Assembly (NCBI GenBank): GCA_903840165.1
Contig: CAIMEY010000055.1
Location: forward strand, 62,001 to 126,000
DNA from: an uncultured Myxococcales bacterium
GTDB taxonomy: Bacteria > Myxococcota_A > UBA9042
Direction: 5' to 3'
Length of the DNA stretch: 64,000 bases
Notes under the pieces: model-generated
Seen by the model: only the letters and a program-made list of their open reading frames with translations
Databases searched by the model: none
Told to the model about the DNA's origin: nothing
Position numbers and translations under genes: made by a program
Shown: one piece after another, positions 1 to 64,000 of the stretch
Position numbering within the stretch: the first letter of the stretch is position 1
How the letters are laid out: every line of letters starts with the position of its first letter

Positions 1-549
1 GGTGATCCACTGTGACGTTCCGTCTCGGGCGGCAATCCGACCGTCCAGGGTCATGGCGAGCTTGAGTTGGATAAAGCTGCGACTTTGTTCTTGGTTTGTG
101 AGAAAGACTTCGGCCAGACGTCGGCACGCTTGCAGGGCCACACCGCCACAAACAGCGAGGCCAGCGCGCCGCAGGACCTCCGCACCGCCCTGGGCCAGCG
201 GATTGGGATCGGACGCCCCGTAGACCACGCGAGAAATACCAGCCGAAATCAATGCTTGTGTGCAGGGGCCCGTACGTCCTTGATGGCTGCACGGCTCAAG
301 CGTGACGTAGGCTGTGGCACCACGCGCCTTGGGGCCGGCCGCTGTCAGCGCGGCGACTTCAGCATGGGCATGTCCAGATTGTGCATGGAAACCACTGGCA
401 ATTTCCTGGTCATCGCGCACCAGGACGCAGCCAACCAAGGGATTGGGCCGCACCGCCCGCGTTCCTTGGCTGCCAACGGCGACAGCACGCAGCATCCAGC
501 GTTCGTCTTCGGTAAAACCCGCTGAATCTATCGGGAATTGCTCGATCAC
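1..549 (-). CDS. ribD: RibD deaminase domain (riboflavin biosynthesis), partial
   Basis: This is the N-terminal 183 codons of the bifunctional riboflavin enzyme RibD, cut by the left edge of the window. RibD deaminates and then reduces the pyrimidine intermediate after GTP cyclohydrolase II. The deaminase zinc site is visible: HAEVAAL follows a PNPLVGCVLV strand, and then TLEPCSHQGRTGPC, where the family usually has GRTPPC. The start of the reductase domain (QLKLAMTLDGRIA) is reached just before the edge. The start is a GTG whose last bases overlap the nrdR stop codon (GTGA), which implies translational coupling. A later ATG 18 codons downstream is less likely because it would drop the conserved DERWM helix. 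Identification is firm for the deaminase half; the reductase half cannot be seen. Confidence 0.93.
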   Translation of the reverse strand, partial: MIEQFPIDSAGFTEDERWMLRAVAVGSQGTRAVRPNPLVGCVLVRDDQEIASGFHAQSGHAHAEVAALTAAGPKARGATAYVTLEPCSHQGRTGPCTQALISAGISRVVYGASDPNPLAQGGAEVLRRAGLAVCGGVALQACRRLAEVFLTNQEQSRSFIQLKLAMTLDGRIAARDGTSQWIT

Positions 550-1064
550 GACGCAGCATCCTCAGGCGTAGGGTTCGGCGCGGCGTCGACCGCGGCGCTG
601 GGTTCGGACGCGCGATCGTCTGCGAGGGCTTGCACTTGACCGAGCAGGTCGCTTAGGTCTCTAAACTCCCTATAAACACTGGCAAAACGTACGAATGCGA
701 CAGGGTCGCGGGCGCGTAAAAAGCCCATGACCGCCTCGCCCAGCTCCGCCGAAGGGACCTCGCGTGTGCTGGATTCCAAGAAACGCGTCTCTAAATCGCG
801 AACAAAGACGTGGCATTCGTCGGCCGGCACGGGGCGTCGATGCAGGGCCGTCAACATGCCCGACAGGAGTTTTTCCCGAACAAAGACTTCACGTTGGCCG
901 TTCTTCTTGACCACCACGAGCTGCAGCACTTCCATGCGCTCGTAGGTCGTATAGCGATGGCCGCAGGACTCGCATTCCCGGCGCCGGCGAATGGCATCGC
1001 CAGGAGGCAAAAGCCTAGAATCAATGACTTTATCGCCTTGGTTGGCACAGCGAGGACAGCGCAC
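546..1064 (-). CDS. nrdR: Transcriptional repressor NrdR
   Basis: NrdR is a zinc-finger and ATP-cone repressor that senses dATP/ATP and represses ribonucleotide reductase operons. The 172-residue product has the expected N-terminal zinc ribbon (MRCPRC at residues 1-6 and CESCGHRYTTYER around 32-44), followed by the ATP-cone with VVKKNGQREVF. It is slightly longer than usual (about 150-160 residues) because of an Ala/Pro-rich tail of about 25 residues. It sits 40 bases after rpiB and overlaps ribD by four bases. The nrdR-ribD pairing is common in proteobacteria. Confidence 0.97.
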   Translation of the reverse strand: MRCPRCANQGDKVIDSRLLPPGDAIRRRRECESCGHRYTTYERMEVLQLVVVKKNGQREVFVREKLLSGMLTALHRRPVPADECHVFVRDLETRFLESSTREVPSAELGEAVMGFLRARDPVAFVRFASVYREFRDLSDLLGQVQALADDRASEPSAAVDAAPNPTPEDAAS

Positions 1065-1104
1065 TTTGGGGCAACTCCGGGCGCGCGTTCAAGGGCAAGA
1101 TCGC

Positions 1105-1536
1105 CTATTCCATCGCCGCGATTTGATCGAGGCGGAGCTGATGCCTCTCTTCAAAAGGCGTTTCCAGCCAAGCCTGCACGCATTCACGCGCGACGGTTGG
1201 ACCCAGGACCCGGGCGCCTAAGCACAAGATATTGGCGTTGTTATGGGCCGAACTCAGGCGGGCCGTCGTGACATCGTGGACCAAAGCGGCCCGAATCCCC
1301 ACCACCTTGTTGGCGGCGATGCTCATGCCGATGCCCGTGCCACAGACCAAGACTCCGCGATCGGCACCGCCAGCGACGACGGCCCCAGCCACCGCAGCGG
1401 CGTATTTGGGATAATCCACGCGCTGTTGCGGTTCGCAGCCCAAGTCGTCGACATCGTGGCCGGCTTCTTCAAGCATCGCAGCGATTTCTAGGCGCAATTC
1501 AGCGCCAGCATGGTCTGAACCCAAAGCAATGCGCAT
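1105..1536 (-). CDS. rpiB: Ribose-5-phosphate isomerase B
   Basis: RpiB interconverts ribose 5-phosphate and ribulose 5-phosphate in the non-oxidative pentose phosphate pathway. The 143-residue protein begins MRIALGSDHAG, as in the RpiB/LacAB family, and has the catalytic-cysteine loop VCGTGIGMS and the phosphate-binding segment SSAHNNANILCLGARV. A longer reading frame opens 23 codons earlier. The start used here (ATG at 1536) has a GGAGAG ribosome site directly upstream and matches the family N-terminus. It lies between rpmF and nrdR on the same strand. Confidence 0.95.
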   Translation of the reverse strand: MRIALGSDHAGAELRLEIAAMLEEAGHDVDDLGCEPQQRVDYPKYAAAVAGAVVAGGADRGVLVCGTGIGMSIAANKVVGIRAALVHDVTTARLSSAHNNANILCLGARVLGPTVARECVQAWLETPFEERHQLRLDQIAAME

Positions 1537-1659
1537 GGCATTCTCTCCGCAATTGCAAGCCCTTGGCTGCCCTTGTCCGTGCAGGCGCAGCGGCTCAGCC
1601 GCCAAGGCCCCCTCGGCAAATCCCGTTGACGGACCTGAGGTTGGGGCAGCTGCTGCAGA

Positions 1660-1866
1660 CTAACCGGCGGGTGTCGACTCGGTCGTATCGGCGCCACGCA
1701 GAACGGCCTTGCCCTTGTACTGACCGCACGACAGGCACACGTGGTGCGGGCGAACGGGCGCAGAGCAGCTTGGGCAGGTGCTCAGGGTCGGGGGCTCGAT
1801 CTTGTCCCACTGCGCGCGACGGGAAGCGGTGCGGGCGTTGGACATTCTTTTCTTTGGAACTGCCAT
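1660..1866 (-). CDS. rpmF: 50S ribosomal protein L32
   Basis: The 68-residue protein begins MAVPKKRMSNARTASRRAQW, which is diagnostic for bacterial L32. It keeps a complete four-cysteine zinc ribbon (CPSC and CLSC) with the VCLSCGQYKG segment. It is a component of the large ribosomal subunit. It follows yceD by 96 bases, the classic yceD-rpmF order, and is probably transcribed from the promoter at 2589-2617. The C-terminus (TTESTPAG) is an extension of a few residues beyond the conserved core. Confidence 0.97.
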   Translation of the reverse strand: MAVPKKRMSNARTASRRAQWDKIEPPTLSTCPSCSAPVRPHHVCLSCGQYKGKAVLRGADTTESTPAG

Positions 1867-1962
1867 AATATCCTCTCGTTTTGCCGGTTTGGCTGCTGGG
1901 CATCCTCGCCCAGGTAGGAATGCGGCGTCCGGCTTGGTCCAGCGGGACGGTGCGGGCTCTTG

Positions 1963-2505
1963 TCAGGCTTGTACCTTGAGGCGTTGCAGCGCGGCCCAAG
2001 GACCGGTCGACAACGTTAAGGTTCCACACTGGCAAGTCGATGAATTCAGGTTGGTTCCACACTGTGCGCACAGGCCCTTGCAGGCTTCATCGCACAGGGG
2101 AAAATCCGGGAGCGAGAGGATCGCGTGCTCAATGCACAGGTCCTCAATTTGCACCTCGGCGCCGTCGTGTTCACTGACGTCCGGATCGTCGATATTCTCT
2201 AAAGAATCAGGATCTTCACCAGCATCGAGTTGTCCCGGCCCGACGAAGTGGTGTTGAAATGACGTGTGCAGGGGCCACTGGGCCGGCTCAGCACAACGGC
2301 TGCAGGAAAAGCCGAAATTTCCGTGTTCTTCCACGGTTACTTCGACCACATCTGCATTGCGCACGGCCGAGACGGTCACGGGCATCTGCGGCTCGATCGC
2401 CGTGTAGACGCCGTCCATGCGTTCGGCGCACCAATCGGCGGTCAGCACATGCTGCGAATGGCTGGGGTGACTAGTCAAGTCACTGATTTTTAGGGTAATC
2501 GCCAC
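1963..2505 (-). CDS. yceD: YceD/DUF177 family protein
   Basis: The protein is a member of the YceD (DUF177) family, which usually precedes rpmF; a role in 23S rRNA or ribosome accumulation is known for homologs. The C-terminal part carries the hallmark CDEACKGLCAQCGTNLN with a following CQCG. A central CSRC gives further cysteines, and the middle is acidic. I chose the GTG at 2505 because GAGAGAACG lies just upstream and the protein then begins VAITLKISDL. An ATG at 2571 would leave only about 11 bases of leader from the predicted transcription start and has no ribosome site. Confidence 0.88.
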   Translation of the reverse strand: MAITLKISDLTSHPSHSQHVLTADWCAERMDGVYTAIEPQMPVTVSAVRNADVVEVTVEEHGNFGFSCSRCAEPAQWPLHTSFQHHFVGPGQLDAGEDPDSLENIDDPDVSEHDGAEVQIEDLCIEHAILSLPDFPLCDEACKGLCAQCGTNLNSSTCQCGTLTLSTGPWAALQRLKVQA

Positions 2506-2881
2506 GGGTCGTTCTCTCGCTCGGCGCTGGCCGGAGCCCTGCTGCTGACCTTTAGACGCACGCCAGCGCACGCACCAAAGGGCCGTGCATGCTAGGGGCG
2601 ACGCACCGACGTGTCAACGGTTTTGCCGCATTGTTTTGCCCACGCCCTTGGGCCGCGTCCTTGGTCCTGCTGCGAAGTCCTTTGTCGCGGTGGCCACTAC
2701 CCGTTTGCGAATCCCAATGAGATCTGCGATCCTGCCTGAGTCACGGCTTGGCTAGGGCGCGGTAGACGTAGGCAATTATGGCTGCGATGCGCCACCGGGT
2801 ACAGGCCGTGCTGCAAGATTGCGCGAACCTACTCGGGCGCGGCGACCTTGGGCCAGGCGACGATCGAAGATGGAGGCAGGG
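2506..2881. other. Divergent intergenic region between yceD and the DUF2330 gene
   Basis: This is 376 bases without a gene. The left half contains the minus-strand promoter at 2589-2617 and the roughly 77-base leader of yceD. For the plus-strand gene I find a GGAGG ribosome site at 2872-2876 but no convincing -35/-10 pair. No hairpin or repeat stands out. Confidence 0.6.
2589..2617 (-). promoter_or_regulatory. Sigma70-type promoter of the yceD-rpmF operon
   Basis: On the minus strand there is a perfect -35 box TTGACA (2617-2612), a 17-base spacer, and a -10 box TAGCAT (2594-2589). The predicted start is near 2582, about 77 bases before the yceD GTG. The position and orientation fit a housekeeping ribosomal-protein operon. 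Confidence 0.75.
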
Positions 2882-4867
2882 ATGCAGGGTAAACTATCAA
2901 CTCTAAAGACAGTTTTGTCAGTTGTTGCGGCTGCAGCCTCTCTTGGTGCTGGATCGGCTTGGGCCTGCGGTGCTTGCGTCAATCCGCCGGGGGGCGCGTC
3001 CTACGTCAAGCAGAAGGCAGAACGCGTCTTGTTTGGCTATGATCCCGTAACTAAAGACAGTTTGGTGTGGGTCGAAGTGCAGTACAACGGCCCGCCGGGA
3101 GCCTTTGGCTGGGTGATTCCCATGCCCAAAGTGCCCAAAGTCGGCGTGGGGTCAACGTATTTGTTCGACCGCCTCGATCAAGCCGTCGCGCCGCGCATGG
3201 AGACGACCGTGACGGCCGACACGGAGAACTGCCGTTCGTATTCCTCTTCCAGTTCAGGGTCTTTGGGCTGTGGTGCCTCGGCCAATGACTCGTCTGCCAA
3301 AGCCACTGGCGCATACAACTATGAGGCCGCAGATGCCTCGTCCGACGCCGGTGGCGGTCACGTCACGGTCTTGGAACAAGCGCAAGTTGGCCCGTATGTC
3401 TATGACATCATTCAGAGTGACAAGGCCGACGCCATGTTGGCCTGGCTCAATGACAACGGCTTTGCCACGCCGCCCGCGGCCTTGCCGATCTTGCAATCGC
3501 ATGTGACCAAAGGCGATGTCTTTGTTGCATTTAAGCTGCAGGCCGGTGAGGGCCTCGATGCCATTCGGCCGGTGACTTTCCGCATGCAGGACGCCGACCC
3601 ATGCGTGCCCCTGCGCTTGACCTCGGTGGCGGCTGAAGACGACATGACCGTGGTGGTCTATTTGGCTGGTCCTGGGCGGGCAATTCCCAAGAATCAACTG
3701 CATGTACAAGTCAATCCCCTGCGCTTGACCTGGGAAAGTGGTGGCGACAACTATCCGCAGCTGCTGGCAGCGGCGATGGATGAGGCGCAAGGCCGTGCAT
3801 TTGCAACCGAGTTTGCTGGGCCGACCAAGCTCCTGAGCGTAGCGCCAGTCTTGGCCCAAACCGCAAAAGGTGAAAACATCATTTCTTCTGTGCAGTTCGC
3901 GCGGCCCGTGGCGGAGAACTCGGCCTACGGCAGTGGTGCCTTGATCGACGCCACCCACCTGGACGCGTCGCCCTTTGCCAACGTCGCGACCCTAGGCGAT
4001 TTAGCCACGGCCCTGCACAAAGCTGATCTGCCCTTGACCGATGATTTGGCTGCGAATTTGACCGAGGATACCACGGCCGCCACCGTGGGCCTGGATCGCC
4101 TTGTCGGGTGCCCGAACTTGTGGGCGCAAATGCAGGCCACAGGCCAGGTTCCGTGCAAACTCGACGCCAAAGCTGCGGTCGATGGTGTGGGTATTGCTAA
4201 GGATACCAAGGTGTTTGCTGAGTCCATTGCTCAGGCTTGGCAAATGGTCCAGGGAGCCAAGACCCTAACGCGTCTGCAAATGCGTATTTCACCAGCGGAA
4301 ATGACGCGCGATCCCCTGTTTGCCTTCCATTCCACCTTGCCCGATGTTGCCTCGGTGCACACGGCAACTATGCATAATGTTTGCAGTCAGGGTGACTACA
4401 ATGCCGATGCGACGCGCCTGACCCTGACCGACCTGGACCGCAGCTACATCATCACCAATGGCAACGCTGGTGGCGCCTTCACCATGGGCACGCCGACCGT
4501 GAAGACCGCGCAAGATAAGCGTTTTGCCACTCTGCCGGCCGCGTACGTGGTGCAGGTCCTTGACGAGGTGCAATCGGCAGCGCCAGCGGAGGTGGCGCCT
4601 GAGCAAATTGCCCTGATTGATCAAGCAATTGCTTCGGCCAAGCCGGGGCAGCCGACCCTACCAAACGGGGTTTCCTTGCAAAAGGCCGCGGTGCGCGTGG
4701 TCCTGCCTGATAGCGATAAGCCCCTTAATTTTCAAAAGATTACCAGTAACGGCGCCGCAGACCCTGGCGGTTGTCGCAGTGGCCACCGCGCAGCCCTGCC
4801 GCCTGCCCTGGCCCTGCTGGCGCTGACGGCGACGCTTGTGCTCTGGCGCCGGCGGGAGATGCGATGA
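2882..4867 (+). CDS. Exported DUF2330 protein with MYXO-CTERM-like tail
   Basis: The 661-residue protein has a cleavable signal peptide (residues 1-28, ending GSAWA), then the DUF2330 core beginning CGACVNPPGG and continuing GAFGWVIPMPKVPKV. The function of DUF2330 is unknown. A Ser-rich cysteine-containing loop follows near residue 120. The C-terminus has GGC, a hydrophobic helix (about LPPALALLALTATLVL) and RRREMR. This cysteine-helix-arginine layout resembles the MYXO-CTERM sorting signal of Myxococcota, which suggests surface anchoring. The start at 2882 has GGAGG five bases upstream; the longer reading frame (to 2819) has no ribosome site and would bury the signal peptide. Its stop overlaps the next gene by four bases. 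Confidence 0.8.
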   Translation: MQGKLSTLKTVLSVVAAAASLGAGSAWACGACVNPPGGASYVKQKAERVLFGYDPVTKDSLVWVEVQYNGPPGAFGWVIPMPKVPKVGVGSTYLFDRLDQAVAPRMETTVTADTENCRSYSSSSSGSLGCGASANDSSAKATGAYNYEAADASSDAGGGHVTVLEQAQVGPYVYDIIQSDKADAMLAWLNDNGFATPPAALPILQSHVTKGDVFVAFKLQAGEGLDAIRPVTFRMQDADPCVPLRLTSVAAEDDMTVVVYLAGPGRAIPKNQLHVQVNPLRLTWESGGDNYPQLLAAAMDEAQGRAFATEFAGPTKLLSVAPVLAQTAKGENIISSVQFARPVAENSAYGSGALIDATHLDASPFANVATLGDLATALHKADLPLTDDLAANLTEDTTAATVGLDRLVGCPNLWAQMQATGQVPCKLDAKAAVDGVGIAKDTKVFAESIAQAWQMVQGAKTLTRLQMRISPAEMTRDPLFAFHSTLPDVASVHTATMHNVCSQGDYNADATRLTLTDLDRSYIITNGNAGGAFTMGTPTVKTAQDKRFATLPAAYVVQVLDEVQSAAPAEVAPEQIALIDQAIASAKPGQPTLPNGVSLQKAAVRVVLPDSDKPLNFQKITSNGAADPGGCRSGHRAALPPALALLALTATLVLWRRREMR

Positions 4868-5451
4868 AGTCTGCGCAATTTCTTGGAATTTTCATCGCCT
4901 TGTTCGCAGTCGCAGGCTCTGGCGTGGCGAACGCCGATTCGGCAGACGTGCGCGCCGTCGCCGGTGTCGAACACGCCAACATTTTGAGTGTGTCAATCTC
5001 GCGAATTGCCGCTAATATTGCAGAGTTGAAGTACGAGCGGGCCGTTGTTCGGCACGTATCGGCGGCGGCCATGCTGGCCCTCGGTGCAGCCCATGACCCC
5101 AACGATGAGAGTGATCACCGAGTGATAGGCCTTGGTCTTCAAGGGCTTTACCACATCATCGGTAACCTTGGAACCAACCTACACGCCGGCGTGGAGGCGC
5201 GCTGGGAGCGTCGCAGCACTGATGGCAGCACCGAGGGCGCACCGGTCACGGTCAGCAGCCAAGCGGGACGCCTTGGGGCCTTGGTTGGTGCGAACATAAC
5301 AACTCGCAAGGGCTTCTCTGTGCAAGGGCAGCTGGGCCTTGGCTATGCCTGGGTCCACACCACCGGGCTCTGCTGTGGCAATCTGCAAGACGTTGTGCAG
5401 AATCAGAGCTGGTCGACCCTTGGCAGTCTGAATTTCGGCTGGAATTTCTAA
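4864..5451 (+). CDS. Small outer-membrane beta-barrel-like protein
   Basis: The 195-residue product starts with a signal peptide (MKSAQFLGIFIALFAVAGSG, cleavage near VANA). Alternating hydrophobic strands and glycines follow, ending in aromatic-rich SLNFGWNF, a terminal-Phe ending typical of outer-membrane barrels. It resembles small eight-stranded barrels of the DUF3575/OmpA-N-like type, but I cannot assign a family. A CC pair sits near residue 175. The ATG overlaps the stop of the DUF2330 gene (ATGA), so the two are translationally coupled and probably act together at the cell envelope. Confidence 0.7.
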   Translation: MKSAQFLGIFIALFAVAGSGVANADSADVRAVAGVEHANILSVSISRIAANIAELKYERAVVRHVSAAAMLALGAAHDPNDESDHRVIGLGLQGLYHIIGNLGTNLHAGVEARWERRSTDGSTEGAPVTVSSQAGRLGALVGANITTRKGFSVQGQLGLGYAWVHTTGLCCGNLQDVVQNQSWSTLGSLNFGWNF

Positions 5452-5505
5452 GCAGCTGGCGTCCTATTTCAGCGCTTTGGCGCGATTCGCTCAGCAAAAT
5501 GCCGC

Positions 5506-5588
5506 AAAAATTCCGAACCCTCCGCTTCTTCAGCCTCCATCAGTCTGTTGCCAGGCTGACTTTGTCCGTTTCAGCGGAGGGCTCGGAA
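5506..5588 (-). terminator. Branched rho-independent terminator of the hisS operon
   Basis: The arms at 5511-5526 and 5573-5588 form a 16-bp stem read on the minus strand. The single imperfect pair is a G-U wobble only on this strand. An inner 7-bp stem (5530-5536 with 5553-5559) lies inside the 46-base loop. On the minus strand the stem is followed directly by TTTTT (5510-5506). It lies 135 bases after the hisS stop. The plus-strand gene ending at 5451 gets no T-run from it. Confidence 0.8.
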
Positions 5589-5723
5589 TGATCCCCCACC
5601 AGAACCTTATTCACGAGCCGTGCCAACCGCAGCGATACTTGTAACTGCTTGAATATACTTAAGGCTGGTATTGGTGGGCGACGGCAATGTGACCAAGTTT
5701 GTAACCTCGACTGACAAAAATGG

Positions 5724-7028
5724 TCACTTGGCGGCGGGTCCAAGTCTGGAAAGGACGGCCTGGGTGAGTTCCGCGAAAGGCAAGGAGAATTGTTCCCGGC
5801 TCGCCAAATCCTTGAGGAGGACCAATCCTTGCTCGGCCTCGGTCGCGCCAAGGATCAACGCCAACCGGGCACCGCGCTTTTCCGCCCTCTCGAGTTGCTT
5901 GCCCAACTTGCCGCCCAGACAATCAATTTCGGCATTGACCCCTGCCTGGCGCAACTGCTGCACCTGGGCAAAGGTGAGGCCGGCGGTTTCCGTGAACACG
6001 GTGGCGTACACCGGTGGGCCAATGACGGGCGCTAGCAGCCCCAACTCCTGCAATGCCGCCAGCAACCGGTCTAAACCTAAAGAGATCCCGACGGCCGGCA
6101 CCTGTTCACGGCCAAAGGAGCCGATGAGGCCATCGTAACGGCCCCCCGACATGACGGCACCAAAGCCTTTTACTTTCTCATCGGTTAAGCGGGTTTCGTA
6201 GATAATGCCGGTGTAGTAGTCCAGGCCGCGGGCGATGGCCGGGCGGAAGCGGACTTCGCCTGGGATGCCGCTGCAGCGGACCAGGGTCATGACCTCATCC
6301 ATCCGCGTCAGTGCCACTGCAGCTGGGGGTGCAAAGGCTTGAACAGACGCAATATCTTGGGGCGAGTTGAACCATGCGACGATTTGTGTCGCCACTTCGA
6401 TCGGTAGTGCGGCGCTGGTGGCGACTTCTTGGGCGATGTCGGCCGCGGCCATCTTGTCCAACTTATCGATGCCGCGAATACAGGCGATTTGCGCCGAAAG
6501 ATCTGTAACACCAAAGGCTTGCAAGGCCCCAAATAGGACGTCGCGGTGATTGAGGTCGATGACGGCCCCTTGCACGCCAAGCGCCTGCAGGACCGCAAGG
6601 CCAGTGACCAAGATTTCGGCATCGGCCTGGGCGGTATTGGCCCCAGCTATGTCGGCATCACACTGAAAGAACTCACGGAATCGTCCGCGTTGCGGCTTGT
6701 CCGCCCGCCACACCGGCGCCACTTGGTAGCGGCGAAACGGCAGTTGAAGCTCATTGCGGTGCTGGGCCACGACCCGCGCCAGGGGCACCGTCAGGTCATA
6801 GCGCAGCGCCACATCGCGTTCGCCGTGATCGCGAAAGCTATACAGGAGTTTATCGCCTTCTTCTCCATACTTACCCGTCAACGTTTCCTTGTACTCCAGG
6901 GCCGGCGTCTGCAGGGGCACAAAGCCTTGGCGCTCAAAGGTCGCTTCAATGGCGCGGATCATCTGCTGCCGCGGCACCATGACGGCCGGCAAGTAGTCGC
7001 GAAACCCTTTCAAAGTCTTAGCTTCCAT
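5724..7028 (-). CDS. hisS: Histidine--tRNA ligase
   Basis: HisRS charges tRNA-His. The 434 residues match the usual length. Class II motifs are visible: RGRFREFFQCDADI (motif 2), the histidine-specific ARGLDYYTGIIYE, and the motif 3 region GISLGLDRLL. The N-terminus KTLKGFRDYLP is typical of the family. The C-terminal anticodon-binding domain contains AEIDCLGGKLGKQLERAEKRGA. It begins 12 bases after the ABC exporter and is the last gene of the minus-strand operon that ends at the terminator 5506-5588. Confidence 0.97.
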   Translation of the reverse strand: MEAKTLKGFRDYLPAVMVPRQQMIRAIEATFERQGFVPLQTPALEYKETLTGKYGEEGDKLLYSFRDHGERDVALRYDLTVPLARVVAQHRNELQLPFRRYQVAPVWRADKPQRGRFREFFQCDADIAGANTAQADAEILVTGLAVLQALGVQGAVIDLNHRDVLFGALQAFGVTDLSAQIACIRGIDKLDKMAAADIAQEVATSAALPIEVATQIVAWFNSPQDIASVQAFAPPAAVALTRMDEVMTLVRCSGIPGEVRFRPAIARGLDYYTGIIYETRLTDEKVKGFGAVMSGGRYDGLIGSFGREQVPAVGISLGLDRLLAALQELGLLAPVIGPPVYATVFTETAGLTFAQVQQLRQAGVNAEIDCLGGKLGKQLERAEKRGARLALILGATEAEQGLVLLKDLASREQFSLPFAELTQAVLSRLGPAAK

Positions 7029-7040
7029 GCGAGGACTCCC

Positions 7041-8867
7041 TTAATCGATCAGCACGCCCTGCTGCTCGGCCGACGCGACCAAGTGGGCGTACAGCCCGCC
7101 AAGCTCAAGCAATTGGGCGTGATTTCCTTGCTCAATAATCTCGCCGCGCCGCAACACGATGATGCGATGGGCTTTGCGGATGGTCGACAGTCGGTGGGCC
7201 ACCACCACAGCGGTACGGCCGGTCAGCACCCGATCGAGGGCGATCTGAACCCGCATTTCCGTTTCAGAATCGATATTTGCCGTCGCTTCGTCGAGCACCG
7301 CGATCGGCGGATCGTCGGCCAGTAACCGGGCAATGGACAGGAGTTGCCTCTCGCCCGCCGAAAGACCGGCCCCTGCATTGTCCAGCTTGACGTCCATGCC
7401 GCCCAGGCGTTGCACTAGTGGGCCTAATTGCGCGTCCTGCAACGCTTTTAGGGCCGCCTCGGGCGCAATCGGTCGTCCCAATGTGACGTTGTCCAGCAGG
7501 GTGCCGGGCAGAATGACCACGTCCTGCTGCACTACGCCAACAGATCGGCGCAGGCGCGGCAAATCCCATTGCTCTATCGGCACATCGTCCACCAGGATGC
7601 TGCGATCCGGGGCCCGGTACATCCGCGTCAATAGCTTGGAAAATGTCGACTTCCCCGAGCCCGTGGGACCGACCAGCGCAACGACTTCCCCGGGCGCAAT
7701 TTGCAGGGAAATGCCGTTGAGGGCCAGGGTCGTGGGCTCGTAGCCAAAGCGCAAATTATCTACAGTAATGCGGCCTTGCACCCGATCAGGGGCGTGGGTG
7801 CCGGCGTCCATCTTCTCGTCGATGTCGAGAAGGCCAAAGATGCGCTCCAGCGACGCCATGGCCCGCTCTAAAGTTGCGACTTTAGCTGATAATTCGCGGA
7901 CGGGCACAAAGATTCGTTGGATGTACTGGATAAAAGCGACCAAAAGACCAACACTGACAAGGCCTTGCACAGCACGACCCGAGCCGTACCAAATCAGCGC
8001 GGCGATGCACAGCCCAGCGACCCCGTCCATCACGGCGTAAAGGCTGGCGTCATACCAGTTGGACGCCTTGTAGGCCTGTAGATAGGTTTGGTTGAGATCG
8101 CTGTATTCTCGTGAAGTTGCTTGACGCCTTCCCTGCAATTGGACGATCCGGGCACCGGCTAGGGCTTCTTGGAAGAATCCCGAGGCCACGGCCATGGAAC
8201 GCCTGATTTCTGTAGCATAAAATCGCAATCGCGTGCGAAAGAAGTTGACCACGATGGCGATGAGCGGGGCCGCGACCAAACTCATCAGCGTCAGGCGCAC
8301 GTCCAGCAAGACCATCGCGGCAAGAATGGAGAGAATGTCGAACAAATCTCCAAGGATGCCTACAATGCCAAAGGTCAGGACTTCGCCGATCGCTTCCACA
8401 TCGTTTACGGTGCGCGATAGCAAGGTGCCTGTCGGTCGTTTATCAAAGAATACAGCGCTTTGGCTGAGCACATGGGCAAAGACCCGCCGCCGCAGACGCT
8501 GCAGTGCGTAATAGCCCGCGCGCTGAAGGGCGTATAACTGCGAAGAACGAAAGAGGTATTCGCCCAGCACAGCAAAGAGGAACGCCACGGCCAATTGGCG
8601 CAGGGACCAGGCCGAGTTGGTCCGGTGGCCCAAGGCGGCACCAATGGGCCCATCGATGGCTTCTTTGACCAGCCAAGGCTGCGCAAGTCCACACAAACTG
8701 GTCAATGGCACGGCAACCACGCCGGCCCACACCCAACGCCGATCTTGGCGCACGTCTTGCCAGAAGCGGGTGAGAAGCGCGAAGTCCTTGGTGCGTTTAG
8801 GTGTTTTCTTGTCCGTCGCCTGAGGGATTGGGGCGCCCGGATTCGGCTTGGCCGGCGCTTGCGCCAT
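7041..8867 (-). CDS. ABC exporter, fused permease and ATPase (MsbA/LmrA-like)
   Basis: This 608-residue half-transporter has an N-terminal six-helix permease (about residues 35-340) and a C-terminal nucleotide-binding domain. Visible motifs are Walker A GPTGSGKST, signature LSAGERQ (the family norm is LSGGQ), Walker B IAVLDEATANID and the switch histidine VVAHRLST. It should act as a homodimer in the inner membrane and export a lipid, drug or peptide; the substrate cannot be told from sequence. The start at 8867 has GGAAAG upstream; an ATG 16 codons earlier lacks a ribosome site. It lies between an exported protein gene and hisS. Confidence 0.9.
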   Translation of the reverse strand: MAQAPAKPNPGAPIPQATDKKTPKRTKDFALLTRFWQDVRQDRRWVWAGVVAVPLTSLCGLAQPWLVKEAIDGPIGAALGHRTNSAWSLRQLAVAFLFAVLGEYLFRSSQLYALQRAGYYALQRLRRRVFAHVLSQSAVFFDKRPTGTLLSRTVNDVEAIGEVLTFGIVGILGDLFDILSILAAMVLLDVRLTLMSLVAAPLIAIVVNFFRTRLRFYATEIRRSMAVASGFFQEALAGARIVQLQGRRQATSREYSDLNQTYLQAYKASNWYDASLYAVMDGVAGLCIAALIWYGSGRAVQGLVSVGLLVAFIQYIQRIFVPVRELSAKVATLERAMASLERIFGLLDIDEKMDAGTHAPDRVQGRITVDNLRFGYEPTTLALNGISLQIAPGEVVALVGPTGSGKSTFSKLLTRMYRAPDRSILVDDVPIEQWDLPRLRRSVGVVQQDVVILPGTLLDNVTLGRPIAPEAALKALQDAQLGPLVQRLGGMDVKLDNAGAGLSAGERQLLSIARLLADDPPIAVLDEATANIDSETEMRVQIALDRVLTGRTAVVVAHRLSTIRKAHRIIVLRRGEIIEQGNHAQLLELGGLYAHLVASAEQQGVLID

Positions 8868-8933
8868 GATATCTTTCCAGTTTTCTGAAGTTCTTGAGGG
8901 CGAGTCGAACGACACCGCGCAAGGGGCCAGCTA

Positions 8934-9656
8934 TCAATCGAAGGGCCACCACCAGTGCTTCTTCTTGTCGTCTTTCTTTTCTTCTTTGCCCGGCTCCGGC
9001 TTGGCCTCGGGCGGTGGCTGCTCCACCCATTGCACCTCGTCCGGCTTGAACGGTTGTGCATGAAACTCATCGACTTCGCTGAGGTATCCGGGCGTGTCGA
9101 TCAGCTGAGTCACAACCGCCACCATCAACTTCTTGTCCGTCGACCAGTAGATGGTCTTGAGCGAAGGTTCGGCGCGCTTCTTGGATTCTTCGTCGATCTT
9201 CACTTTGACATCAAGGACTTTGCCCATACGGGCCCCGTCCGTCACCGCCACGACCAAGCGTTCGCCCTCTTTGCCCCGCACCACGCCAAAGAACGACAAT
9301 TGCGCTTCTGGATCATTGGGATCCATGGCAAATCGAATGGCCTTGAGGCCGTCGTCCTTGATCTTGGCCTTCTTCTTGGCCTCTTTGATCGCCGTGGGTT
9401 CCTGCGCGCGCTGGAAAGGCGTCAGGGGCGCTTTCTTGGCCGGAGCGCCTGTATCGACGTCATAAATCCGCAGCCCTAGTCCGGTGTTGACGTCATCCAC
9501 CCGCACCAACATCTGCTTGTGGTCGGCGGTGAAACCCAGGACATCCAGTTTGATCTTCGCCTCTTGAGCCGTCAGGCCCAACGGCAGCAGAACGCCCAGC
9601 ACGGTGATGAGCCGCACTAGCCAATTGCGCCATCGTCCGTGCGTGAGTCCTTCCAT
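8934..9656 (-). CDS. Exported protein of unknown function
   Basis: The 240-residue protein has a signal peptide (WLVRLITVLGVLLPLGLTAQ). A soluble region rich in Lys, Asp and Glu follows (KKKAKIKDDG, KKRAEPSLK), and the tail is very basic and aromatic: KEEKKDDKKKHWWWPFD. I recognise no family. The start at 9656 has GGAGA eight bases upstream. It lies 17 bases after the GltJ-like gene and 66 bases before the ABC exporter, so it probably belongs to the same transcript and may work at the envelope with the GltJ-like protein. Confidence 0.65.
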   Translation of the reverse strand: MEGLTHGRWRNWLVRLITVLGVLLPLGLTAQEAKIKLDVLGFTADHKQMLVRVDDVNTGLGLRIYDVDTGAPAKKAPLTPFQRAQEPTAIKEAKKKAKIKDDGLKAIRFAMDPNDPEAQLSFFGVVRGKEGERLVVAVTDGARMGKVLDVKVKIDEESKKRAEPSLKTIYWSTDKKLMVAVVTQLIDTPGYLSEVDEFHAQPFKPDEVQWVEQPPPEAKPEPGKEEKKDDKKKHWWWPFD

Positions 9657-9673
9657 GCTGTCTCCGGCGGTTA

Positions 9674-11452
9674 TCAATCGACTTTGCACTTGCCTTCCGT
9701 GGTCTTGCCGCCTGGCTGCGGGCCAAAACGTCCCTTGAAGTTGTGGGATGCGCAACTCGTCAAAGCCGCGTCCTGCTTGCCCTCGTCAAAGGCTTTGACA
9801 TTGCTGACATCGCCATCGCCATTGATGACGTAGGCGACCGTGAAGCTGCCTCCGCCCTGGGCGCAACCGCGTAAGGCAGGCATTTTGGCGGCGCATAACT
9901 TATCGAGTTCGCTCTTAGAAACGGCCTGACTGGTCGAGAGGCCTACTGAGCCTTCGACCTTCTTGCCGGCCTTCTTGGCTTCTTCGTAAGCCTTCTTTTC
10001 CTCGTCGGTCATGCCTCCAGCCATCGCCTTGGCTTGGGCTTGTAGCGCCTTATTATCAAGAGGTTGTGCAACAACAATGCCCGTCTGCGGCCCCGTTGCC
10101 TTGGCCTTTTTCTTGCGGGCCATCCCGTGAAGTTTTGCGGCAATTTCAGACACTTCTTCCTGCACAACGGCTTTCTTCTCGTGAGCCGGCGCGCCTGGCG
10201 TATCGGGCGTAGGCGTTAACGGTGAATCGCCTTTGTCCTCATCGCCGCCGGTTTGGACCGTCACTGCGTTCTGATAAGGAAGCGCAAAAACAGCCAAAAT
10301 CGACTTGGAGTCGGAAATCAGCGAACGCTTGCGGTTGCCATTGACCACCAGCAAGATGCCAAAAGTGATGACGCCGACCACCACCAGGGTGGACAGCACT
10401 GCAATCAAGAGCTTCTGCCGCTTGCTGCGCTTGTCCAGACGGAACATCACGCTGAATTCTTGGAGGAGTTTGTTGTACTCTTCCTTGGTCGGCTTGTGCT
10501 TGTTCGGGTCGGGTAGTGCCAGCTCGACATCGTGTAAGTCATGGCCAGAGCTAAAGAATGCCGCGCCGTGGGCGTCGCCGACGTGGACATCCTGCGCTGC
10601 TGCGGGTCCCTTGCCCAAGGTAGGTGCTACGGGGCGCGAAGCTGCTTTGATGACGGCAACATCGCCCGTAAGCGTTGGTCCGGCATCGTCCAAATCGTTT
10701 GGCTTTACAGGAGGTTTGGGCGAAACTTTCGGTGCCGGCTGCGAAGCGCGCACGGCTTGGGCCGGCTGCGGCGCTGCCGGCTTGGCAGGTTGGGCTGCTG
10801 CGGGCTGGGGCGCTGCTGGCTTGGCCGGTTGGGCTGCTGCGGGCTGGGGCGCTGCTGCCTTGGCCGGTTGGGCTGCCGCGGGCTGGGGCGCGACCGCTGG
10901 CGCTGGTCTGACTGGCTGGGGGGCTGGCTGGCTGGGCACGGCCGCGGGGGCCTGGGACGTCGGCCTGACCACGGCTGGGGCCGGTTGGGCGTGCACTGGC
11001 TCTGGCGCGATGGGCTGGCTGACCCGGGCGTGCACCACGTTGCGATCGACCTCGGCGGAGCCCAAAAGCACAGACAGTTCAGGCACTTCTTCGATCTTTG
11101 TCCAGTTGGCCATCCCTTTGGACCAAGCCAAGCTGACGCCTGTGATCTTGCCTTCGCCCAGCATTTGGTGGATCTGCGCAAAGGTCAGCGGTCCCTGCTT
11201 GTCCCGGCCGATGACGACGTAGTAGCTGCCTCCGGCCGCGATAGGAACCGAAGCAGAGACGGCACCTTGGGCCGCAACGCCCGCGGATTCGTGCTGGCTC
11301 AGCAGGCGGCAGTCCAAGACTTCGCCCTCTCCAGCCTTGACGAGCACAACAGCTTTGCAGTTTGGGCAGCTAATCTGCGCCCTTCCGGCAGCGCCGAGGC
11401 GTTCGGGCGGCAATCGATACGACTTGGCGCAACTGGGACAGGTGAAGCGCAC
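9674..11452 (-). CDS. GltJ/AgmX-like protein: zinc ribbon, GYF domain, TM, AgmX/PglI C-terminal domain
   Basis: The 592-residue protein has the domain order of the Myxococcus gliding-motility protein GltJ (AgmX). An N-terminal CPSC...CPNC zinc ribbon (residues 4-33) is followed by a GYF-like domain (YYVVIGRDKQGPLTFAQI, about 77-130), a long Ala/Pro/Gln linker, one transmembrane helix (LLIAVLSTLVVVGVITFGIL), and a periplasmic C-terminal AgmX/PglI domain with paired cysteines (CAAKMPALRGC ... CASHNFKGRF ... GKCKVD). In the family the cytosolic ribbon and GYF regions bind cytoplasmic partners, and the C-terminus resembles TonB. The start is a GTG with AGGAG six bases upstream. Whether it serves motility or another trans-envelope machine here is unknown; no other glt genes are nearby. 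Confidence 0.82.
   Translation of the reverse strand: MRFTCPSCAKSYRLPPERLGAAGRAQISCPNCKAVVLVKAGEGEVLDCRLLSQHESAGVAAQGAVSASVPIAAGGSYYVVIGRDKQGPLTFAQIHQMLGEGKITGVSLAWSKGMANWTKIEEVPELSVLLGSAEVDRNVVHARVSQPIAPEPVHAQPAPAVVRPTSQAPAAVPSQPAPQPVRPAPAVAPQPAAAQPAKAAAPQPAAAQPAKPAAPQPAAAQPAKPAAPQPAQAVRASQPAPKVSPKPPVKPNDLDDAGPTLTGDVAVIKAASRPVAPTLGKGPAAAQDVHVGDAHGAAFFSSGHDLHDVELALPDPNKHKPTKEEYNKLLQEFSVMFRLDKRSKRQKLLIAVLSTLVVVGVITFGILLVVNGNRKRSLISDSKSILAVFALPYQNAVTVQTGGDEDKGDSPLTPTPDTPGAPAHEKKAVVQEEVSEIAAKLHGMARKKKAKATGPQTGIVVAQPLDNKALQAQAKAMAGGMTDEEKKAYEEAKKAGKKVEGSVGLSTSQAVSKSELDKLCAAKMPALRGCAQGGGSFTVAYVINGDGDVSNVKAFDEGKQDAALTSCASHNFKGRFGPQPGGKTTEGKCKVD
10759..10892 (-). repeat. 39-bp tandem repeats in the GltJ-like gene
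   Basis: Two near-identical full 39-bp units (10792-10830 and 10831-10869) are flanked by partial, diverged units. They encode repeats of PAAAQPAKPAAPQ in the linker between the GYF domain and the transmembrane helix. The repeat may vary in copy number and so set the length of the cytoplasmic linker. Confidence 0.8.
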
Positions 11453-11725
11453 GGTGTGCTCCTGGTACTGGTGGCGGATAGCGGCGCCGGATGCGACGTG
11501 GGTCCAAAGGTAGAGAAATACTGCGGGTTTGGGGAACCGCAGCTTAACGCTACTGACGCTTGAGGCGGTCCGAGGGTTTCAAGCCAGGGCCTGCGACGGG
11601 CGTACACCTCCACTGTGGTGTCTACCGCGATGCGCGCCGGGGCGCAAGGCCTGCGATCCGCTTGCCGGGAGACTGAGACAGAAAGGCTTGAAGAACAGCA
11701 GAAAACGGGTTAGCTGGGGGAGAGC

Positions 11726-13177
11726 CTACTGTCCGACCATGCCCATCCAAAGGCTGGTGCGGTTGCCGAGCGTGGACTCGATCAGGAACATCTCTCCATG
11801 CCAACTGGCGTCCTTGGATTTGACCGTGATCGTCAAATGCAGGATATCGCCATTGTTTCCCTGGTCCTTGTCCCAGGAAAAGGCCAAGTGCGATGCCCCG
11901 CCTTGCATGAAATCGTTGTAGTCGTAGGCCGTGACCTGCCAGGGGCCTGAGGTTGGCCCGCTACTGAACAGCGCGACTTCAATGGTCTTGCTGGCGCCCA
12001 CAGCGATCTTGGTGCCCTGGGTTTGCACGGTGTCGCCCCAGTAGTCGATGACCGAAATGGTGTCCGTCAAGACCGGCGCGGCGGCGAAATACGGCGCGGA
12101 ATCGGGTGCAGGAACACAGGGTTCTTGGCTGGCCTTGGCGTTCTTGTTGGACCAACTGCGGCAAACCAAGTAGTCCACGCCCGGGGCGTTGACCAAGGTG
12201 TCGGCGTTGTCCTCGCACATGTCGGCGACTTCGCCTTCGGTGATGTTGCTCCAGGCCGCATCCGGGTCTCCCGGCGATTCATAGGCCGGATTGTCCTGTA
12301 CGAATGGATCTGTTGCCGCTTCAATGAGTTCATGGGTAATGGTCGAGGCCAACTGGTCCACGGTCGCCACGCCGTCGACTTCGCCCGGGCACGCGCAGGT
12401 GATGGCATAGGCGGCCGTGACGCCGGCAAGCGTCGTTTGGTCATGGTAGCCGTCGTAGTCACCGCAACAGGAGACCTTGCTTCCGCCAGAATTGTAGTAA
12501 AATTGCGTTCCTGCAGGGATAACCACGAGGTACACGGTGTCCGCGCTCGCCGGGCCCCAGCCTGAGGTCGGGTCGCTGAAATTCTGGTCGATCAGCTTGA
12601 GAAGCGCTGTTTCTTCAATGGACTTCGGAGCCGTAGCGCCAAGAGACCGGGGCGTGTCGACGCTGAGCGGGCCAACGCCGTATTCCGCCGTGGTTTGCCC
12701 CCAGTACGCGGCCGTGGTCAATTGGCTGAGTAACTTGTTGACATCTTTAGACAAAACATCGCTGTCATAGGTCAACGCTACGACATGGGGCGTCGTTAGG
12801 ACCGGTCCGCCCGAGGACAGGACTTGGGGTAGCGCTGGATGGGAGGCTGGCGTAAAGGTGGTTGAAGAATCGGGATTTGTGCCCGTGTCCGCGGCCGTTT
12901 GGTCCTGTCCGCTGGCATCATCACCCGAGGTCGTTTCAACTCCGCCGACATCAACTCCGCCGACATCAACACCACCGACATCAACTCCACCGACATCACT
13001 TCCACCGACATCGCCACCACCGACATCACTGCCGCCCGCGCTATCCTGTGCAATTGCGCCGTCTACGCCACCTAAGCCGTCAGCCCCGACGCCACCGCCA
13101 CTGGCAGCTGGACCAGCGCTGCTACAACCGATCACAAATGCGGCTGCCGCCATCGTCAAAATTGCCCAAGAATTCAT
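11726..13177 (-). CDS. Lipoprotein with Gly-Asp repeats and a HELIEAATDP putative metallopeptidase-like motif
   Basis: The 483-residue protein has a standard lipoprotein signal (MNSWAILTMAAAAFVIGC, Cys18). Six Gly-Gly-x-Asp-Val repeats follow (residues 48-77), then a globular domain. The domain carries HELIEAATDPF near residue 280 and EGEVADMCEDN about 35 residues later. This spacing resembles the PHI-1/EXORDIUM-type and myxobacterial families with an HELxEaxTDP segment and a downstream GEVxDLC; a metal-binding or peptidase-like role is inferred, not shown. Several cysteine pairs (SCCGDYDGYH, CACPG) suggest disulfides. The start at 13177 has GAGG upstream. Confidence 0.7.
   Translation of the reverse strand: MNSWAILTMAAAAFVIGCSSAGPAASGGGVGADGLGGVDGAIAQDSAGGSDVGGGDVGGSDVGGVDVGGVDVGGVDVGGVETTSGDDASGQDQTAADTGTNPDSSTTFTPASHPALPQVLSSGGPVLTTPHVVALTYDSDVLSKDVNKLLSQLTTAAYWGQTTAEYGVGPLSVDTPRSLGATAPKSIEETALLKLIDQNFSDPTSGWGPASADTVYLVVIPAGTQFYYNSGGSKVSCCGDYDGYHDQTTLAGVTAAYAITCACPGEVDGVATVDQLASTITHELIEAATDPFVQDNPAYESPGDPDAAWSNITEGEVADMCEDNADTLVNAPGVDYLVCRSWSNKNAKASQEPCVPAPDSAPYFAAAPVLTDTISVIDYWGDTVQTQGTKIAVGASKTIEVALFSSGPTSGPWQVTAYDYNDFMQGGASHLAFSWDKDQGNNGDILHLTITVKSKDASWHGEMFLIESTLGNRTSLWMGMVGQ
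12947..13036 (-). repeat. 15-bp tandem repeat encoding GG(S/G/V)DV
   Basis: Six consecutive 15-bp units encode GGSDV, GGGDV, GGSDV and three GGVDV copies just after the lipidation site. The three GGVDV units are the most similar to each other at DNA level, which suggests recent slippage. It probably forms a flexible acidic spacer between membrane and globular domain. Confidence 0.8.
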
Positions 13178-13269
13178 AGTCTAACCTCAGTCGCCCGCGA
13201 CCCATCGCACCAACTCCGCGCAACGGTCGCCACGCGCCCCCTTTTCCATGCGGGATTGGTCTTGGCGCG

Positions 13270-14016
13270 TCAAGGCATAGGCGGCAATTGCCCAGGCTGT
13301 TGACAAGCCCACGCCGCGGCTGGTCTTGCAAGTCTCATTGCAATTTCGCATCGTTGGGCCGGTGATAGCTGCAATTCCGTGGCGGATCCATCGGGTCGCA
13401 GCAACTGGAGCACGCCGGGTTCACCCAGCATAGCATCGGTCAGCCACTGCTGGTCGGCAGGTGCTAACCGACCGTTTTCATAGACAGTTAGCTCCGTGTT
13501 CTGCCAGCGAACGCGGACACCTTCGGGGCAGCGCGGGGTTGTGATCTCCTGAGGACCCCGCTCCACGCGTTTGCGCCACGCGCTGTCCTTGGCCAGGATC
13601 ATCGTCCAAATGAGCAAGGCATCTGCAGCGGCAATGCTGCCAAAAACCACTTCCCCTGTGCTCTTTTGGCGCAGGCCACCGGCGATCGCGACGCCGCCGC
13701 CCAGACCTTCGCCCAGGCCGAGAAAGCCACCGATGAGGCGCCATCCTAGGCTCCAAGTGCGGTAATCCTCTCGCCAAACCACCTTTGGCCAGCGCGAATG
13801 GTATTGGCACTGCAACTGAAGGGGCACCAAAGTTCCAGGTTCAACATGAAATTCATGGGTTGGCGTCGATTCCGGGCGATAGCGCGTCCCGCCGTCCTCC
13901 TCGGGAGGCGAATCGACTGCCCAGAGCACGGCACTGGTGGCACCACAAGCGCTGAGCAACAGCGCCAATGCTACTGTGGGTAACCATGCTTTCTTGCTGA
14001 TAATTGTTGCGATCAA
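13270..14016 (-). CDS. Lipoprotein of unknown function with internal hydrophobic segment
   Basis: The 248-residue product has a lipoprotein signal (LPTVALALLLSAC, Cys at residue 24). A glycine-rich hydrophobic stretch lies around residues 90-130 (LIGGFLGLGEGLGGGVAIAGG, then SIAAADALLIWTMIL), which could be one or two membrane-inserted helices. I recognise no family. The start is TTG at 14016 with GAGG five bases upstream; no ATG fits the signal peptide. It lies 92 bases before the Gly-Asp lipoprotein gene on the same strand. Confidence 0.65.
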   Translation of the reverse strand: MIATIISKKAWLPTVALALLLSACGATSAVLWAVDSPPEEDGGTRYRPESTPTHEFHVEPGTLVPLQLQCQYHSRWPKVVWREDYRTWSLGWRLIGGFLGLGEGLGGGVAIAGGLRQKSTGEVVFGSIAAADALLIWTMILAKDSAWRKRVERGPQEITTPRCPEGVRVRWQNTELTVYENGRLAPADQQWLTDAMLGEPGVLQLLRPDGSATELQLSPAQRCEIAMRLARPAAAWACQQPGQLPPMP

Positions 14017-14140
14017 CTATGCCTCAGCGTCAGCCGTCAGCTGCAGGTGGACCGTGCCAGACCAAGGGCTCAAGCACAACCCCGACAGGCGCTGCCGTCA
14101 GCGCGGAGGCAGGGGGCACCCGCAAAGAAAAATCTAGGCT

Positions 14141-17100
14141 TTACCGTTTGCTAGGCCGCTTGGTCAAGCCGGCGTGCAAGTCCGTCAGCAGGGCGCGGCG
14201 CGTTGGCCCATCGGGCCCTGAGGCCAGTAACTCCGCGAGAGGACCTTGGAAACTGATACAGCCACCAGCAGTGCCCGCTCCCGGGCCTAAGTCGATGACC
14301 CAATCGGCCTCGCGGACGATGTCCAACTGGTGCTCAATCACGACCAGCGTGTCGCCGCGGTCCACCAAATCATGAAGCACGGTCAGGAGTTTGCGCACAT
14401 CCTGCAGGTGCAGCCCCGTGGACGGCTCATCCAGGACGTACAGGCTGCCCGTACGCCGCGACTTGGCTAACTCACTGACGATCTTGAGACGCTGCGCCTC
14501 ACCGCCCGAGAGGGTATCGCTGCTCTGGCCCAACTGCAGGTAACCAAGACCCATTTGCGTGGCTAGCTTGAGCGGCTTGGCGATTCCGGCGTGGGCGGCA
14601 AAGTGCTCCGCTGCTTCGGCGAGGTTCATCGTCAGGACGTCGCCAATGCTCGCTCCTTTGTGGCGTATTTGCAGGATTTCCGGCCGGTAGCGGGCCCCCG
14701 CACACGTTTCACAAGGCACGCGCGCGGTGGGCAAAAAGGCCATCTCGACGCGGAGTTCGCCGCTGCCCAAGCATTGAGGACAACGCCCCTCGCCACTGTT
14801 GAAGCCAAAGCGATCGGCGCGGACGCCAGCGACCTTTGCATCAGGTAACGCCGCGAAGATCTTGCGAATATCGTCGAAGATGCCCATGTACGTCGCCGGG
14901 CAGGAGCGAGGCGTGCGGCCGATGGGCGACTGATCGACCTCGACGACGCGGCCAATACCGTCAAGACCACTGATTTCGCGTAGTTCTTCATCGATGCAGG
15001 GTTCGCCGGCGATGGCCAAATTGCCCCGCACGACAAGCAGGTCGCGTACCAACGTCGACTTGCCTGAGCCAGAAACGCCGGTCACGACGTTGAATCTTCC
15101 ACGTTGTATCGTCGCGTCGACATTGCGTAAATTGTTGCGCGCCGCGCCGATCAACCGCACCTGACCCAAACTGTCGACGATGGGCCTAGCCTGATCGCGC
15201 ACCTTGCGGATGCCGCCCGGTTTCAAGGCCTGACCGGTCGGCGAGTCGGCGCAAGCAAGCAAAGCCTGCACGCTGCCTTGGAAAATCACTTCGCCGCCGC
15301 CGTGGCCGCCTCCTGGCCCGAGTTCAAGCACACTGTCGGCCCGCAGGATGGTTTCCTCATCGTGCTCGACGACCAGCAAGCCCGCGCCGTGCTTGACCAA
15401 ATCACCCAAGCAGTCCAGGACTTTGCGATTATCCTCGGCGTGCAGGCCGATGGTCGGCTCATCGAGTACGTACAGCACGCCCTGCAGGTTCGACGACAGC
15501 TGGGCAGCCAATCGAATTCGTTGACTTTCTCCGCCCGATAGCGTCGGCGCACCACGGCCAAGGGATAGGTAGTGGAGCCCGACACGGTCAAGAAACCTAC
15601 ATCTTTCAACTACTTCTGCAATAATGGGCCCAGCCACTGCCTGCTGGCGCTCGGGCCACGGCGTTTCCGCCAAAAAAGCCAAGAGTTCTAAGGGGCCTTG
15701 GGCCATCCATTGGTCAATGCCGCGGCCGCCTAGGGTCACGGCCCGAGCCGCCGGAGCCAAACGACTTCCCTGGCACGCAGAGCAGGTTTGGGCCAGCCGA
15801 ACCGCCTGATCTGCAATTATTTCGCCACCATCCGGCATGCCCGCGCGCTGCAATTCGGCCGTGGACCGGCCATCGTCGTCCTTCTTCTTCTTCTTGCGCG
15901 CCTTCTTCTTGGCTTCGGCCTTCGCTTCTGCTTGGGGATCGTAGATCCCCGTGCCCGTACAGGCGGGACACCAACCTGCGCTGGAAGTAAAGGTAAATAA
16001 ACGCGGATCGGGCGCTTGGACCGACTTGTCACAGCTCGGACAGTAGCGGCGCAAACTATAGGTAACTGCAGCAGAATCTGCAGTTCTGACCAGTACGGTG
16101 CCGTCTCCCTGGGCCAGGGCGGACTGCACGGCGCTGAAAATTTCCGCGACATAATCAACAGTTTGCCGTGGCTGGAGCCTTGCTACCACCGCGTCGATGT
16201 CATGGGGCACGTGGCGCCGCAGCTCCGGGATGCCATGGGCCGAAACCAACCGCCCGTCGACCTGCAGCCAAGCCTGATCGGTCTTTTGCGCTCGGGCGAT
16301 CACATCTTTGTGTTGGCCCTTACGCCCGCGAACTACGGGAGCCATCAAGTAAATCGGCTGTTTGCCAAAGTGCCCGGCAATGGCGTCGGCCACATCACTG
16401 GCGCTTTGTCCGCTCACCAAACCGCCGCAATCCGGGCAATGTTGCTCCCCACACCGGGCAAATAACAGTCGTAAATACGGGTAGATGTCAGTAAGCGTGG
16501 CGACAGTAGAGCGCGACCCGCCGCGCGTTGTCCGTTGGGCGATGGCCACGGTGGGCGGCAAGCCAAGGAGACTTTGTACGTCCGGCCGGAGGATCGGCGG
16601 CAAGTACTGACGGGCAAAGGGGCTCAAACAATCAAGAAAGCGCCGTTGACCTTCGGCAAAGATGACGTCGAAAGCCAAAGACGACTTCCCTGAGCCGGAG
16701 AGGCCGGTCACCACCGTCATGCCAGTACGCGGCACATCCACCGAAATATTCTTGAGATTATGGACTTGTGCGCCACGGACCTGGATGACGCCTGGGTCCA
16801 GGTCGACATCGCTCAGGTCGGCCCGCAGGCCCGTCGCCGCCACGTCCTTTCGTCGCAGGTGACGCGCTGTTGGTGTGTCTAAAGGAAGCAATTCCAAAGG
16901 GTTGCCTTGGAATAGTACCTGTCCACCCGCAGGACCGCCCTCGGGACCTAGTTCGACCAACCAGTCCGCCGCCGCCAGCAGGTCCAAGTGGTGTTCGATG
17001 AGGACGACCGTATTGCCCGAATCGACCAAAAGCCGAAGATTGTGCAGAAGATTTGCTACATCATGCAGGTGTAGTCCCGTGGAAGGCTCGTCGAGCAAGA

Positions 17101-19711
17101 ACAGGCCGCCGCGCGTGCGTGCAGACAGCAAATGCCAGGCAATTTTAAGACGTTGGGCTTCGCCGCCGGACATCGTCGCCAAGGGCTGCCCCAGGCGCAG
17201 GTAGCCGAGTCCCAGGTCGCTCAACTGCTGCATCGGCGCGGCTAGGCCTGGATCATCGGAAAACTGCTCCGCAATTTCTCCGGCCGTGCGCTGCAGAAAG
17301 TCGTACGCATTGAGGCCACGGTAGCGAACTTGCAAGACATCCGCTTGGAAACGTTGGCCTTCACAGGCCTCGCAGGTCATGCGCACGTCCGAAAGGAACT
17401 GCATATCGACCAATTCGACGCCCAGCCCTTCGCACACGGCGCAGCGTCCGCCCTCGCGGTTGAAGCTGAAGGTGGCTTCGGTAAAACCCTTAGAAATAGC
17501 GAGAGATTCTCCGGCTAAACGTGCGCGAATTCCGTCCCAGACCTTGAGGTAGGTGGCGCAGTTGGCGCGGGTCGACCCGTGCGGCAATTCCTGGTCCACC
17601 AGGACCACTTGGCGAATGCTGTCGCTGCCGAGGATGCCGCCGCAAGGGCCTGGTTCGTCGACGGATTCTCCACGCGCGCGCAGTAGGTTGCGGTAGAGGA
17701 CTTCGTCCACCAGTGTTGATTTACCAGACCCCGATACGCCACAAATTGCATTGAGCGCGCCGAGTTGCAGCTGCACGTCCTGGCCGCGCAAGGTCCGCGC
17801 CGTCGGGGCGACGATGGTCAGCCACTGCGGCACGCGCCCGCGGCTAGCGCGCACAGAACCGAGCTTAGCCAAAGGGGTTTCACGAGCCAGATTCACCTGT
17901 TTTCGCCCGCTGAGGTAGTCGCCTGTCAGGCTCTCTGGCACCGCCATGACCCCGGCGGTCGGGCCGGCGTACAGCAGCTGCCCGCCCTTTTCCCCAGCGC
18001 CGGGGCCGAGATCGATGAGCATGTCGGCCGCGCGGATGAGGGCCGGATCGTGCTCGACCACCACCACTGTGTTGCCAGCCGCGCGCAGACGCTGAAGAAT
18101 CTGCAAAAGCTTATCGTTATCCCGGGGATGCAGGCCGACGCTGGGTTCATCGAGCACGTATAGCACCTGACTCAGCCCGGTGGCGAGCGCCGCAACCAGC
18201 TGTACACGTTGCAGTTCTCCACCGGATAGGGTGCGCGCCGCCCGGTCAAGCGACAGGTAGTGCAGTCCGACTTCATCCAAGAAATCAATACGTTTGCGCA
18301 GATCGCGCAAGGGCTGCTCCAGGGCCCGCGCCACCGAAACCGAAGTCTGCAATTGGCCAAGCCGAATGCGGACTTCCCCAACCGGCAGCCCCAGCCACGT
18401 CGGCAAATCCAGCCCTTGCACGCGCCAAGCCCGGGCCGTCGCTTTGAGCCGCGCTCCCCCACAGCTTGGGCAGGGCACGTACGCGCGATAGCGCGCCAGC
18501 AGGACGCGCACGTGCATCTTATAAGTCTTTCCTTCCAGCCACTTAAACCAGCCTCGCAGGCCGTAAAAGCGCCCCGCCCTCCAGCCACCCTTTTCGCCGT
18601 CAAACAGGCTTTGCCTTTGTGTTTCGCTCAGATCACGCCAAGGTTGGTCAAAGTCGATCTCTTGGCGCAGGCAAAACGCTTCTAGATCGCGGCGTTCTTC
18701 CTTGGTCGCTTCGGTGGACCAGGGCTTGATCGCTCCGTCACGCAGGGACTTGCTGGGATCGGGCACGACCCGTCCCCAGTCTATATCGGCCAATCGTCCG
18801 AAACCATTGCAGGATTCGCAGGCGCCGACCGCTGAATTGAAGCTGAACAGCTGCGGCGACGGGTTGGCCACAGCGGTGCCGCACGCGAGGCACTGCAGAC
18901 GCTCGCTGGCATGAAAGTGCTGAAATATATCAGATTCTGTGGGTGCTGGCTGCCAGTGCTGCGGCGCTATGCCCGAGCCCTGGACCCAAACGTGGACTAG
19001 CCCATCGCCACGACGCAACGCTTGATCCAGGGAGTCCGCCAGGCGCTTCGCATCGGTTGCTTGCAGCACAAGGCGGTCTTGGATGACATGCAGCGGCTGA
19101 CCCATCTCCAGCGAATCGATTGTTGTATCAAGGTCGTGGGCGGCATCCTTATGCCAAGCGCGATGGTAGCCCGCTTGGGCCAGACCATGGCAAGCCGCGC
19201 GCGCCGCAAGAGGGCTGACAATGGGCACAGCAAAGCCGACCACCAGGCGGCGGCCTTCGCCTTGGCTCAGCAAATCCTCAACCATAGCCTGGATTTGCAC
19301 GCGCTGGACTGGGGAACCGCACTGGGGGCAATTCGGCTCGGCGGCGTGGGTGAAGAGCAGGCGAAAGGACTCGCCGATTTCCGTGATCGTCGCGACGGTC
19401 GAGCGTGCGGCGCGAATCGACTTGCCCTGTCGCAGCGCCACGGAGGGCAAAATCCCTGTAATCGAGTCAACTTGAGGCTTGTCCATTCGCTCAATGAACT
19501 GCCGCGCATAGCTCGATAGGCACTCGATGTACCGGCGCTGCCCCTCGGCGTGCAGGGTGTCAAAGGCCAAGGAAGACTTGCCTGAACCCGAAACGCCTGT
19601 GACAACCACAAGTTTTCCTTGCGGAATCTCCAGGTCGAAGCCGCGCAAGTTGTGGTGGTGGACGCCCCTGAGGGCAAGGACGGCGGCATGTTCGGTGGGG
19701 GTGTGAGCCAT
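14141..19711 (-). CDS. uvrA: Double-length UvrA (two fused UvrA units, four ATPase domains)
   Basis: UvrA recognises DNA damage and loads UvrB in nucleotide excision repair. This 1,856-residue protein contains two complete UvrA-like units in tandem. Walker A motifs [16 protein letters not shown] occur near residues 40, 660, 1004 and 1547; signature motifs LSGGE/MSGGE near 497, 847, 1390 and 1735. Each unit keeps the zinc-finger cysteines (CLACG...CESCNG; CPSCD...CPACTG) and the C-terminal CxxC-CxxCxG module. The second unit has a shorter region between its first Walker A and signature and a lysine-rich insert ([16 protein letters not shown], about 1265-1280). A single polypeptide thus carries what normally needs a UvrA dimer. 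No uvrB or uvrC is in the window, and a standard uvrA may exist elsewhere. Confidence 0.93.
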
Positions 19712-19719
19712 GGGGCGTC

Positions 19720-19747
19720 AGGATAGGCACCCCAGCGTTGCTGGCAA
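19720..19747 (-). promoter_or_regulatory. Promoter of the double uvrA, near-leaderless
   Basis: On the minus strand: -35 TTGCCA (19747-19742), a 16-base spacer, and -10 TATCCT (19725-19720). The predicted start falls at about 19713-19712, one or two bases before the ATG at 19711. No Shine-Dalgarno sequence precedes that ATG, which agrees with a leaderless message. No LexA-type box is obvious. Confidence 0.55.
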
Positions 19748-19794
19748 GGACTGGGGAGGCCCTGGGTCGGGCCAGTTAGGTCTAATCGCGTAAG

Positions 19795-19826
19795 AAAAAA
19801 ACGAATTGCGCCGATGGCTCGGACGC
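19795..19826 (-). terminator. Rho-independent terminator after the exported TPR-like gene
   Basis: On the minus strand a 7-bp stem with one bulge (19826-19824 plus 19822-19819 pairing with 19814-19808, four-base loop) is followed after a few bases by seven T (19801-19795). It begins three bases after the stop of the gene ending at 19829 and insulates uvrA from it. Confidence 0.7.
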
Positions 19827-19828
19827 GA

Positions 19829-20827
19829 TCATGGGCGAACGAGCTCGGTCAGGATGGCCTTTTGCGGCTCGGTCAGGGGCAGATCCGTCAGCAACAAGGC
19901 CGCTTGACCCGCGGATTTCCGTTGCAAAGCAGTTAGTTGTCGCGAGACCTGTTTGCGCGCCGCAGAAATCGCTGGATCGCGCCGTAACACCTTGGGATCG
20001 TTGCCATGTGTCCCTAACCCTTTGACGATGAGGGCCAGACCCCGGTCTGGAGCTGTCGCCAGCGCCAGCAGGCCCGCCTGGACCAGCAGCCCGCGGTTCT
20101 CCATGCCCACGCAAGCCTTTGTCCAAGGGTTGGCGGCGCCCAGGGCCCCGAGGTCGCAAGGATGGTTCGAACGGGCCGCTGAGGCTGAAATGGAGGCCAA
20201 GAACGGCCCCGCCTCGGCCCCATGGCGCACCAGGTCCAGCCAAATCGCGTAGGCTTGGTCCAAGTCCGGCTCAACGGCAAGGGCCCGCTGCAGCAGGTCC
20301 AGGGCCTGGGGTCTCTGAACCAATATTTTGAAACTATTGGATAAAGCCAGTAGCATCCACACCGGCGTCTGCTTGCTTGCCGGCCACTGCGCCACGGCCG
20401 CCTTGAGTTCGACGGGGTCATTGGCTACTTCGGCCAGCCACTGAGCCTGTACTTTGGTATCATTGGGGAATTTTGCGAGACCGGCCCTCAGTACCTCGCT
20501 GGAGGAGCGCAGCGTCTGGCCGTCGACCACCACCAAGGCAGGCACGTTGAGGTCCTTGCGCAGGCCAAACCGCTGTAAGTACCTGGCTAGAAAGACATAG
20601 GGGCGCCCGTCCTGGCAGAGCCGAGTCGCTAGTTCCAGGCGCTCTCGGTCGCGGGTGAGGTAAACCTCGGGCTCCTTGACAATCATCACGCCTGGACCAG
20701 GCAAATCATTGTAATTCACCAGGTTTTCGCACGTCGGTTCGGTGGCAAAGGGGTCCAAGGCCCAGCAAGGACGTGCCCCAAGCCCGACAAGAGCAAACAG
20801 CATGATCTGAAACAGTTTCTTGGTCAT
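19829..20827 (-). CDS. Exported protein with helical TPR-like body, unknown function
   Basis: The 332-residue protein has a signal peptide (MTKKLFQIMLFALVGLGARPCWA). The middle is helical, with repeating patterns such as PQALDLLQRALAVEPDLDQAYAIWLDLV that look like TPR-type helices (about residues 165-215). Cysteines are few. I cannot assign a family. The start at 20827 has a G-rich ribosome site (GGGGGGCGACA); an ATG seven codons earlier is less likely. The gene ends at a clear terminator and is probably monocistronic or follows the small exported gene at 20915. Confidence 0.65.
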   Translation of the reverse strand: MTKKLFQIMLFALVGLGARPCWALDPFATEPTCENLVNYNDLPGPGVMIVKEPEVYLTRDRERLELATRLCQDGRPYVFLARYLQRFGLRKDLNVPALVVVDGQTLRSSSEVLRAGLAKFPNDTKVQAQWLAEVANDPVELKAAVAQWPASKQTPVWMLLALSNSFKILVQRPQALDLLQRALAVEPDLDQAYAIWLDLVRHGAEAGPFLASISASAARSNHPCDLGALGAANPWTKACVGMENRGLLVQAGLLALATAPDRGLALIVKGLGTHGNDPKVLRRDPAISAARKQVSRQLTALQRKSAGQAALLLTDLPLTEPQKAILTELVRP

Positions 20828-20914
20828 TTGTCGCCCCCCAGGGTCCAAGCGCGCAAAATCCGATCCTCTGCCAAATGCCTATGATTGTTGCAAAGGAGCG
20901 AAGATCTCAAGCGA

Positions 20915-21382
20915 TCATGGCGCGTGCCAGGCGATGGCACCACCTTCGGCCTGAGCTTGCAAAAGCGGCTTGCCTGCAGGCAGTTGCAGGTGGATGGCGG
21001 CCTTCTGTCCCCCTTGGGTCAATAGCAAACTCGGCGAGCTGCCAGTGGATTCTGCAAGCCAGTGGCTCACTTCCTGATCATCGGAGATGGAAATCTTGCC
21101 GCCATTGGCGCCAGCGACTAGGGCAATCGCGCGCTGCCCCTTGGGTCCACCGAGGATCAGTTCCGCACCCCCGGTTTCGGCAGATTTACGCAGTACAGCC
21201 AAGGGCTTATTGGGATCTGCGGGATCAGCCAGTTCAAAGGCCGTCGCTCGAACCAACCGCTGCGGGTGGGGCGGATCGCCTTGGGCATGGGCTTGGCCGA
21301 TGCACCATTGGGCGCAGAATCCGCCGGAAAATGCCGCGACCAGCATGGCCACGCCATGGAGCCATTTGGAATAAAAAAGCAT
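20915..21382 (-). CDS. Small exported protein of unknown function
   Basis: The 155-residue product starts with a signal peptide or membrane anchor (residues 1-34, VAMLVAAFSGGFCAQWCIGQAHA). A short beta-rich domain follows, with repeats of hydrophobic strands (AELILGGPKGQRAIALVAGANGGKISISD, in two blocks). No family is recognised. GGAAAGGA lies eight bases upstream of the ATG. A small hairpin (21421-21433) lies in its leader. Confidence 0.6.
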   Translation of the reverse strand: MLFYSKWLHGVAMLVAAFSGGFCAQWCIGQAHAQGDPPHPQRLVRATAFELADPADPNKPLAVLRKSAETGGAELILGGPKGQRAIALVAGANGGKISISDDQEVSHWLAESTGSSPSLLLTQGGQKAAIHLQLPAGKPLLQAQAEGGAIAWHAP

Positions 21383-21507
21383 TTTGATCCTTTCCGGCCC
21401 ACACTAGGAGTTCAGTACCGGCCACTTTGTGGCGTCCTAGGCTGGAATAACCTTGTTGTTTCATAGAGTTATCTAGTTGGATACCAAGCAAGCGCCTGTT
21501 CCGCCGA

Positions 21508-23112
21508 TTAAGCGCCCGTCGCGGCGCGTTCGGCAAGTCGAGCCAGCAATTGCCCATGCAACCCTTGGAAATCACGGCCACTCATCGCCAAGATGACGTC
21601 GCCGGGCTGGGCGGTCGAGGCCACAAAGTCGACGATGTCGGGCACCCCGGCAATGAAGCGCGCGGCCTTTCCCTTTGCCTCAATGCTGCGACAAACCACC
21701 GCCGCATCCATGATCTGGTCGGCCGTCAGTTTGTCGCCTTCCTTGTGCAGCGGTTGGCACAAAACCACCTGATCAGCCAAGGCAAACGCGTCCGGATACA
21801 CGGTCTCAAACACCTTGCGCCGCGACGTGTTGGACTCCGCCTCAAACAGCGCCCACAGCTTGCGCCCGGGGTACTGACCGCGGATGGCGGCAATGGTTTC
21901 CTTGACGGCCGTCGGGTGATGCGCATAGTCGTCGATGACGGCGACGCCATTGGCAATGCCGCGCAACTCTTGGCGTTTTTTGACGCTTTTGAACTGAGCC
22001 AAGGCCTGCTGCGCTACCTCCACGTCGACGCCCAAATCCAGCGCCAGCGTTAGCGCCGCCGCCGCATTGAGGACATTGTGCCGCCCCGGCATCGGCGAGC
22101 GGAATCGCCCGATAACCTGTCCGGGCGTCAACCCCGGCAAAGGATTGCGGTAACCGAGGGGCTGGGCCACGCCCGTGCGCAGGGTGAAGTCAGCGCCCTG
22201 GTCATCGAGGCTGTGCAGCACGATTTCGATATCCAAGGGCAAAGCCGGTTCCTGATACAGATTGCCTGGTTGGGGCACTTTGGCAAAACCGTAGCGCGCG
22301 ACCCGGCCCTTGCAATGGGGCAGGACCGCGGTGACCCGCTCGTCCTCGCCCCAGGCCACCAACAGGCCGTCTGCGGGAATTAGGCGGGCGAACAGGGCAA
22401 AAGCCCTCTGGACGGCGGCAAAATCGGGATAGATATCGGCGTGATCGAATTCGCACGACGTGAGCACACCATGGTGCGGGCGATAGTGTACAAATTTCGG
22501 GCGCTTATCGTAGTAGGCTGTGTCGTACTCGTCGCCTTCGATGACAAACGGCGCGCCTTCCCCCAAGCGGAATGAAGTGCCGAGGTTCAGGGGCACGCCG
22601 CCGACTAGCAGTCCGGGTTTTTGCCCAGCAAATTCAAGGAGCCAAGCGGTCAAGGAAGTCGTGGTCGTCTTGCCATGGGTGCCGGCGATCACCGTGGGGA
22701 TGCGCCCGGGCAGGAATAGCTCGCCTAACCCCTCAGGAAAACTGCAGTAAGGCAGGTTTCGGGCGCGCATGGTTTCGGCTTCGACATTGTCGCGGCGAAC
22801 CACATTGCCGACGATGACCAAGTCCGGTTGCCACTCGAGGTTGGATGCCGACCAGCCTTCTGTGAATGGAATCGACCACTTCACTAACTGGCTGCGCATC
22901 GGGTCAAAGACGGTGACGTCGCTGCCCCGCACTTCAAAGCCCTTGGCTTGCAGCATGCCGGCAAAATTGCCCATGGCTGAGCCGCCGATGCCGATAAGGT
23001 GCACCTTGCGCACGGTGTCCCAGCGCACGGCAGGCCGAGGCTCGGGTTGTCGTTCGGCGGGTCCAGGGACAAAATCGGCAGACGGATCGCTGGTAGTCGC
23101 TTGTGGATGCAT
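21508..23112 (-). CDS. mpl: UDP-MurNAc:L-Ala-gamma-D-Glu-meso-DAP ligase (murein peptide ligase)
   Basis: Mpl joins the recycled murein tripeptide to UDP-MurNAc, so the cell can reuse its own peptidoglycan. The 534-residue protein has the Mur ligase layout: N-terminal Rossmann IGIGGSAMGNFAGML, ATP loop AGTHGKTTTTSL, and the Mpl-specific EGDEYDTAYYDKRPKFVHYRP with EFDHADIYPD. The C-terminal domain contains DDYAHHPTAVKETI. Compared with MurC it shows the Mpl signatures clearly. A disordered 30-residue Pro/Glu-rich N-terminus is extra. It lies alone between exported-protein genes. Confidence 0.95.
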   Translation of the reverse strand: MHPQATTSDPSADFVPGPAERQPEPRPAVRWDTVRKVHLIGIGGSAMGNFAGMLQAKGFEVRGSDVTVFDPMRSQLVKWSIPFTEGWSASNLEWQPDLVIVGNVVRRDNVEAETMRARNLPYCSFPEGLGELFLPGRIPTVIAGTHGKTTTTSLTAWLLEFAGQKPGLLVGGVPLNLGTSFRLGEGAPFVIEGDEYDTAYYDKRPKFVHYRPHHGVLTSCEFDHADIYPDFAAVQRAFALFARLIPADGLLVAWGEDERVTAVLPHCKGRVARYGFAKVPQPGNLYQEPALPLDIEIVLHSLDDQGADFTLRTGVAQPLGYRNPLPGLTPGQVIGRFRSPMPGRHNVLNAAAALTLALDLGVDVEVAQQALAQFKSVKKRQELRGIANGVAVIDDYAHHPTAVKETIAAIRGQYPGRKLWALFEAESNTSRRKVFETVYPDAFALADQVVLCQPLHKEGDKLTADQIMDAAVVCRSIEAKGKAARFIAGVPDIVDFVASTAQPGDVILAMSGRDFQGLHGQLLARLAERAATGA

Positions 23113-23248
23113 GGCAAATCTCGCAGCAAATTGAGGCCAAGGCCGACCTCACAGTCGGTGTTGTACTTCGCTCTGAGCGGCGAGAGAAATTTTCTAGGTA
23201 TTGGGCCCGTCACGGTCCAGGTCAGCGGCGGCTTCGGGGTGGTGCCAG

Positions 23249-26200
23249 CTAGCGAAAGAGACCTTCAATCAAACCGTTGGCCTGCACGGCCTTGCTGCGC
23301 CAAATGGAAAGGATGCGCCCATCGGCAAAGCCTGTGATGCGCGGTTGGTCTTTGTCGCCGGTCGCATTGGCGCTGGTTAGGACCGCCTCATCGGTGGAAA
23401 AGCCACTGTTTGCACTGAGATCTCGCTCGGCGACTTGGTAGTTGCTGCTGCCGACCGCCGCGCCCTGGGACCGCCAAATCAGCAGGGCCCCGCTGGACAA
23501 TGGGCCGAGCCACGGCTGATCTTGACTGCCTGTGACAAAGGTGTTGGCCGTGACCATGGGGCCCAAGGCCTGTAAGAGTGCATCCAGATGGCGCATTTTG
23601 ACCCCGTTGCCGTTGCCGTCGCCGCTGGTAGCTTGCCATGCGGCTAAGAACTCGCCGCTGCTGGCGCTCAAGGTCACGGTATCGGCGTTGGCTGCCGGAT
23701 CACTGACCACAACGACGCCACTGGCAAAGGTCCCTGTGGAGGTCAAAGCCCGTGCGCGGATTCGGGATTTTGCATTGGCGCCACCAAAGGCATGAGTCCA
23801 AGCGATGACGATGTCCCCGGTGCTGCGAACGGCTACGGCGGGCGTCGTCTGGTTGCCGGTGACCGGGTCGTCGGCATTGGCCGGGTCGTCGTTGACGATA
23901 ATCGGCGTGCCCAGGGCTGCCCCCGTGGCGTCGAACAACGCGGCTCCGATGCCCTTGTCGCCGGAACCTTCAATGGCATCGCTGGTCCACGCGACGACAA
24001 AGCCGCCACTCCAGGAAGCCAAGGCAGGCTCCGTCTGCGCGCCCGAGTTGTCTCCGGAATTACCAATCAATACAGGTCCTTTGGTGGCTCCGGCGCCGTC
24101 AAACAGCTGCACCGAGATGTTCTGATCCATGCCGGAAGTGACCCAGGCAATGGCAAAGCCAGTGCCGACGGCGGTTGCGGCGAGACGACTGCCGCTGCCA
24201 CTGCTGAGCAATGAATTGCTTGCGATCTTCGCCGATGCGGCCTTGGGCTTGCCGTCGACGCCAAACATGCGCAGGCGTACGTCGGCGGCGTTGCTGCTGT
24301 CGACCAGCCAGGCGACGGCAAAGGAACCGTCTGTTAAAGCAACGACTTGCGGGGACGCGGCGGAGGCCGTGTCGCTCAGCGTTTGCAGTCCATCGATGGC
24401 GCAGGCACCTTGACCGGTGCAGTGGGCGTCGGCGTTGCAACTGCTGCCGGCCAAGACCGATTTACCGTCGACGGCGCACTTACCGATCTTGGTCTTATCA
24501 CTGGGATCACAGGACAATTGGTTCGGTACGCACACGCCACAGCTGCCCGCGTAGCACACCGGCGTTAGGGCCCCGCACGCCGCGGGCGCGCCCCAGGCAC
24601 CCTTGCTGCAACTCGCGAATTTCGCGGCTTCTGTGCATGCAGTGCTTCCATCGCTGGCCAGGGTCAACTTGCCGTCGGCGCCGATGAGCGGACATTGTCC
24701 CGCCTTTTCAACGCAGACCTTGGCCCCACCGCCGAGGGTGCTGGCGCAATTGCCGCTTGCGCATTGGGTATTGCTGGTGCACGCGGCACCGGTGCTGCAG
24801 ACGCCGATGTCGGTCTTGCCGTCGCAATCATTGTCAACGCCATCACAGCTTTGCTCAATCGCTTCATAGCCCTTGACGGCGACCAGGTTGCACATCCACT
24901 TGCCGCCAACGCAGCCACTCGGCACGCCAGCCGCGCACACGCCTTGGCTCGGGCACTTGGCGGCAGCCGGGTCGCTTAGCGATTCGTCGGTCAGGCCATC
25001 GCAGTCGTTGTCCAGGCCATCGCATGTCTTTTCAACGGCTTCAAAGGCGGTCACAGCGCTGGTATCGCAGGTCCATTTGCCGCCGCCGCAGGTCGCCTTG
25101 GCCTTGCCGGCGCACACACCAACGGTGCAACCGATCTTGCTGGCGTCGAGGCCCTCGGGTTCGTCGGTCTTGCCATCGCAATTGTTGTCGAGGCCATCGC
25201 ACAAGGTCTCCGTGACCGCTTGGTACATCGCTACATGGCTGTAATCACAAACGCCTTGTCCTGTCTTGCACACGGCCGAAGTGCCATAGGCGCACACGCC
25301 AGCGGTCAGGCAGTTGCTGGTCGAAGGCGAGGCGCTCTCATCGGTCTGGCCGTCGCAGTCATTGTCTTTGTTGTCGCAGGTTTGTTCAAAGGCTTCATAG
25401 CCTTGCCCGGCCAGACTGGCCCAGTCGCAGACGAACAAGCCACCCTGGCACAAAACGCTGCCATTGGCGCAGATGCCCTTGTCGCCACAAGGATTTTTCG
25501 CCGGCGGTGCCAGTTTGTTGTCCGTACCGCCGTCGCAGTCGTTGTCGAGGCCGTCGCAGGCCGACTCGGTCGCCTGATAGCCAGGAATGCTATTGTAATT
25601 GCAAACCAAACTTCCCTGACTGCAGACCTTGACCACCTGGTTTTTGAAGGCGTCGCACACGCCCAGGCTCAGGCAACCGTTGGTTTCGGTGCCGACCAAG
25701 GGCAAGCCGGTGCCGGCCAAGTTGTCGGTCTTGCCGTCACAGTCGTTGTCCAAGGTATCGCATGTAGTTTCAAAGGCTTGATAGCCAGATAGGGCGCTGT
25801 ACAGGCAGATAGCTTGGCCCCCCTGGCAGGCTTGGACCACGCCCGCACAGACGCCTGCCGACTGGCATTTGAGGCTGCTGACCTGCAAGCCCGTGTCGAT
25901 CTCGCCGTCACAATCGTTGTCCTTGCCGTCGCACTTGGTTTCTTTGTCTTCATAGTCAGGCGCTTGCGCATATCCGCAGTCCCACTGACCTTGAGCCGTG
26001 CACAGGGGGGCCGCTAGGGCCGCGCACACGCCCATTCGCTTGCAATCACTGGGTTTGGCTACGACCTCTTCATCGGTTTGGCCGTCGCAGTCGTTGTCCT
26101 TGCCGTCGCAGCGGTCCTCGACCGCTTGGTAATCCGGTAAGCTGCTGAAATCGCAAAGCCATTTGCCACCTAGGCATAGTCCCTTGGGTGAGCTGAGGGC

Positions 26201-26689
26201 GCCGCAGACGCCGACGCTGGGACAGACCGGTTTGGCGCTGGCGGCGAGTTCGTCCACGGCCCCGTTGCAGTTGTTGTCTAGGCCGTCGCAGGTTGTATCG
26301 CTGGCGGCGTACGATAGGGGAGCAACCGCCAATTTCCCTTTAGCATCCTTGGGATGCAGGGCGGCGGTGCCGTGCCAGACCCAGCTGCTACAACCGGCAA
26401 ACTGGCCGGTGGACGGGTTGATCGTGCAGGTGCCTGTCCAGTAATCCTTGGCGTCGACCGAGCAAACCCCGTGCCGTGTGTTGCAAGGATCTGGATTGCA
26501 AGGATTCTGGCCGATTTGGCTCACTTGAACTTGGCAGCCGAGCAGCAGCAGCAGGGCCGAGAAGACCGAGAGTAGCGCAGATCCAAACAATAATCTGCAA
26601 TTATTGAGAAATTCAAACAATTGCCCGCGCGTGTCGCAGGGTCCGTGGCCGGAGCAACGGTCTTTGGGCGGCGTGGGCGCGGCGGTCAT
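23249..26689 (-). CDS. MopE-like lipoprotein with nine CDGxDNDCDG repeats and a C-terminal beta-propeller-like region
   Basis: This 1,146-residue surface lipoprotein has a long N-region, a hydrophobic stretch and a lipobox (LLLLLGC, Cys52). After a CNPDPCNTRHGVC module come nine copies of a MopE-type metal-binding motif (CDGLDNNCNGAVDE, CDGKDNDCDGQTDE and variants). Each is spaced by about 45-60 residues containing GVC and a GKWxCD-type segment. The last 400 residues lack these repeats and show blade-like repeats (VVALTDGSFAVAWL, LASWSGGFVVAWTSD, VRSTGDIVIAWTH, LSASSGEFLAAWQ), suggesting a beta-propeller. The DxDxDG-like loops suggest Ca2+ binding. The start at 26689 has AGGAG upstream. Confidence 0.85.
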   Translation of the reverse strand: MTAAPTPPKDRCSGHGPCDTRGQLFEFLNNCRLLFGSALLSVFSALLLLLGCQVQVSQIGQNPCNPDPCNTRHGVCSVDAKDYWTGTCTINPSTGQFAGCSSWVWHGTAALHPKDAKGKLAVAPLSYAASDTTCDGLDNNCNGAVDELAASAKPVCPSVGVCGALSSPKGLCLGGKWLCDFSSLPDYQAVEDRCDGKDNDCDGQTDEEVVAKPSDCKRMGVCAALAAPLCTAQGQWDCGYAQAPDYEDKETKCDGKDNDCDGEIDTGLQVSSLKCQSAGVCAGVVQACQGGQAICLYSALSGYQAFETTCDTLDNDCDGKTDNLAGTGLPLVGTETNGCLSLGVCDAFKNQVVKVCSQGSLVCNYNSIPGYQATESACDGLDNDCDGGTDNKLAPPAKNPCGDKGICANGSVLCQGGLFVCDWASLAGQGYEAFEQTCDNKDNDCDGQTDESASPSTSNCLTAGVCAYGTSAVCKTGQGVCDYSHVAMYQAVTETLCDGLDNNCDGKTDEPEGLDASKIGCTVGVCAGKAKATCGGGKWTCDTSAVTAFEAVEKTCDGLDNDCDGLTDESLSDPAAAKCPSQGVCAAGVPSGCVGGKWMCNLVAVKGYEAIEQSCDGVDNDCDGKTDIGVCSTGAACTSNTQCASGNCASTLGGGAKVCVEKAGQCPLIGADGKLTLASDGSTACTEAAKFASCSKGAWGAPAACGALTPVCYAGSCGVCVPNQLSCDPSDKTKIGKCAVDGKSVLAGSSCNADAHCTGQGACAIDGLQTLSDTASAASPQVVALTDGSFAVAWLVDSSNAADVRLRMFGVDGKPKAASAKIASNSLLSSGSGSRLAATAVGTGFAIAWVTSGMDQNISVQLFDGAGATKGPVLIGNSGDNSGAQTEPALASWSGGFVVAWTSDAIEGSGDKGIGAALFDATGAALGTPIIVNDDPANADDPVTGNQTTPAVAVRSTGDIVIAWTHAFGGANAKSRIRARALTSTGTFASGVVVVSDPAANADTVTLSASSGEFLAAWQATSGDGNGNGVKMRHLDALLQALGPMVTANTFVTGSQDQPWLGPLSSGALLIWRSQGAAVGSSNYQVAERDLSANSGFSTDEAVLTSANATGDKDQPRITGFADGRILSIWRSKAVQANGLIEGLFR

Positions 26690-26724
26690 GGCGACTCCTG
26701 ACAAGGGCAAATACGGCATCGGCG

Positions 26725-27981
26725 CTAGAAAATCCATGCTGCAGAAAAGCCCGTGGGGGCAACGGAAAACTGCGGAACGGCACTGATTCGCTGCCACAGG
26801 GTCGGCGGGGCTGCGTCACCGGTGGTCGCCGGCGGGTGAGCAGATGGGCCGAGGATCCACCAAGCGGTGCCGGCGGCAATCAGCAAACCACCGCCGACAA
26901 AGCAGTAATTCGCCAATTTGCTGTTGTCCTGGGCACTGCTGATCAAGGTGGTTTGGTCGCTGAGGAAAGACAAAGTACCCGGAGACAACGTCTTGACATC
27001 CTGAGCATTTTGCCGGGTCTGCAGGCCGAACCAGCCTCCCGCCAGCAAGGCCGCGGCACCCAAGGCGCTGACGGTCACGGGCCCGTAGGCATGAAGAAAG
27101 GATTTGCCGGACCGCGGGGGGGCCTGAGCGATGAGGCCCGTTTCAGTATCTTGCGGTTTATCCTCAGGAATGACCAGCTTGGGCGGCACGATCGGCACCT
27201 TGTCGGGCTCCGGTTTGATGTCCGGCAGAGGCACCTTCTCCGGGACCTTGTTCGGAACCGGGTCTGCCTTGGGCTCCGGTGTGATCAAAACGTCGTGTTT
27301 TTCTTGGATTTTTCCAGGCTTGGCGTTGGGCGTGCCGACCAGCATGGGCCCGCTTTCCTCTTCGGTCAGGGCAATAGCCACGGTATTGCCCTCGGGACCA
27401 CCGACCTGGAAGGTGCGCAATTCACTGTTGTATCCCTTGGCGCTGCTTTCGATGTTCCAGGTGCCAGGCGCCAAGAACACATCGCCCGACCCCAGCAGCA
27501 CCCGTTGCGGCCCTTCTAGCTTGTTTCGGCCAGCGCGGTTGAGTTCGACGCGGGCACCGTAAGGCTGAACCAGAATCGCAACTCTATGTAATCCTGGTGG
27601 AACTAGCGCTGAAAGCCTCTTTAAGTTATCCTCCAGCAGCTTGCGTTGGGCTTCGCTCATGTCGAAGGTCAGCGCCAACTCTGCGGCATCACGGGCTTCT
27701 GCAAATAGCTTCGCTTTTTCAACGGACTGGCCATAGCCAATCAGCAGCGCTGGACTTTGGTGCAGGTGGTAGGCGGCGCGGTAGTACTCGGCGGCCAATT
27801 CGTCTTGGCCTGCGCGGGTTTCAATCCTGGCCAGCGCGGCCATACGCAGGGACATGGCGTAGCGCTCAGGCGCGGTGAATTGCCATTCAATGCCACGTCT
27901 TGGGGTGAGCGTCACCTGTTCGGTGGGACCACCGCAAGCGGCCAGGGTAGCAATCAAGAATAGTAGAAAAATACGCGACAT
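26725..27981 (-). CDS. Lipoprotein with PEGA-like domain, Pro-rich linker and two TM helices
   Basis: The 418-residue product begins with a compact lipoprotein signal (MSRIFLLFLIATLAAC). A helical region (residues 35-130) with EYYRAAYHLHQSP repeats looks TPR-like. A PEGA-like beta domain follows (VAILVQPYGARVELNRAG ... LAPGTWNIESSAKGYNSE). After a linker rich in Pro, Glu, Lys and Val come two hydrophobic helices near residues 300-325 and 365-385. This layout is common in myxobacterial envelope proteins of unknown role. The start at 27981 agrees with the promoter at 28057-28085. The MopE-like gene follows after 35 bases, so the two form an operon. Confidence 0.75.
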   Translation of the reverse strand: MSRIFLLFLIATLAACGGPTEQVTLTPRRGIEWQFTAPERYAMSLRMAALARIETRAGQDELAAEYYRAAYHLHQSPALLIGYGQSVEKAKLFAEARDAAELALTFDMSEAQRKLLEDNLKRLSALVPPGLHRVAILVQPYGARVELNRAGRNKLEGPQRVLLGSGDVFLAPGTWNIESSAKGYNSELRTFQVGGPEGNTVAIALTEEESGPMLVGTPNAKPGKIQEKHDVLITPEPKADPVPNKVPEKVPLPDIKPEPDKVPIVPPKLVIPEDKPQDTETGLIAQAPPRSGKSFLHAYGPVTVSALGAAALLAGGWFGLQTRQNAQDVKTLSPGTLSFLSDQTTLISSAQDNSKLANYCFVGGGLLIAAGTAWWILGPSAHPPATTGDAAPPTLWQRISAVPQFSVAPTGFSAAWIF

Positions 27982-28056
27982 TGCACGGCTGTAGCGGCGT
28001 AGCAAGTGGATGATGGGCGAGGCTGGTGGCACGGCAAGTCGGTCCATCTCAATTGC

Positions 28057-28085
28057 AGACTAAGGGCCAAGCCCGCTGCTGTCAA
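28057..28085 (-). promoter_or_regulatory. Sigma70-type promoter of the lipoprotein/MopE-like operon
   Basis: On the minus strand: perfect -35 TTGACA (28085-28080), 17-base spacer, -10 TAGTCT (28062-28057). The predicted start is near 28050, giving a leader of about 70 bases to the ATG at 27981. Confidence 0.7.
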
Positions 28086-28171
28086 CGAAATCACTGCACG
28101 CGGATCGGCACCTTGTGCTGCATCTGCGCGGGGTCACTGTTCCTCGCCCGTTGCAGGGCACGGGCGGTCGC

Positions 28172-28440
28172 GGCCAAACCACTAGCACCTCAAACCGGAA
28201 GTTCCTTGCGGGTTGGAGGTACAGAGTTTGCTTCTAGTTTCAAGGGGCCCGCGATCTCCACTTGGCCGTGCCAGCCTTGGCACGGCTCATGTGCTGCGCC
28301 CGCTGTGGAGTCATCTCCCCGCCCGCGCACGGGGGCTCACCCGTGCGTTCGGCCGGTCGCCGGCTGCAAAGTCTACAACGCCGAGTCCTTTGCGGTAACC
28401 CGGAAAGGACTTAGGGGGTTACGTGGACTAGCGCTTGGCC
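28172..28440. ncRNA. Candidate structured non-coding RNA of about 270 nt
   Basis: The stretch can close on itself: 28172-28177 (GGCCAA) pairs with 28435-28440 (TTGGCC), and CTAG at 28182-28185 with CTAG at 28428-28431. Inside are several hairpins. 28187-28196/28211-28220 has 9 of 10 pairs. 28256-28261/28305-28310 (6 bp) encloses a perfect 8-bp stem 28265-28272/28279-28286. 28326-28333/28340-28347 is perfect over 8 bp with a six-base loop, 28352-28356/28360-28364 over 5 bp, and 28384-28391/28404-28411 over 8 bp plus an inner 3-bp stem. A further hairpin, 28145-28150/28161-28166, lies outside. It matches no RNase P, tmRNA, SRP or 6S signature that I can see. The strand is not settled by the pairing. 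Confidence 0.5.
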
Positions 28441-28446
28441 CACCCA

Positions 28447-28716
28447 CTATTGCAGGGCGGCCTTCATCCGGCCGAGCCAAGGAGCCGCCTCTGGCAACAA
28501 GCCGAATTCACGCCCCGCCGCTTTAAAAGACGCACTGGCCGTCTGCGGATCGAGCCCGTGGGCAAGGAAGATGCGCGTTTGCAATTCACTCGGCAAGGCA
28601 ATGAGTTGGCCTACATCACCGGCGCTCTTGGCAGAAGCCATCGCCGCCTTGAAGGTGAGGTCCTCAAAGCCTTCGACGATTTGTTCAAGGATCGACATGA
28701 ACACTGCTTTTTCCAT
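28447..28716 (-). CDS. Small helical protein, probable partner of the AAA ATPase
   Basis: The 89-residue product is predicted all-helical (MSILEQIVEGFEDLTFKAAM at residues 7-26, then LIALPSELQTRIFLAHGLD and SFKAAGREFGLLPEA). It has no signal peptide or known motif. It starts 30 bases after the AAA ATPase stop with AAGGA six bases upstream of its ATG, so it is probably cotranscribed and may be an adaptor or regulator of the ATPase. I do not recognise a family. Confidence 0.6.
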   Translation of the reverse strand: MEKAVFMSILEQIVEGFEDLTFKAAMASAKSAGDVGQLIALPSELQTRIFLAHGLDPQTASASFKAAGREFGLLPEAAPWLGRMKAALQ

Positions 28717-28746
28717 AAGGAATCCTTGCAGAGGCCCGGGCCTCTT

Positions 28747-31122
28747 CTATTCGTCCGCGTACTGACGCACAACCCGGCCCGCGTCTTTGTATTCCCGCTC
28801 GCCAGCCTTGGCCAGTAGTGCATAATTGATAGGGATTTGCTGCTCAGCTGCCCAGACCGCGGCGCGAATCACAGCATTTTGGATCTGGCCGCCCGTCAGT
28901 TCGTAGTCGATGGCCAAATCAGCAAAGCGCAATTCCGTTTCGCGTGGCGCGGTTTCCGGAATCATGACACGCCACAGGCGTTCGCGTTCGGTCTTGTCGG
29001 GTGCCGGGAAACTCGGTTTGAAGCGAATGCGGCGCATGAACGCCTGGTCAATGCTTTCTGGGTGGTTGGAGGTAAGTATCACCAAACCATCAAAATCTTC
29101 AAGGCGTTGCAGCAGGTAGTTGACTTCCAAGTTGGCGTACCGGTCCACAGAGGATTGCACATCGGTGCGCTTGGCAAAGAGGGAATCGGCTTCATCAAAC
29201 AGCAGGGCGATGCCGGAATCCTGAGCAGCATCAAATAGTTTGCTTAGACGTTCCTCCGTCTCGCCGATGTACTTGGACACCACGCTGGCAAGGTCTACGC
29301 GGAAGAGCTCCAGCCCCAGATCGCGTGCAACCAGGCCTGCGCAAAGCGTTTTTCCTGTGCCCGACGGGCCCGAAAACAGCGAAGTGAGTGCGCGGTTGTA
29401 GCCCATTGTGCGACCGTAGCCTTGTTCGTCAAGCACGAAGCTGGCATGGCGGCCAAACTGGACCATTTCTTCAAGGATATCTTTGGTTTCTGTAGGAAGT
29501 ACCGTTGTTTCCCAGCGGCCGCGTACGTTAATGCGCGTGGCCAAGCCGGCGAGGTGAGAACTGGCGACGTCGCGGCAGCTCTTCTCCAAATCGGTCAGGT
29601 GAATGCGACCTGAACCTGAAATATTGCGCTGCCTTGCACTGGCAGCAGCGAGGTTGACCGCCAAATCAATCTCGTCCACGCCGAACTTGAAGATCGCCGC
29701 CGAGCGCACAGCATCTTCCATTTCCTCAGGCGCCATCTTGGCTTGCAGTCGTTCTTGCCACAGGGTCGTGCGATCGTCGACGCTGGGAGCCGTCGTCGGC
29801 AGCTCGATGCAGCCGATCTCGCGCAGCAGGTGTAAGTGCGCACGCGGGGACAGTTTGTGCTCCTCGACGCGGGAACTGGCTGGCGCATGGAAGAAAAGTG
29901 TCGTCGTTTCCGTCTTCAGGAGTTGGACCAGTGCCGCTAGGCGCTCCACCCCATGATCGCCGGCGTCCAATACCTCCGCATGGGCAAAGAACAATCCGGC
30001 CCGCATCAGGCGCGCGCGGCCCAGGACATGGCCCAGCCGTGCCACGGGTTCTTGCACCAGCAAGTCTAGGCGCACCTCCAGCAGACCTTCGCCCATCATT
30101 TGCAGGGCGTCGCGGGCGATGTGCAGGGCCCCGGCGCGTTCAGGACCTAGGACAAGAAAGCGTCTCCGTTGACGAAATCCCCTGGACAAAGCCTGTTGCA
30201 GCGCTGGCGCCGTGGCGGCCGGCGAGGGATCATCGTCGCGCGGTTGTAGCCACATGACCCCAGGCAGGTCGTCTAACTGCACAGAAAGACCGAGCAAATA
30301 GCCGCAGACAAAGGCAGGGGCCCTCAGGGCTTGGCGTCCGTCATCGCCACGGCTCAGCACCAAGCCATAGCGCCGCAACACTTGGTTATCCCTCAGACTT
30401 GCAAGGACTTTGCCGCCGCGAATGGCAAAAGGGTCAACGCCGTGACTCAGCAAATCTTCTGGCCAAAAACTTCGGGTGGAATCGCGCCATAAGGCCCGGT
30501 AAAGCCAAAGAAATTCTGGAACAAGCTCTGGGGCTAGCAAAAGCCACAGGACGTCGCATTCCAGGTCTGAGAGGCCAAAAATGACACGCAGTTCATCAAA
30601 GCGCTGTCCGCCCGTCGTGGTCGGGGCTAAATCGTCATAGGCCGTGCAGAGTTGTGACTCCATGCGCTGGACAAAGGCCATGCGCTCCGGGTCCAGGGCC
30701 TCGCCGCGCAGGCAGCGCAAACAGGTCGAGTCTAGGGTTTGCAATGTCGCAGAAGGCAGCGGATTGGAAGAGGAATCGTCGGTCCCCTTGTCCCAAGGCC
30801 TCAGCACGGCCAGGTACCGCTGCATCATGGCGCGCACGCGTTCGATGTACGGCGCGAATTCCAGGGCCGCCCCTTGCAGCCAGGGCTGAGCGGCCTGGGC
30901 ATCAACCTGCGTTTGGCTTGCATCTGCGCCTAGTTCAGCGCGGAGCAACTGACGCAGCAGGTCGACCTGGCCATCGCTCAAGTCATCGGTGCTGAGGTCG
31001 GGATCGATGCGCGCCCGGTCGAGCAGGGTCTTGGCCTTAGCCCTTGAAACCCCTGGCAAATAGGTAAGCGCAGTCTCGACGGGACGGTGCGGAGGTAAGC
31101 CTGTCAATCCACTACGTGCCAT
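28747..31122 (-). CDS. AAA+ ATPase of the contractile-injection-system (Afp15-like) type
   Basis: The 791-residue protein ends in a canonical AAA module: Walker A SGPSGTGKTLCAGLVARDLG, the SKYIGETEERLSKLFDAA segment, Walker B IALLFDEADSLF, sensor ILTSNHPESID, and the arginine finger in QAFMRRIRFKPSF. The first 520 residues are a helical N-region and a degenerate ATPase-like domain without a Walker A motif (around FLVLGPERAGALHIARD). This two-part plan is typical of ATPases in extracellular contractile injection systems, but also of stand-alone ATP-binding proteins. No sheath, tube or baseplate genes are in the window. The start at 31122 is chosen over an ATG 16 codons upstream; neither has a strong ribosome site. 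It is divergent from the kinase gene by 99 bases. Confidence 0.82.
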   Translation of the reverse strand: MARSGLTGLPPHRPVETALTYLPGVSRAKAKTLLDRARIDPDLSTDDLSDGQVDLLRQLLRAELGADASQTQVDAQAAQPWLQGAALEFAPYIERVRAMMQRYLAVLRPWDKGTDDSSSNPLPSATLQTLDSTCLRCLRGEALDPERMAFVQRMESQLCTAYDDLAPTTTGGQRFDELRVIFGLSDLECDVLWLLLAPELVPEFLWLYRALWRDSTRSFWPEDLLSHGVDPFAIRGGKVLASLRDNQVLRRYGLVLSRGDDGRQALRAPAFVCGYLLGLSVQLDDLPGVMWLQPRDDDPSPAATAPALQQALSRGFRQRRRFLVLGPERAGALHIARDALQMMGEGLLEVRLDLLVQEPVARLGHVLGRARLMRAGLFFAHAEVLDAGDHGVERLAALVQLLKTETTTLFFHAPASSRVEEHKLSPRAHLHLLREIGCIELPTTAPSVDDRTTLWQERLQAKMAPEEMEDAVRSAAIFKFGVDEIDLAVNLAAASARQRNISGSGRIHLTDLEKSCRDVASSHLAGLATRINVRGRWETTVLPTETKDILEEMVQFGRHASFVLDEQGYGRTMGYNRALTSLFSGPSGTGKTLCAGLVARDLGLELFRVDLASVVSKYIGETEERLSKLFDAAQDSGIALLFDEADSLFAKRTDVQSSVDRYANLEVNYLLQRLEDFDGLVILTSNHPESIDQAFMRRIRFKPSFPAPDKTERERLWRVMIPETAPRETELRFADLAIDYELTGGQIQNAVIRAAVWAAEQQIPINYALLAKAGEREYKDAGRVVRQYADE

Positions 31123-31221
31123 GGGCCCCAAGGTACCGTGCGTCGCTCGGCGTGGCAATCGCATACCCACCGGGCCTTTGGCCTGCTACACTGTGGCGCC
31201 CAGGGGAAAGCGTACAAGACG

Positions 31222-34200
31222 ATGTCGGACCAGATACTGCAAGCCGGTGAAATCATTGGTGACGGTTATGTGATCGAGCGCCTGCTTGGCGGCGGCGGCA
31301 TGGGGCAGGTCTATCTGGCCCGCGACCCGCGTCTGGACCGGCTCGTTGCGATCAAATTGCTTCATGAAGACGTGGCTTTGAGTGAGGAGGCGGATTCTCG
31401 TTTTCGCCGCGAGGCTCGGGCGCTGTCTCGGGTCGTTCATCCAAATGTTGTGGGAATCCACGCGTTTGGCCGCCGTGACGCCACATGGTACTTGGTCATG
31501 GAGTATGTCGAGGGTTACAGCCTCGAACAGGTCCTGGAAGACGGGCCGATGCCTCTAGCGGAAGTTGTTCATATCACACGGCAAGTGGCCTCTGGTCTGG
31601 CCGAGGCCCATGCCCTGGGCATCATCCACCGCGATGTCAAGCCCGGCAATATCCTTTTGCGTCCGCTGGCTTCAGGGGGCCTGCTCGCCAAGGTCGTCGA
31701 CTTCGGCTTAGCGCGGCAGTTTGAAGGGCAGCAGACCCACGTTGTCACGCAGCAAGCGCGCATTCTGGGTACGCCGGCCTACATGTCTCCTGAGCAAATT
31801 CAAGCACAACCGCTTGATGGCAGGACGGACTTGTACGCCCTGGCGGCCATGGTCTATCAGATGCTCACGGGGCGATTGCCCTATCATCGCGAGACGTTAC
31901 AGGGCCTGCTTATGGCCCATTTGGTCGATCAACCCGCGCCGATCGACCAGCGCGGCGATGCCACGATTCCCCAGGCTGTTCAACGCGAAATCCTGCGTGG
32001 TTTGGAGAAGTCGCCGGACCAGCGCCACGCCTCGGTCGTAGCATTTGCCCAAGCGCTTGAAGATGCAGCTGATCTGACCGGCCGCGTTCAGGCAGGCGAG
32101 GGCCTTGCCTGTCCCGGATGCGGCGTAGCACCGGTGCGCGGAGGTGGATTCTGCACGCGCTGTGGCAGTGCAATTCCCTTGCAACAATGCGGAGCTTGTG
32201 GGGCTCGCCGCCAAGGGGAACGCTACCATTGCTCCGATTGCGGGGCTTCTCTCCTCGCGTGGCCGGCCGGCGCATCGGCCCTGACGGCTGGGCTACGCTT
32301 GTTTTCCGCGATCGTCGTGGTTTGCCGCTTGCGTGCTCAAGGGGCCGATCTCCAAGTACAGGCTGATTTTGCAGGAAGTTTTGCTGCTGCGATCGGTCGT
32401 GAGGGTGGACGGGCGGTCGCGGTGCTGGGCCAAGAAGCAGTCGCGCTCTTTGGCCTTGGCGGTATGCGCGAGGGCGATTTGGCCACCGCGGCCGACGCTG
32501 CACTGGCCTTGCCGGCCCTGTTCGCGACCACAGAGTCTGGGCAACGACCTGATGTATCTATGCAAATTGGTTTGGAATTGGGCCTAGTCAGCAGTCGCGG
32601 CATTGGGGTCGCTTGGGGGCTTGCCGTCGTTGGCGGACAGGCCGTTGAGGCTGCCCGCGCCTGTGCCCTGACCGCGCCCTTAGGCGGTGTTTCTGCAGGG
32701 GAATCTGCGTACCGCGACCTGCGTGGGCAGTTTGAGTCCCGCCTTGAGCCCGGCAGCAAGAGGCCTGTGTTGGTCCGGCGCCGCGATGCGACGGCCGCTT
32801 TGGCCGACTACATGGGCCGCGATCGGCACGCAGCTTGGCTCGGACGAAGCGCGGAACTGGCCATGTTGCAACGGCTTGCCCGCAAATCTCGCCGCGATGG
32901 CTGTTTGAGTGCTGTGCCGATCTTAGGGCCGACCTCAGCCGGTAAGTCGCGTCTTGTCGGGGAACTTCTCAAAAAACTTGATGAATCTGGTGAGCCTTGG
33001 CGTCTGGAAGTGGCTCGCTGCCCTCCCCAATCGGGGGCGGGCGCTTGGCAGCCCCTGCTCGACCTGCTGCGCCACCGCCTGGATTCCGTGGCCGAAGGTG
33101 GCGATTTGGCAGCGCGAATGATGCGTTTGCCCGGGCTGGATGACGGCGATTCCGAGCAATTGCACCGTCGTGTTCAGGCCTTGCTTCGCATGGTCGGCCT
33201 CGATCGGCCGCCGACCCAAGAGCCTCTGCAGCAGGCCGTGCCCAAACCGGCCTCGGAAGCCGAATTGCACGCGGCCTTTGAGGCTTGGGGCGCATTATTG
33301 CAGGGTTTGTGCCAGGAAAAGCCCCTGGTGATCGTCGTCGAGGATCTCCAACACGCCCGCCCGACCACCTTGGCCCTGATCGGCCACATCGCGCGCAAGT
33401 GCGAGGATTCACCGCTTTTGTTGCTGTTGCCCTTGCGCAATGAACACGCCGAGGCCGTTCTGGCCGGTATGCAGCTTCCGGCCCTGCGCAATTCGCCCAT
33501 TGAGTTGGAACCTCTGGAGTTAGCCGAGGTTGAGGCGCTTGTCAGGTCGATCCTGCCCGGGTTCGCGCCGCCTGCAGCGCTGGTGCACGCCATTGCCCGC
33601 TTTGCCGAAGGACTGCCCGGCCGCGTTGAGCAGGCCCTGGATGCCTTGATGGATGAAGGGGTTTTGCTGCCCACCGCGCAAGGCTGGCATGTCGACCGCA
33701 CCGATGTCGCCGTGGGCGTGCTCGAGAGGTCGGCTTCCGAACTGCTCTTGCGTCGCGTAGGCCGCCTGGCGCCGGCGGAACGGTCTGTGCTGGAATCCCT
33801 TGCCGTCGCTGGTAATTCGGCCCCACAGGGTCAGCTCGTCGCCATGCGCCAAGAAACGCTCAATGAGTCGGATTTGGCCAAGCTGGCCCGAGCCGGGCTC
33901 TTGCAAGAGGCGCGCGTGCAACCCTTTGCTGGCCAACGGCAATGGCGGCTGCTTCATCCCCAGCTTGGTCCCTTGTTGCGCGAAGCGATGGCCCGGGCCC
34001 CGCGGGTCGCCCTGCATCGTGCGGCGGCGCGCTGGCTGGAAGCATGGTCGGGCGCGCGGCCACCGGGGTATGGGGCGGCGCTCGCTAGTCACCATCTACA
34101 GGCCGGCGATGCACCCGATGCAGCCCGACATCTGCTGCAAAATGCCAGAGATGCCGTGCGTGCCTTTGCTACCCGCGACGGCTTTGACGCGTACTGCTCA

Positions 34201-35169
34201 GCCGCTGACGTGGCGGCTGGCTGGCTCAACGCCCATCCTGGCGATGACGCGTTGCGTGGCGTTCTCTTGGCTGCCCTGGGTGGAATCGCAGAAACCGGTT
34301 TGCGCATTGGGGAATTGGACCGAGCCCTGCTCGCCACGGAACACGCGTCCCTTGCCGCCGGTGATCAGGGGCCCTGGCAACTGATTCGCCTGCGCTTGCA
34401 GTGTGTTCGGGGGCAAATCCTTGATTCTAAAGGGCATCCCGATGAGGCGATCGCCGCTTTGCGTCAAGCCATCGATACGGCGCGGACACGGACCGATGGT
34501 TTTGCCGTCTCGATTTTCGCGGTGTCCCTGATCTGCATGGTCCTGCAACGCTGCGGCCGGATTGCAGAATCTGTCGCCATCGCCGAACAAGCCCTGTTGC
34601 AATGCGATCAGGCCGAGGGGATCGACGACCCGGAGTTGTTCGCCGGCGTCGGCCGTTTGCATACCTGGCTGGGCCATGCGGCCTCAAGGCAGAAGGAATT
34701 CGCCAAGGCTCAGGCGGAGTATGCCGCCGCGAGTCGAGTCTTCCACCGTATCGGCGATGACATCGGCGCAGCCATGGCCGAACTTTCGACCGGCAACGTG
34801 GCGTACCGCGCCGGCCAACTAGCGACCGCGGAAGACGTATATCGTGATGTTTCAAGTACATGTGAGGCACTCGACGACGTCATTGGTCAAGCCACGGCGC
34901 AAACCAACCTCGGCAACGTGTTGTTGGATCAGGGGCGGGCCCAAGAAGCGCTGGCGGCGTTGATGGCCTCTGATCGCTTGCAGCGGCGCAGCGGTCGTCT
35001 GGAGAACCTGCCAGAAACGCTGCGGTTACAAGCGCTTGCCTGTGTTGCCCTGGCCGATCCGTTGCGCGGGCGTGCGCTGGCTCAAGAAGCGCTGACAACG
35101 GCGGAACGCTTCGGCCAAGTTGCTGCAATTGCTGGGATTCGCCAAGTTCTGCAGGCCATCGGCGCGTAG
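31222..35169 (+). CDS. Mosaic Ser/Thr protein kinase with zinc ribbons, cyclase-like, ATPase and TPR domains
   Basis: The 1,315-residue protein begins with a complete Hanks-type kinase: glycine loop LLGGGGMGQVYLA (21-33), VAIKLL lysine, HRDVKPGN near 135, DFG near 158, GTPAYMSPEQ. Two zinc ribbons follow (about 296-343, CPGCG...CTRCG and CGACG...CSDCG). A nucleotide-cyclase-like domain (about 355-525) seems to lack the metal-binding aspartates. An AAA/NACHT-type ATPase comes next (Walker A GPTSAGKS near 570, Walker B PLVIVVEDLQ near 700), then a C-terminal TPR array. There is no transmembrane helix, so it is a cytosolic kinase of the PknK/AAA type common in Myxococcota. The start ATG has GGGGAAAG upstream; a longer frame to 31138 would run through the divergent promoter region. 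Confidence 0.9.
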   Translation: MSDQILQAGEIIGDGYVIERLLGGGGMGQVYLARDPRLDRLVAIKLLHEDVALSEEADSRFRREARALSRVVHPNVVGIHAFGRRDATWYLVMEYVEGYSLEQVLEDGPMPLAEVVHITRQVASGLAEAHALGIIHRDVKPGNILLRPLASGGLLAKVVDFGLARQFEGQQTHVVTQQARILGTPAYMSPEQIQAQPLDGRTDLYALAAMVYQMLTGRLPYHRETLQGLLMAHLVDQPAPIDQRGDATIPQAVQREILRGLEKSPDQRHASVVAFAQALEDAADLTGRVQAGEGLACPGCGVAPVRGGGFCTRCGSAIPLQQCGACGARRQGERYHCSDCGASLLAWPAGASALTAGLRLFSAIVVVCRLRAQGADLQVQADFAGSFAAAIGREGGRAVAVLGQEAVALFGLGGMREGDLATAADAALALPALFATTESGQRPDVSMQIGLELGLVSSRGIGVAWGLAVVGGQAVEAARACALTAPLGGVSAGESAYRDLRGQFESRLEPGSKRPVLVRRRDATAALADYMGRDRHAAWLGRSAELAMLQRLARKSRRDGCLSAVPILGPTSAGKSRLVGELLKKLDESGEPWRLEVARCPPQSGAGAWQPLLDLLRHRLDSVAEGGDLAARMMRLPGLDDGDSEQLHRRVQALLRMVGLDRPPTQEPLQQAVPKPASEAELHAAFEAWGALLQGLCQEKPLVIVVEDLQHARPTTLALIGHIARKCEDSPLLLLLPLRNEHAEAVLAGMQLPALRNSPIELEPLELAEVEALVRSILPGFAPPAALVHAIARFAEGLPGRVEQALDALMDEGVLLPTAQGWHVDRTDVAVGVLERSASELLLRRVGRLAPAERSVLESLAVAGNSAPQGQLVAMRQETLNESDLAKLARAGLLQEARVQPFAGQRQWRLLHPQLGPLLREAMARAPRVALHRAAARWLEAWSGARPPGYGAALASHHLQAGDAPDAARHLLQNARDAVRAFATRDGFDAYCSAADVAAGWLNAHPGDDALRGVLLAALGGIAETGLRIGELDRALLATEHASLAAGDQGPWQLIRLRLQCVRGQILDSKGHPDEAIAALRQAIDTARTRTDGFAVSIFAVSLICMVLQRCGRIAESVAIAEQALLQCDQAEGIDDPELFAGVGRLHTWLGHAASRQKEFAKAQAEYAAASRVFHRIGDDIGAAMAELSTGNVAYRAGQLATAEDVYRDVSSTCEALDDVIGQATAQTNLGNVLLDQGRAQEALAALMASDRLQRRSGRLENLPETLRLQALACVALADPLRGRALAQEALTTAERFGQVAAIAGIRQVLQAIGA

Positions 35170-35286
35170 AATTGACTCACAGTGGCTCTCCGTTAGTCGA
35201 TCGACGAAAATTCTTTCTTTGATTTCAGCCATCTAGCGCGATGGGCACCGGCGAACGCAGCGCGCATGTTGCCGGTCACGTAAGGG

Positions 35287-35302
35287 CTTGATTTGGGTCA
35301 AG
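35287..35302. promoter_or_regulatory. FNR/DNR-type operator
   Basis: The near-palindrome reads CTTGAT, then TTGG, then GTCAAG. The core TTGAT-N4-GTCAA differs by one base from the FNR consensus (TTGAT-N4-ATCAA) and equals the half-sites of DNR/NNR nitric-oxide regulators. Its centre lies 61.5 bases before the predicted transcription start, a standard class I activator position. Confidence 0.6.
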
Positions 35303-35343
35303 TTCTGCTGCCCTTGGTGGCTTGCTGTCCTCTTCATACGGCC

Positions 35344-35349
35344 TATGAT
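35344..35349 (+). promoter_or_regulatory. -10 element of the cytochrome promoter
   Basis: TATGAT matches the -10 consensus at five of six positions. The expected -35 region is poor (TTGCTG), as is usual for activator-dependent promoters. The predicted start is near 35356. Confidence 0.5.
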
Positions 35350-35559
35350 CGCATTGGCGGTGCACAGCGACCCCTGGCGGGTTGCGAAATGTGGTCGCCG
35401 TCCCGGCCGCTGTTGCATCAGCGCGCAGCTCGGAAAACCTTAGGATCAAAGCGATATTCCAAGGTTCCGGGCCCACATCAGCGAGCGCATTGCCGGCCAA
35501 GGTTGGTTCCCCTGCGGACCTCCACCGCCGGCACGGCAGCTTGCGGGGAGTTGGTCATC

Positions 35560-36033
35560 GTGAATGCCGTTGGAAATACGAAGTTTTGGACGTGGTTGTT
35601 GGCTGTAGCGACGGGGACCCTGCTGATATCCGGCGTGGTATTTGCAATCGATGTCCCCAAGGACAAACAGGAAATCAAGATCGAGCATCTCAAGGGCAAG
35701 AAGGGCGCGGTGACTTTTCCGCATCACAAGCACGCCACTGAGTTCAAGAATGCAAAGGGCGAGCCCCTGACCTGCAAAACGTGCCACCACACGGAGAAGG
35801 CCGAGCCCAAGAGTGCAAAGGAAGTCAAGGGTTGCCCGGAATGCCACATGCAGGAAGGACAGCCGCAGAAGGAATTCAACGGCAAGAAGGCCCCGTACAT
35901 GGCCACCAAGTCGGGCGACGACTGGGACAAGAAGTCCGTGATTTTCCACAAGGTCTGCCTTGACTGCCACAAGAAGCTAGCCACGGCCGAGAAGCCCATC
36001 GACAAGTGCAAGAACTGCCACGGCGGCAAGTAG
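35560..36033 (+). CDS. Periplasmic tetraheme cytochrome c (class III type)
   Basis: The 157-residue protein has an N-terminal signal or anchor helix (WTWLLAVATGTLLISGVVFA, residues 11-30) and four heme-binding CxxCH motifs: residues 72-76 (CKTCH), 92-96 (CPECH), 133-137 (CLDCH) and 150-154 (CKNCH). Additional histidines (FPHHKH at 53-58, H77, H130) can serve as distal ligands, as in bis-His cytochrome c3/c7 proteins. It is lysine-rich, which suits binding acidic redox partners. It likely carries electrons in the periplasm during anaerobic or microaerobic respiration, which agrees with the FNR/DNR-like operator. The start is a GTG with GGGGAG upstream; it is the only start near the signal helix. 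Confidence 0.88.
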   Translation: MNAVGNTKFWTWLLAVATGTLLISGVVFAIDVPKDKQEIKIEHLKGKKGAVTFPHHKHATEFKNAKGEPLTCKTCHHTEKAEPKSAKEVKGCPECHMQEGQPQKEFNGKKAPYMATKSGDDWDKKSVIFHKVCLDCHKKLATAEKPIDKCKNCHGGK

Positions 36034-36104
36034 TTAGGCCTGAAATTGTCGGCCTAAGCGCCCGCGCCGACTCAGCCTCCGGCAGTCATTGCCGGCTCTG
36101 AGTC
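36034..36104. terminator. Hairpin pair between the convergent cytochrome and patatin genes
   Basis: A perfect 7-bp stem (36034-36040 with 36051-36057) starts directly after the cytochrome stop. It is followed by a nested hairpin (36069-36075 with 36098-36104, inner 36079-36084 with 36090-36095). Neither is followed by a T-run, so intrinsic termination is uncertain; they may instead protect the 3' end. Confidence 0.45.
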
Positions 36105-36168
36105 TGCGCCTGCAGCTCGACCACCTGCAAACTGCTGGAATAAAGTCAAGCAGCGCCAGGGCTTGAGG

Positions 36169-36189
36169 GCAAAATCGACTGGATTTTGC
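36169..36189 (-). terminator. Possible terminator hairpin after the patatin gene
   Basis: A perfect 7-bp stem, GCAAAAT (36189-36183 read on the minus strand) with ATTTTGC, has a seven-base loop and starts eight bases after the patatin stop. The T-tract is inside the second arm, so it would be a weak terminator. Confidence 0.35.
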
Positions 36190-36196
36190 GCGGGCT

Positions 36197-37561
36197 CTAG
36201 CGGACAACCCGCAAAGGCACTGGGGTTTCCTGGGTCGGCTCGCGGGGCGGGTGCAGATCTTCCTGCAAAATCTTCATAATTTCGCGGTCATCGTAGCCGG
36301 CGCGGCGAATTCGCTCAAGGCGGTCGCGCAGGCGGTCCAAGTCCGTGCGAATTCCATAGGTTTTCAGAATGGAATCGATGCGTTCATGATGCCGCTCGAT
36401 GGCTTCGGTGGCGCTGATGTACCCGTGCAGAGCCGACTCAGCGCGTTGCCAGAAGTTCAGCGGGTTGGTATTGAAGAATTTCACATCCGTTTCGCTGGGT
36501 TCTAGCAGAATGATGTCGCCGTGAAAGGCAGGGTCGATCTGCAGCTTCTGGATACTGATCATCAGCCGGGTGTGCAGAAGTGTACGAAACGCTTGGTTAA
36601 TGACGGTACCAATGCCCATGTCCGATAGGGAAGTCTGGCCGTTGAGCAACTGATCGGCGTGGTAATTCACAAAGGGACGGAAGGGGTTGTACGCCACGAT
36701 CAGCGATGCGCCGCGGCGGGTAGCTTCGCTCATGTTGGCCGTTCGCCGCACGCCCGCGTCGAGGTAGTCCTGCCCGCGGATGCGTGCCGGTCGATAAAAG
36801 CCTGGAATTGCTGTGGAAGCCTGGACCGCTTGGCTGATGGTGACCGAGTTGTCGGCGTCGTGGCCAAACACCACCCCTTCGGCGGTGTTGAGGTTGGTCG
36901 CGCCGATATACAAGGACTTCTGCCGCTCCATGTGCAAGAGTCTAAAATCATTGGGAACATGGTTGCGGCGCAGTTGCTCGCGGATGAACTGTTCGATGCC
37001 CGAATTCTCAAATAAGCCACTGGGAAGATAGGAGAAACCTGCGCGGAGATTGGCGTTGCGCATGGTGTCGTGGACAATAGGCCAGATCAGCTGTTCGGCA
37101 TTGCGATAGTCGGGATCGCGCAGGAAGGCTCGAATCCGATTGAGCAATTCTGGGCGATGGTCCCGCATTTGCGCAATCATGGCTAGGCCCGCGCCAGGCA
37201 CTACGCTGATGAGGTCACGGGCAGCGCGCACGGGCTTGTAGGCGAACTCGCGCCAGTTGGGCCGGTAGAAGTGTTGGGGCGAAAAGCGGCTGATTTTGTC
37301 GGAGTTTCCGTCCAGCGATTTCAGCATTTCCTCAGGGCCGATGCCCGCCGCCATGGGGGCAGCCAGGAAGGCACCGGCGGAAACACCGACAAAGATGTCA
37401 AAATCGACGACAGAACGGTTGGCAAGCAGTGAATTAAGCGCGATCAGGCCGCCGATCTTGAAGGCGCCGCCAGAAATGGCTCCGCCGGCCAGGACCAAGG
37501 CGGTCTTTGCGTGCGGCCGAATGCGGGACCGATCGCCCTTTTCGACAAAAGTCATGCCCAT
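36197..37561 (-). CDS. Patatin-like phospholipase
   Basis: Patatin-like enzymes are lipid acyl hydrolases with a Ser-Asp dyad. All three motifs are visible in this 454-residue protein: the oxyanion loop GGAISGGAFKIG (26-37), the nucleophile elbow GVSAG with Ser61, and YLDAGVR with the catalytic aspartate near 266. The protein has no signal peptide. A C-terminal helical region with HHERIDSILKTYG is extra compared with minimal patatins. The substrate is unknown; roles in membrane remodelling or secreted toxicity are both possible in this family. It is convergent with the cytochrome gene and downstream of mutY on the same strand, with a 107-base gap. Confidence 0.9.
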   Translation of the reverse strand: MGMTFVEKGDRSRIRPHAKTALVLAGGAISGGAFKIGGLIALNSLLANRSVVDFDIFVGVSAGAFLAAPMAAGIGPEEMLKSLDGNSDKISRFSPQHFYRPNWREFAYKPVRAARDLISVVPGAGLAMIAQMRDHRPELLNRIRAFLRDPDYRNAEQLIWPIVHDTMRNANLRAGFSYLPSGLFENSGIEQFIREQLRRNHVPNDFRLLHMERQKSLYIGATNLNTAEGVVFGHDADNSVTISQAVQASTAIPGFYRPARIRGQDYLDAGVRRTANMSEATRRGASLIVAYNPFRPFVNYHADQLLNGQTSLSDMGIGTVINQAFRTLLHTRLMISIQKLQIDPAFHGDIILLEPSETDVKFFNTNPLNFWQRAESALHGYISATEAIERHHERIDSILKTYGIRTDLDRLRDRLERIRRAGYDDREIMKILQEDLHPPREPTQETPVPLRVVR

Positions 37562-37668
37562 ATGCGGCCTCGTGCTTGTGGGTAACGCACCGTGACGGAA
37601 TCAACCGACCGAGAATCAAGCCAAGCTGCCTTGTCGCGCAGCGGCGACCGACGCAATTGGCCGGCCCA

Positions 37669-38886
37669 CTAGCTTGCAGTGTGACCAGATGGCGGTCCGT
37701 TTTGCAAAAACAGGTCCACTTGGCGCTTAGCCTGGGGCCCACCGACCTCAAGCGCCGGTGCCGCGTACAGGCCTTCGAGCAGTCGCTGGGCCAGGCGAGA
37801 AAGCCCGGAAGTCTTTGACATTGCTTGGGCCAAGGGCATCCACCGCTGCGCGACGTAGCCCAGCGCGCCAAGGTCCACCGGGCGATCCTCGGTGCGCACC
37901 AGCAGGGGCCTGACCTCATAGCGGCGGTGCGTCAAAATATGTGTGATCATAGGTTGTTCTTGTGCATTGGCTAGCGCTTGATCGCTCAGCCAGTTCTGCA
38001 GTCGCTCGGCACCGTCCGGCCCTTCGGTTCCCGGCGGTTCCCAGAGGCCGGCCCAGCGTCCTGAACTCGGGCGTTGGCCAAGCAAAACAAGCATTTGCCC
38101 CGGATCTGCCACCTGCGCATCCGCCGAGTCCACCACCACCAAGGCGTGCTGCGCAGCGACGATCGGCGAAGTCTTGCGCTGGCGCGGGGGTGGAAAATCC
38201 GTAGGCGTGCCAAGGGCAAATGCTTGGCAGCCGGCAGAAACAGGGCACTGAGAGCAGTCCGGGTTGCGAGGCGAACAGATGGTGGCGCCCAATTCCATCA
38301 ACGCCTGATTCCAAGCACTTGGCGATTGCCGGGCACTCGGGCTATGCAACCAGCGCTCCGCGTGCTGCCAAATCAGCGATTTCCCAGGCGTGGACTGCGG
38401 ATCGGCAGCCACCGCGTGCCAGCGCGCCAGGACCCGCGCCACATTGCCATCGACAAGGGCCGCCGGCTGACCGAACGCGATCGACCGAATCGCGCCCACC
38501 GTGTAAGGGCCTAGGCCTGGCAGAGACGCCAGCGACCCTTCATCGGACGGAATAACGCCAGAAAACTGGGTGGTTACTTCAACTGCGGTGCGATGCAGGT
38601 TGCGGGCGCGATTGTAATAGCCAAGGCCGGTCCACTGCGCCAGCACATCATCGAGGCTCGCACTAGCCAAATCCTCTATGGTTGGCCATCGTTGCATCCA
38701 GCGACGGAAGTAATCCAGTACCGTTTCGACCCGGGTTTGCTGCAGCATCAACTCCGAGACAAGGACGGCGTAGGCGGGCGTCGGTGGTGCACCGGGAGGA
38801 CTTCGCCACGGTAACTGCCGTTGCTGCAAAGCGAACCACTGCAGCAGTGCTTCTGCGTGGGCGTCGGTGTAGAGCGGGTCTTGCAA
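37669..38886 (-). CDS. mutY: A/G-specific adenine glycosylase MutY
   Basis: MutY removes adenine mispaired with 8-oxoguanine. The 405-residue protein has the catalytic Glu in SELMLQQTR (Glu45), the helix-hairpin-helix LPGLGPYTVGAI, the catalytic Asp in VDGNVARV, and the iron-sulfur cluster ligands with C-x6-C-x2-C-x5-C spacing (CSPRNPDCSQCPVSAGC). The C-terminal NUDIX-like 8-oxoG recognition domain includes THILTHRRYEV. The start is read as TTG at 38886 because GAGAGGAG lies seven bases upstream; the upstream ATG at 38928 adds a stretch (MLLGGCGSLERR) foreign to the family. Confidence 0.93.
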   Translation of the reverse strand: MQDPLYTDAHAEALLQWFALQQRQLPWRSPPGAPPTPAYAVLVSELMLQQTRVETVLDYFRRWMQRWPTIEDLASASLDDVLAQWTGLGYYNRARNLHRTAVEVTTQFSGVIPSDEGSLASLPGLGPYTVGAIRSIAFGQPAALVDGNVARVLARWHAVAADPQSTPGKSLIWQHAERWLHSPSARQSPSAWNQALMELGATICSPRNPDCSQCPVSAGCQAFALGTPTDFPPPRQRKTSPIVAAQHALVVVDSADAQVADPGQMLVLLGQRPSSGRWAGLWEPPGTEGPDGAERLQNWLSDQALANAQEQPMITHILTHRRYEVRPLLVRTEDRPVDLGALGYVAQRWMPLAQAMSKTSGLSRLAQRLLEGLYAAPALEVGGPQAKRQVDLFLQNGPPSGHTAS

Positions 38887-38969
38887 AGCGATTCTCCTCT
38901 CGAGGGACCCACAGCCGCCAAGCAGCAACTCGCCTGACGGAGGAGAACAGTCGGATTTTGCTTAGGTTT

Positions 38970-39944
38970 CTAGGGATGGGGCGGTCCCAGCAATCGGGCA
39001 TCGAAGCAGGTCTGCCTCCAGGAAACCTGCGCAGCCTCAATCTCGATCACCAAGTCCTGCCCTTGGTCGGGCGGTGCAATTTCCGCGCGCCAGGGGATGT
39101 AGGAGAAATCCCCTTTAGCGATGCGGTGTTCTGTTAGGACTCGTTCGCCCATCTTGACGCGAAAGGTGGTATCGCTGCCTTCGTCGACGCGGACGCCCCA
39201 CATGCGTAGACCAAAATGTCCTGCAATTTCGCGGGCTGCCGGTGGGGATTTCCAGGTCATGCGCGTCACCTGTCCGTCTTGGCTGGGCTGCACGAAGATG
39301 CAGCGGCGCCGCCCCGTGCCCACCTCGCTTTCAAAGGCCCAGATTTGCAGCCACCAGCCATTGCCAGGGCATTCAAAATGGTTGTTCTGCCAGGTACATA
39401 GGTCGCCTATCCCCTTTTTCGTCTCCCGCTGCACTTTGGCGTTGGCCAGTTGGGCGTAGGCGTCAAAGACAGTCGTAGAGGCCGGTAATTCAAAGAGGTC
39501 CAGGGCCGTTCCATGGCCATAGTCACGAGCGCTGGCGTGGATCGCTGGCTTGGGCAGTTCGACGCTGCGGCCAAAGCCGTGGGTAGAGACCACCCAAACA
39601 CGCTTGAACCCATCGAAATCCCAGGGATCAAGGGGATCAGACAAGCGCAATGCGGCGTTGAAGTCGAGTTGGCGCTGCTCGAACTTCTGCACAAAGCGCC
39701 ACGGCTCAGCCGCACTCCAACCTGGGATAAACACGATTGCATCGCCCGGTTGCAGTTCCTTACCCAGGGCATCCGCCGCGATTTGTAGACTTGCGTCATC
39801 GGGCGCAAGGCCCAGCCGGTGGTTGCGCGCCACCATGACCCACGCCGCCGTGCTGATGATCAGCACCGCCCCGATAAAGGCGGCGGCCTGACGCCAGCGC
39901 GGCGTGTCGGGCACCTGTAGGTAGGGAAGCGGCGGAAATTTCAC
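38970..39944 (-). CDS. Membrane-anchored protein of unknown function
   Basis: The 324-residue protein has one N-terminal transmembrane helix (residues 19-39, AAAFIGAVLIISTAAWVMVA) and a large extracytoplasmic part. The first half reads like a Rossmann-like domain (DAIVFIPGWSAAEPW ... FKRVWVVSTHGFGRSV). The second half is beta-rich with one cysteine pair (CTWQNNHFEC) and could be a carbohydrate-binding-like jellyroll. I recognise no family. The start is GTG with TGAGGA nine bases upstream, 12 bases after the FadL-like gene. It is the third gene of the deacetylase operon. Confidence 0.65.
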   Translation of the reverse strand: MKFPPLPYLQVPDTPRWRQAAAFIGAVLIISTAAWVMVARNHRLGLAPDDASLQIAADALGKELQPGDAIVFIPGWSAAEPWRFVQKFEQRQLDFNAALRLSDPLDPWDFDGFKRVWVVSTHGFGRSVELPKPAIHASARDYGHGTALDLFELPASTTVFDAYAQLANAKVQRETKKGIGDLCTWQNNHFECPGNGWWLQIWAFESEVGTGRRRCIFVQPSQDGQVTRMTWKSPPAAREIAGHFGLRMWGVRVDEGSDTTFRVKMGERVLTEHRIAKGDFSYIPWRAEIAPPDQGQDLVIEIEAAQVSWRQTCFDARLLGPPHP

Positions 39945-39956
39945 GAAAATCAGTCC

Positions 39957-41282
39957 TCAAAGGTCATGGTGCAAAGACAAGGTCACATGCCAACTATCGC
40001 CGCCTAGAGAAGTCGCCTGGACAGCCGAGGTCGCGTCATTCTTCTCGACCGTTCGCCGCGACAAGGACGTGTAACCCAAGGCAATATCAAATTGAAGTGG
40101 CTTTCCCTGAACCCCCGGCTGCGCCACGGTCCGCAGGCCCGCGCCCACAGTGACCGTCGTCGCCGGCGCGTCCAGGTAGCTGGCTGCGGCATCGGCCCGT
40201 GGCAACGGCGTTGGACGGTACTGCACCCCGCCGCGCAAGACCAGATAGGGGTTCGCCTGCATTTCTAACCCCGCACGCGGCTGAAGGATATCGCGGGCTC
40301 CCATCGCAACGGGGGTATTGCTGACGGCCAGCAACGTGGTGCTATTGTTGCTACGCGACTGGGTCAAGTACCTGTCATCCAGCGACAATTGCACATCGGC
40401 AGCCATGGGCGGCAACTCCGACCAGCGCAGCCAAGCCACGCCCGCCGTGGTCAACCAACGCCCCGTGCGATAGGAACCGGCCAGGGCAAATACATCGGGC
40501 AAAAACAGACCAACCCCTTGAATCTGAAAATGAAGTAGACCGAAGTCCTGCACATTGACGGTCAGGGGTAGGGCATAGCTCACGTAGGACTTGGAGCGCC
40601 AAACTAGGCCAATTCGCACAGAATCTGAAGGCATTAGCGTCATGCCGACGATTGGATAGGGGCGCGTCGCAAGTTGAATATCGAGTTGTTTGCTGGTGTT
40701 GCGGTGATCGAGAACGCTGAGGTCGACTTGGGCCGAGCCACTCAGGCTCGTCAGCAACTGCGCTGAAATACCAAAAGAAATCCACTTTGCCGGCCGGATG
40801 CCAACGCCAAAGACCAGGGCCAACCGGTCGCCCAGCGTGTCATACATGGGCACCTGCGGCGTGCGGGCGTCGTGGGCGTCCAGCCGGGTGTCATTGCCCA
40901 GGGGAATGTGAAAAGCAAGACCAAACGCAGCCTTATCGGCCAGCCATCCCGGCAGCGGCGAGCTCACGCCCACATGCAGCAGGCTGTTGTTCTGCGGCAC
41001 CACGGCGGCAAACTGACTTTGGCCCCCCAGCTGCTGTATCGAAAAGCGATTGAAAATCAAGTCGCTGCCCAGGCCTAGGTGCAGGTGATTGCTCAGCGCC
41101 AAGTTGGCCGGATTGGCATAGGTGGCATAAAAGCCATCGGCCACGGCCTCACCCGTATTGCCCATCGCTGCGAGGCGGGCGCCAAAACCATAGAGTTCCA
41201 TGGTGTTTGCTAGCGCCGGCGTCGCTAGAAGGGTCCAGCCCAAGACCATCAGCGCCGCCTTGGGTCGGGACCAAGCCTTCAC
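39957..41282 (-). CDS. FadL/OmpP1-like outer-membrane channel
   Basis: The 441-residue protein has a signal peptide (residues 1-25, ending TPALA). It begins with the family hallmark NTMELYGFGARLAAMGNTGEA, DGFYATYANPANLA. The rest alternates in barrel fashion and ends SWHVTLSLHHDL. FadL-type channels import hydrophobic molecules across the outer membrane, but myxobacterial relatives may transport other compounds. The ATG overlaps the deacetylase stop by four bases (ATGA), so it is translated together with that gene. Confidence 0.8.
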   Translation of the reverse strand: MKAWSRPKAALMVLGWTLLATPALANTMELYGFGARLAAMGNTGEAVADGFYATYANPANLALSNHLHLGLGSDLIFNRFSIQQLGGQSQFAAVVPQNNSLLHVGVSSPLPGWLADKAAFGLAFHIPLGNDTRLDAHDARTPQVPMYDTLGDRLALVFGVGIRPAKWISFGISAQLLTSLSGSAQVDLSVLDHRNTSKQLDIQLATRPYPIVGMTLMPSDSVRIGLVWRSKSYVSYALPLTVNVQDFGLLHFQIQGVGLFLPDVFALAGSYRTGRWLTTAGVAWLRWSELPPMAADVQLSLDDRYLTQSRSNNSTTLLAVSNTPVAMGARDILQPRAGLEMQANPYLVLRGGVQYRPTPLPRADAAASYLDAPATTVTVGAGLRTVAQPGVQGKPLQFDIALGYTSLSRRTVEKNDATSAVQATSLGGDSWHVTLSLHHDL

Positions 41283-42172
41283 GCAGCCTCGTCGGCGGGC
41301 GGCTGCCCCACCTGAAGCGGCGGATCCAGAGGCCGCGCCTGGGCCATCGCACGCAAGCCCGCAAAACGATAGGCGCGAAACAGGCTTTCGATCTTGCCCA
41401 CGGTACCCTCAAGGCCGACGTAGTACTTCCACTGACGCCGCCACGGCAAATCGAGGCGCGGTTGATCCGGGTCCAGCTCGCGCGGATGCACATAGGCTGC
41501 CACGGCTAAGCCTTTGCGTTCAAAGGCAGAAAAGGCCGCCATGAGCAAAGGCTGCGGCAGAACGCGCAGATAGCCGCCCCCCGAGAACGGCAGCGAACGT
41601 CCGGCTAATTGCAAAGGAATGATAGGTACTTCGAGGATCCGTTGCCCGCCTGCCAAGACCAACTCAAAGGGTCGCTCTCGCCGCAGCAGGATGCCGCCGT
41701 GGGCGCGGTCGGCCAGGAACAGCGACGCGTCCAAATCGATGCCGCGCGACGCCAGGATACCAAATGCCCAAGTCTGCTCATCACCAATGGAAAATCCCGG
41801 CGCTCGAAAGGCCTTGACCGTCTGGCCGCAGGCGCGGTGCAGGGCTTCCAAGGAGGCGTCCAGGTCGCGGGCAAAGGCGTCGCGGCTCAAACTGGAAACC
41901 AGCGCGTGGCTATGCCCATGGGAGCCTATCTCATGACCACGTCTGGCAATTTCCGCGATGACCTGGGGATGATGGACGGCGATCCAGCCGAGGCAAAAGA
42001 AGGTCGCCCGGTGCCCATACAGGTCCAGCAGGTCCAGCATCCGCAAAGTAGCTGCTTCGACTCGAGATTGCTGCAACGGCCACTGATCAATGGCCGGAGC
42101 GCCCGCGTATTCCAGGACGTGAAACCAGTCCTCGACGTCTACTGACCAGCCGTGCAAGACCCTGTCATCCAT
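41279..42172 (-). CDS. Polysaccharide deacetylase, XrtA-associated type (DUF3473)
   Basis: This 297-residue enzyme should remove N-acetyl groups from an exported or surface polysaccharide. It has the family motifs VDVEDWFHV (residues 11-19, catalytic Asp and metal Asp), the metal-binding HGHSH near 84-88, and FRAPGFSIGDEQTWAF. The C-terminal part (FSGGGYLRVLP ... AYVHPRELDPDQPR) is the DUF3473 extension of deacetylases found in exopolysaccharide/exosortase loci. No exosortase or glycosyltransferase cluster lies beside it. It starts an operon with a FadL-like channel and a membrane protein. Confidence 0.9.
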   Translation of the reverse strand: MDDRVLHGWSVDVEDWFHVLEYAGAPAIDQWPLQQSRVEAATLRMLDLLDLYGHRATFFCLGWIAVHHPQVIAEIARRGHEIGSHGHSHALVSSLSRDAFARDLDASLEALHRACGQTVKAFRAPGFSIGDEQTWAFGILASRGIDLDASLFLADRAHGGILLRRERPFELVLAGGQRILEVPIIPLQLAGRSLPFSGGGYLRVLPQPLLMAAFSAFERKGLAVAAYVHPRELDPDQPRLDLPWRRQWKYYVGLEGTVGKIESLFRAYRFAGLRAMAQARPLDPPLQVGQPPADEAA

Positions 42173-42336
42173 GGCGAATCCGTCCGCGCGTTGGCGCCGT
42201 TCTCGCTGGGCTTGGGCACGTCGACCAGCCTTGCGGAACCCTCCGGCCGCCAGTGTCGCCGCAGCAGCCCAGGTCTGGCAAGCGTGCCTTGTCCGTGGCG
42301 TCGACGCGTGGCGTGCCTCCAGCTTCGATCAGGAGC

Positions 42337-43821
42337 CTACTGTGGCTCAACAGCCTGCATTTTCATGGTTTCTTGCTGCAGGTCTCTCCCGCCCTGCAGG
42401 GGCAGCCTCATCTCAATGCACAGGCCGCCGCCAGGTCGCGGAATCGCACGCGCCGCGCCGCCATGGGCTTCTGCAATGCGTTTGACCAGATACAGCCCAA
42501 GGCCCGTACCGCCCGTTCCTTGGCTGCGCGAGCGGTCGGTTCGATAAAAAGCCTCAAAGACGCGGCTGCATTGCTCTGTGGTCAGCCCAGGCCCGCGATC
42601 CAGCACGCGAATTAGGCCGTGGACGGCGTCGCGCTCAGTTTCCACCCGCAGGCAGCGGACCAGAGAATTACCTTGGGCATCAGCACCATGGCTGGCGTGT
42701 TGCACGGCGTTCTCCACCAAGGTCGACACCACGCGGTCCAGCGCGTTTTCGTCCCCCACGACCACGGCGTGCTGGGAGTGCAACTCGACTTCCACCTGAA
42801 AATCTAGTTTTTTCAAGCGGTTTTGTTCTCGTCTCAGCACGGTTTGTACCAGTTCGTCGATGCTCAACTCGGTCCTGCGCATCAGCACCCGGTCGACGCC
42901 GACCCGCTGCGCTTCGAGAAGTCGCTCAATGTGCCGCTCAAGTAGGGCCACTTCTTCATGAATCTCTTCGAGCAGCTGTTCGCCCTGTCGATTGCGCCGA
43001 TCCACCCCTTGGGGTGCATTCTTGCGTGCCGATTCGATTTCAATTCTAACCAGTTCCAGCGCGACTTCCATGCGCGCCAAGGGGGAACGCAGCTCATGGG
43101 ACACGCCAGCCAGCAAATCCTTCTGCGCTTGCAGCACGCGCGACACCCGTTCCGCCATGGTATTAACGGCTTGGCCAACGGCACCCAAGTCATCGCTTGG
43201 TTCGGTTGGCGCGCGGATGGACAAGTCGCCCAGACCAATTTCTTGCACAGCTTCAAGCAGTTGCTGTACACGCACCTGATGCCGTTGCAGTTGGTTGAGG
43301 GCCAGAACCAGCAATCCCGTCACCGCAGCGCCACCAAGCAGCAGTATGCCCAGAATCGCGGACACGGCCACACCGCGTTGAATCAGAACTGCGGCTGTCC
43401 CCACGGCAAACAGCGCGGCAAGGGCCACCAGAAGCAGGTTGCGCTCCCCGGCCGACGTTTTCGCCACGCGCGGCGGATGATACAGCCGGAACATGGCCGA
43501 CTTGGCTTCCCGATCCAGGGCAACATTATCGGCCGTCGGTACGGGCGCTGGCCACGGCTGAGAATCATCAACCGGCGCGGGCGTTTGCGGGGCAGTCGTG
43601 GGCCCGTCGGCTCGCTGAGATGCAGCCTCAACCGATGCGTCGATGGCAAAACTCGTTGAATCTTGAACAGCTGCCTCCTGGGCCGGCAGCGGCTCTTGGG
43701 CTGGCAGCGGCTCTTGGGCAGGCAGCGACTCTTGGGCAGGCAGCGGCTCTTGGGCAGGCAGTGACGCCCCCGCGTCGGGCAGTCCTGGGGCAGGATTGGC
43801 TGTCAACTCAGGCTCGGTCAC
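42337..43821 (-). CDS. Sensor histidine kinase without a periplasmic sensor domain
   Basis: The 494-residue kinase has a 120-residue N-terminal disordered region containing five LPAQE(P/S) repeats (residues 21-49). Two adjacent transmembrane helices follow (about 128-147 and 150-174) with a loop of only a few residues, so it may sense within the membrane. A HAMP-like region, the phosphorylation box SHELRSPLARME (His242), N box VENAVQHA, and ATP-lid motifs DRGPGL and GTGGTGLGLYLVKRIAEAHGG complete it. The start is GTG with GGGGGAG upstream. It lies 87 bases after the response regulator gene and should form a two-component system with it, of the OmpR/CpxA type. Confidence 0.9.
   Translation of the reverse strand: MTEPELTANPAPGLPDAGASLPAQEPLPAQESLPAQEPLPAQEPLPAQEAAVQDSTSFAIDASVEAASQRADGPTTAPQTPAPVDDSQPWPAPVPTADNVALDREAKSAMFRLYHPPRVAKTSAGERNLLLVALAALFAVGTAAVLIQRGVAVSAILGILLLGGAAVTGLLVLALNQLQRHQVRVQQLLEAVQEIGLGDLSIRAPTEPSDDLGAVGQAVNTMAERVSRVLQAQKDLLAGVSHELRSPLARMEVALELVRIEIESARKNAPQGVDRRNRQGEQLLEEIHEEVALLERHIERLLEAQRVGVDRVLMRRTELSIDELVQTVLRREQNRLKKLDFQVEVELHSQHAVVVGDENALDRVVSTLVENAVQHASHGADAQGNSLVRCLRVETERDAVHGLIRVLDRGPGLTTEQCSRVFEAFYRTDRSRSQGTGGTGLGLYLVKRIAEAHGGAARAIPRPGGGLCIEMRLPLQGGRDLQQETMKMQAVEPQ
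43675..43761 (-). repeat. 18-bp tandem repeats encoding LPAQE(P/S)
   Basis: Five near-identical 18-bp units encode the Pro/Gln/Glu repeat in the N-terminal region of the histidine kinase. The last unit is truncated. High identity at DNA level suggests recent slippage and possible length variation. Confidence 0.85.
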
Positions 43822-43908
43822 GGCTCCCCCTGCGGCAATTCGTCCGGCTCCCGCTCAAGGATTTGTCTGAAAAGTCATGGGTTGCGCGTGTGTCGGCGGC
43901 AACGGCCC

Positions 43909-44631
43909 TTAGCCGTCGTGGCCGTCGTGACCGTCATGGGCCCCCGCGTCGGCCGTGAGCATGTATCCCGTGCCCCAAATCGTCTTAATATAGCGAGGTT
44001 GGCGCGGATCTTCCTCCAGCTTTGCTCTCAAATTCTTGACGTGCACGTCGATCGACCGGTCGTAGGCCGCATAGCCAACGCCGCGCAGCATGTCCATCAA
44101 GGCGTCGCGGCTCAGCACCTGCCCGGGATACCTGAGAAAACAACGCAGTAGGTCGAATTCTGTCGTCGTCAGCGCAATCGACCGGCCGCGCACCAAGACT
44201 TCGCGGCGGTTGACCTCCATCGCCAGATCGCCGACACGCAACATCTCGGTTGGCAAGGGTTTTTGTCCGACATCACTGCGTCGCAACACGGCCTTGATGC
44301 GGGCCACCAACTCGCGAGGATTAAAGGGTTTAGCCAAGTAATCGTCGGCGCCTAGTTCCAATCCCACCACCCGGTCGCTGTCCGAACCCTTGGCGGTCAA
44401 CATGATCACGGGCACGGTCGATTGCGCGCGGACTCGCCTCAGGACTTCAAAGCCGTCCATGCCAGGCAGCATCACGTCTAACACCATTAAATCAAAGACT
44501 TCGCCTGTAGCCCTACGGACGCCCTGAAGGCCGTCGGTGACCAGCGTGATGTGGTACCCCTCGGGCTTGAGCAGGCGTTCTAGCAAGGCGCCTAGGCGCA
44601 CATCATCATCAATAATCAACAGTCGGGCCAC
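43909..44631 (-). CDS. OmpR-family response regulator
   Basis: The 240-residue protein has a receiver domain (DDD at 8-10, phosphoacceptor Asp52 in MVLDVMLPGMDG, conserved Lys in YLAKPFNP) and a winged-helix DNA-binding domain (LTTTEFDLLRCFLRYPGQVLSRDAL; VDVHVKNLRAKLEEDP type ending RTIWGTGY-like IKTIWGTGYML). The C-terminus carries a small HDGHDGHDG tail that is not part of the family. The start is GTG at 44631 with GAGG upstream; the upstream frame to 44739 adds a Cys-rich stretch foreign to the family. Partner of the adjacent histidine kinase. Confidence 0.93.
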   Translation of the reverse strand: MARLLIIDDDVRLGALLERLLKPEGYHITLVTDGLQGVRRATGEVFDLMVLDVMLPGMDGFEVLRRVRAQSTVPVIMLTAKGSDSDRVVGLELGADDYLAKPFNPRELVARIKAVLRRSDVGQKPLPTEMLRVGDLAMEVNRREVLVRGRSIALTTTEFDLLRCFLRYPGQVLSRDALMDMLRGVGYAAYDRSIDVHVKNLRAKLEEDPRQPRYIKTIWGTGYMLTADAGAHDGHDGHDG

Positions 44632-44728
44632 GTTACGCCTCGTTGTGCGGAGCCATCCTAGCAGGTTACCGCGCAGTTGCTGGTCGTTGCACGTCCGCCC
44701 TGGGCCGCAGCAGCTCAGGGATTTTTCT

Positions 44729-44743
44729 AGGTGTACCACACCT
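44729..44743. promoter_or_regulatory. Palindrome upstream of the response regulator gene
   Basis: AGGTGT, three bases, ACACCT forms a perfect 6-bp inverted repeat about 100 bases before the regulator start. It could be an operator. The A-run follows rather than a T-run on the minus strand, so it is not a terminator for the HEAT-repeat gene. No sure promoter is seen. Confidence 0.35.
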
Positions 44744-44846
44744 CAAAGCGTGACCAAAGGACGGCGGCCAGTCCTACACACTTATTGGCAAATTCGGACG
44801 CCGATTCTGCATACATGGAAGCCGAAATGGCGGCGGCGCTCCGTGA

Positions 44847-45830
44847 TCAGGGCGAGGGCGCGTCGGCCTTGGGACGGTGCAAATCGAGCTTTGTCGGCAT
44901 GTTACGGGCAGGCGCCAGGGTGTCGCTGCCTGCTGGATGCCGAAATGCCAAAGGTCCTTGAATGGCCAGAACTTGGGCGGCGACTTGGTGGCCGATATTC
45001 CAAGTGTCAAAGCCCAAATCGGTCAGTTCATCCAGGCGTTTTGCTTGCGCTTCTAGGTCTTTGCCGGCGTCGATAGCCGCTAGGGTCGCGCTCACGTCGG
45101 CCTGCATTTGCACCGCCTCGTCATCGGTCTGGGGCACGGGCGCTGCAGGCACGTAACTGCGGCTGAGCTTTGCTTCGCCCGGAGTGTCGATTTGGCCTTG
45201 TTTTTGTCGATCTTCCACGCGGCGCTGCGACTCAAGCGCGAGGCGACGGAGAATCCGCCCGGCCGCCCAAGCCATGACGTGCCGCTCGCTGCCTTGGACT
45301 TTGGCAATTTCAACGGTCAGGAGCCGCGTCGCATCGGCCGCTTCGCCGCAGAGCCCGAGCGCCACTTCTGCACGCAATCGCAGTAAATCATCAGAGTTTT
45401 GCAGCAGGGGCCACAGGTACTTGCCGGCCTCCGGCTTGCCCGTGCGCGCCAAACCACTGACGGCCGACATGCGTACGCCGATATCGCTGTCCGCCAGGGC
45501 CTTGCCGAGCGCCGGGACCACTTGAGGATCATCAATCGATGCAAGTAGTTCCAGCGCCTTGCTCCGCTGGTCTGGCTGGGCCGAGGCCAGGTCACCCAGC
45601 AGCGTCGGCACGGCCCGCGGCCCGAGGTCCGCTACCAAGATGGAGTGGGTGCTCACGCGGCCCAGCGGGTCATCAAAACGCCGCGACAATACCCGCGGTT
45701 TGTCGATGAATTCATCGTACATCCAGTAAGATGCAACGACAGAGCCCGCCACCACACCAAGGCCGACGGCGACTAGGCCGAGCCTGCGCCAAGCCTGCGG
45801 ATTGAAACTGCGATCGCTCAGGGCCGGCAC
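44847..45830 (-). CDS. Membrane-anchored HEAT-repeat protein
   Basis: The 327-residue protein has an N-terminal transmembrane helix (LGLVAVGLGVVAGSVVASYWMY, about 17-38). HEAT/PBS-lyase-like repeats follow: VPTLLGDLASAQPDQRSKALELLASI, VVPALGKALADSDIGVRMSAVSGLA, and further ones to about residue 205. The C-terminal 120 residues are low-complexity and helical. Such repeats are protein-binding scaffolds; the partner is unknown. The start is GTG with AAGGA nine bases upstream. It ends before the two-component genes on the same strand. Confidence 0.75.
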   Translation of the reverse strand: MPALSDRSFNPQAWRRLGLVAVGLGVVAGSVVASYWMYDEFIDKPRVLSRRFDDPLGRVSTHSILVADLGPRAVPTLLGDLASAQPDQRSKALELLASIDDPQVVPALGKALADSDIGVRMSAVSGLARTGKPEAGKYLWPLLQNSDDLLRLRAEVALGLCGEAADATRLLTVEIAKVQGSERHVMAWAAGRILRRLALESQRRVEDRQKQGQIDTPGEAKLSRSYVPAAPVPQTDDEAVQMQADVSATLAAIDAGKDLEAQAKRLDELTDLGFDTWNIGHQVAAQVLAIQGPLAFRHPAGSDTLAPARNMPTKLDLHRPKADAPSP

Positions 45831-45866
45831 AGAATGCGTCCTTTTTCAGCGAAGTTGCAACGGTTA

Positions 45867-45897
45867 GGCGTGGTCCCTACCGGTAGGCGACCACGCC
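45867..45897 (-). terminator. Strong hairpin after the first giant lipoprotein gene
   Basis: A perfect 9-bp stem (45867-45875 with 45889-45897) encloses a self-complementary CTACCGGTAG. It starts seven bases after the stop at 45905 on the minus strand. No T-run follows, so it may be a transcript-end stabiliser or a terminator that needs another factor. Confidence 0.5.
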
Positions 45898-45904
45898 GGC
45901 CGAG

Positions 45905-48900
45905 CTACAGGCAGGGCTCGCTGATCGCCAAGTCGTCGAGGTAGATGCCCTCGTACTTGTCGTTCAGGCCCGAGTCGCCAGAGTCAAACTCGAAGCAAAG
46001 CACTAAGTTGCCTTTGCCCTTGTAGGTGCTGAGATCGACGCTCTTGGCCACCGGCGTGCAGTAATCGCCGCCGCACTTCTGACCCGCGGGGGGCTTGAGC
46101 AGGCCGGTCTTGGCGTCGTTGTTGGTCTTGTCAAAGACGACATCGGTCTTTTGGACGCCATTGGCCGAGTACTTGACAACAAGCTGGAACAACTCAGGGT
46201 TTCCGGTCGCGGATTCGACGTCGTAGTAGCCCTTCCAGCCAAAGGAAGCGCTCTTCTTGGGGTCAATGTTGAGTTGGAACGGCACTGAGCAAAGCTCGCC
46301 CGAGACCGGCAAGCCGGGGCAATCGTAGTTGCTCTTGGCGGGATTGCCGAAGTACAACTCTTGTTGGCCATTGAGCTTCTTCTTGGAAATGACGTTCCAG
46401 CCGACATCGCTGCAGCCATCCGAAGTCGCCCCGCTCTTGTCCCAGCTCTTGGAGTCCCAACCCGGACCAGACTCAAAGGTTTGGGCCGGAATCGGCGGTG
46501 CTGCTGGCGCGCAGCAAGTCGGGCCGGCCTGGGGCGCGGTCTTGCAGGCAGTCTTGGTGCCACTGACGTCGAGCGAGCAGTAGTTCTTCACGCACGGGTC
46601 GGTATTGCCGACGCCGCAATCGGCATTCTGCGCGCAAACTGGCTTGGTGCAGAAGGATTGCAGGTGGATGTTGTCGAGGTAAGCGCCTTCATTCTTGTTG
46701 GCGTTGGGCGTGCCGGCGTCAAAGTCGAAGACCAAGCGCGCCGACTTGCCGGCCCATACGTCCGGTACTGCCGCGACAATGCTCAGGAATACGCCGCCAG
46801 TGGTGCCATGGATCTGGTAGCTGTTCCAAATCCACGCCGTTGCCTTGAGGTCAGCGGCGGTTGGATCGACTAGGCCGACCTTGAGCTGGTCGACGACGAA
46901 GCTGCCCGGATCCTGCCACAGCGCCGGCGAGTCCCACTCGGTGGACAGGTACAAATCGAACGTAATCAAGGAAGTACCGTTGGTCGGAATCGCAAAGCTC
47001 GGGCTGAGCGCATCACCTGCAGGCACGTTGGAACCGGCATTGAAGGTGCCGTTGTTGCCGAAATACAAGGAGTAGGTCGACTGATTGGCCTTGAGGGCCG
47101 TCACGTTCCACTTGATGCTGGTGTCGTACTGACCGGACTGGGCGGCGCCGCTCTTGGTCTTGAACTCCCAACCCGTAGGCGTTTTGCCATTCTGTTCAAA
47201 GTCTTCCTTGAACGGAGTCTTGTCTGAGCAGCACTTCGGATCGGGCGTGGTGTGCGAGCAAGACGGCGAGTTGCAGGTGTCCGTCGTGCACGGATCGGCG
47301 TCATCGCAGTCGGCATCTTTGTGGCAGCAGTTCGGCGTCTTGGTGCAGCCGCACTCGCCACCCGCGCAGTAGGGCGTTTCGCAAAGGGGATCGCACTGTG
47401 CGACGCACTTGGGATCGGCGTCGTACGTGCAGGACGGTTGCTTGCAGGCCACGCCGATCTTGACGTCGTCGATAAAGACGCCCGCGTGGTTGTTGCTGTA
47501 GGAGTCGCCAGCGTCAAAAGAGAAGCAAATCTGCACCGATTTGCCGGCATAATCGTCCAGCGGCACGTTGATGGGCAGGTATTGGCCCTCAGTGGTGCCA
47601 AAGACGGCGTCGCTGGTCCACACCTTTTGCGGCAGACCGGCGGGCTTGACGACCACGGACAACTGGTCCAGGGGCGTGGTGGCCAGCGGTGGTGGATTCT
47701 TGTAGTTCTTGGCCGGCTGGCCGGTCCATTCCGTCTCGAGCTTGAGGTTGAAGTTCAAGACGTTGTAGACCGTTCCCTGCACCAGCGGAATCTGCGCGGT
47801 TGTGCAGAGCGTGCCCTTGGGGCCGGCGGGCTTGATGGCCTGGTCATCGTAGCTGCTGAAGCCATCGTTGCCAAAGTACAGGCAAGAACCGCTGTTGCAC
47901 GTCGGGTTGACGTGCCAGGTCACGGTCTTGGAGTTGCCCGGGTCAAACCCGGCCGGCGTCCACTTCGACAATCCGCCCGAAGTGAAGTCATCCGTGAACA
48001 AATCCTGGGCCTTGCAGCACTGGTCGTTGGACGTGTCCGGGACGTTCTTGCAGGTGCCGTTGGTGGCCGGGGCGACGATGGTGCAGGAGTCCAGGGTGCA
48101 GGTGTTCTTGTCGTCGCAGTCGACCACGCCTTCGCAGCAGCCGCCGGTGAGTTCGTGGAAGCAAACGCCCTTGCCGCCTTGGTTGGCGAAGTAGGTGCAA
48201 CTGTCGGATGTGCAGGCCTTTTTATCGTCCGCGCAAGGATTGGTGGCGTCGCAGAGGGGATTGGCATCGCCGGTGCAGAGCGTGTAGACCTTGACGTCAT
48301 CGATGTAGACGCCCTCGTAGTTGTTCTTGCCGCCGGTCTGCGTGTCAAATTCTGCAGTGATCACAGGGGCTAGGCTGGCGCTGGCCAAGTTGAAGACCAA
48401 GTGCTTCCACTGCTTGCCCGTGTTCTTGCCAATTTGGGTCGAGTCCCAGGCCAAGTTGCCGTCGATCTTGATGCTCAGGACGTCCTTTTCCTTGAGGCAA
48501 GTCGGCCCGCCGCCTTGATCTTTGAGGTCAATGCACGAGTAGCCTGGGTTGCAACCGGCCTTGCCATTGGTCTGGCACGCCGTGCTCTTGACCGCGGGCG
48601 GCACACCATCGACAAACATCGGCTCGGCATCGATCCAAACCCAGAAATCCAAAACGAATTGCTTACCTTGCACGAGCTGCGCTTCAGGGAACGTCAAGGT
48701 GGTGAAAATCGTGGCACCGGCTCCGGCCGACTGGCAGCCGCTGGCGTTGGTGGCGCTGGTATCGTAGACGTTGCACTCATTGCCCAAGTAAAGTGAGGAC
48801 TTGCCGCTGTGGGACCTCTTGGTCTCCAGGTGCCAGCTGACGTTGCCCAGGGGGTAGGGCTGCGCCGAGGGATCGGGGAACTGCTTAAAGCCTTCGTTGG

Positions 48901-49501
48901 ACTTCTGCTCAAAACCGACATCCAAAACCGAAACGTAATCAGCGCATTTGCCGTTAGGTTGGTTCTGGCAGGTCCACAGCCCTTGGTCGCACTTGTCGTC
49001 GGTACCAGGGTTCTTGTCATCGCAGTCGGCGTCTAGGCAGCAAGCGCCCTTCTTTTGCTGGGCAACGCACAGTCCGGATCCAAGGTCGCACACCGATTCC
49101 TGGCAGCCCTTGATGCCGATGATCTGGCCCGCACATTGCTGATCGGTCAGGCATACGCCGGATTTGCCGTCCGTCGGCGGGACGATGACATCGCCGCCAT
49201 CGGTCACATTCGCGTCGGTGGGGGCGACCACGGTATCGGGCACATCGTCCAGGGTATCGGTCGGCGTGCCGTTGTCGTCCGTAGCGCCTGAATCTTCAGT
49301 CGATTTGACGTCTTGGACCACGGTCGCCTTGGTCGTGGTGTTGGAACTGCAAGCGGCCGCCGTCAGCGCCGTGGCGGCGATCAGCAAAGTCCAAGCCTTG
49401 CCCCAGCTATGCGTATCATTTTGACAACCTAGGGGCGCAAGCCCATTCGCCGTTGGACACGGTTCGCCCTGTTGCGGCGCTTTGGCATTGAGGTGCTGCA
49501 T
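45905..49501 (-). CDS. Giant surface lipoprotein 3 of the array: four jellyroll modules, Cys-rich spacers
   Basis: The 1,198-residue protein has a long N-region, a short hydrophobic segment and a lipobox (TAAAC, Cys51), then an Asp/Thr-rich linker. Four modules follow that look like MAM/choice-of-anchor-J jellyrolls. Each has a SLYFGN-type turn, a D-L-S-V-like strand, an internal VQICFSFDAGD or LVFDFDAGT strand, and an ending such as VYIDDVKVYTLC, VFIDDVKIGVAC, AYLDNIHLQSFC or IYLDDLAISEPC. Between them lie Cys-rich blocks of the form CDDKNTCTLDSC and CADDKKACTSDSC, and several CC pairs. It should be an adhesive, disulfide-rich outer-surface protein. The start at 49501 has GGGGGAG upstream. 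Confidence 0.82.
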   Translation of the reverse strand: MQHLNAKAPQQGEPCPTANGLAPLGCQNDTHSWGKAWTLLIAATALTAAACSSNTTTKATVVQDVKSTEDSGATDDNGTPTDTLDDVPDTVVAPTDANVTDGGDVIVPPTDGKSGVCLTDQQCAGQIIGIKGCQESVCDLGSGLCVAQQKKGACCLDADCDDKNPGTDDKCDQGLWTCQNQPNGKCADYVSVLDVGFEQKSNEGFKQFPDPSAQPYPLGNVSWHLETKRSHSGKSSLYLGNECNVYDTSATNASGCQSAGAGATIFTTLTFPEAQLVQGKQFVLDFWVWIDAEPMFVDGVPPAVKSTACQTNGKAGCNPGYSCIDLKDQGGGPTCLKEKDVLSIKIDGNLAWDSTQIGKNTGKQWKHLVFNLASASLAPVITAEFDTQTGGKNNYEGVYIDDVKVYTLCTGDANPLCDATNPCADDKKACTSDSCTYFANQGGKGVCFHELTGGCCEGVVDCDDKNTCTLDSCTIVAPATNGTCKNVPDTSNDQCCKAQDLFTDDFTSGGLSKWTPAGFDPGNSKTVTWHVNPTCNSGSCLYFGNDGFSSYDDQAIKPAGPKGTLCTTAQIPLVQGTVYNVLNFNLKLETEWTGQPAKNYKNPPPLATTPLDQLSVVVKPAGLPQKVWTSDAVFGTTEGQYLPINVPLDDYAGKSVQICFSFDAGDSYSNNHAGVFIDDVKIGVACKQPSCTYDADPKCVAQCDPLCETPYCAGGECGCTKTPNCCHKDADCDDADPCTTDTCNSPSCSHTTPDPKCCSDKTPFKEDFEQNGKTPTGWEFKTKSGAAQSGQYDTSIKWNVTALKANQSTYSLYFGNNGTFNAGSNVPAGDALSPSFAIPTNGTSLITFDLYLSTEWDSPALWQDPGSFVVDQLKVGLVDPTAADLKATAWIWNSYQIHGTTGGVFLSIVAAVPDVWAGKSARLVFDFDAGTPNANKNEGAYLDNIHLQSFCTKPVCAQNADCGVGNTDPCVKNYCSLDVSGTKTACKTAPQAGPTCCAPAAPPIPAQTFESGPGWDSKSWDKSGATSDGCSDVGWNVISKKKLNGQQELYFGNPAKSNYDCPGLPVSGELCSVPFQLNIDPKKSASFGWKGYYDVESATGNPELFQLVVKYSANGVQKTDVVFDKTNNDAKTGLLKPPAGQKCGGDYCTPVAKSVDLSTYKGKGNLVLCFEFDSGDSGLNDKYEGIYLDDLAISEPCL

Positions 49502-49582
49502 GTCTCCCCCTGGCTGAATTTCGGGTCCAAATGGCGGCAATCGGAGCCGGTTGGTCGTCAAGCGGTCCTGGATCGGCTATTT

Positions 49583-49667
49583 CCATGGCGGTTATACTGG
49601 CGACGCTGTCCAGCTTTTCCAAGGATTCTCACCGGGTTTCCGCCTTACCCCCACGATTGGCAAGGCG
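49583..49667 (-). promoter_or_regulatory. Structured, cobalamin-riboswitch-like leader element
   Basis: The predicted transcript begins near 49672. It starts with a 9-bp hairpin (49667-49659 with 49649-49641) whose only non-Watson-Crick pair is a G-U wobble on this strand. GGTGAGAATCC follows (49633-49623), identical to a conserved stretch of cobalamin riboswitches, and then CGCCAGTATAAC, which loosely resembles the next conserved block. The usual P7-P11 part is missing, so this is at best an atypical or decayed element. Confidence 0.3.
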
Positions 49668-49678
49668 TACTGCTCCAC

Positions 49679-49707
49679 AGTTTAGCGCCGCATTGTCAGC
49701 AGCGCAA
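49679..49707 (-). promoter_or_regulatory. Possible promoter of giant lipoprotein gene 3
   Basis: On the minus strand: -35 TTGCGC (49707-49702), 17-base spacer, -10 TAAACT (49684-49679). It would give a leader of about 170 bases. Confidence 0.45.
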
Positions 49708-49874
49708 CGATTCGTCTCGTCGCCGATCGGTCCGGACCGCTGCAACTCGGCACCGACGCGTCAGTTCGCGCCTAGTTCGCCAGAGAGGCATCCTCAAACG
49801 TGAGCCGTCGCAGGCATTGATATTATTGCATAATGGCTGGATAGGCATGCGAGCAGCCTGCGGCCAAAGTCCTA

Positions 49875-52103
49875 CTACCCGCCTGGTGTGCCGCAACCAT
49901 TTGTATTGTTTGGAGTATGGACGCAGAACCCATCGAGGCCGCAACTGTCGTCGGTGCAGACATCGATGTCGTCGCAATTCCAATCAGCCGTGCAACATTC
50001 CGGAATCTTTTGGCAACCACAGCCCAGGGCACCACATTGGCCGGCCTCGCAGGTGCCGCAGGTGAGATTGGCGCATTCGGTGTCGAAATAGCAGGGCTTT
50101 TTGCTGCACGCCGCCTTAACCACAAAGTTGTCGACCCAAACGCCGCCGCTGCTGTTCTGCTGTCCATCGCCAGCGTCAAAAGTTAAGCAAACTTGCACGG
50201 TTTTGCCTTGCCACGGGTCCAGGCTGGCAGTGACGGAGACGAACTGCCCTTCGCTGGTACCGAAGATGGCGTCCGAGGTCCAAATGTCTTTGAATTCTCC
50301 GCCCATGTACACCTGCAGGCTGAGCAGGTCGAACTTCTTGCCGCCGATAACCGGAGGGTTCTTATAGTTCTTAGCGGGTTGGCCGCTCCACTCGGTCTCC
50401 ATGCGCACGTCCATGGTCACGAGGTCATACTGCGTGCCTGCCGTCAGCGTGAAGGGCTTGCTGCACAAACTGCCCTTGGGGCCTACAGATTTGCCGAGGG
50501 TCGGGTCGTCGTAGCCGGTGAAATCGTCATTGCCGAAATACAGGGCCTGGGTCTTGGCGTCCACGCCTTGCTTGGGCGCTGCGTGCCAGCCCACGGTGGC
50601 GCTGTTGACACCTACCGGCGTGAATTTGCTGAGATCGGTGCTATCGTCATCGAAGAACAGGACCGACGCCTTGCAGCAGCCGACCTTAGATGCGTCGGGC
50701 GTGTTGGTGCATTGTCCGGACTGACAGCCATCGACCGTGCAGGCGTTGCCATCGTCGCAATCGGCATCGATGCTGCAGCAGCCGAGTTTTTTGTCGTAGA
50801 AACAGCCGCCTTGGTCCGATGCGTTGCTGTAGTTGGTGCAGATGTCCAAGGTGCAGGCGTTGGTGTCGTCCGGGCACTTCTGGGCGCTGCTGCAGGTGGA
50901 ACCCGCGCTAGCACACAGAGTTTCGACAATTATATCGTCTAGATAGATGCCTTGGAAGTTGTTCTTGAGGCCCGTTCCTGTGGAGAAGGCCCATTGAAGC
51001 TTGACCGTTTGTCCCTGCCAAGCGGAGAGGTCGATGGCGACGTGCAACCATTGGTTGGCGGTAGTCTTGCCGATCGTCGTGGAATTAAAGGCAGATACGA
51101 CCTTGTCGCCGGCCAAAACGTTGACCTGCAAGACGTCCTTTTCCGGCAAGCATTGGGATTGACCGCCGATGAGGGCGCAGGTAAAGCCAATGGCGCATGG
51201 ATTCTTGCAGTTGCCGGCGGGCAAGCCGGGGACGTAGGGTGGCTCCGTGTCGAGCCACAGCCAAAACTGCGCTTGGGCCAATTTGTCTTTCGGCAGGCTG
51301 AGTTCCTTGGTTATCAAGGATGTCGAGACGCCCTTGGCATCGGGGCCCGCCGTGCAGGAGTTGTCGGCGGTCATCGAGTTGTCGTAGGTCCCGCATTCAT
51401 TGCCGAAATACAGAGAACTGTTGCCGCTGTGCGCGCGAACCGTGCTGACTTGCCATTTGACGTTGCCATTGTCGATACCGGGATTGGCGTCCTTGAATTC
51501 GGGCTCAAACACCGCGTTTTCAAAAGCAGATTTCAAAATGGTTACTTTGCCGGCGCAGCAACCAAGCACCGTGATGTTACTGCAAGTGTGTGTATCTAAA
51601 GCGCATTTATCGGCTGTGCATTCGACGTTGTCAGAGCAGTCGCTGTCGGAGCAGCAAAGACCTTCAATCTTTAGGCCTTTGCACTGCCCAGCGTCGCAGG
51701 TTGCCGCTTGGCACGGCGGCAAGTTTGGCAGAACGCAGTCTGTGGCGGTTTGGCACTCGGCGACGTCGACCGGTGCCACGTCGACGGCGTCGTCGGCATC
51801 GCTCCCCGGCACGTCCGCGGAGATATCGCTGGTGTCATCTGTTGCGATTTCAGGCACATCTGGCGCAATCTCCGGTGCTGCATCCTCTTGGACATCGGCG
51901 GCGCTGTCCGGATCAACCCCGATGTCCACTTCTTGTGTGGTTTCAGCAGATTGACTGTCCTGGGGAGTCTTGGTGGTCCCGCCGCCGCAGCCCAAGGTGC
52001 CAACGACAAGGGCGAGCCCCAGAGCAACATCCTGGAAAGACACCGAAATTCGCGACAACGCTCTGGCGCCGAAGCCGCACGGGTTAGGCAGAGGGGCGTG
52101 CAT
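49875..52103 (-). CDS. Giant surface lipoprotein 2 of the array: two jellyroll modules
   Basis: The 742-residue paralog has a long N-region and a lipobox (VVGTLGC, Cys near 39), followed by an Asp/Val-rich linker (VDIGVDPDSAADVQED). Two jellyroll modules are seen, one starting SLYFGNECGTYDNS and ending IYLDDIIVETLC, the other with ALYFGNDDFTGYDD and ending VWVDNFVVKAAC. Cys-rich units flank them (CDDGNACTVDGC, CDDIDVCTDDSC, CCSDSDCSDNVECTADKC). The module sequences are close to those of its neighbours, so the genes arose by duplication. The start at 52103 has GGAGA upstream and follows gene 1 after 71 bases. Confidence 0.82.
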   Translation of the reverse strand: MHAPLPNPCGFGARALSRISVSFQDVALGLALVVGTLGCGGGTTKTPQDSQSAETTQEVDIGVDPDSAADVQEDAAPEIAPDVPEIATDDTSDISADVPGSDADDAVDVAPVDVAECQTATDCVLPNLPPCQAATCDAGQCKGLKIEGLCCSDSDCSDNVECTADKCALDTHTCSNITVLGCCAGKVTILKSAFENAVFEPEFKDANPGIDNGNVKWQVSTVRAHSGNSSLYFGNECGTYDNSMTADNSCTAGPDAKGVSTSLITKELSLPKDKLAQAQFWLWLDTEPPYVPGLPAGNCKNPCAIGFTCALIGGQSQCLPEKDVLQVNVLAGDKVVSAFNSTTIGKTTANQWLHVAIDLSAWQGQTVKLQWAFSTGTGLKNNFQGIYLDDIIVETLCASAGSTCSSAQKCPDDTNACTLDICTNYSNASDQGGCFYDKKLGCCSIDADCDDGNACTVDGCQSGQCTNTPDASKVGCCKASVLFFDDDSTDLSKFTPVGVNSATVGWHAAPKQGVDAKTQALYFGNDDFTGYDDPTLGKSVGPKGSLCSKPFTLTAGTQYDLVTMDVRMETEWSGQPAKNYKNPPVIGGKKFDLLSLQVYMGGEFKDIWTSDAIFGTSEGQFVSVTASLDPWQGKTVQVCLTFDAGDGQQNSSGGVWVDNFVVKAACSKKPCYFDTECANLTCGTCEAGQCGALGCGCQKIPECCTADWNCDDIDVCTDDSCGLDGFCVHTPNNTNGCGTPGG

Positions 52104-52174
52104 GGGTCTTGCGTCTCCGCGGTGCTGGACGAGCGCTTGCTGGGGCCGCTTTGGCCTATCCAGGAGGCGAGGCC

Positions 52175-55100
52175 CTAGTTGCCGCAATTCGTCGTAATCT
52201 TCAAATCATCAATAAATACACCGCTACCGCTATTGGCAATGCCGTCGCCGGTATTGAAAGTGAACTTCAGTGTAATTTCTTGGCCTTCCCACTTGGTCAG
52301 GTCGACCTTGAGTTCGAACCACGCGCCGGTGTTGAAACCGACTTGGTTCTTGGTGAACACCGTGGTCGATTGTCCGCCGGAAACAACAGCGATTTCAAGG
52401 GCATCATAGCTCGTGCCGCCCTCGGTATCCATGTACAACCACAGGTCCAAGGCCGATGCGGTCGTGGCTGGCAAGAGAATCGCGGCCGTCGTGGCGGCGC
52501 CGTTGCTAGCTTGACCGCCGAAATCGTAGTTGCCGGTGGCCGGATCGCCGTACCAGAGGGTGCCTGAAGGGGACTTGCTCTGCTTGGAATTGCCGTTGAT
52601 TTGCCAGCCCTTGCTGGCTCCGAACTGATTGCTGATGGTCATGCCTAGCAGGTCACCGGTGTCAAAGCTGTTGGTGAACACGGTAGGCACGCAGCAACCG
52701 GCCGCACCGGTTGGTTTGTGATTGCACTTTTGCGCAACGCAAGTATCGATCGTGCATTTGGTTTCGCCATCGTTGCATTCGGCGTCGCTGCTGCAGCAGG
52801 TGTTGAGGTTGGTGCACTTATTTGCTGCGCAAGTGTCGACTGTGCAAGCGTTATTGTCGTTGCAGTTGGCGTTGGTCTTGCAGCAGCCCAAGATGGGCGA
52901 GTAGACGCATTGGGCGCCGGCGCTGGGGCAAGAGTCGGCCGTGCACGCGTCATTGTCATTGCAGTCGCCATTGCCCACACAACATTGTGCAATCGCTGAG
53001 AATTGGCAGTGGTTGTTGACGCAAGCATCGGCCGTGCAGACGCTGAGGTCATCGCAATCGGCATTGGTGGCGCAGCAACTGTTGCTGTAGCCGCAGACGC
53101 CGTTGGCGCAAGTGCCAGCGATGCACGCGAAGGGTGCCGTGCCGCAACTACCGGAAGACGCGCACTTTTTGGGCTGGCAGGTGCTCGTGGCCTGGACTTC
53201 GTCGATCCAGATACCCTGGCCGGTGGTACTCGACCAGCCGCTGGCTTGAATGGTGATTTCAAAGGTGATCTGAATGGTTCGGCCGCCAACAGGCGTCAGG
53301 TCCAGCAGAAACGGGTGCCAACTGCCCAAGACTTGGCTGGCTTGGATGGTGCTCAGGGTGGCTTCCTTGCCGTCAACGACGGTGAAAATCCGCAGATTTG
53401 CAATGGAAAACCCGCTGAGGTCGGCCCACACCTGTAGGGCCAGTTGCGTTTCCTTGCCGGTCAGGACCGTGATGGGCGGGCTGGTGATGACGGATTTGAC
53501 CGTCGGTGCGCCCGCTTGCAGGTTGATTGCGCCAGAGGCTAGGCCAAAGTGGAGGGCACCCGGGAGGGTCTTGGCGGATGCAAAGTCTTTGTAATCCCAG
53601 GTTAAGCCTTGGCTGCCGGCGTCGGCGGTCCAGCCCTCCACGGAACTGGCAAAGCTGTTGCTGATCAAAGTCGGCGCGCAGCATCCCGGGGCGCTCGAAG
53701 CGGTGTGCACGCATTTGCTGGCGCTGCAGGCATCTTGGGTGCAGGTGTTGAAGTCGTCGCAGTCGGCGTCCTTGCTGCAACCGATGATGCTGTAAGAACA
53801 ATTGCCGCCGATGCAACTGCCCAACTGGTTGGGGTCGCCGCTGACGCACTGGGCGTCTGACTTGCAGCAGGTGTCGACGTGTGCGCAGGCATTGCTCTGG
53901 CAACTATCGATGGTGCAATCGTTTTTGTCGTCACATTCGGCTGTTCCCGTGCAGCAGCCCGGCAGGTCCGAGTGCTGGCAGGGGCCGCCGACTACGGGGC
54001 ACAAATCAAGTGTGCACGCCTTGTTGTCGTTGCAGTCGCTGGCGCTGCTGCAGCAGTTGGCGAGGATTGCGTGATTGCAGACGGGGGAACCGCCTGAATT
54101 GCTGCAGCTATCGGTCGTGCACGCATTGCCATCGTCGCAGTCCTTGGCATCGGCGCAGCAGCCCGTTTGCACGGCGACGTTGTCGATGTAGGCCCCTTCA
54201 AAATTGTTCAACACTGCGTCAATGCTATCAAAAGCGAAGGTGACGGTGACGGATTTGGTCGCCCAGGCCTTGGCGTCGACGACGATTTGCTGCCACTTGC
54301 CGCCGGTGGAGCCGACGATCGCATCGGAGGTCCATACCGTTTGGCTCAGGGTGCCGTCGCTGACCAGGACCGATAACACGTCGGAACCCTTTGTTTGTTC
54401 GGTATCTAGCCACAGCCAAAACGCAATCTTGGCCCCGGCACCGGCGGTATCGGGAATGGTGAACGCGGGTAAAGTGACTGTTCCAGCGACCTTTTTACCG
54501 TTGTCGTAGACGCGCGTCGTCGGATCGCCGAAGTACAGGCTGGAGCCGGAAACACTGCGTTTATCGCTGATATTCCAGGTGATTCCGGACTTGTAGGTGT
54601 CGACGATGCTGTACTGGCTGGCATCGCCTTCGCATTTGTCGTTGGTAACTGTGGAAGATAGCTTGCTTTTGCTAACGCTGGGTGCGCAAACCAAGCATGC
54701 GGTGGCGTCCGAACTGGCTCCGGCCGGCAAGCATTGAACTTGGCCGTCGCCGCTTAGGACCATGCAGCCATCGACATTCTTGGCGGTGAGACTGCACTGG
54801 CCAGCTAGGCAAACACCTGATGCACAAGGGAAATTGCAGTCAGCCGTGGTGGCGCAGGCCAGAGGGTAGGAGGCCTTGACAATGGGGCCGGTGTCGACGG
54901 CGATATCGATGTAAGTTTCAGTAGTTGCCGCATCGGTGCCGGGCAAGGCGTCGTCGATATCGCTGCCGGATTGCGCGTCCGCATCGGCCACTGCAGTGTC
55001 AGCCACATCGGCGTCATCACTAAGGATTTCATCGGTCGCGTCAGCGCTGGCATCCCCCGTCAGCGAGTCCTGGGGCACAGCATCGGTGGCGGTGTCGGCA

Positions 55101-55366
55101 TTGGCGGTGGTATCAGGGGAAAGATCCCCTGAAGAATCAAAGGAATCGACGGGGTTTAGCGCGTCCGTGGTAGCCTGATCGGCGGCAATGTCGGCCGTCG
55201 GCGTGGTCTTGGTCGAACTACTGCACGCTGCCACGGCGAGCAGCAGGGTCAGTACGGCAAGGGACAAGCGCCCATTTTGCAAGGAAGATGTGCGCTTTGG
55301 CGGGCATTGCAGGTCCAGCAAGGTGGGCCCCTCTTGGTTGGTCAGCGGTCGGTTCTGCTTGGCCAT
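52175..55366 (-). CDS. Giant surface lipoprotein 1 of the array: three jellyroll modules and many Cys repeats
   Basis: The 1,063-residue paralog has a long N-region, a lipobox (LLLAVAAC, Cys48) and a long Asp/Ala/Thr-rich linker. Three jellyroll modules (SSLYFGDPTTRVYDN ... AYIDNVAVQTGC; ALHFGLASGAIN ... IWIDEVQATSTC; TLWYGDPATGNYDF ... VFIDDLKITTNC) are separated by runs of Cys repeats. These include CDDGNACTTDSC, CNDNKACTLDLC, CDDFNTCTQDAC, CDDLSVCTADAC, CNDNDACTADSC and CNDNNACTVDTC. The Cys repeats resemble Dictyostelium CTDC-like repeats seen in many Myxococcota surface proteins. The start at 55366 has AAGG upstream. Confidence 0.82.
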   Translation of the reverse strand: MAKQNRPLTNQEGPTLLDLQCPPKRTSSLQNGRLSLAVLTLLLAVAACSSSTKTTPTADIAADQATTDALNPVDSFDSSGDLSPDTTANADTATDAVPQDSLTGDASADATDEILSDDADVADTAVADADAQSGSDIDDALPGTDAATTETYIDIAVDTGPIVKASYPLACATTADCNFPCASGVCLAGQCSLTAKNVDGCMVLSGDGQVQCLPAGASSDATACLVCAPSVSKSKLSSTVTNDKCEGDASQYSIVDTYKSGITWNISDKRSVSGSSLYFGDPTTRVYDNGKKVAGTVTLPAFTIPDTAGAGAKIAFWLWLDTEQTKGSDVLSVLVSDGTLSQTVWTSDAIVGSTGGKWQQIVVDAKAWATKSVTVTFAFDSIDAVLNNFEGAYIDNVAVQTGCCADAKDCDDGNACTTDSCSNSGGSPVCNHAILANCCSSASDCNDNKACTLDLCPVVGGPCQHSDLPGCCTGTAECDDKNDCTIDSCQSNACAHVDTCCKSDAQCVSGDPNQLGSCIGGNCSYSIIGCSKDADCDDFNTCTQDACSASKCVHTASSAPGCCAPTLISNSFASSVEGWTADAGSQGLTWDYKDFASAKTLPGALHFGLASGAINLQAGAPTVKSVITSPPITVLTGKETQLALQVWADLSGFSIANLRIFTVVDGKEATLSTIQASQVLGSWHPFLLDLTPVGGRTIQITFEITIQASGWSSTTGQGIWIDEVQATSTCQPKKCASSGSCGTAPFACIAGTCANGVCGYSNSCCATNADCDDLSVCTADACVNNHCQFSAIAQCCVGNGDCNDNDACTADSCPSAGAQCVYSPILGCCKTNANCNDNNACTVDTCAANKCTNLNTCCSSDAECNDGETKCTIDTCVAQKCNHKPTGAAGCCVPTVFTNSFDTGDLLGMTISNQFGASKGWQINGNSKQSKSPSGTLWYGDPATGNYDFGGQASNGAATTAAILLPATTASALDLWLYMDTEGGTSYDALEIAVVSGGQSTTVFTKNQVGFNTGAWFELKVDLTKWEGQEITLKFTFNTGDGIANSGSGVFIDDLKITTNCGN

Positions 55367-55440
55367 GCGCGGCCTTGTGCTCAAGCGATATGCCCTTGCC
55401 CGGCCTTTGCGGGGCTGGGAAAGCAGACGCAGGATGGTCA

Positions 55441-55470
55441 ACAATAGCACGCTCCTGCGCGGCGGAGCAA
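55441..55470 (-). promoter_or_regulatory. Possible promoter of the giant lipoprotein array
   Basis: On the minus strand: -35 TTGCTC (55470-55465), 18-base spacer, -10 TATTGT (55446-55441). It precedes the first giant lipoprotein gene by about 70 bases. A small AGCTA/TAGCT hairpin lies further upstream, just after the preceding gene. Confidence 0.35.
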
Positions 55471-55583
55471 ACCCGTGGATAAACGGGGCTTGGCGTTCGG
55501 GCCGGGCGATTGGGCCGGACAGCGCGCAACAAAGGCCCGGATTGATGAGCTAAAGTAGCTTAATTGTATGGAATTATCGCCGA

Positions 55584-57314
55584 TCAGAACTGCAGCCGCC
55601 AAACGGCTTCGAGGCGTCCGGCTTGATGGGCGGCGTGACCGGCCACGGCGAAGGCAGGGCCAGGGACGAGCCAGGAGCCGCGCAGAAGGGCGGTGTTGCC
55701 GCCTGGGCCGTGGTAATCCAGGGTCAATTCGGGTTCGATTCCGAGCAGTCCGCTGTTGCCGGTTGTGGCCGAAGGGGCTGGGGCGATGGCCCCGAGTACG
55801 CTCGCTTCGATGCCAAGGTCATCGGTTCCCTGCAAGAACGCGTGGCGATGGCCGATTTTGACGTAGGCGGCATTGGCGACGGCACCGATGATGTCGCGAA
55901 ACAGCAGGCCGTCGACGCGGAAATCGCGGTGGAAGACGAAGCCCGACATGAATGTTCTCAGTGCGGCGTCAGGTCGGCCAGAACCGTCTACTGTCAAAGG
56001 GTTGCTGTCGTTGACGCCAAAGCCGCCGTTGGAGTTGCCGGAGGCCGCGCCCAGGTCTAGGCGGGTGCGTTCGGCGCCGCGTTGCATCTCGCCACGAATC
56101 GCCAAGCCACCAGAAATCCAGGTTAATGGACTGTCGACGGCGGTCTTGCTGCCCGTATCGGCTGCGGTTTCGGTCTTGATGCCGATGTTGTCAAAGGAAC
56201 CGTAGACCATGGCGCCTTCGAGTTGCCAGCGCATGGCTCGGCCCGACCAATTGCCATGCCAATCCAAGTACATCTGGGGTGTGAAGACCCGCGCATTTCG
56301 CTTGCTGAGGGTGATGCAATCGCCGGTCTTGCAGGTTGTCTGAAAGCTGATGCCGGCGTTATTCTCAGCCGAAAGCCCCAACTCCTGCGTCGTGTAGAGA
56401 ATTGCTGCATTCCAGATGAGCCCTTGATCGTTCTTGACCTTGCCGCCACCGACCTCGGCGACCCAGCGCGTCGTGTCGGTTGCGTCCTGCAGGGTAAAGA
56501 AAGGCGCAGAGCTGGTCACGGGCGTGGTCGTCGGCTTGCCAGAAGCGTCCTTGGCCGGCAGATCTAGGCTGCTTTGGCCCCAACCTAGCGCAGGTAGCGA
56601 AGTCAGCGTGTCGCGGGCGATCATTAGGCGCAGGCCAAAAACTTCGGCGCGAATGGCTAGGCGGTCGACGTCACTTTGGAAATCGCTTAAAAGATCGCCA
56701 CCTGCGTTGCGAACCATGCCCATGCCGAAGTGGTCGCCCACCCGACCGATCTCGACTTCGGCCATGCCGAGCAGGCGGGCGCGGACCGAGAGGCGGCGAA
56801 CGGCAACGCCGTCTTTGAGGGCGGACTGACCCGTGACGCCGGTCCAACTGCCAATGAGATCACTTGGTTGGGGGCTGCCGCCGAGTACGACGCCGCGGCC
56901 CAAGTCGACCTGGCTGATGACGTCAGTCCATTCGCCGACGTGCAGGACCGGATTGAGGCGCAGGCGCAGATCGGCCGTTTCCATCAAGGATGAGCCCTGT
57001 TCGGGCAGGGACGACGGGTCGCCGGCGCCGTGGCGCAGGTCTAGGCGGCTTGGCAAGTAGGGGTCGGTGGCTAGGCGAACGCCCGCTAACGTCTCGGCAC
57101 GTAAGCGCAAATCGCCGTGCCAGTCCCAGGACACCAGGGGGCGAATGGTTGGGACTTGCGGGGCCAGCAGGTCGTCCGCCACTGGGGCTGCCGCTAGCGC
57201 CGTGGCAGGCAGGCAGCAGGCCAGCAGGCCCAGGACATAGGGCTGCAGCAAGCCAAGCAACCGCCTGATCTGCGTAGCTTTCTTGGGCAGATTGGGCGCA
57301 AGGGGCAAAGCCAT
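55584..57314 (-). CDS. Outer-membrane porin-like protein (TIGR04551-like)
   Basis: The 576-residue protein has a signal peptide (YVLGLLACCLPATALA) and a long beta-rich body with many WxW/LxLxA strands (LVSWDWHGDLRLRAETLAGV, ADLRLRLNPVLHVGEW). It ends AVWRLQF with a C-terminal Phe, as outer-membrane barrels do. It resembles the TIGR04551 family known from Myxococcota, whose function is unknown. The start at 57314 gives a sensible signal peptide, but its GAGGAG ribosome site is 12 bases away, so the exact start is uncertain. The frame opens further upstream. Confidence 0.72.
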   Translation of the reverse strand: MALPLAPNLPKKATQIRRLLGLLQPYVLGLLACCLPATALAAAPVADDLLAPQVPTIRPLVSWDWHGDLRLRAETLAGVRLATDPYLPSRLDLRHGAGDPSSLPEQGSSLMETADLRLRLNPVLHVGEWTDVISQVDLGRGVVLGGSPQPSDLIGSWTGVTGQSALKDGVAVRRLSVRARLLGMAEVEIGRVGDHFGMGMVRNAGGDLLSDFQSDVDRLAIRAEVFGLRLMIARDTLTSLPALGWGQSSLDLPAKDASGKPTTTPVTSSAPFFTLQDATDTTRWVAEVGGGKVKNDQGLIWNAAILYTTQELGLSAENNAGISFQTTCKTGDCITLSKRNARVFTPQMYLDWHGNWSGRAMRWQLEGAMVYGSFDNIGIKTETAADTGSKTAVDSPLTWISGGLAIRGEMQRGAERTRLDLGAASGNSNGGFGVNDSNPLTVDGSGRPDAALRTFMSGFVFHRDFRVDGLLFRDIIGAVANAAYVKIGHRHAFLQGTDDLGIEASVLGAIAPAPSATTGNSGLLGIEPELTLDYHGPGGNTALLRGSWLVPGPAFAVAGHAAHQAGRLEAVWRLQF

Positions 57315-57464
57315 GGGCAGGGCAGACTCCTCAGACACCAGCGGCAAATCAGGGCCAAACAAGCAGACAGCTTGGCCAAAGGCCCCCAGCGGTTGGCGAA
57401 CGCAGGGCGCGTCAGTGTAGGGGCGGATTGGCCATAGGACAAGGGCCATGGGCAGCCGGGCCTC

Positions 57465-59852
57465 TCAAGGTTGCCGCAGGGAAGGTGCGGCTGGCAGTGG
57501 TAGTCGCGCTAGTGGATTGGCCGGTTGCTGCGCGGGATTCGCAGGTGCGGGGGCCATGGGCGCAGCGGTCGGACGTGCATAAACGCTAACGATGGGTACG
57601 CCTTGGACGGTCGATTGCATCAGCGGCACGCGCCATTGGTAGTTGCGCATCAGGTCCAGCTCGTATTCGTCCAAGTCCTTGGCGTGGTGCTCAATCGCTA
57701 ACTGGCTGTGATCGTTTGGATCGGCCGTGAAGCGCAGGTCGCGGCGAAACCAGCCTTCGCGCTGGTACATTTGGAACGCGCCCCAGGCGGCGTCATGGAA
57801 GTACACCAAAGCATTGGCAGGTGCTTGGCGGTTGACGTCTTCAAGGCCATCGCGCGTGGACCCTCCCCAGAACTGGCGCATCAGGTTGGCCTGCGCCGCG
57901 CCGGACACGCCGCCCACGAGTTCATTCCAGTACGCCGACCCGTGCGGGTGGGCGTCCGCAGTTGCTAAGGCCGCAGGACCAAAGGCCGCTGTCAGCAAGA
58001 TCAGCCGCAATAGCCACGGGAACAGCGTTGCCCGCAGCCAGCTTGGGGGCAAGGTGGGCGGCAGGGCGATTTGTTGGAGGGCATGGGCTAAGTTGTTGGA
58101 CTCATAGGGCGTATCCAGGGAGCCCTGGGGCAGCAGAGAGGCGGATAGGCCGCGCCAAACGCCTTGAAGACCGCGGGCACCGATCAGCAACATGAACGGA
58201 AACGCGAGCATCCAGTGCTTGGTGCCGCCGAAGATCGGCGTGCCCGGCATGGAAATCAACGCCATCGGCCAGATGCAGGACAGCAGCATCATGCGTTCCC
58301 AGGCGCGCTGTTCGCCTGTGCGGCCATGGGCATCCACAGCGCGGGCATCCAGCCACGGCGTCGCCCCCAAGGGGTGACTCTCGGGTTTGGGACGTGGACA
58401 GTAGACAGCAACTAGGCCAATTGCAAAGCAAATCAGCAAGGTGGGCGGCCAGGTGAACAGGGTCATCAGCCACGGGTAGGTCGGCGGAAAGGGCGGATAG
58501 GCCAGGACGCGACCGAACCAGATTTGCATGTAATGTTCATGGTGTAGGTGAAACTCAATCCAGCGCAGGAGGTTGTCCAACGTGTCGACCCAGAGCAGGG
58601 GCCAGCCGGCGACCAAGATGGTCAAACCAATGGGGACCATCCAGAAAAACACAGCAGGAATCGGCGGCAAGGTGATTCGCACCCCCGGAGCCGCCATCGC
58701 TAGCAGCACCACACCCAAACCGAGCAGTGGTTGCAGCCAGGCCAGCGCCAGCCCGGCCCCTAGGCCAATCGCCACGGTGATCAGGTAACGCTTTTTGTTT
58801 TCAGGTAGTTCTATGCGAATGCGGCCTTCGGCCAGGCCATCCCAGAGCCACAGGCCAATGAGCGGTGCTGGCAAGAACAGCGCGTTGTGCTTGGCCAGCA
58901 AGGAGATTCCCCAAAGCAGGGCGGTTGGCACAATCCAGCGCCTAGCCCGCAGCGCCCTGAGCCACACCACGCTGGTCAGAAACAGAAGCGCCGTGATGGT
59001 CATGTCAAAGCAGGCTAGGTGTGCGTGCCAAAATGGCTGTGGAATCGCGAGGATGCCCAGCGCTGCGGCGGCAGCAAAGGGGCGGTCGAGCAAGCCCGGA
59101 CCACTAGCGGTTTGCCGGCCGAGAAACCAAAGACGGCCCGCGAGGTAGACGGCCAGGACCAAGAGCCCCGTGAATAGGGCGCCGGGGAAGCGCATGGCTT
59201 GAGATTCGCTGAGGAAGTAGAGCTTTCTTTGCTCAAGGACTTCGCAGCCGGTGCGGTAGATCGGGGCCTTGCCCTTGGCCGTTGCCACCCCTGGACCGGC
59301 ATTGGGGCAGCGGGCCTTGAGCGCCGCGAGGTCTTGGCCCAGTTCGAAGCGGACAGAAGCGGAATATGGTGTGCGATCAACGACTTCACCGCGTGCGATT
59401 TCGCGACCCCTGGGCGAAGCGCTCTTGCCGACTTCTTGCGGCAAAAGCAACTGCACGGGCGCACCGCGGGCGAAGCCATGGGCAGGACCGAGTCCACTGA
59501 CCTCGACCTGCGGGGCCCCGGCCTGCTCTTGCCACCGAGAAATAGGGCGCAATTTGCGGCCGAACAGCCTCCAGGATGCACCAAAGAGGATTTTGTCCAG
59601 AGGCGGGTGCTCGCTATTATTTCGCCAAGTTTCAAGGATTTGGCTGCGTTCAAGCGCCTTGGGGCGCTGCTGCGGGTCTTGGACGCGGACAAACCAATCT
59701 TGGTAGATCTCGGCGTCGCCGAAGTAAAACGCTTCGTCGCGGACAAAGCCCATGTCGTCGGTGGCGACCAGCAGGGCCACTGTGAGCGCTGCCAGGCCAA
59801 GCCCGATGGTCAAATCCAGTCCACGTCCAGGGGGTTGCAGCGCTTGGCTCAT
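57465..59852 (-). CDS. GT-C fold membrane glycosyltransferase (GT39/ArnT-like)
   Basis: The 795-residue protein has about ten to twelve transmembrane helices. An extracytoplasmic loop early in the protein carries RDEAFYFGDAEIY (Asp39-Glu40), the acidic pair of GT-C enzymes, followed by SEHPPLDK, as in ArnT/GT39 relatives. Such enzymes transfer a sugar from a polyprenyl phosphate donor to protein or lipid outside the inner membrane. A 110-residue soluble insert lies between helices 1 and 2. The acceptor is unknown. Its ATG overlaps the FHA-sigma54 activator stop by four bases, so the two are coupled. Confidence 0.8.
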   Translation of the reverse strand: MSQALQPPGRGLDLTIGLGLAALTVALLVATDDMGFVRDEAFYFGDAEIYQDWFVRVQDPQQRPKALERSQILETWRNNSEHPPLDKILFGASWRLFGRKLRPISRWQEQAGAPQVEVSGLGPAHGFARGAPVQLLLPQEVGKSASPRGREIARGEVVDRTPYSASVRFELGQDLAALKARCPNAGPGVATAKGKAPIYRTGCEVLEQRKLYFLSESQAMRFPGALFTGLLVLAVYLAGRLWFLGRQTASGPGLLDRPFAAAAALGILAIPQPFWHAHLACFDMTITALLFLTSVVWLRALRARRWIVPTALLWGISLLAKHNALFLPAPLIGLWLWDGLAEGRIRIELPENKKRYLITVAIGLGAGLALAWLQPLLGLGVVLLAMAAPGVRITLPPIPAVFFWMVPIGLTILVAGWPLLWVDTLDNLLRWIEFHLHHEHYMQIWFGRVLAYPPFPPTYPWLMTLFTWPPTLLICFAIGLVAVYCPRPKPESHPLGATPWLDARAVDAHGRTGEQRAWERMMLLSCIWPMALISMPGTPIFGGTKHWMLAFPFMLLIGARGLQGVWRGLSASLLPQGSLDTPYESNNLAHALQQIALPPTLPPSWLRATLFPWLLRLILLTAAFGPAALATADAHPHGSAYWNELVGGVSGAAQANLMRQFWGGSTRDGLEDVNRQAPANALVYFHDAAWGAFQMYQREGWFRRDLRFTADPNDHSQLAIEHHAKDLDEYELDLMRNYQWRVPLMQSTVQGVPIVSVYARPTAAPMAPAPANPAQQPANPLARLPLPAAPSLRQP

Positions 59853-61279
59853 TCTTCTTCGTCTTCGCCATCCCGGCTAGGCAGAAGGTTGTACTTGCGC
59901 GCCAATCGACGGAAATGTTTGCGATCAACCTCCGCTTCTCGCGCAGCTTGGGACAGGTTGCCGCTGTGCCGACCGAGCAAATTGGCTAAGTAATCACGCT
60001 CAAACGTCGCCATCCACGCGTCTTTTGCGATCTTGAACGGTTGGTCGGTCAGTAAGGGCGTTGGCGCGCTTGGCCGAAGAGGCTCGGTAGCCTGGGTTTC
60101 TACTTTGCGCGAGCGAACTTGCGTCGATCCGGCGATGTGATCCGGCAGATCGTCTAGCGTGATGAAGTCGCCCTCGGCAAAGCTGCAAGCTCTCTCAATA
60201 ACGTTACTCAATTCGCGGACATTGCCTGGCCATTCATAAGCGCGTAGGGCCTCCGCCGCATCGTGGGCGACCCCTTTGACGCGCTGGTGGTCGCCTTGGC
60301 GGTTGAAGGCGCCGGTGGCCAGCATGTGCCGAGCCAAAATGGCAACATCATCGCGACGTTCCCGTAGCGATGGCAGACGCAGCCTGACTACGCCTAGGCG
60401 GTAGAACAGGTCTTCCCGGAAGCGACCCGCCTTGACCTCGGCCACCAAATCGCGGTTGGTCGCGGCCAGCACGCGCACGTCGATCTTGATCGGGCGATTG
60501 CCGCCAACCCGACGGATTTCGCGCTGTTCCAGCGCTCGGAGCAGCTTGGGTTGGAGGTCGAGGGCTAACTCACCAATTTCATCGAGGAAAATGGTTCCGC
60601 CGTGGGCCATTTCAAACAGGCCTTGGCGGCTGGCCAGGGCCCCGGTAAAGCTGCCTTTTTCGTGACCAAAGAGCTCGCTTTCAATCAGACCCTGTTGAAC
60701 AGCGCCGCAGTCAAAGACGATGAAGGTTTGGCCGGCTCGGTGGCTCAGTTGATGCAGCGTGCGGGCCACGACTTCTTTGCCGGTGCCGGTTTCGCCTTCT
60801 AGAACCACGGTTGCGCCGGTCGGGGCGACTTTTTGCACCGCGGAAAAAAGGCGGCGCATCGCTTCAGTCTGACCGACCAGAGGACCCAGGGAAGTCTGCT
60901 CAGACGGCTGGATGTCCACCTTTTCAGACAGGGCTGAGAAGCGAAACTGCGTGTTACCAATGCGAATGACGCAGCCCGACTTCAGAAAGGCGTCGCGCAC
61001 CCGCACCCGATTGACCCAGGTGCCGCCAACCGACTGCAGGTCCTGGATGGAAAATTCTTCGCCTTCCAGGTAGATGCGGGCATGGTAGCGGCTGACCTTG
61101 TCATCGTCGACGACTAAGTCGTTGTCTTCCAACGCACCTAGCGTGACGCTGGGTTGGTCGAAGATGTACTCCGCGACCGTGCCATCGGTATCCGTCCGCG
61201 TCAGGCGGCAGCGTCGCAACGTCACCGGGGCCTGCAACACGGACGGCAGGCTGCTTGATTCTGGTGTAAATTCAATCAT
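59849..61279 (-). CDS. FHA-domain sigma54-dependent transcriptional activator
   Basis: The 476-residue regulator has an N-terminal FHA domain (about 30-115, [28 protein letters not shown]) that should bind phosphothreonine. The sigma54 AAA+ domain follows: Walker [19 protein letters not shown] where the canonical loop is GAFTGA, Walker [13 protein letters not shown], and the arginine-rich [22 protein letters not shown] Fis-type helix-turn-helix ends it ([22 protein letters not shown]). FHA-sigma54 activators are abundant in myxobacteria and act downstream of Ser/Thr kinases. The kinase partner could be any of many. Confidence 0.93.
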
Positions 61280-61323
61280 TTGGCGACCGTCTGGGCAGAA
61301 ATCCGGGACGGCCCAGCTGGTGA

Positions 61324-61372
61324 CTGGACACCCCAGGGACCAAGGATGGCGCAGGCTCGCTGTGGTGTCCAG
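61324..61372. repeat. 9-bp inverted repeat between the activator and the right-edge gene
   Basis: CTGGACACC (61324-61332) and GGTGTCCAG (61364-61372) are perfect inverted copies separated by 31 bases. It lies upstream of the FHA-sigma54 gene and downstream of the right-edge gene, so it could be an operator or part of a transcript end. No T-run follows. Confidence 0.4.
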
Positions 61373-61459
61373 CCCCCTGCGGCTGCCTGGGGCTTGGCGG
61401 CTTACCGGTTGTGCGGTGGCTGCAGTGGGTAATGTGCTTGGAGTGCAAGCGAAATACGC

Positions 61460-64000
<2,541 letters not shown>

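Follow-up and report, generated by a model that had tools for sequence, protein, structure and literature searches.

What is the strongly folding sequence at positions 28172-28440 of the window, a 64,000-nucleotide stretch of the genome of an uncultured Myxococcales bacterium? In a preliminary description, it was taken for a large structured RNA. The locus is bordered on one side by a gene of unknown family (26725-28047, minus strand) and on the other by a small gene (28447-28716, minus strand) that is followed by an AAA ATPase gene (28747-31170, minus strand). Elsewhere in the window, at 23249-26797 on the minus strand, an ORF of 1182 aa carries repeated MopE-type metal-binding motifs (CDGxDNDCDG). 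The helices that had been described do exist. The stretch 28140-28445 folded at -146.9 kcal/mol on the plus strand (z -3.24) and at -142.2 kcal/mol on the minus strand (z -2.43), on both strands better than all of 100 dinucleotide shuffles. Structure beyond chance was thus upheld, and the main terminal double hairpin also showed strong compensatory change across genera (see below).

A known RNA family could be ruled out, as a search of Rfam with the region gave no family above the gathering threshold and the permissive matches had E values of 3.6 or higher. A protein-coding frame, which had been named as an alternative, was rejected, the 166-aa ORF that spans the region being without a Pfam match. 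Promoter-like and terminator-like sites were sought at the window copy and none was found; a terminator or promoter role of this copy was discarded.

A DNA search of the bacterium's own assembly (5.73 Mb in 123 contigs, approximately 93% complete) revealed dozens of copies, which were 77-88% identical to the region among the 40 candidates scored. For the census, this search was widened by module queries and two motif patterns, and the resulting loci were scanned with three module profiles, yielding 88 module A, 46 module B and 75 module C matches in 88 clusters. The motif pattern for module A matched 88 times, versus 2 times for the reversed control. A search with the end pattern added at least 12 further sites, all remnants, beyond the 88 loci. 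The repeat, approximately 250 bases long and protein-free, is therefore present at about 90 places in this genome, a number that is approximate because some clusters at contig edges may be two halves of one copy. The single-locus RNA gene reading is replaced by these results: the feature is one copy of a mobile repeat.

The sharp CTAG ends common to dozens of copies set the true unit at 28182-28431. The window copy is identical to the consensus of the genome in 227 of 253 aligned columns, and its parts are as follows.

28182-28431, no strand assigned: whole element copy A-B-C, 250 bp from CTAG to CTAG (sharp ends common to copies; module profiles).
28182-28185, no strand assigned: left CTAG, the presumed insertion target, with TA or CTAG duplicated (conserved at ends; shared at tandem joints; in frame with the TAG stops of neighbours at other copies).
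28182-28252, no strand assigned: module A, the left terminal repeat, with a hairpin at 28185-28222 and the conserved tail GCTTCTAGTTTCA (module profiles).
28254-28314, no strand assigned: module B, a tandemly variable hairpin unit, inner stem 28265-28272 with 28279-28286 (module profiles).
28315-28431, no strand assigned: module C, small GC hairpins and the right terminal double hairpin (module profiles; covariance model).
28371-28428, minus strand: right terminal double hairpin, outer stem 28371-28376 with 28423-28428 and inner stem 28384-28391 with 28404-28411 (pairing kept across genera).
28428-28431, no strand assigned: right CTAG, presumed insertion target as for the left CTAG (same grounds).

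In the consensus, the hairpin of module A has 14 bp including one mismatch and is followed by the conserved tail. The two ends form imperfect terminal inverted repeats of approximately 33 nt, 25 of them identical (counted by eye on the consensus), each with a hairpin. With its short dispersed copies, terminal inverted repeats and lack of a protein gene, the family has the characteristics of a non-autonomous element. Of the closing stem proposed earlier, the CTAG/CTAG part corresponds to the element ends, whereas GGCCAA (28172-28177) and TTGGCC (28435-28440) lie outside the element, in flanking DNA. Inverted flank matches of 6 bp or longer occur in about 4% of shuffled pairs, and the flanks of 33 copies showed a slight excess of inverted matches that was equalled by 4 of 300 shuffles.

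The copies are modular. The number of B modules varies from 0 to at least 3 per copy; many copies lack B, most of the others have one and some have two or three; several contigs terminate inside B arrays. The variants seen were A-C, A-B-C, A-B-B-C and 63-bp end-to-end forms, in which two element ends are joined. One-ended remnants are common, and solo remnants of either end occur. At one locus (L142:1976-2198, contig C100 of the own genome), an element remnant is followed by the apparent start of an IS3-type transposase gene at the contig end. No match to the element was found in the phage and plasmid collections searched, and a phage or plasmid origin was rejected; viral contigs bearing the 16-mer GCAGGGGTGAGCGCGC look unrelated.

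A blastn search with the region in 35 relatives gave nothing convincing. Versions in relatives were revealed only by a covariance model of module C, run against 52 genomes of the class; plain blastn missed them. Strong or repeated matches were present in genomes G001 (4), G014 (59), G017 (2), G021 (6) and G010 (64, weaker), all from the same bacterial family as the host but from other genera. Weak matches occurred elsewhere, one of them in a genome from a different family of the class (G022, E 0.003); these may be chance, and no convincing match was obtained in the other families among the 52 genomes. The elements of the relatives run from CTAG through a double hairpin with a GGGTT loop, a hairpin, the unpaired GCAGGGGTGAGCGCGC and more GC hairpins to a terminal hairpin that ends in CTAG; those of G010 are without the middle part. 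In G014, tandem copies occur, with a single CTAG common to both neighbours at each joint. At five G014 loci (L170, L171, L172, L173 and L177), a palindromic module, CTAGTAGGCGAAACC...GGTTTCGCCTACTAG, was joined to elements via a shared CTAG, sometimes in tandem.

A pattern scan of approximately 85,000 species pointed to one further place, in the Myxococcales MAG ACE_MYX12 (JAHBWH010000046.1, L112). The inverted-repeat element seen there (L112:5144-5320, approximately 170 bp) resembles module A in a 20-nt core, CCCGAAGTTCCTTSCGGGTT, near one end; it differs in its outer ends (GTGCCCCCAACCCGAAGTTC, inverted) and its interior, and was seen at this one place. The shared core may be partly a chance match.

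The placement of the copies is informative about the role of CTAG. In a first gene-calling run, with a simple codon-usage caller, 87 of the 88 copies were intergenic, and only one of the copies lay between divergent genes. In a second run no copy was inside a gene, and 30 of the 88 had the stop codon of a neighbour at a terminal CTAG. Outside the elements, the same loci contained 572 CTAG sites (379 coding, 166 intergenic and 27 at stops), background counts that are rough since the caller finds 72% coding in the loci. In a frame test independent of gene calls, where coding sequence met a terminal CTAG, TAG was in frame 13 times and in other frames 0 times at the strict threshold, 19 versus 0 at middle thresholds and 25:0:1 at the loosest. 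The prs gene (ribose-phosphate pyrophosphokinase) beside an A-B-B-B copy stops at its natural C-terminus, and for acetyl-CoA synthetase, next to an A remnant, the alignment reaches to within 4 residues of the end of the protein. Among 27 loci of relatives, 12 had a stop at an element end and none had the element inside a gene. The neighbours of the copies are many unrelated genes. Insertion at pre-existing CTAG stops, with CTAG restored, is the simplest account. Selection against in-gene insertions explains the intergenic bias, and special targeting is not needed.

We therefore consider it highly probable that the sequence represents one copy of a non-autonomous mobile DNA element whose ends carry hairpins, whose insertion target is CTAG and which is moved in trans. 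A transposase encoded elsewhere would recognise the hairpin-bearing ends, and the element would insert at CTAG with duplication of TA or CTAG. Since the duplication would restore the stop codon, an insertion at a stop would be harmless and would survive. Inserted copies would then decay, and B units would multiply through slippage or unequal exchange. Both forms of the target have precedents: a title cited in PMC2170065 describes an IS630-associated transposon that prefers TA in CTAG, and IS5 mostly duplicates CTAG (PMC5493358).

An autonomous partner with matching ends was not found in the own genome, a fragmented, approximately 93% complete assembly in which reverse transcriptase, Y1_Tnp and IS630 types were searched; this result and the frequent one-ended remnants count against the reading just given. 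The IS630 copy with readable ends in this incomplete assembly has the ends GTTACTACYCCGGC, unlike those of the element, and two other copies are degenerate; the own IS630 was rejected as parent on account of its ends. IS630-type transposase sequences with these ends (L133 and L134; contigs C86 and C35) are cut by contig ends and are probably multicopy.

Some of the same features would fit a family of the REPIN/RAYT type, in which the two terminal hairpins would form an inverted REP pair, a Y1 (HUH) transposase would mobilise it as single-stranded DNA, and the CTAG-like head would be part of the element, not a duplicated target. Inverted hairpin ends, solo ends and end-to-end doublets are all present, and GTAG-REPs, too, often supply TAG stops to neighbouring ORFs (PMC3733652). 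The genome contains five Y1_Tnp (RAYT-like) genes (L128, L129, L130, L131 and L132, on contigs C23, C29, C2, C110 and C60, respectively), pairwise 47-54% identical, three of which have an upstream stretch like GACCGTTTTTCGGATTTCGAGCGATCAC in common. On C110, the Y1 gene is framed by inverted flanks (L131:2027-2054 and 3704-3731, TAGTACC...CAACCC) that weakly resemble the element ends. However, REPs are said to flank their RAYT genes in every case (PMC2817692), yet A or C ends were found beside none of the five Y1_Tnp genes, and no Y1 gene was present within the fetched element loci. The single CTAG at tandem joints also fits a restored target better than a head belonging to the element. We regard this possibility as rather unlikely.

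How the hairpins have been kept bears on the remaining readings. In 12 hand-chosen sequences from six genomes, in which the loop and the ends served to locate the stems, the outer stem of the C end was paired in 79 of 84 cells (94%) and 4 of its 7 pairs had changed on both sides; for the inner stem the corresponding figures were 98 of 120 cells (82%) and 8 of 10 pairs. When the partner was slid, counted stem by stem, pairing was 27-57% for the outer stem and 28-42% for the inner stem. Within the genome the pairing of module C was mildly above that of shuffles. A home-made R-scape-like test of the own-genome copies gave no covarying pair above a phylogenetic null that may be too strict, and RNAalifold on these copies produced noisy structures with almost no covariation. 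Private substitutions numbered 83 over 110 paired sites versus 110 over 140 unpaired sites (0.75 versus 0.79 per site); as they are equal in stems and loops, resident copies decay neutrally. So pairing is maintained in the spreading lineages, not in each resident copy. Mismatches on the plus strand were more often A.C (138) than G.T (63), which hints that the minus strand is the folding strand, many of these counts being inherited together.

Movement could also proceed via a folded single strand, of DNA or RNA. An enzyme would then read the two-tier terminal hairpins, which stay paired across genera although their stem letters turn over, CTAG stops would be safe landing sites, and the system would be distinct from classical MITEs and from RAYT/REPINs. 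We put this forward as a doubtful, speculative variant.

It appears very improbable that selection maintains the individual copies as functional structured RNAs or as regulatory elements of adjacent genes. Strong folding, covariation across genera and the unpaired GCAGGGGTGAGCGCGC common to several genera could all be cited in its favour, as could the excess of A.C over G.T mismatches on the plus strand (equivalent to G.T on the minus strand), which suggests one folding strand. The claim of a functional RNA gene at this locus is nevertheless not supported: the sequence is one of 88 dispersed copies, its stems are mutated privately as often as its loops, no covariation within the genome exceeds the phylogenetic null, the neighbouring genes are many and unrelated, and neither an Rfam match nor a promoter-like site was found for the window copy. 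Covariation of the terminal hairpins between genera goes together with free drift of the copies inside the genome; a covarying structure can thus answer to the requirements of a mobile element without implying an RNA function for the host. A host-RNA reading is unlikely.

A retro-element, the folded RNA being reverse-transcribed into DNA with one-sided truncation, was suggested by the RNA-like folds and the many A-only copies, and msDNA-like repeats have been reported in Nannocystis exedens according to the title of Lampson and Rice (1997), cited in PMC6868368, but this idea was dropped as largely refuted and scarcely credible, since an equal search of both ends gave one-ended remnants of both and the sole RVT_1 reverse transcriptase gene of the genome (L111, contig C18), which by eye looks like the group II intron type, has no element beside it.

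The preferred reading, a non-autonomous mobile DNA element, leaves the question of its nearest kin. We have classed the element as a new family among the small non-autonomous mobile repeats, without naming a superfamily; the nearest kinds are MITEs, REPINs and the pneumococcal BOX. Like BOX (boxA-boxB(n)-boxC), it has two end modules around variable tandem internal hairpin units, here 0 to at least 3 B units, and it is likewise intergenic, strongly folding and of high copy number; BOX elements cluster and insert into one another (PMC3049150). It differs from BOX in sequence and host, in its larger modules and in its hairpin-bearing inverted ends at CTAG, so that the likeness is one of architecture alone and common descent is not claimed. 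With REP/REPIN it shares inverted palindromic ends (a conserved head plus palindrome), solo units, inverted doublets and termini that give TAG stops (PMC3733652); it differs in its longer hairpins, in CTAGTAC instead of GTAG at most ends, in its internal modules and in the lack of a Y1 gene flanked by its ends. MITEs of IS630/Tc1 or IS5 type resemble it in being short, protein-free and of high copy number, with terminal inverted repeats, and in its probable target, TA in CTAG or CTAG. From IS630 MITEs it is set apart by the different IS630 ends in its own genome (GTTACTACYCCGGC), and the target duplication of the element is deduced from its copies.

What could temptingly have been called a new ncRNA is a mobile repeat family. 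It occurs in several genera of a single bacterial family and has no counterpart in Rfam or in the phage and plasmid collections that were searched. Unless recognised as repeats, its copies could be annotated repeatedly as orphan structured RNAs. The family also brings a BOX-like modular architecture outside the streptococci, and offers an example of mobile repeats that come to lie at TAG stops in frame with a neighbouring gene.
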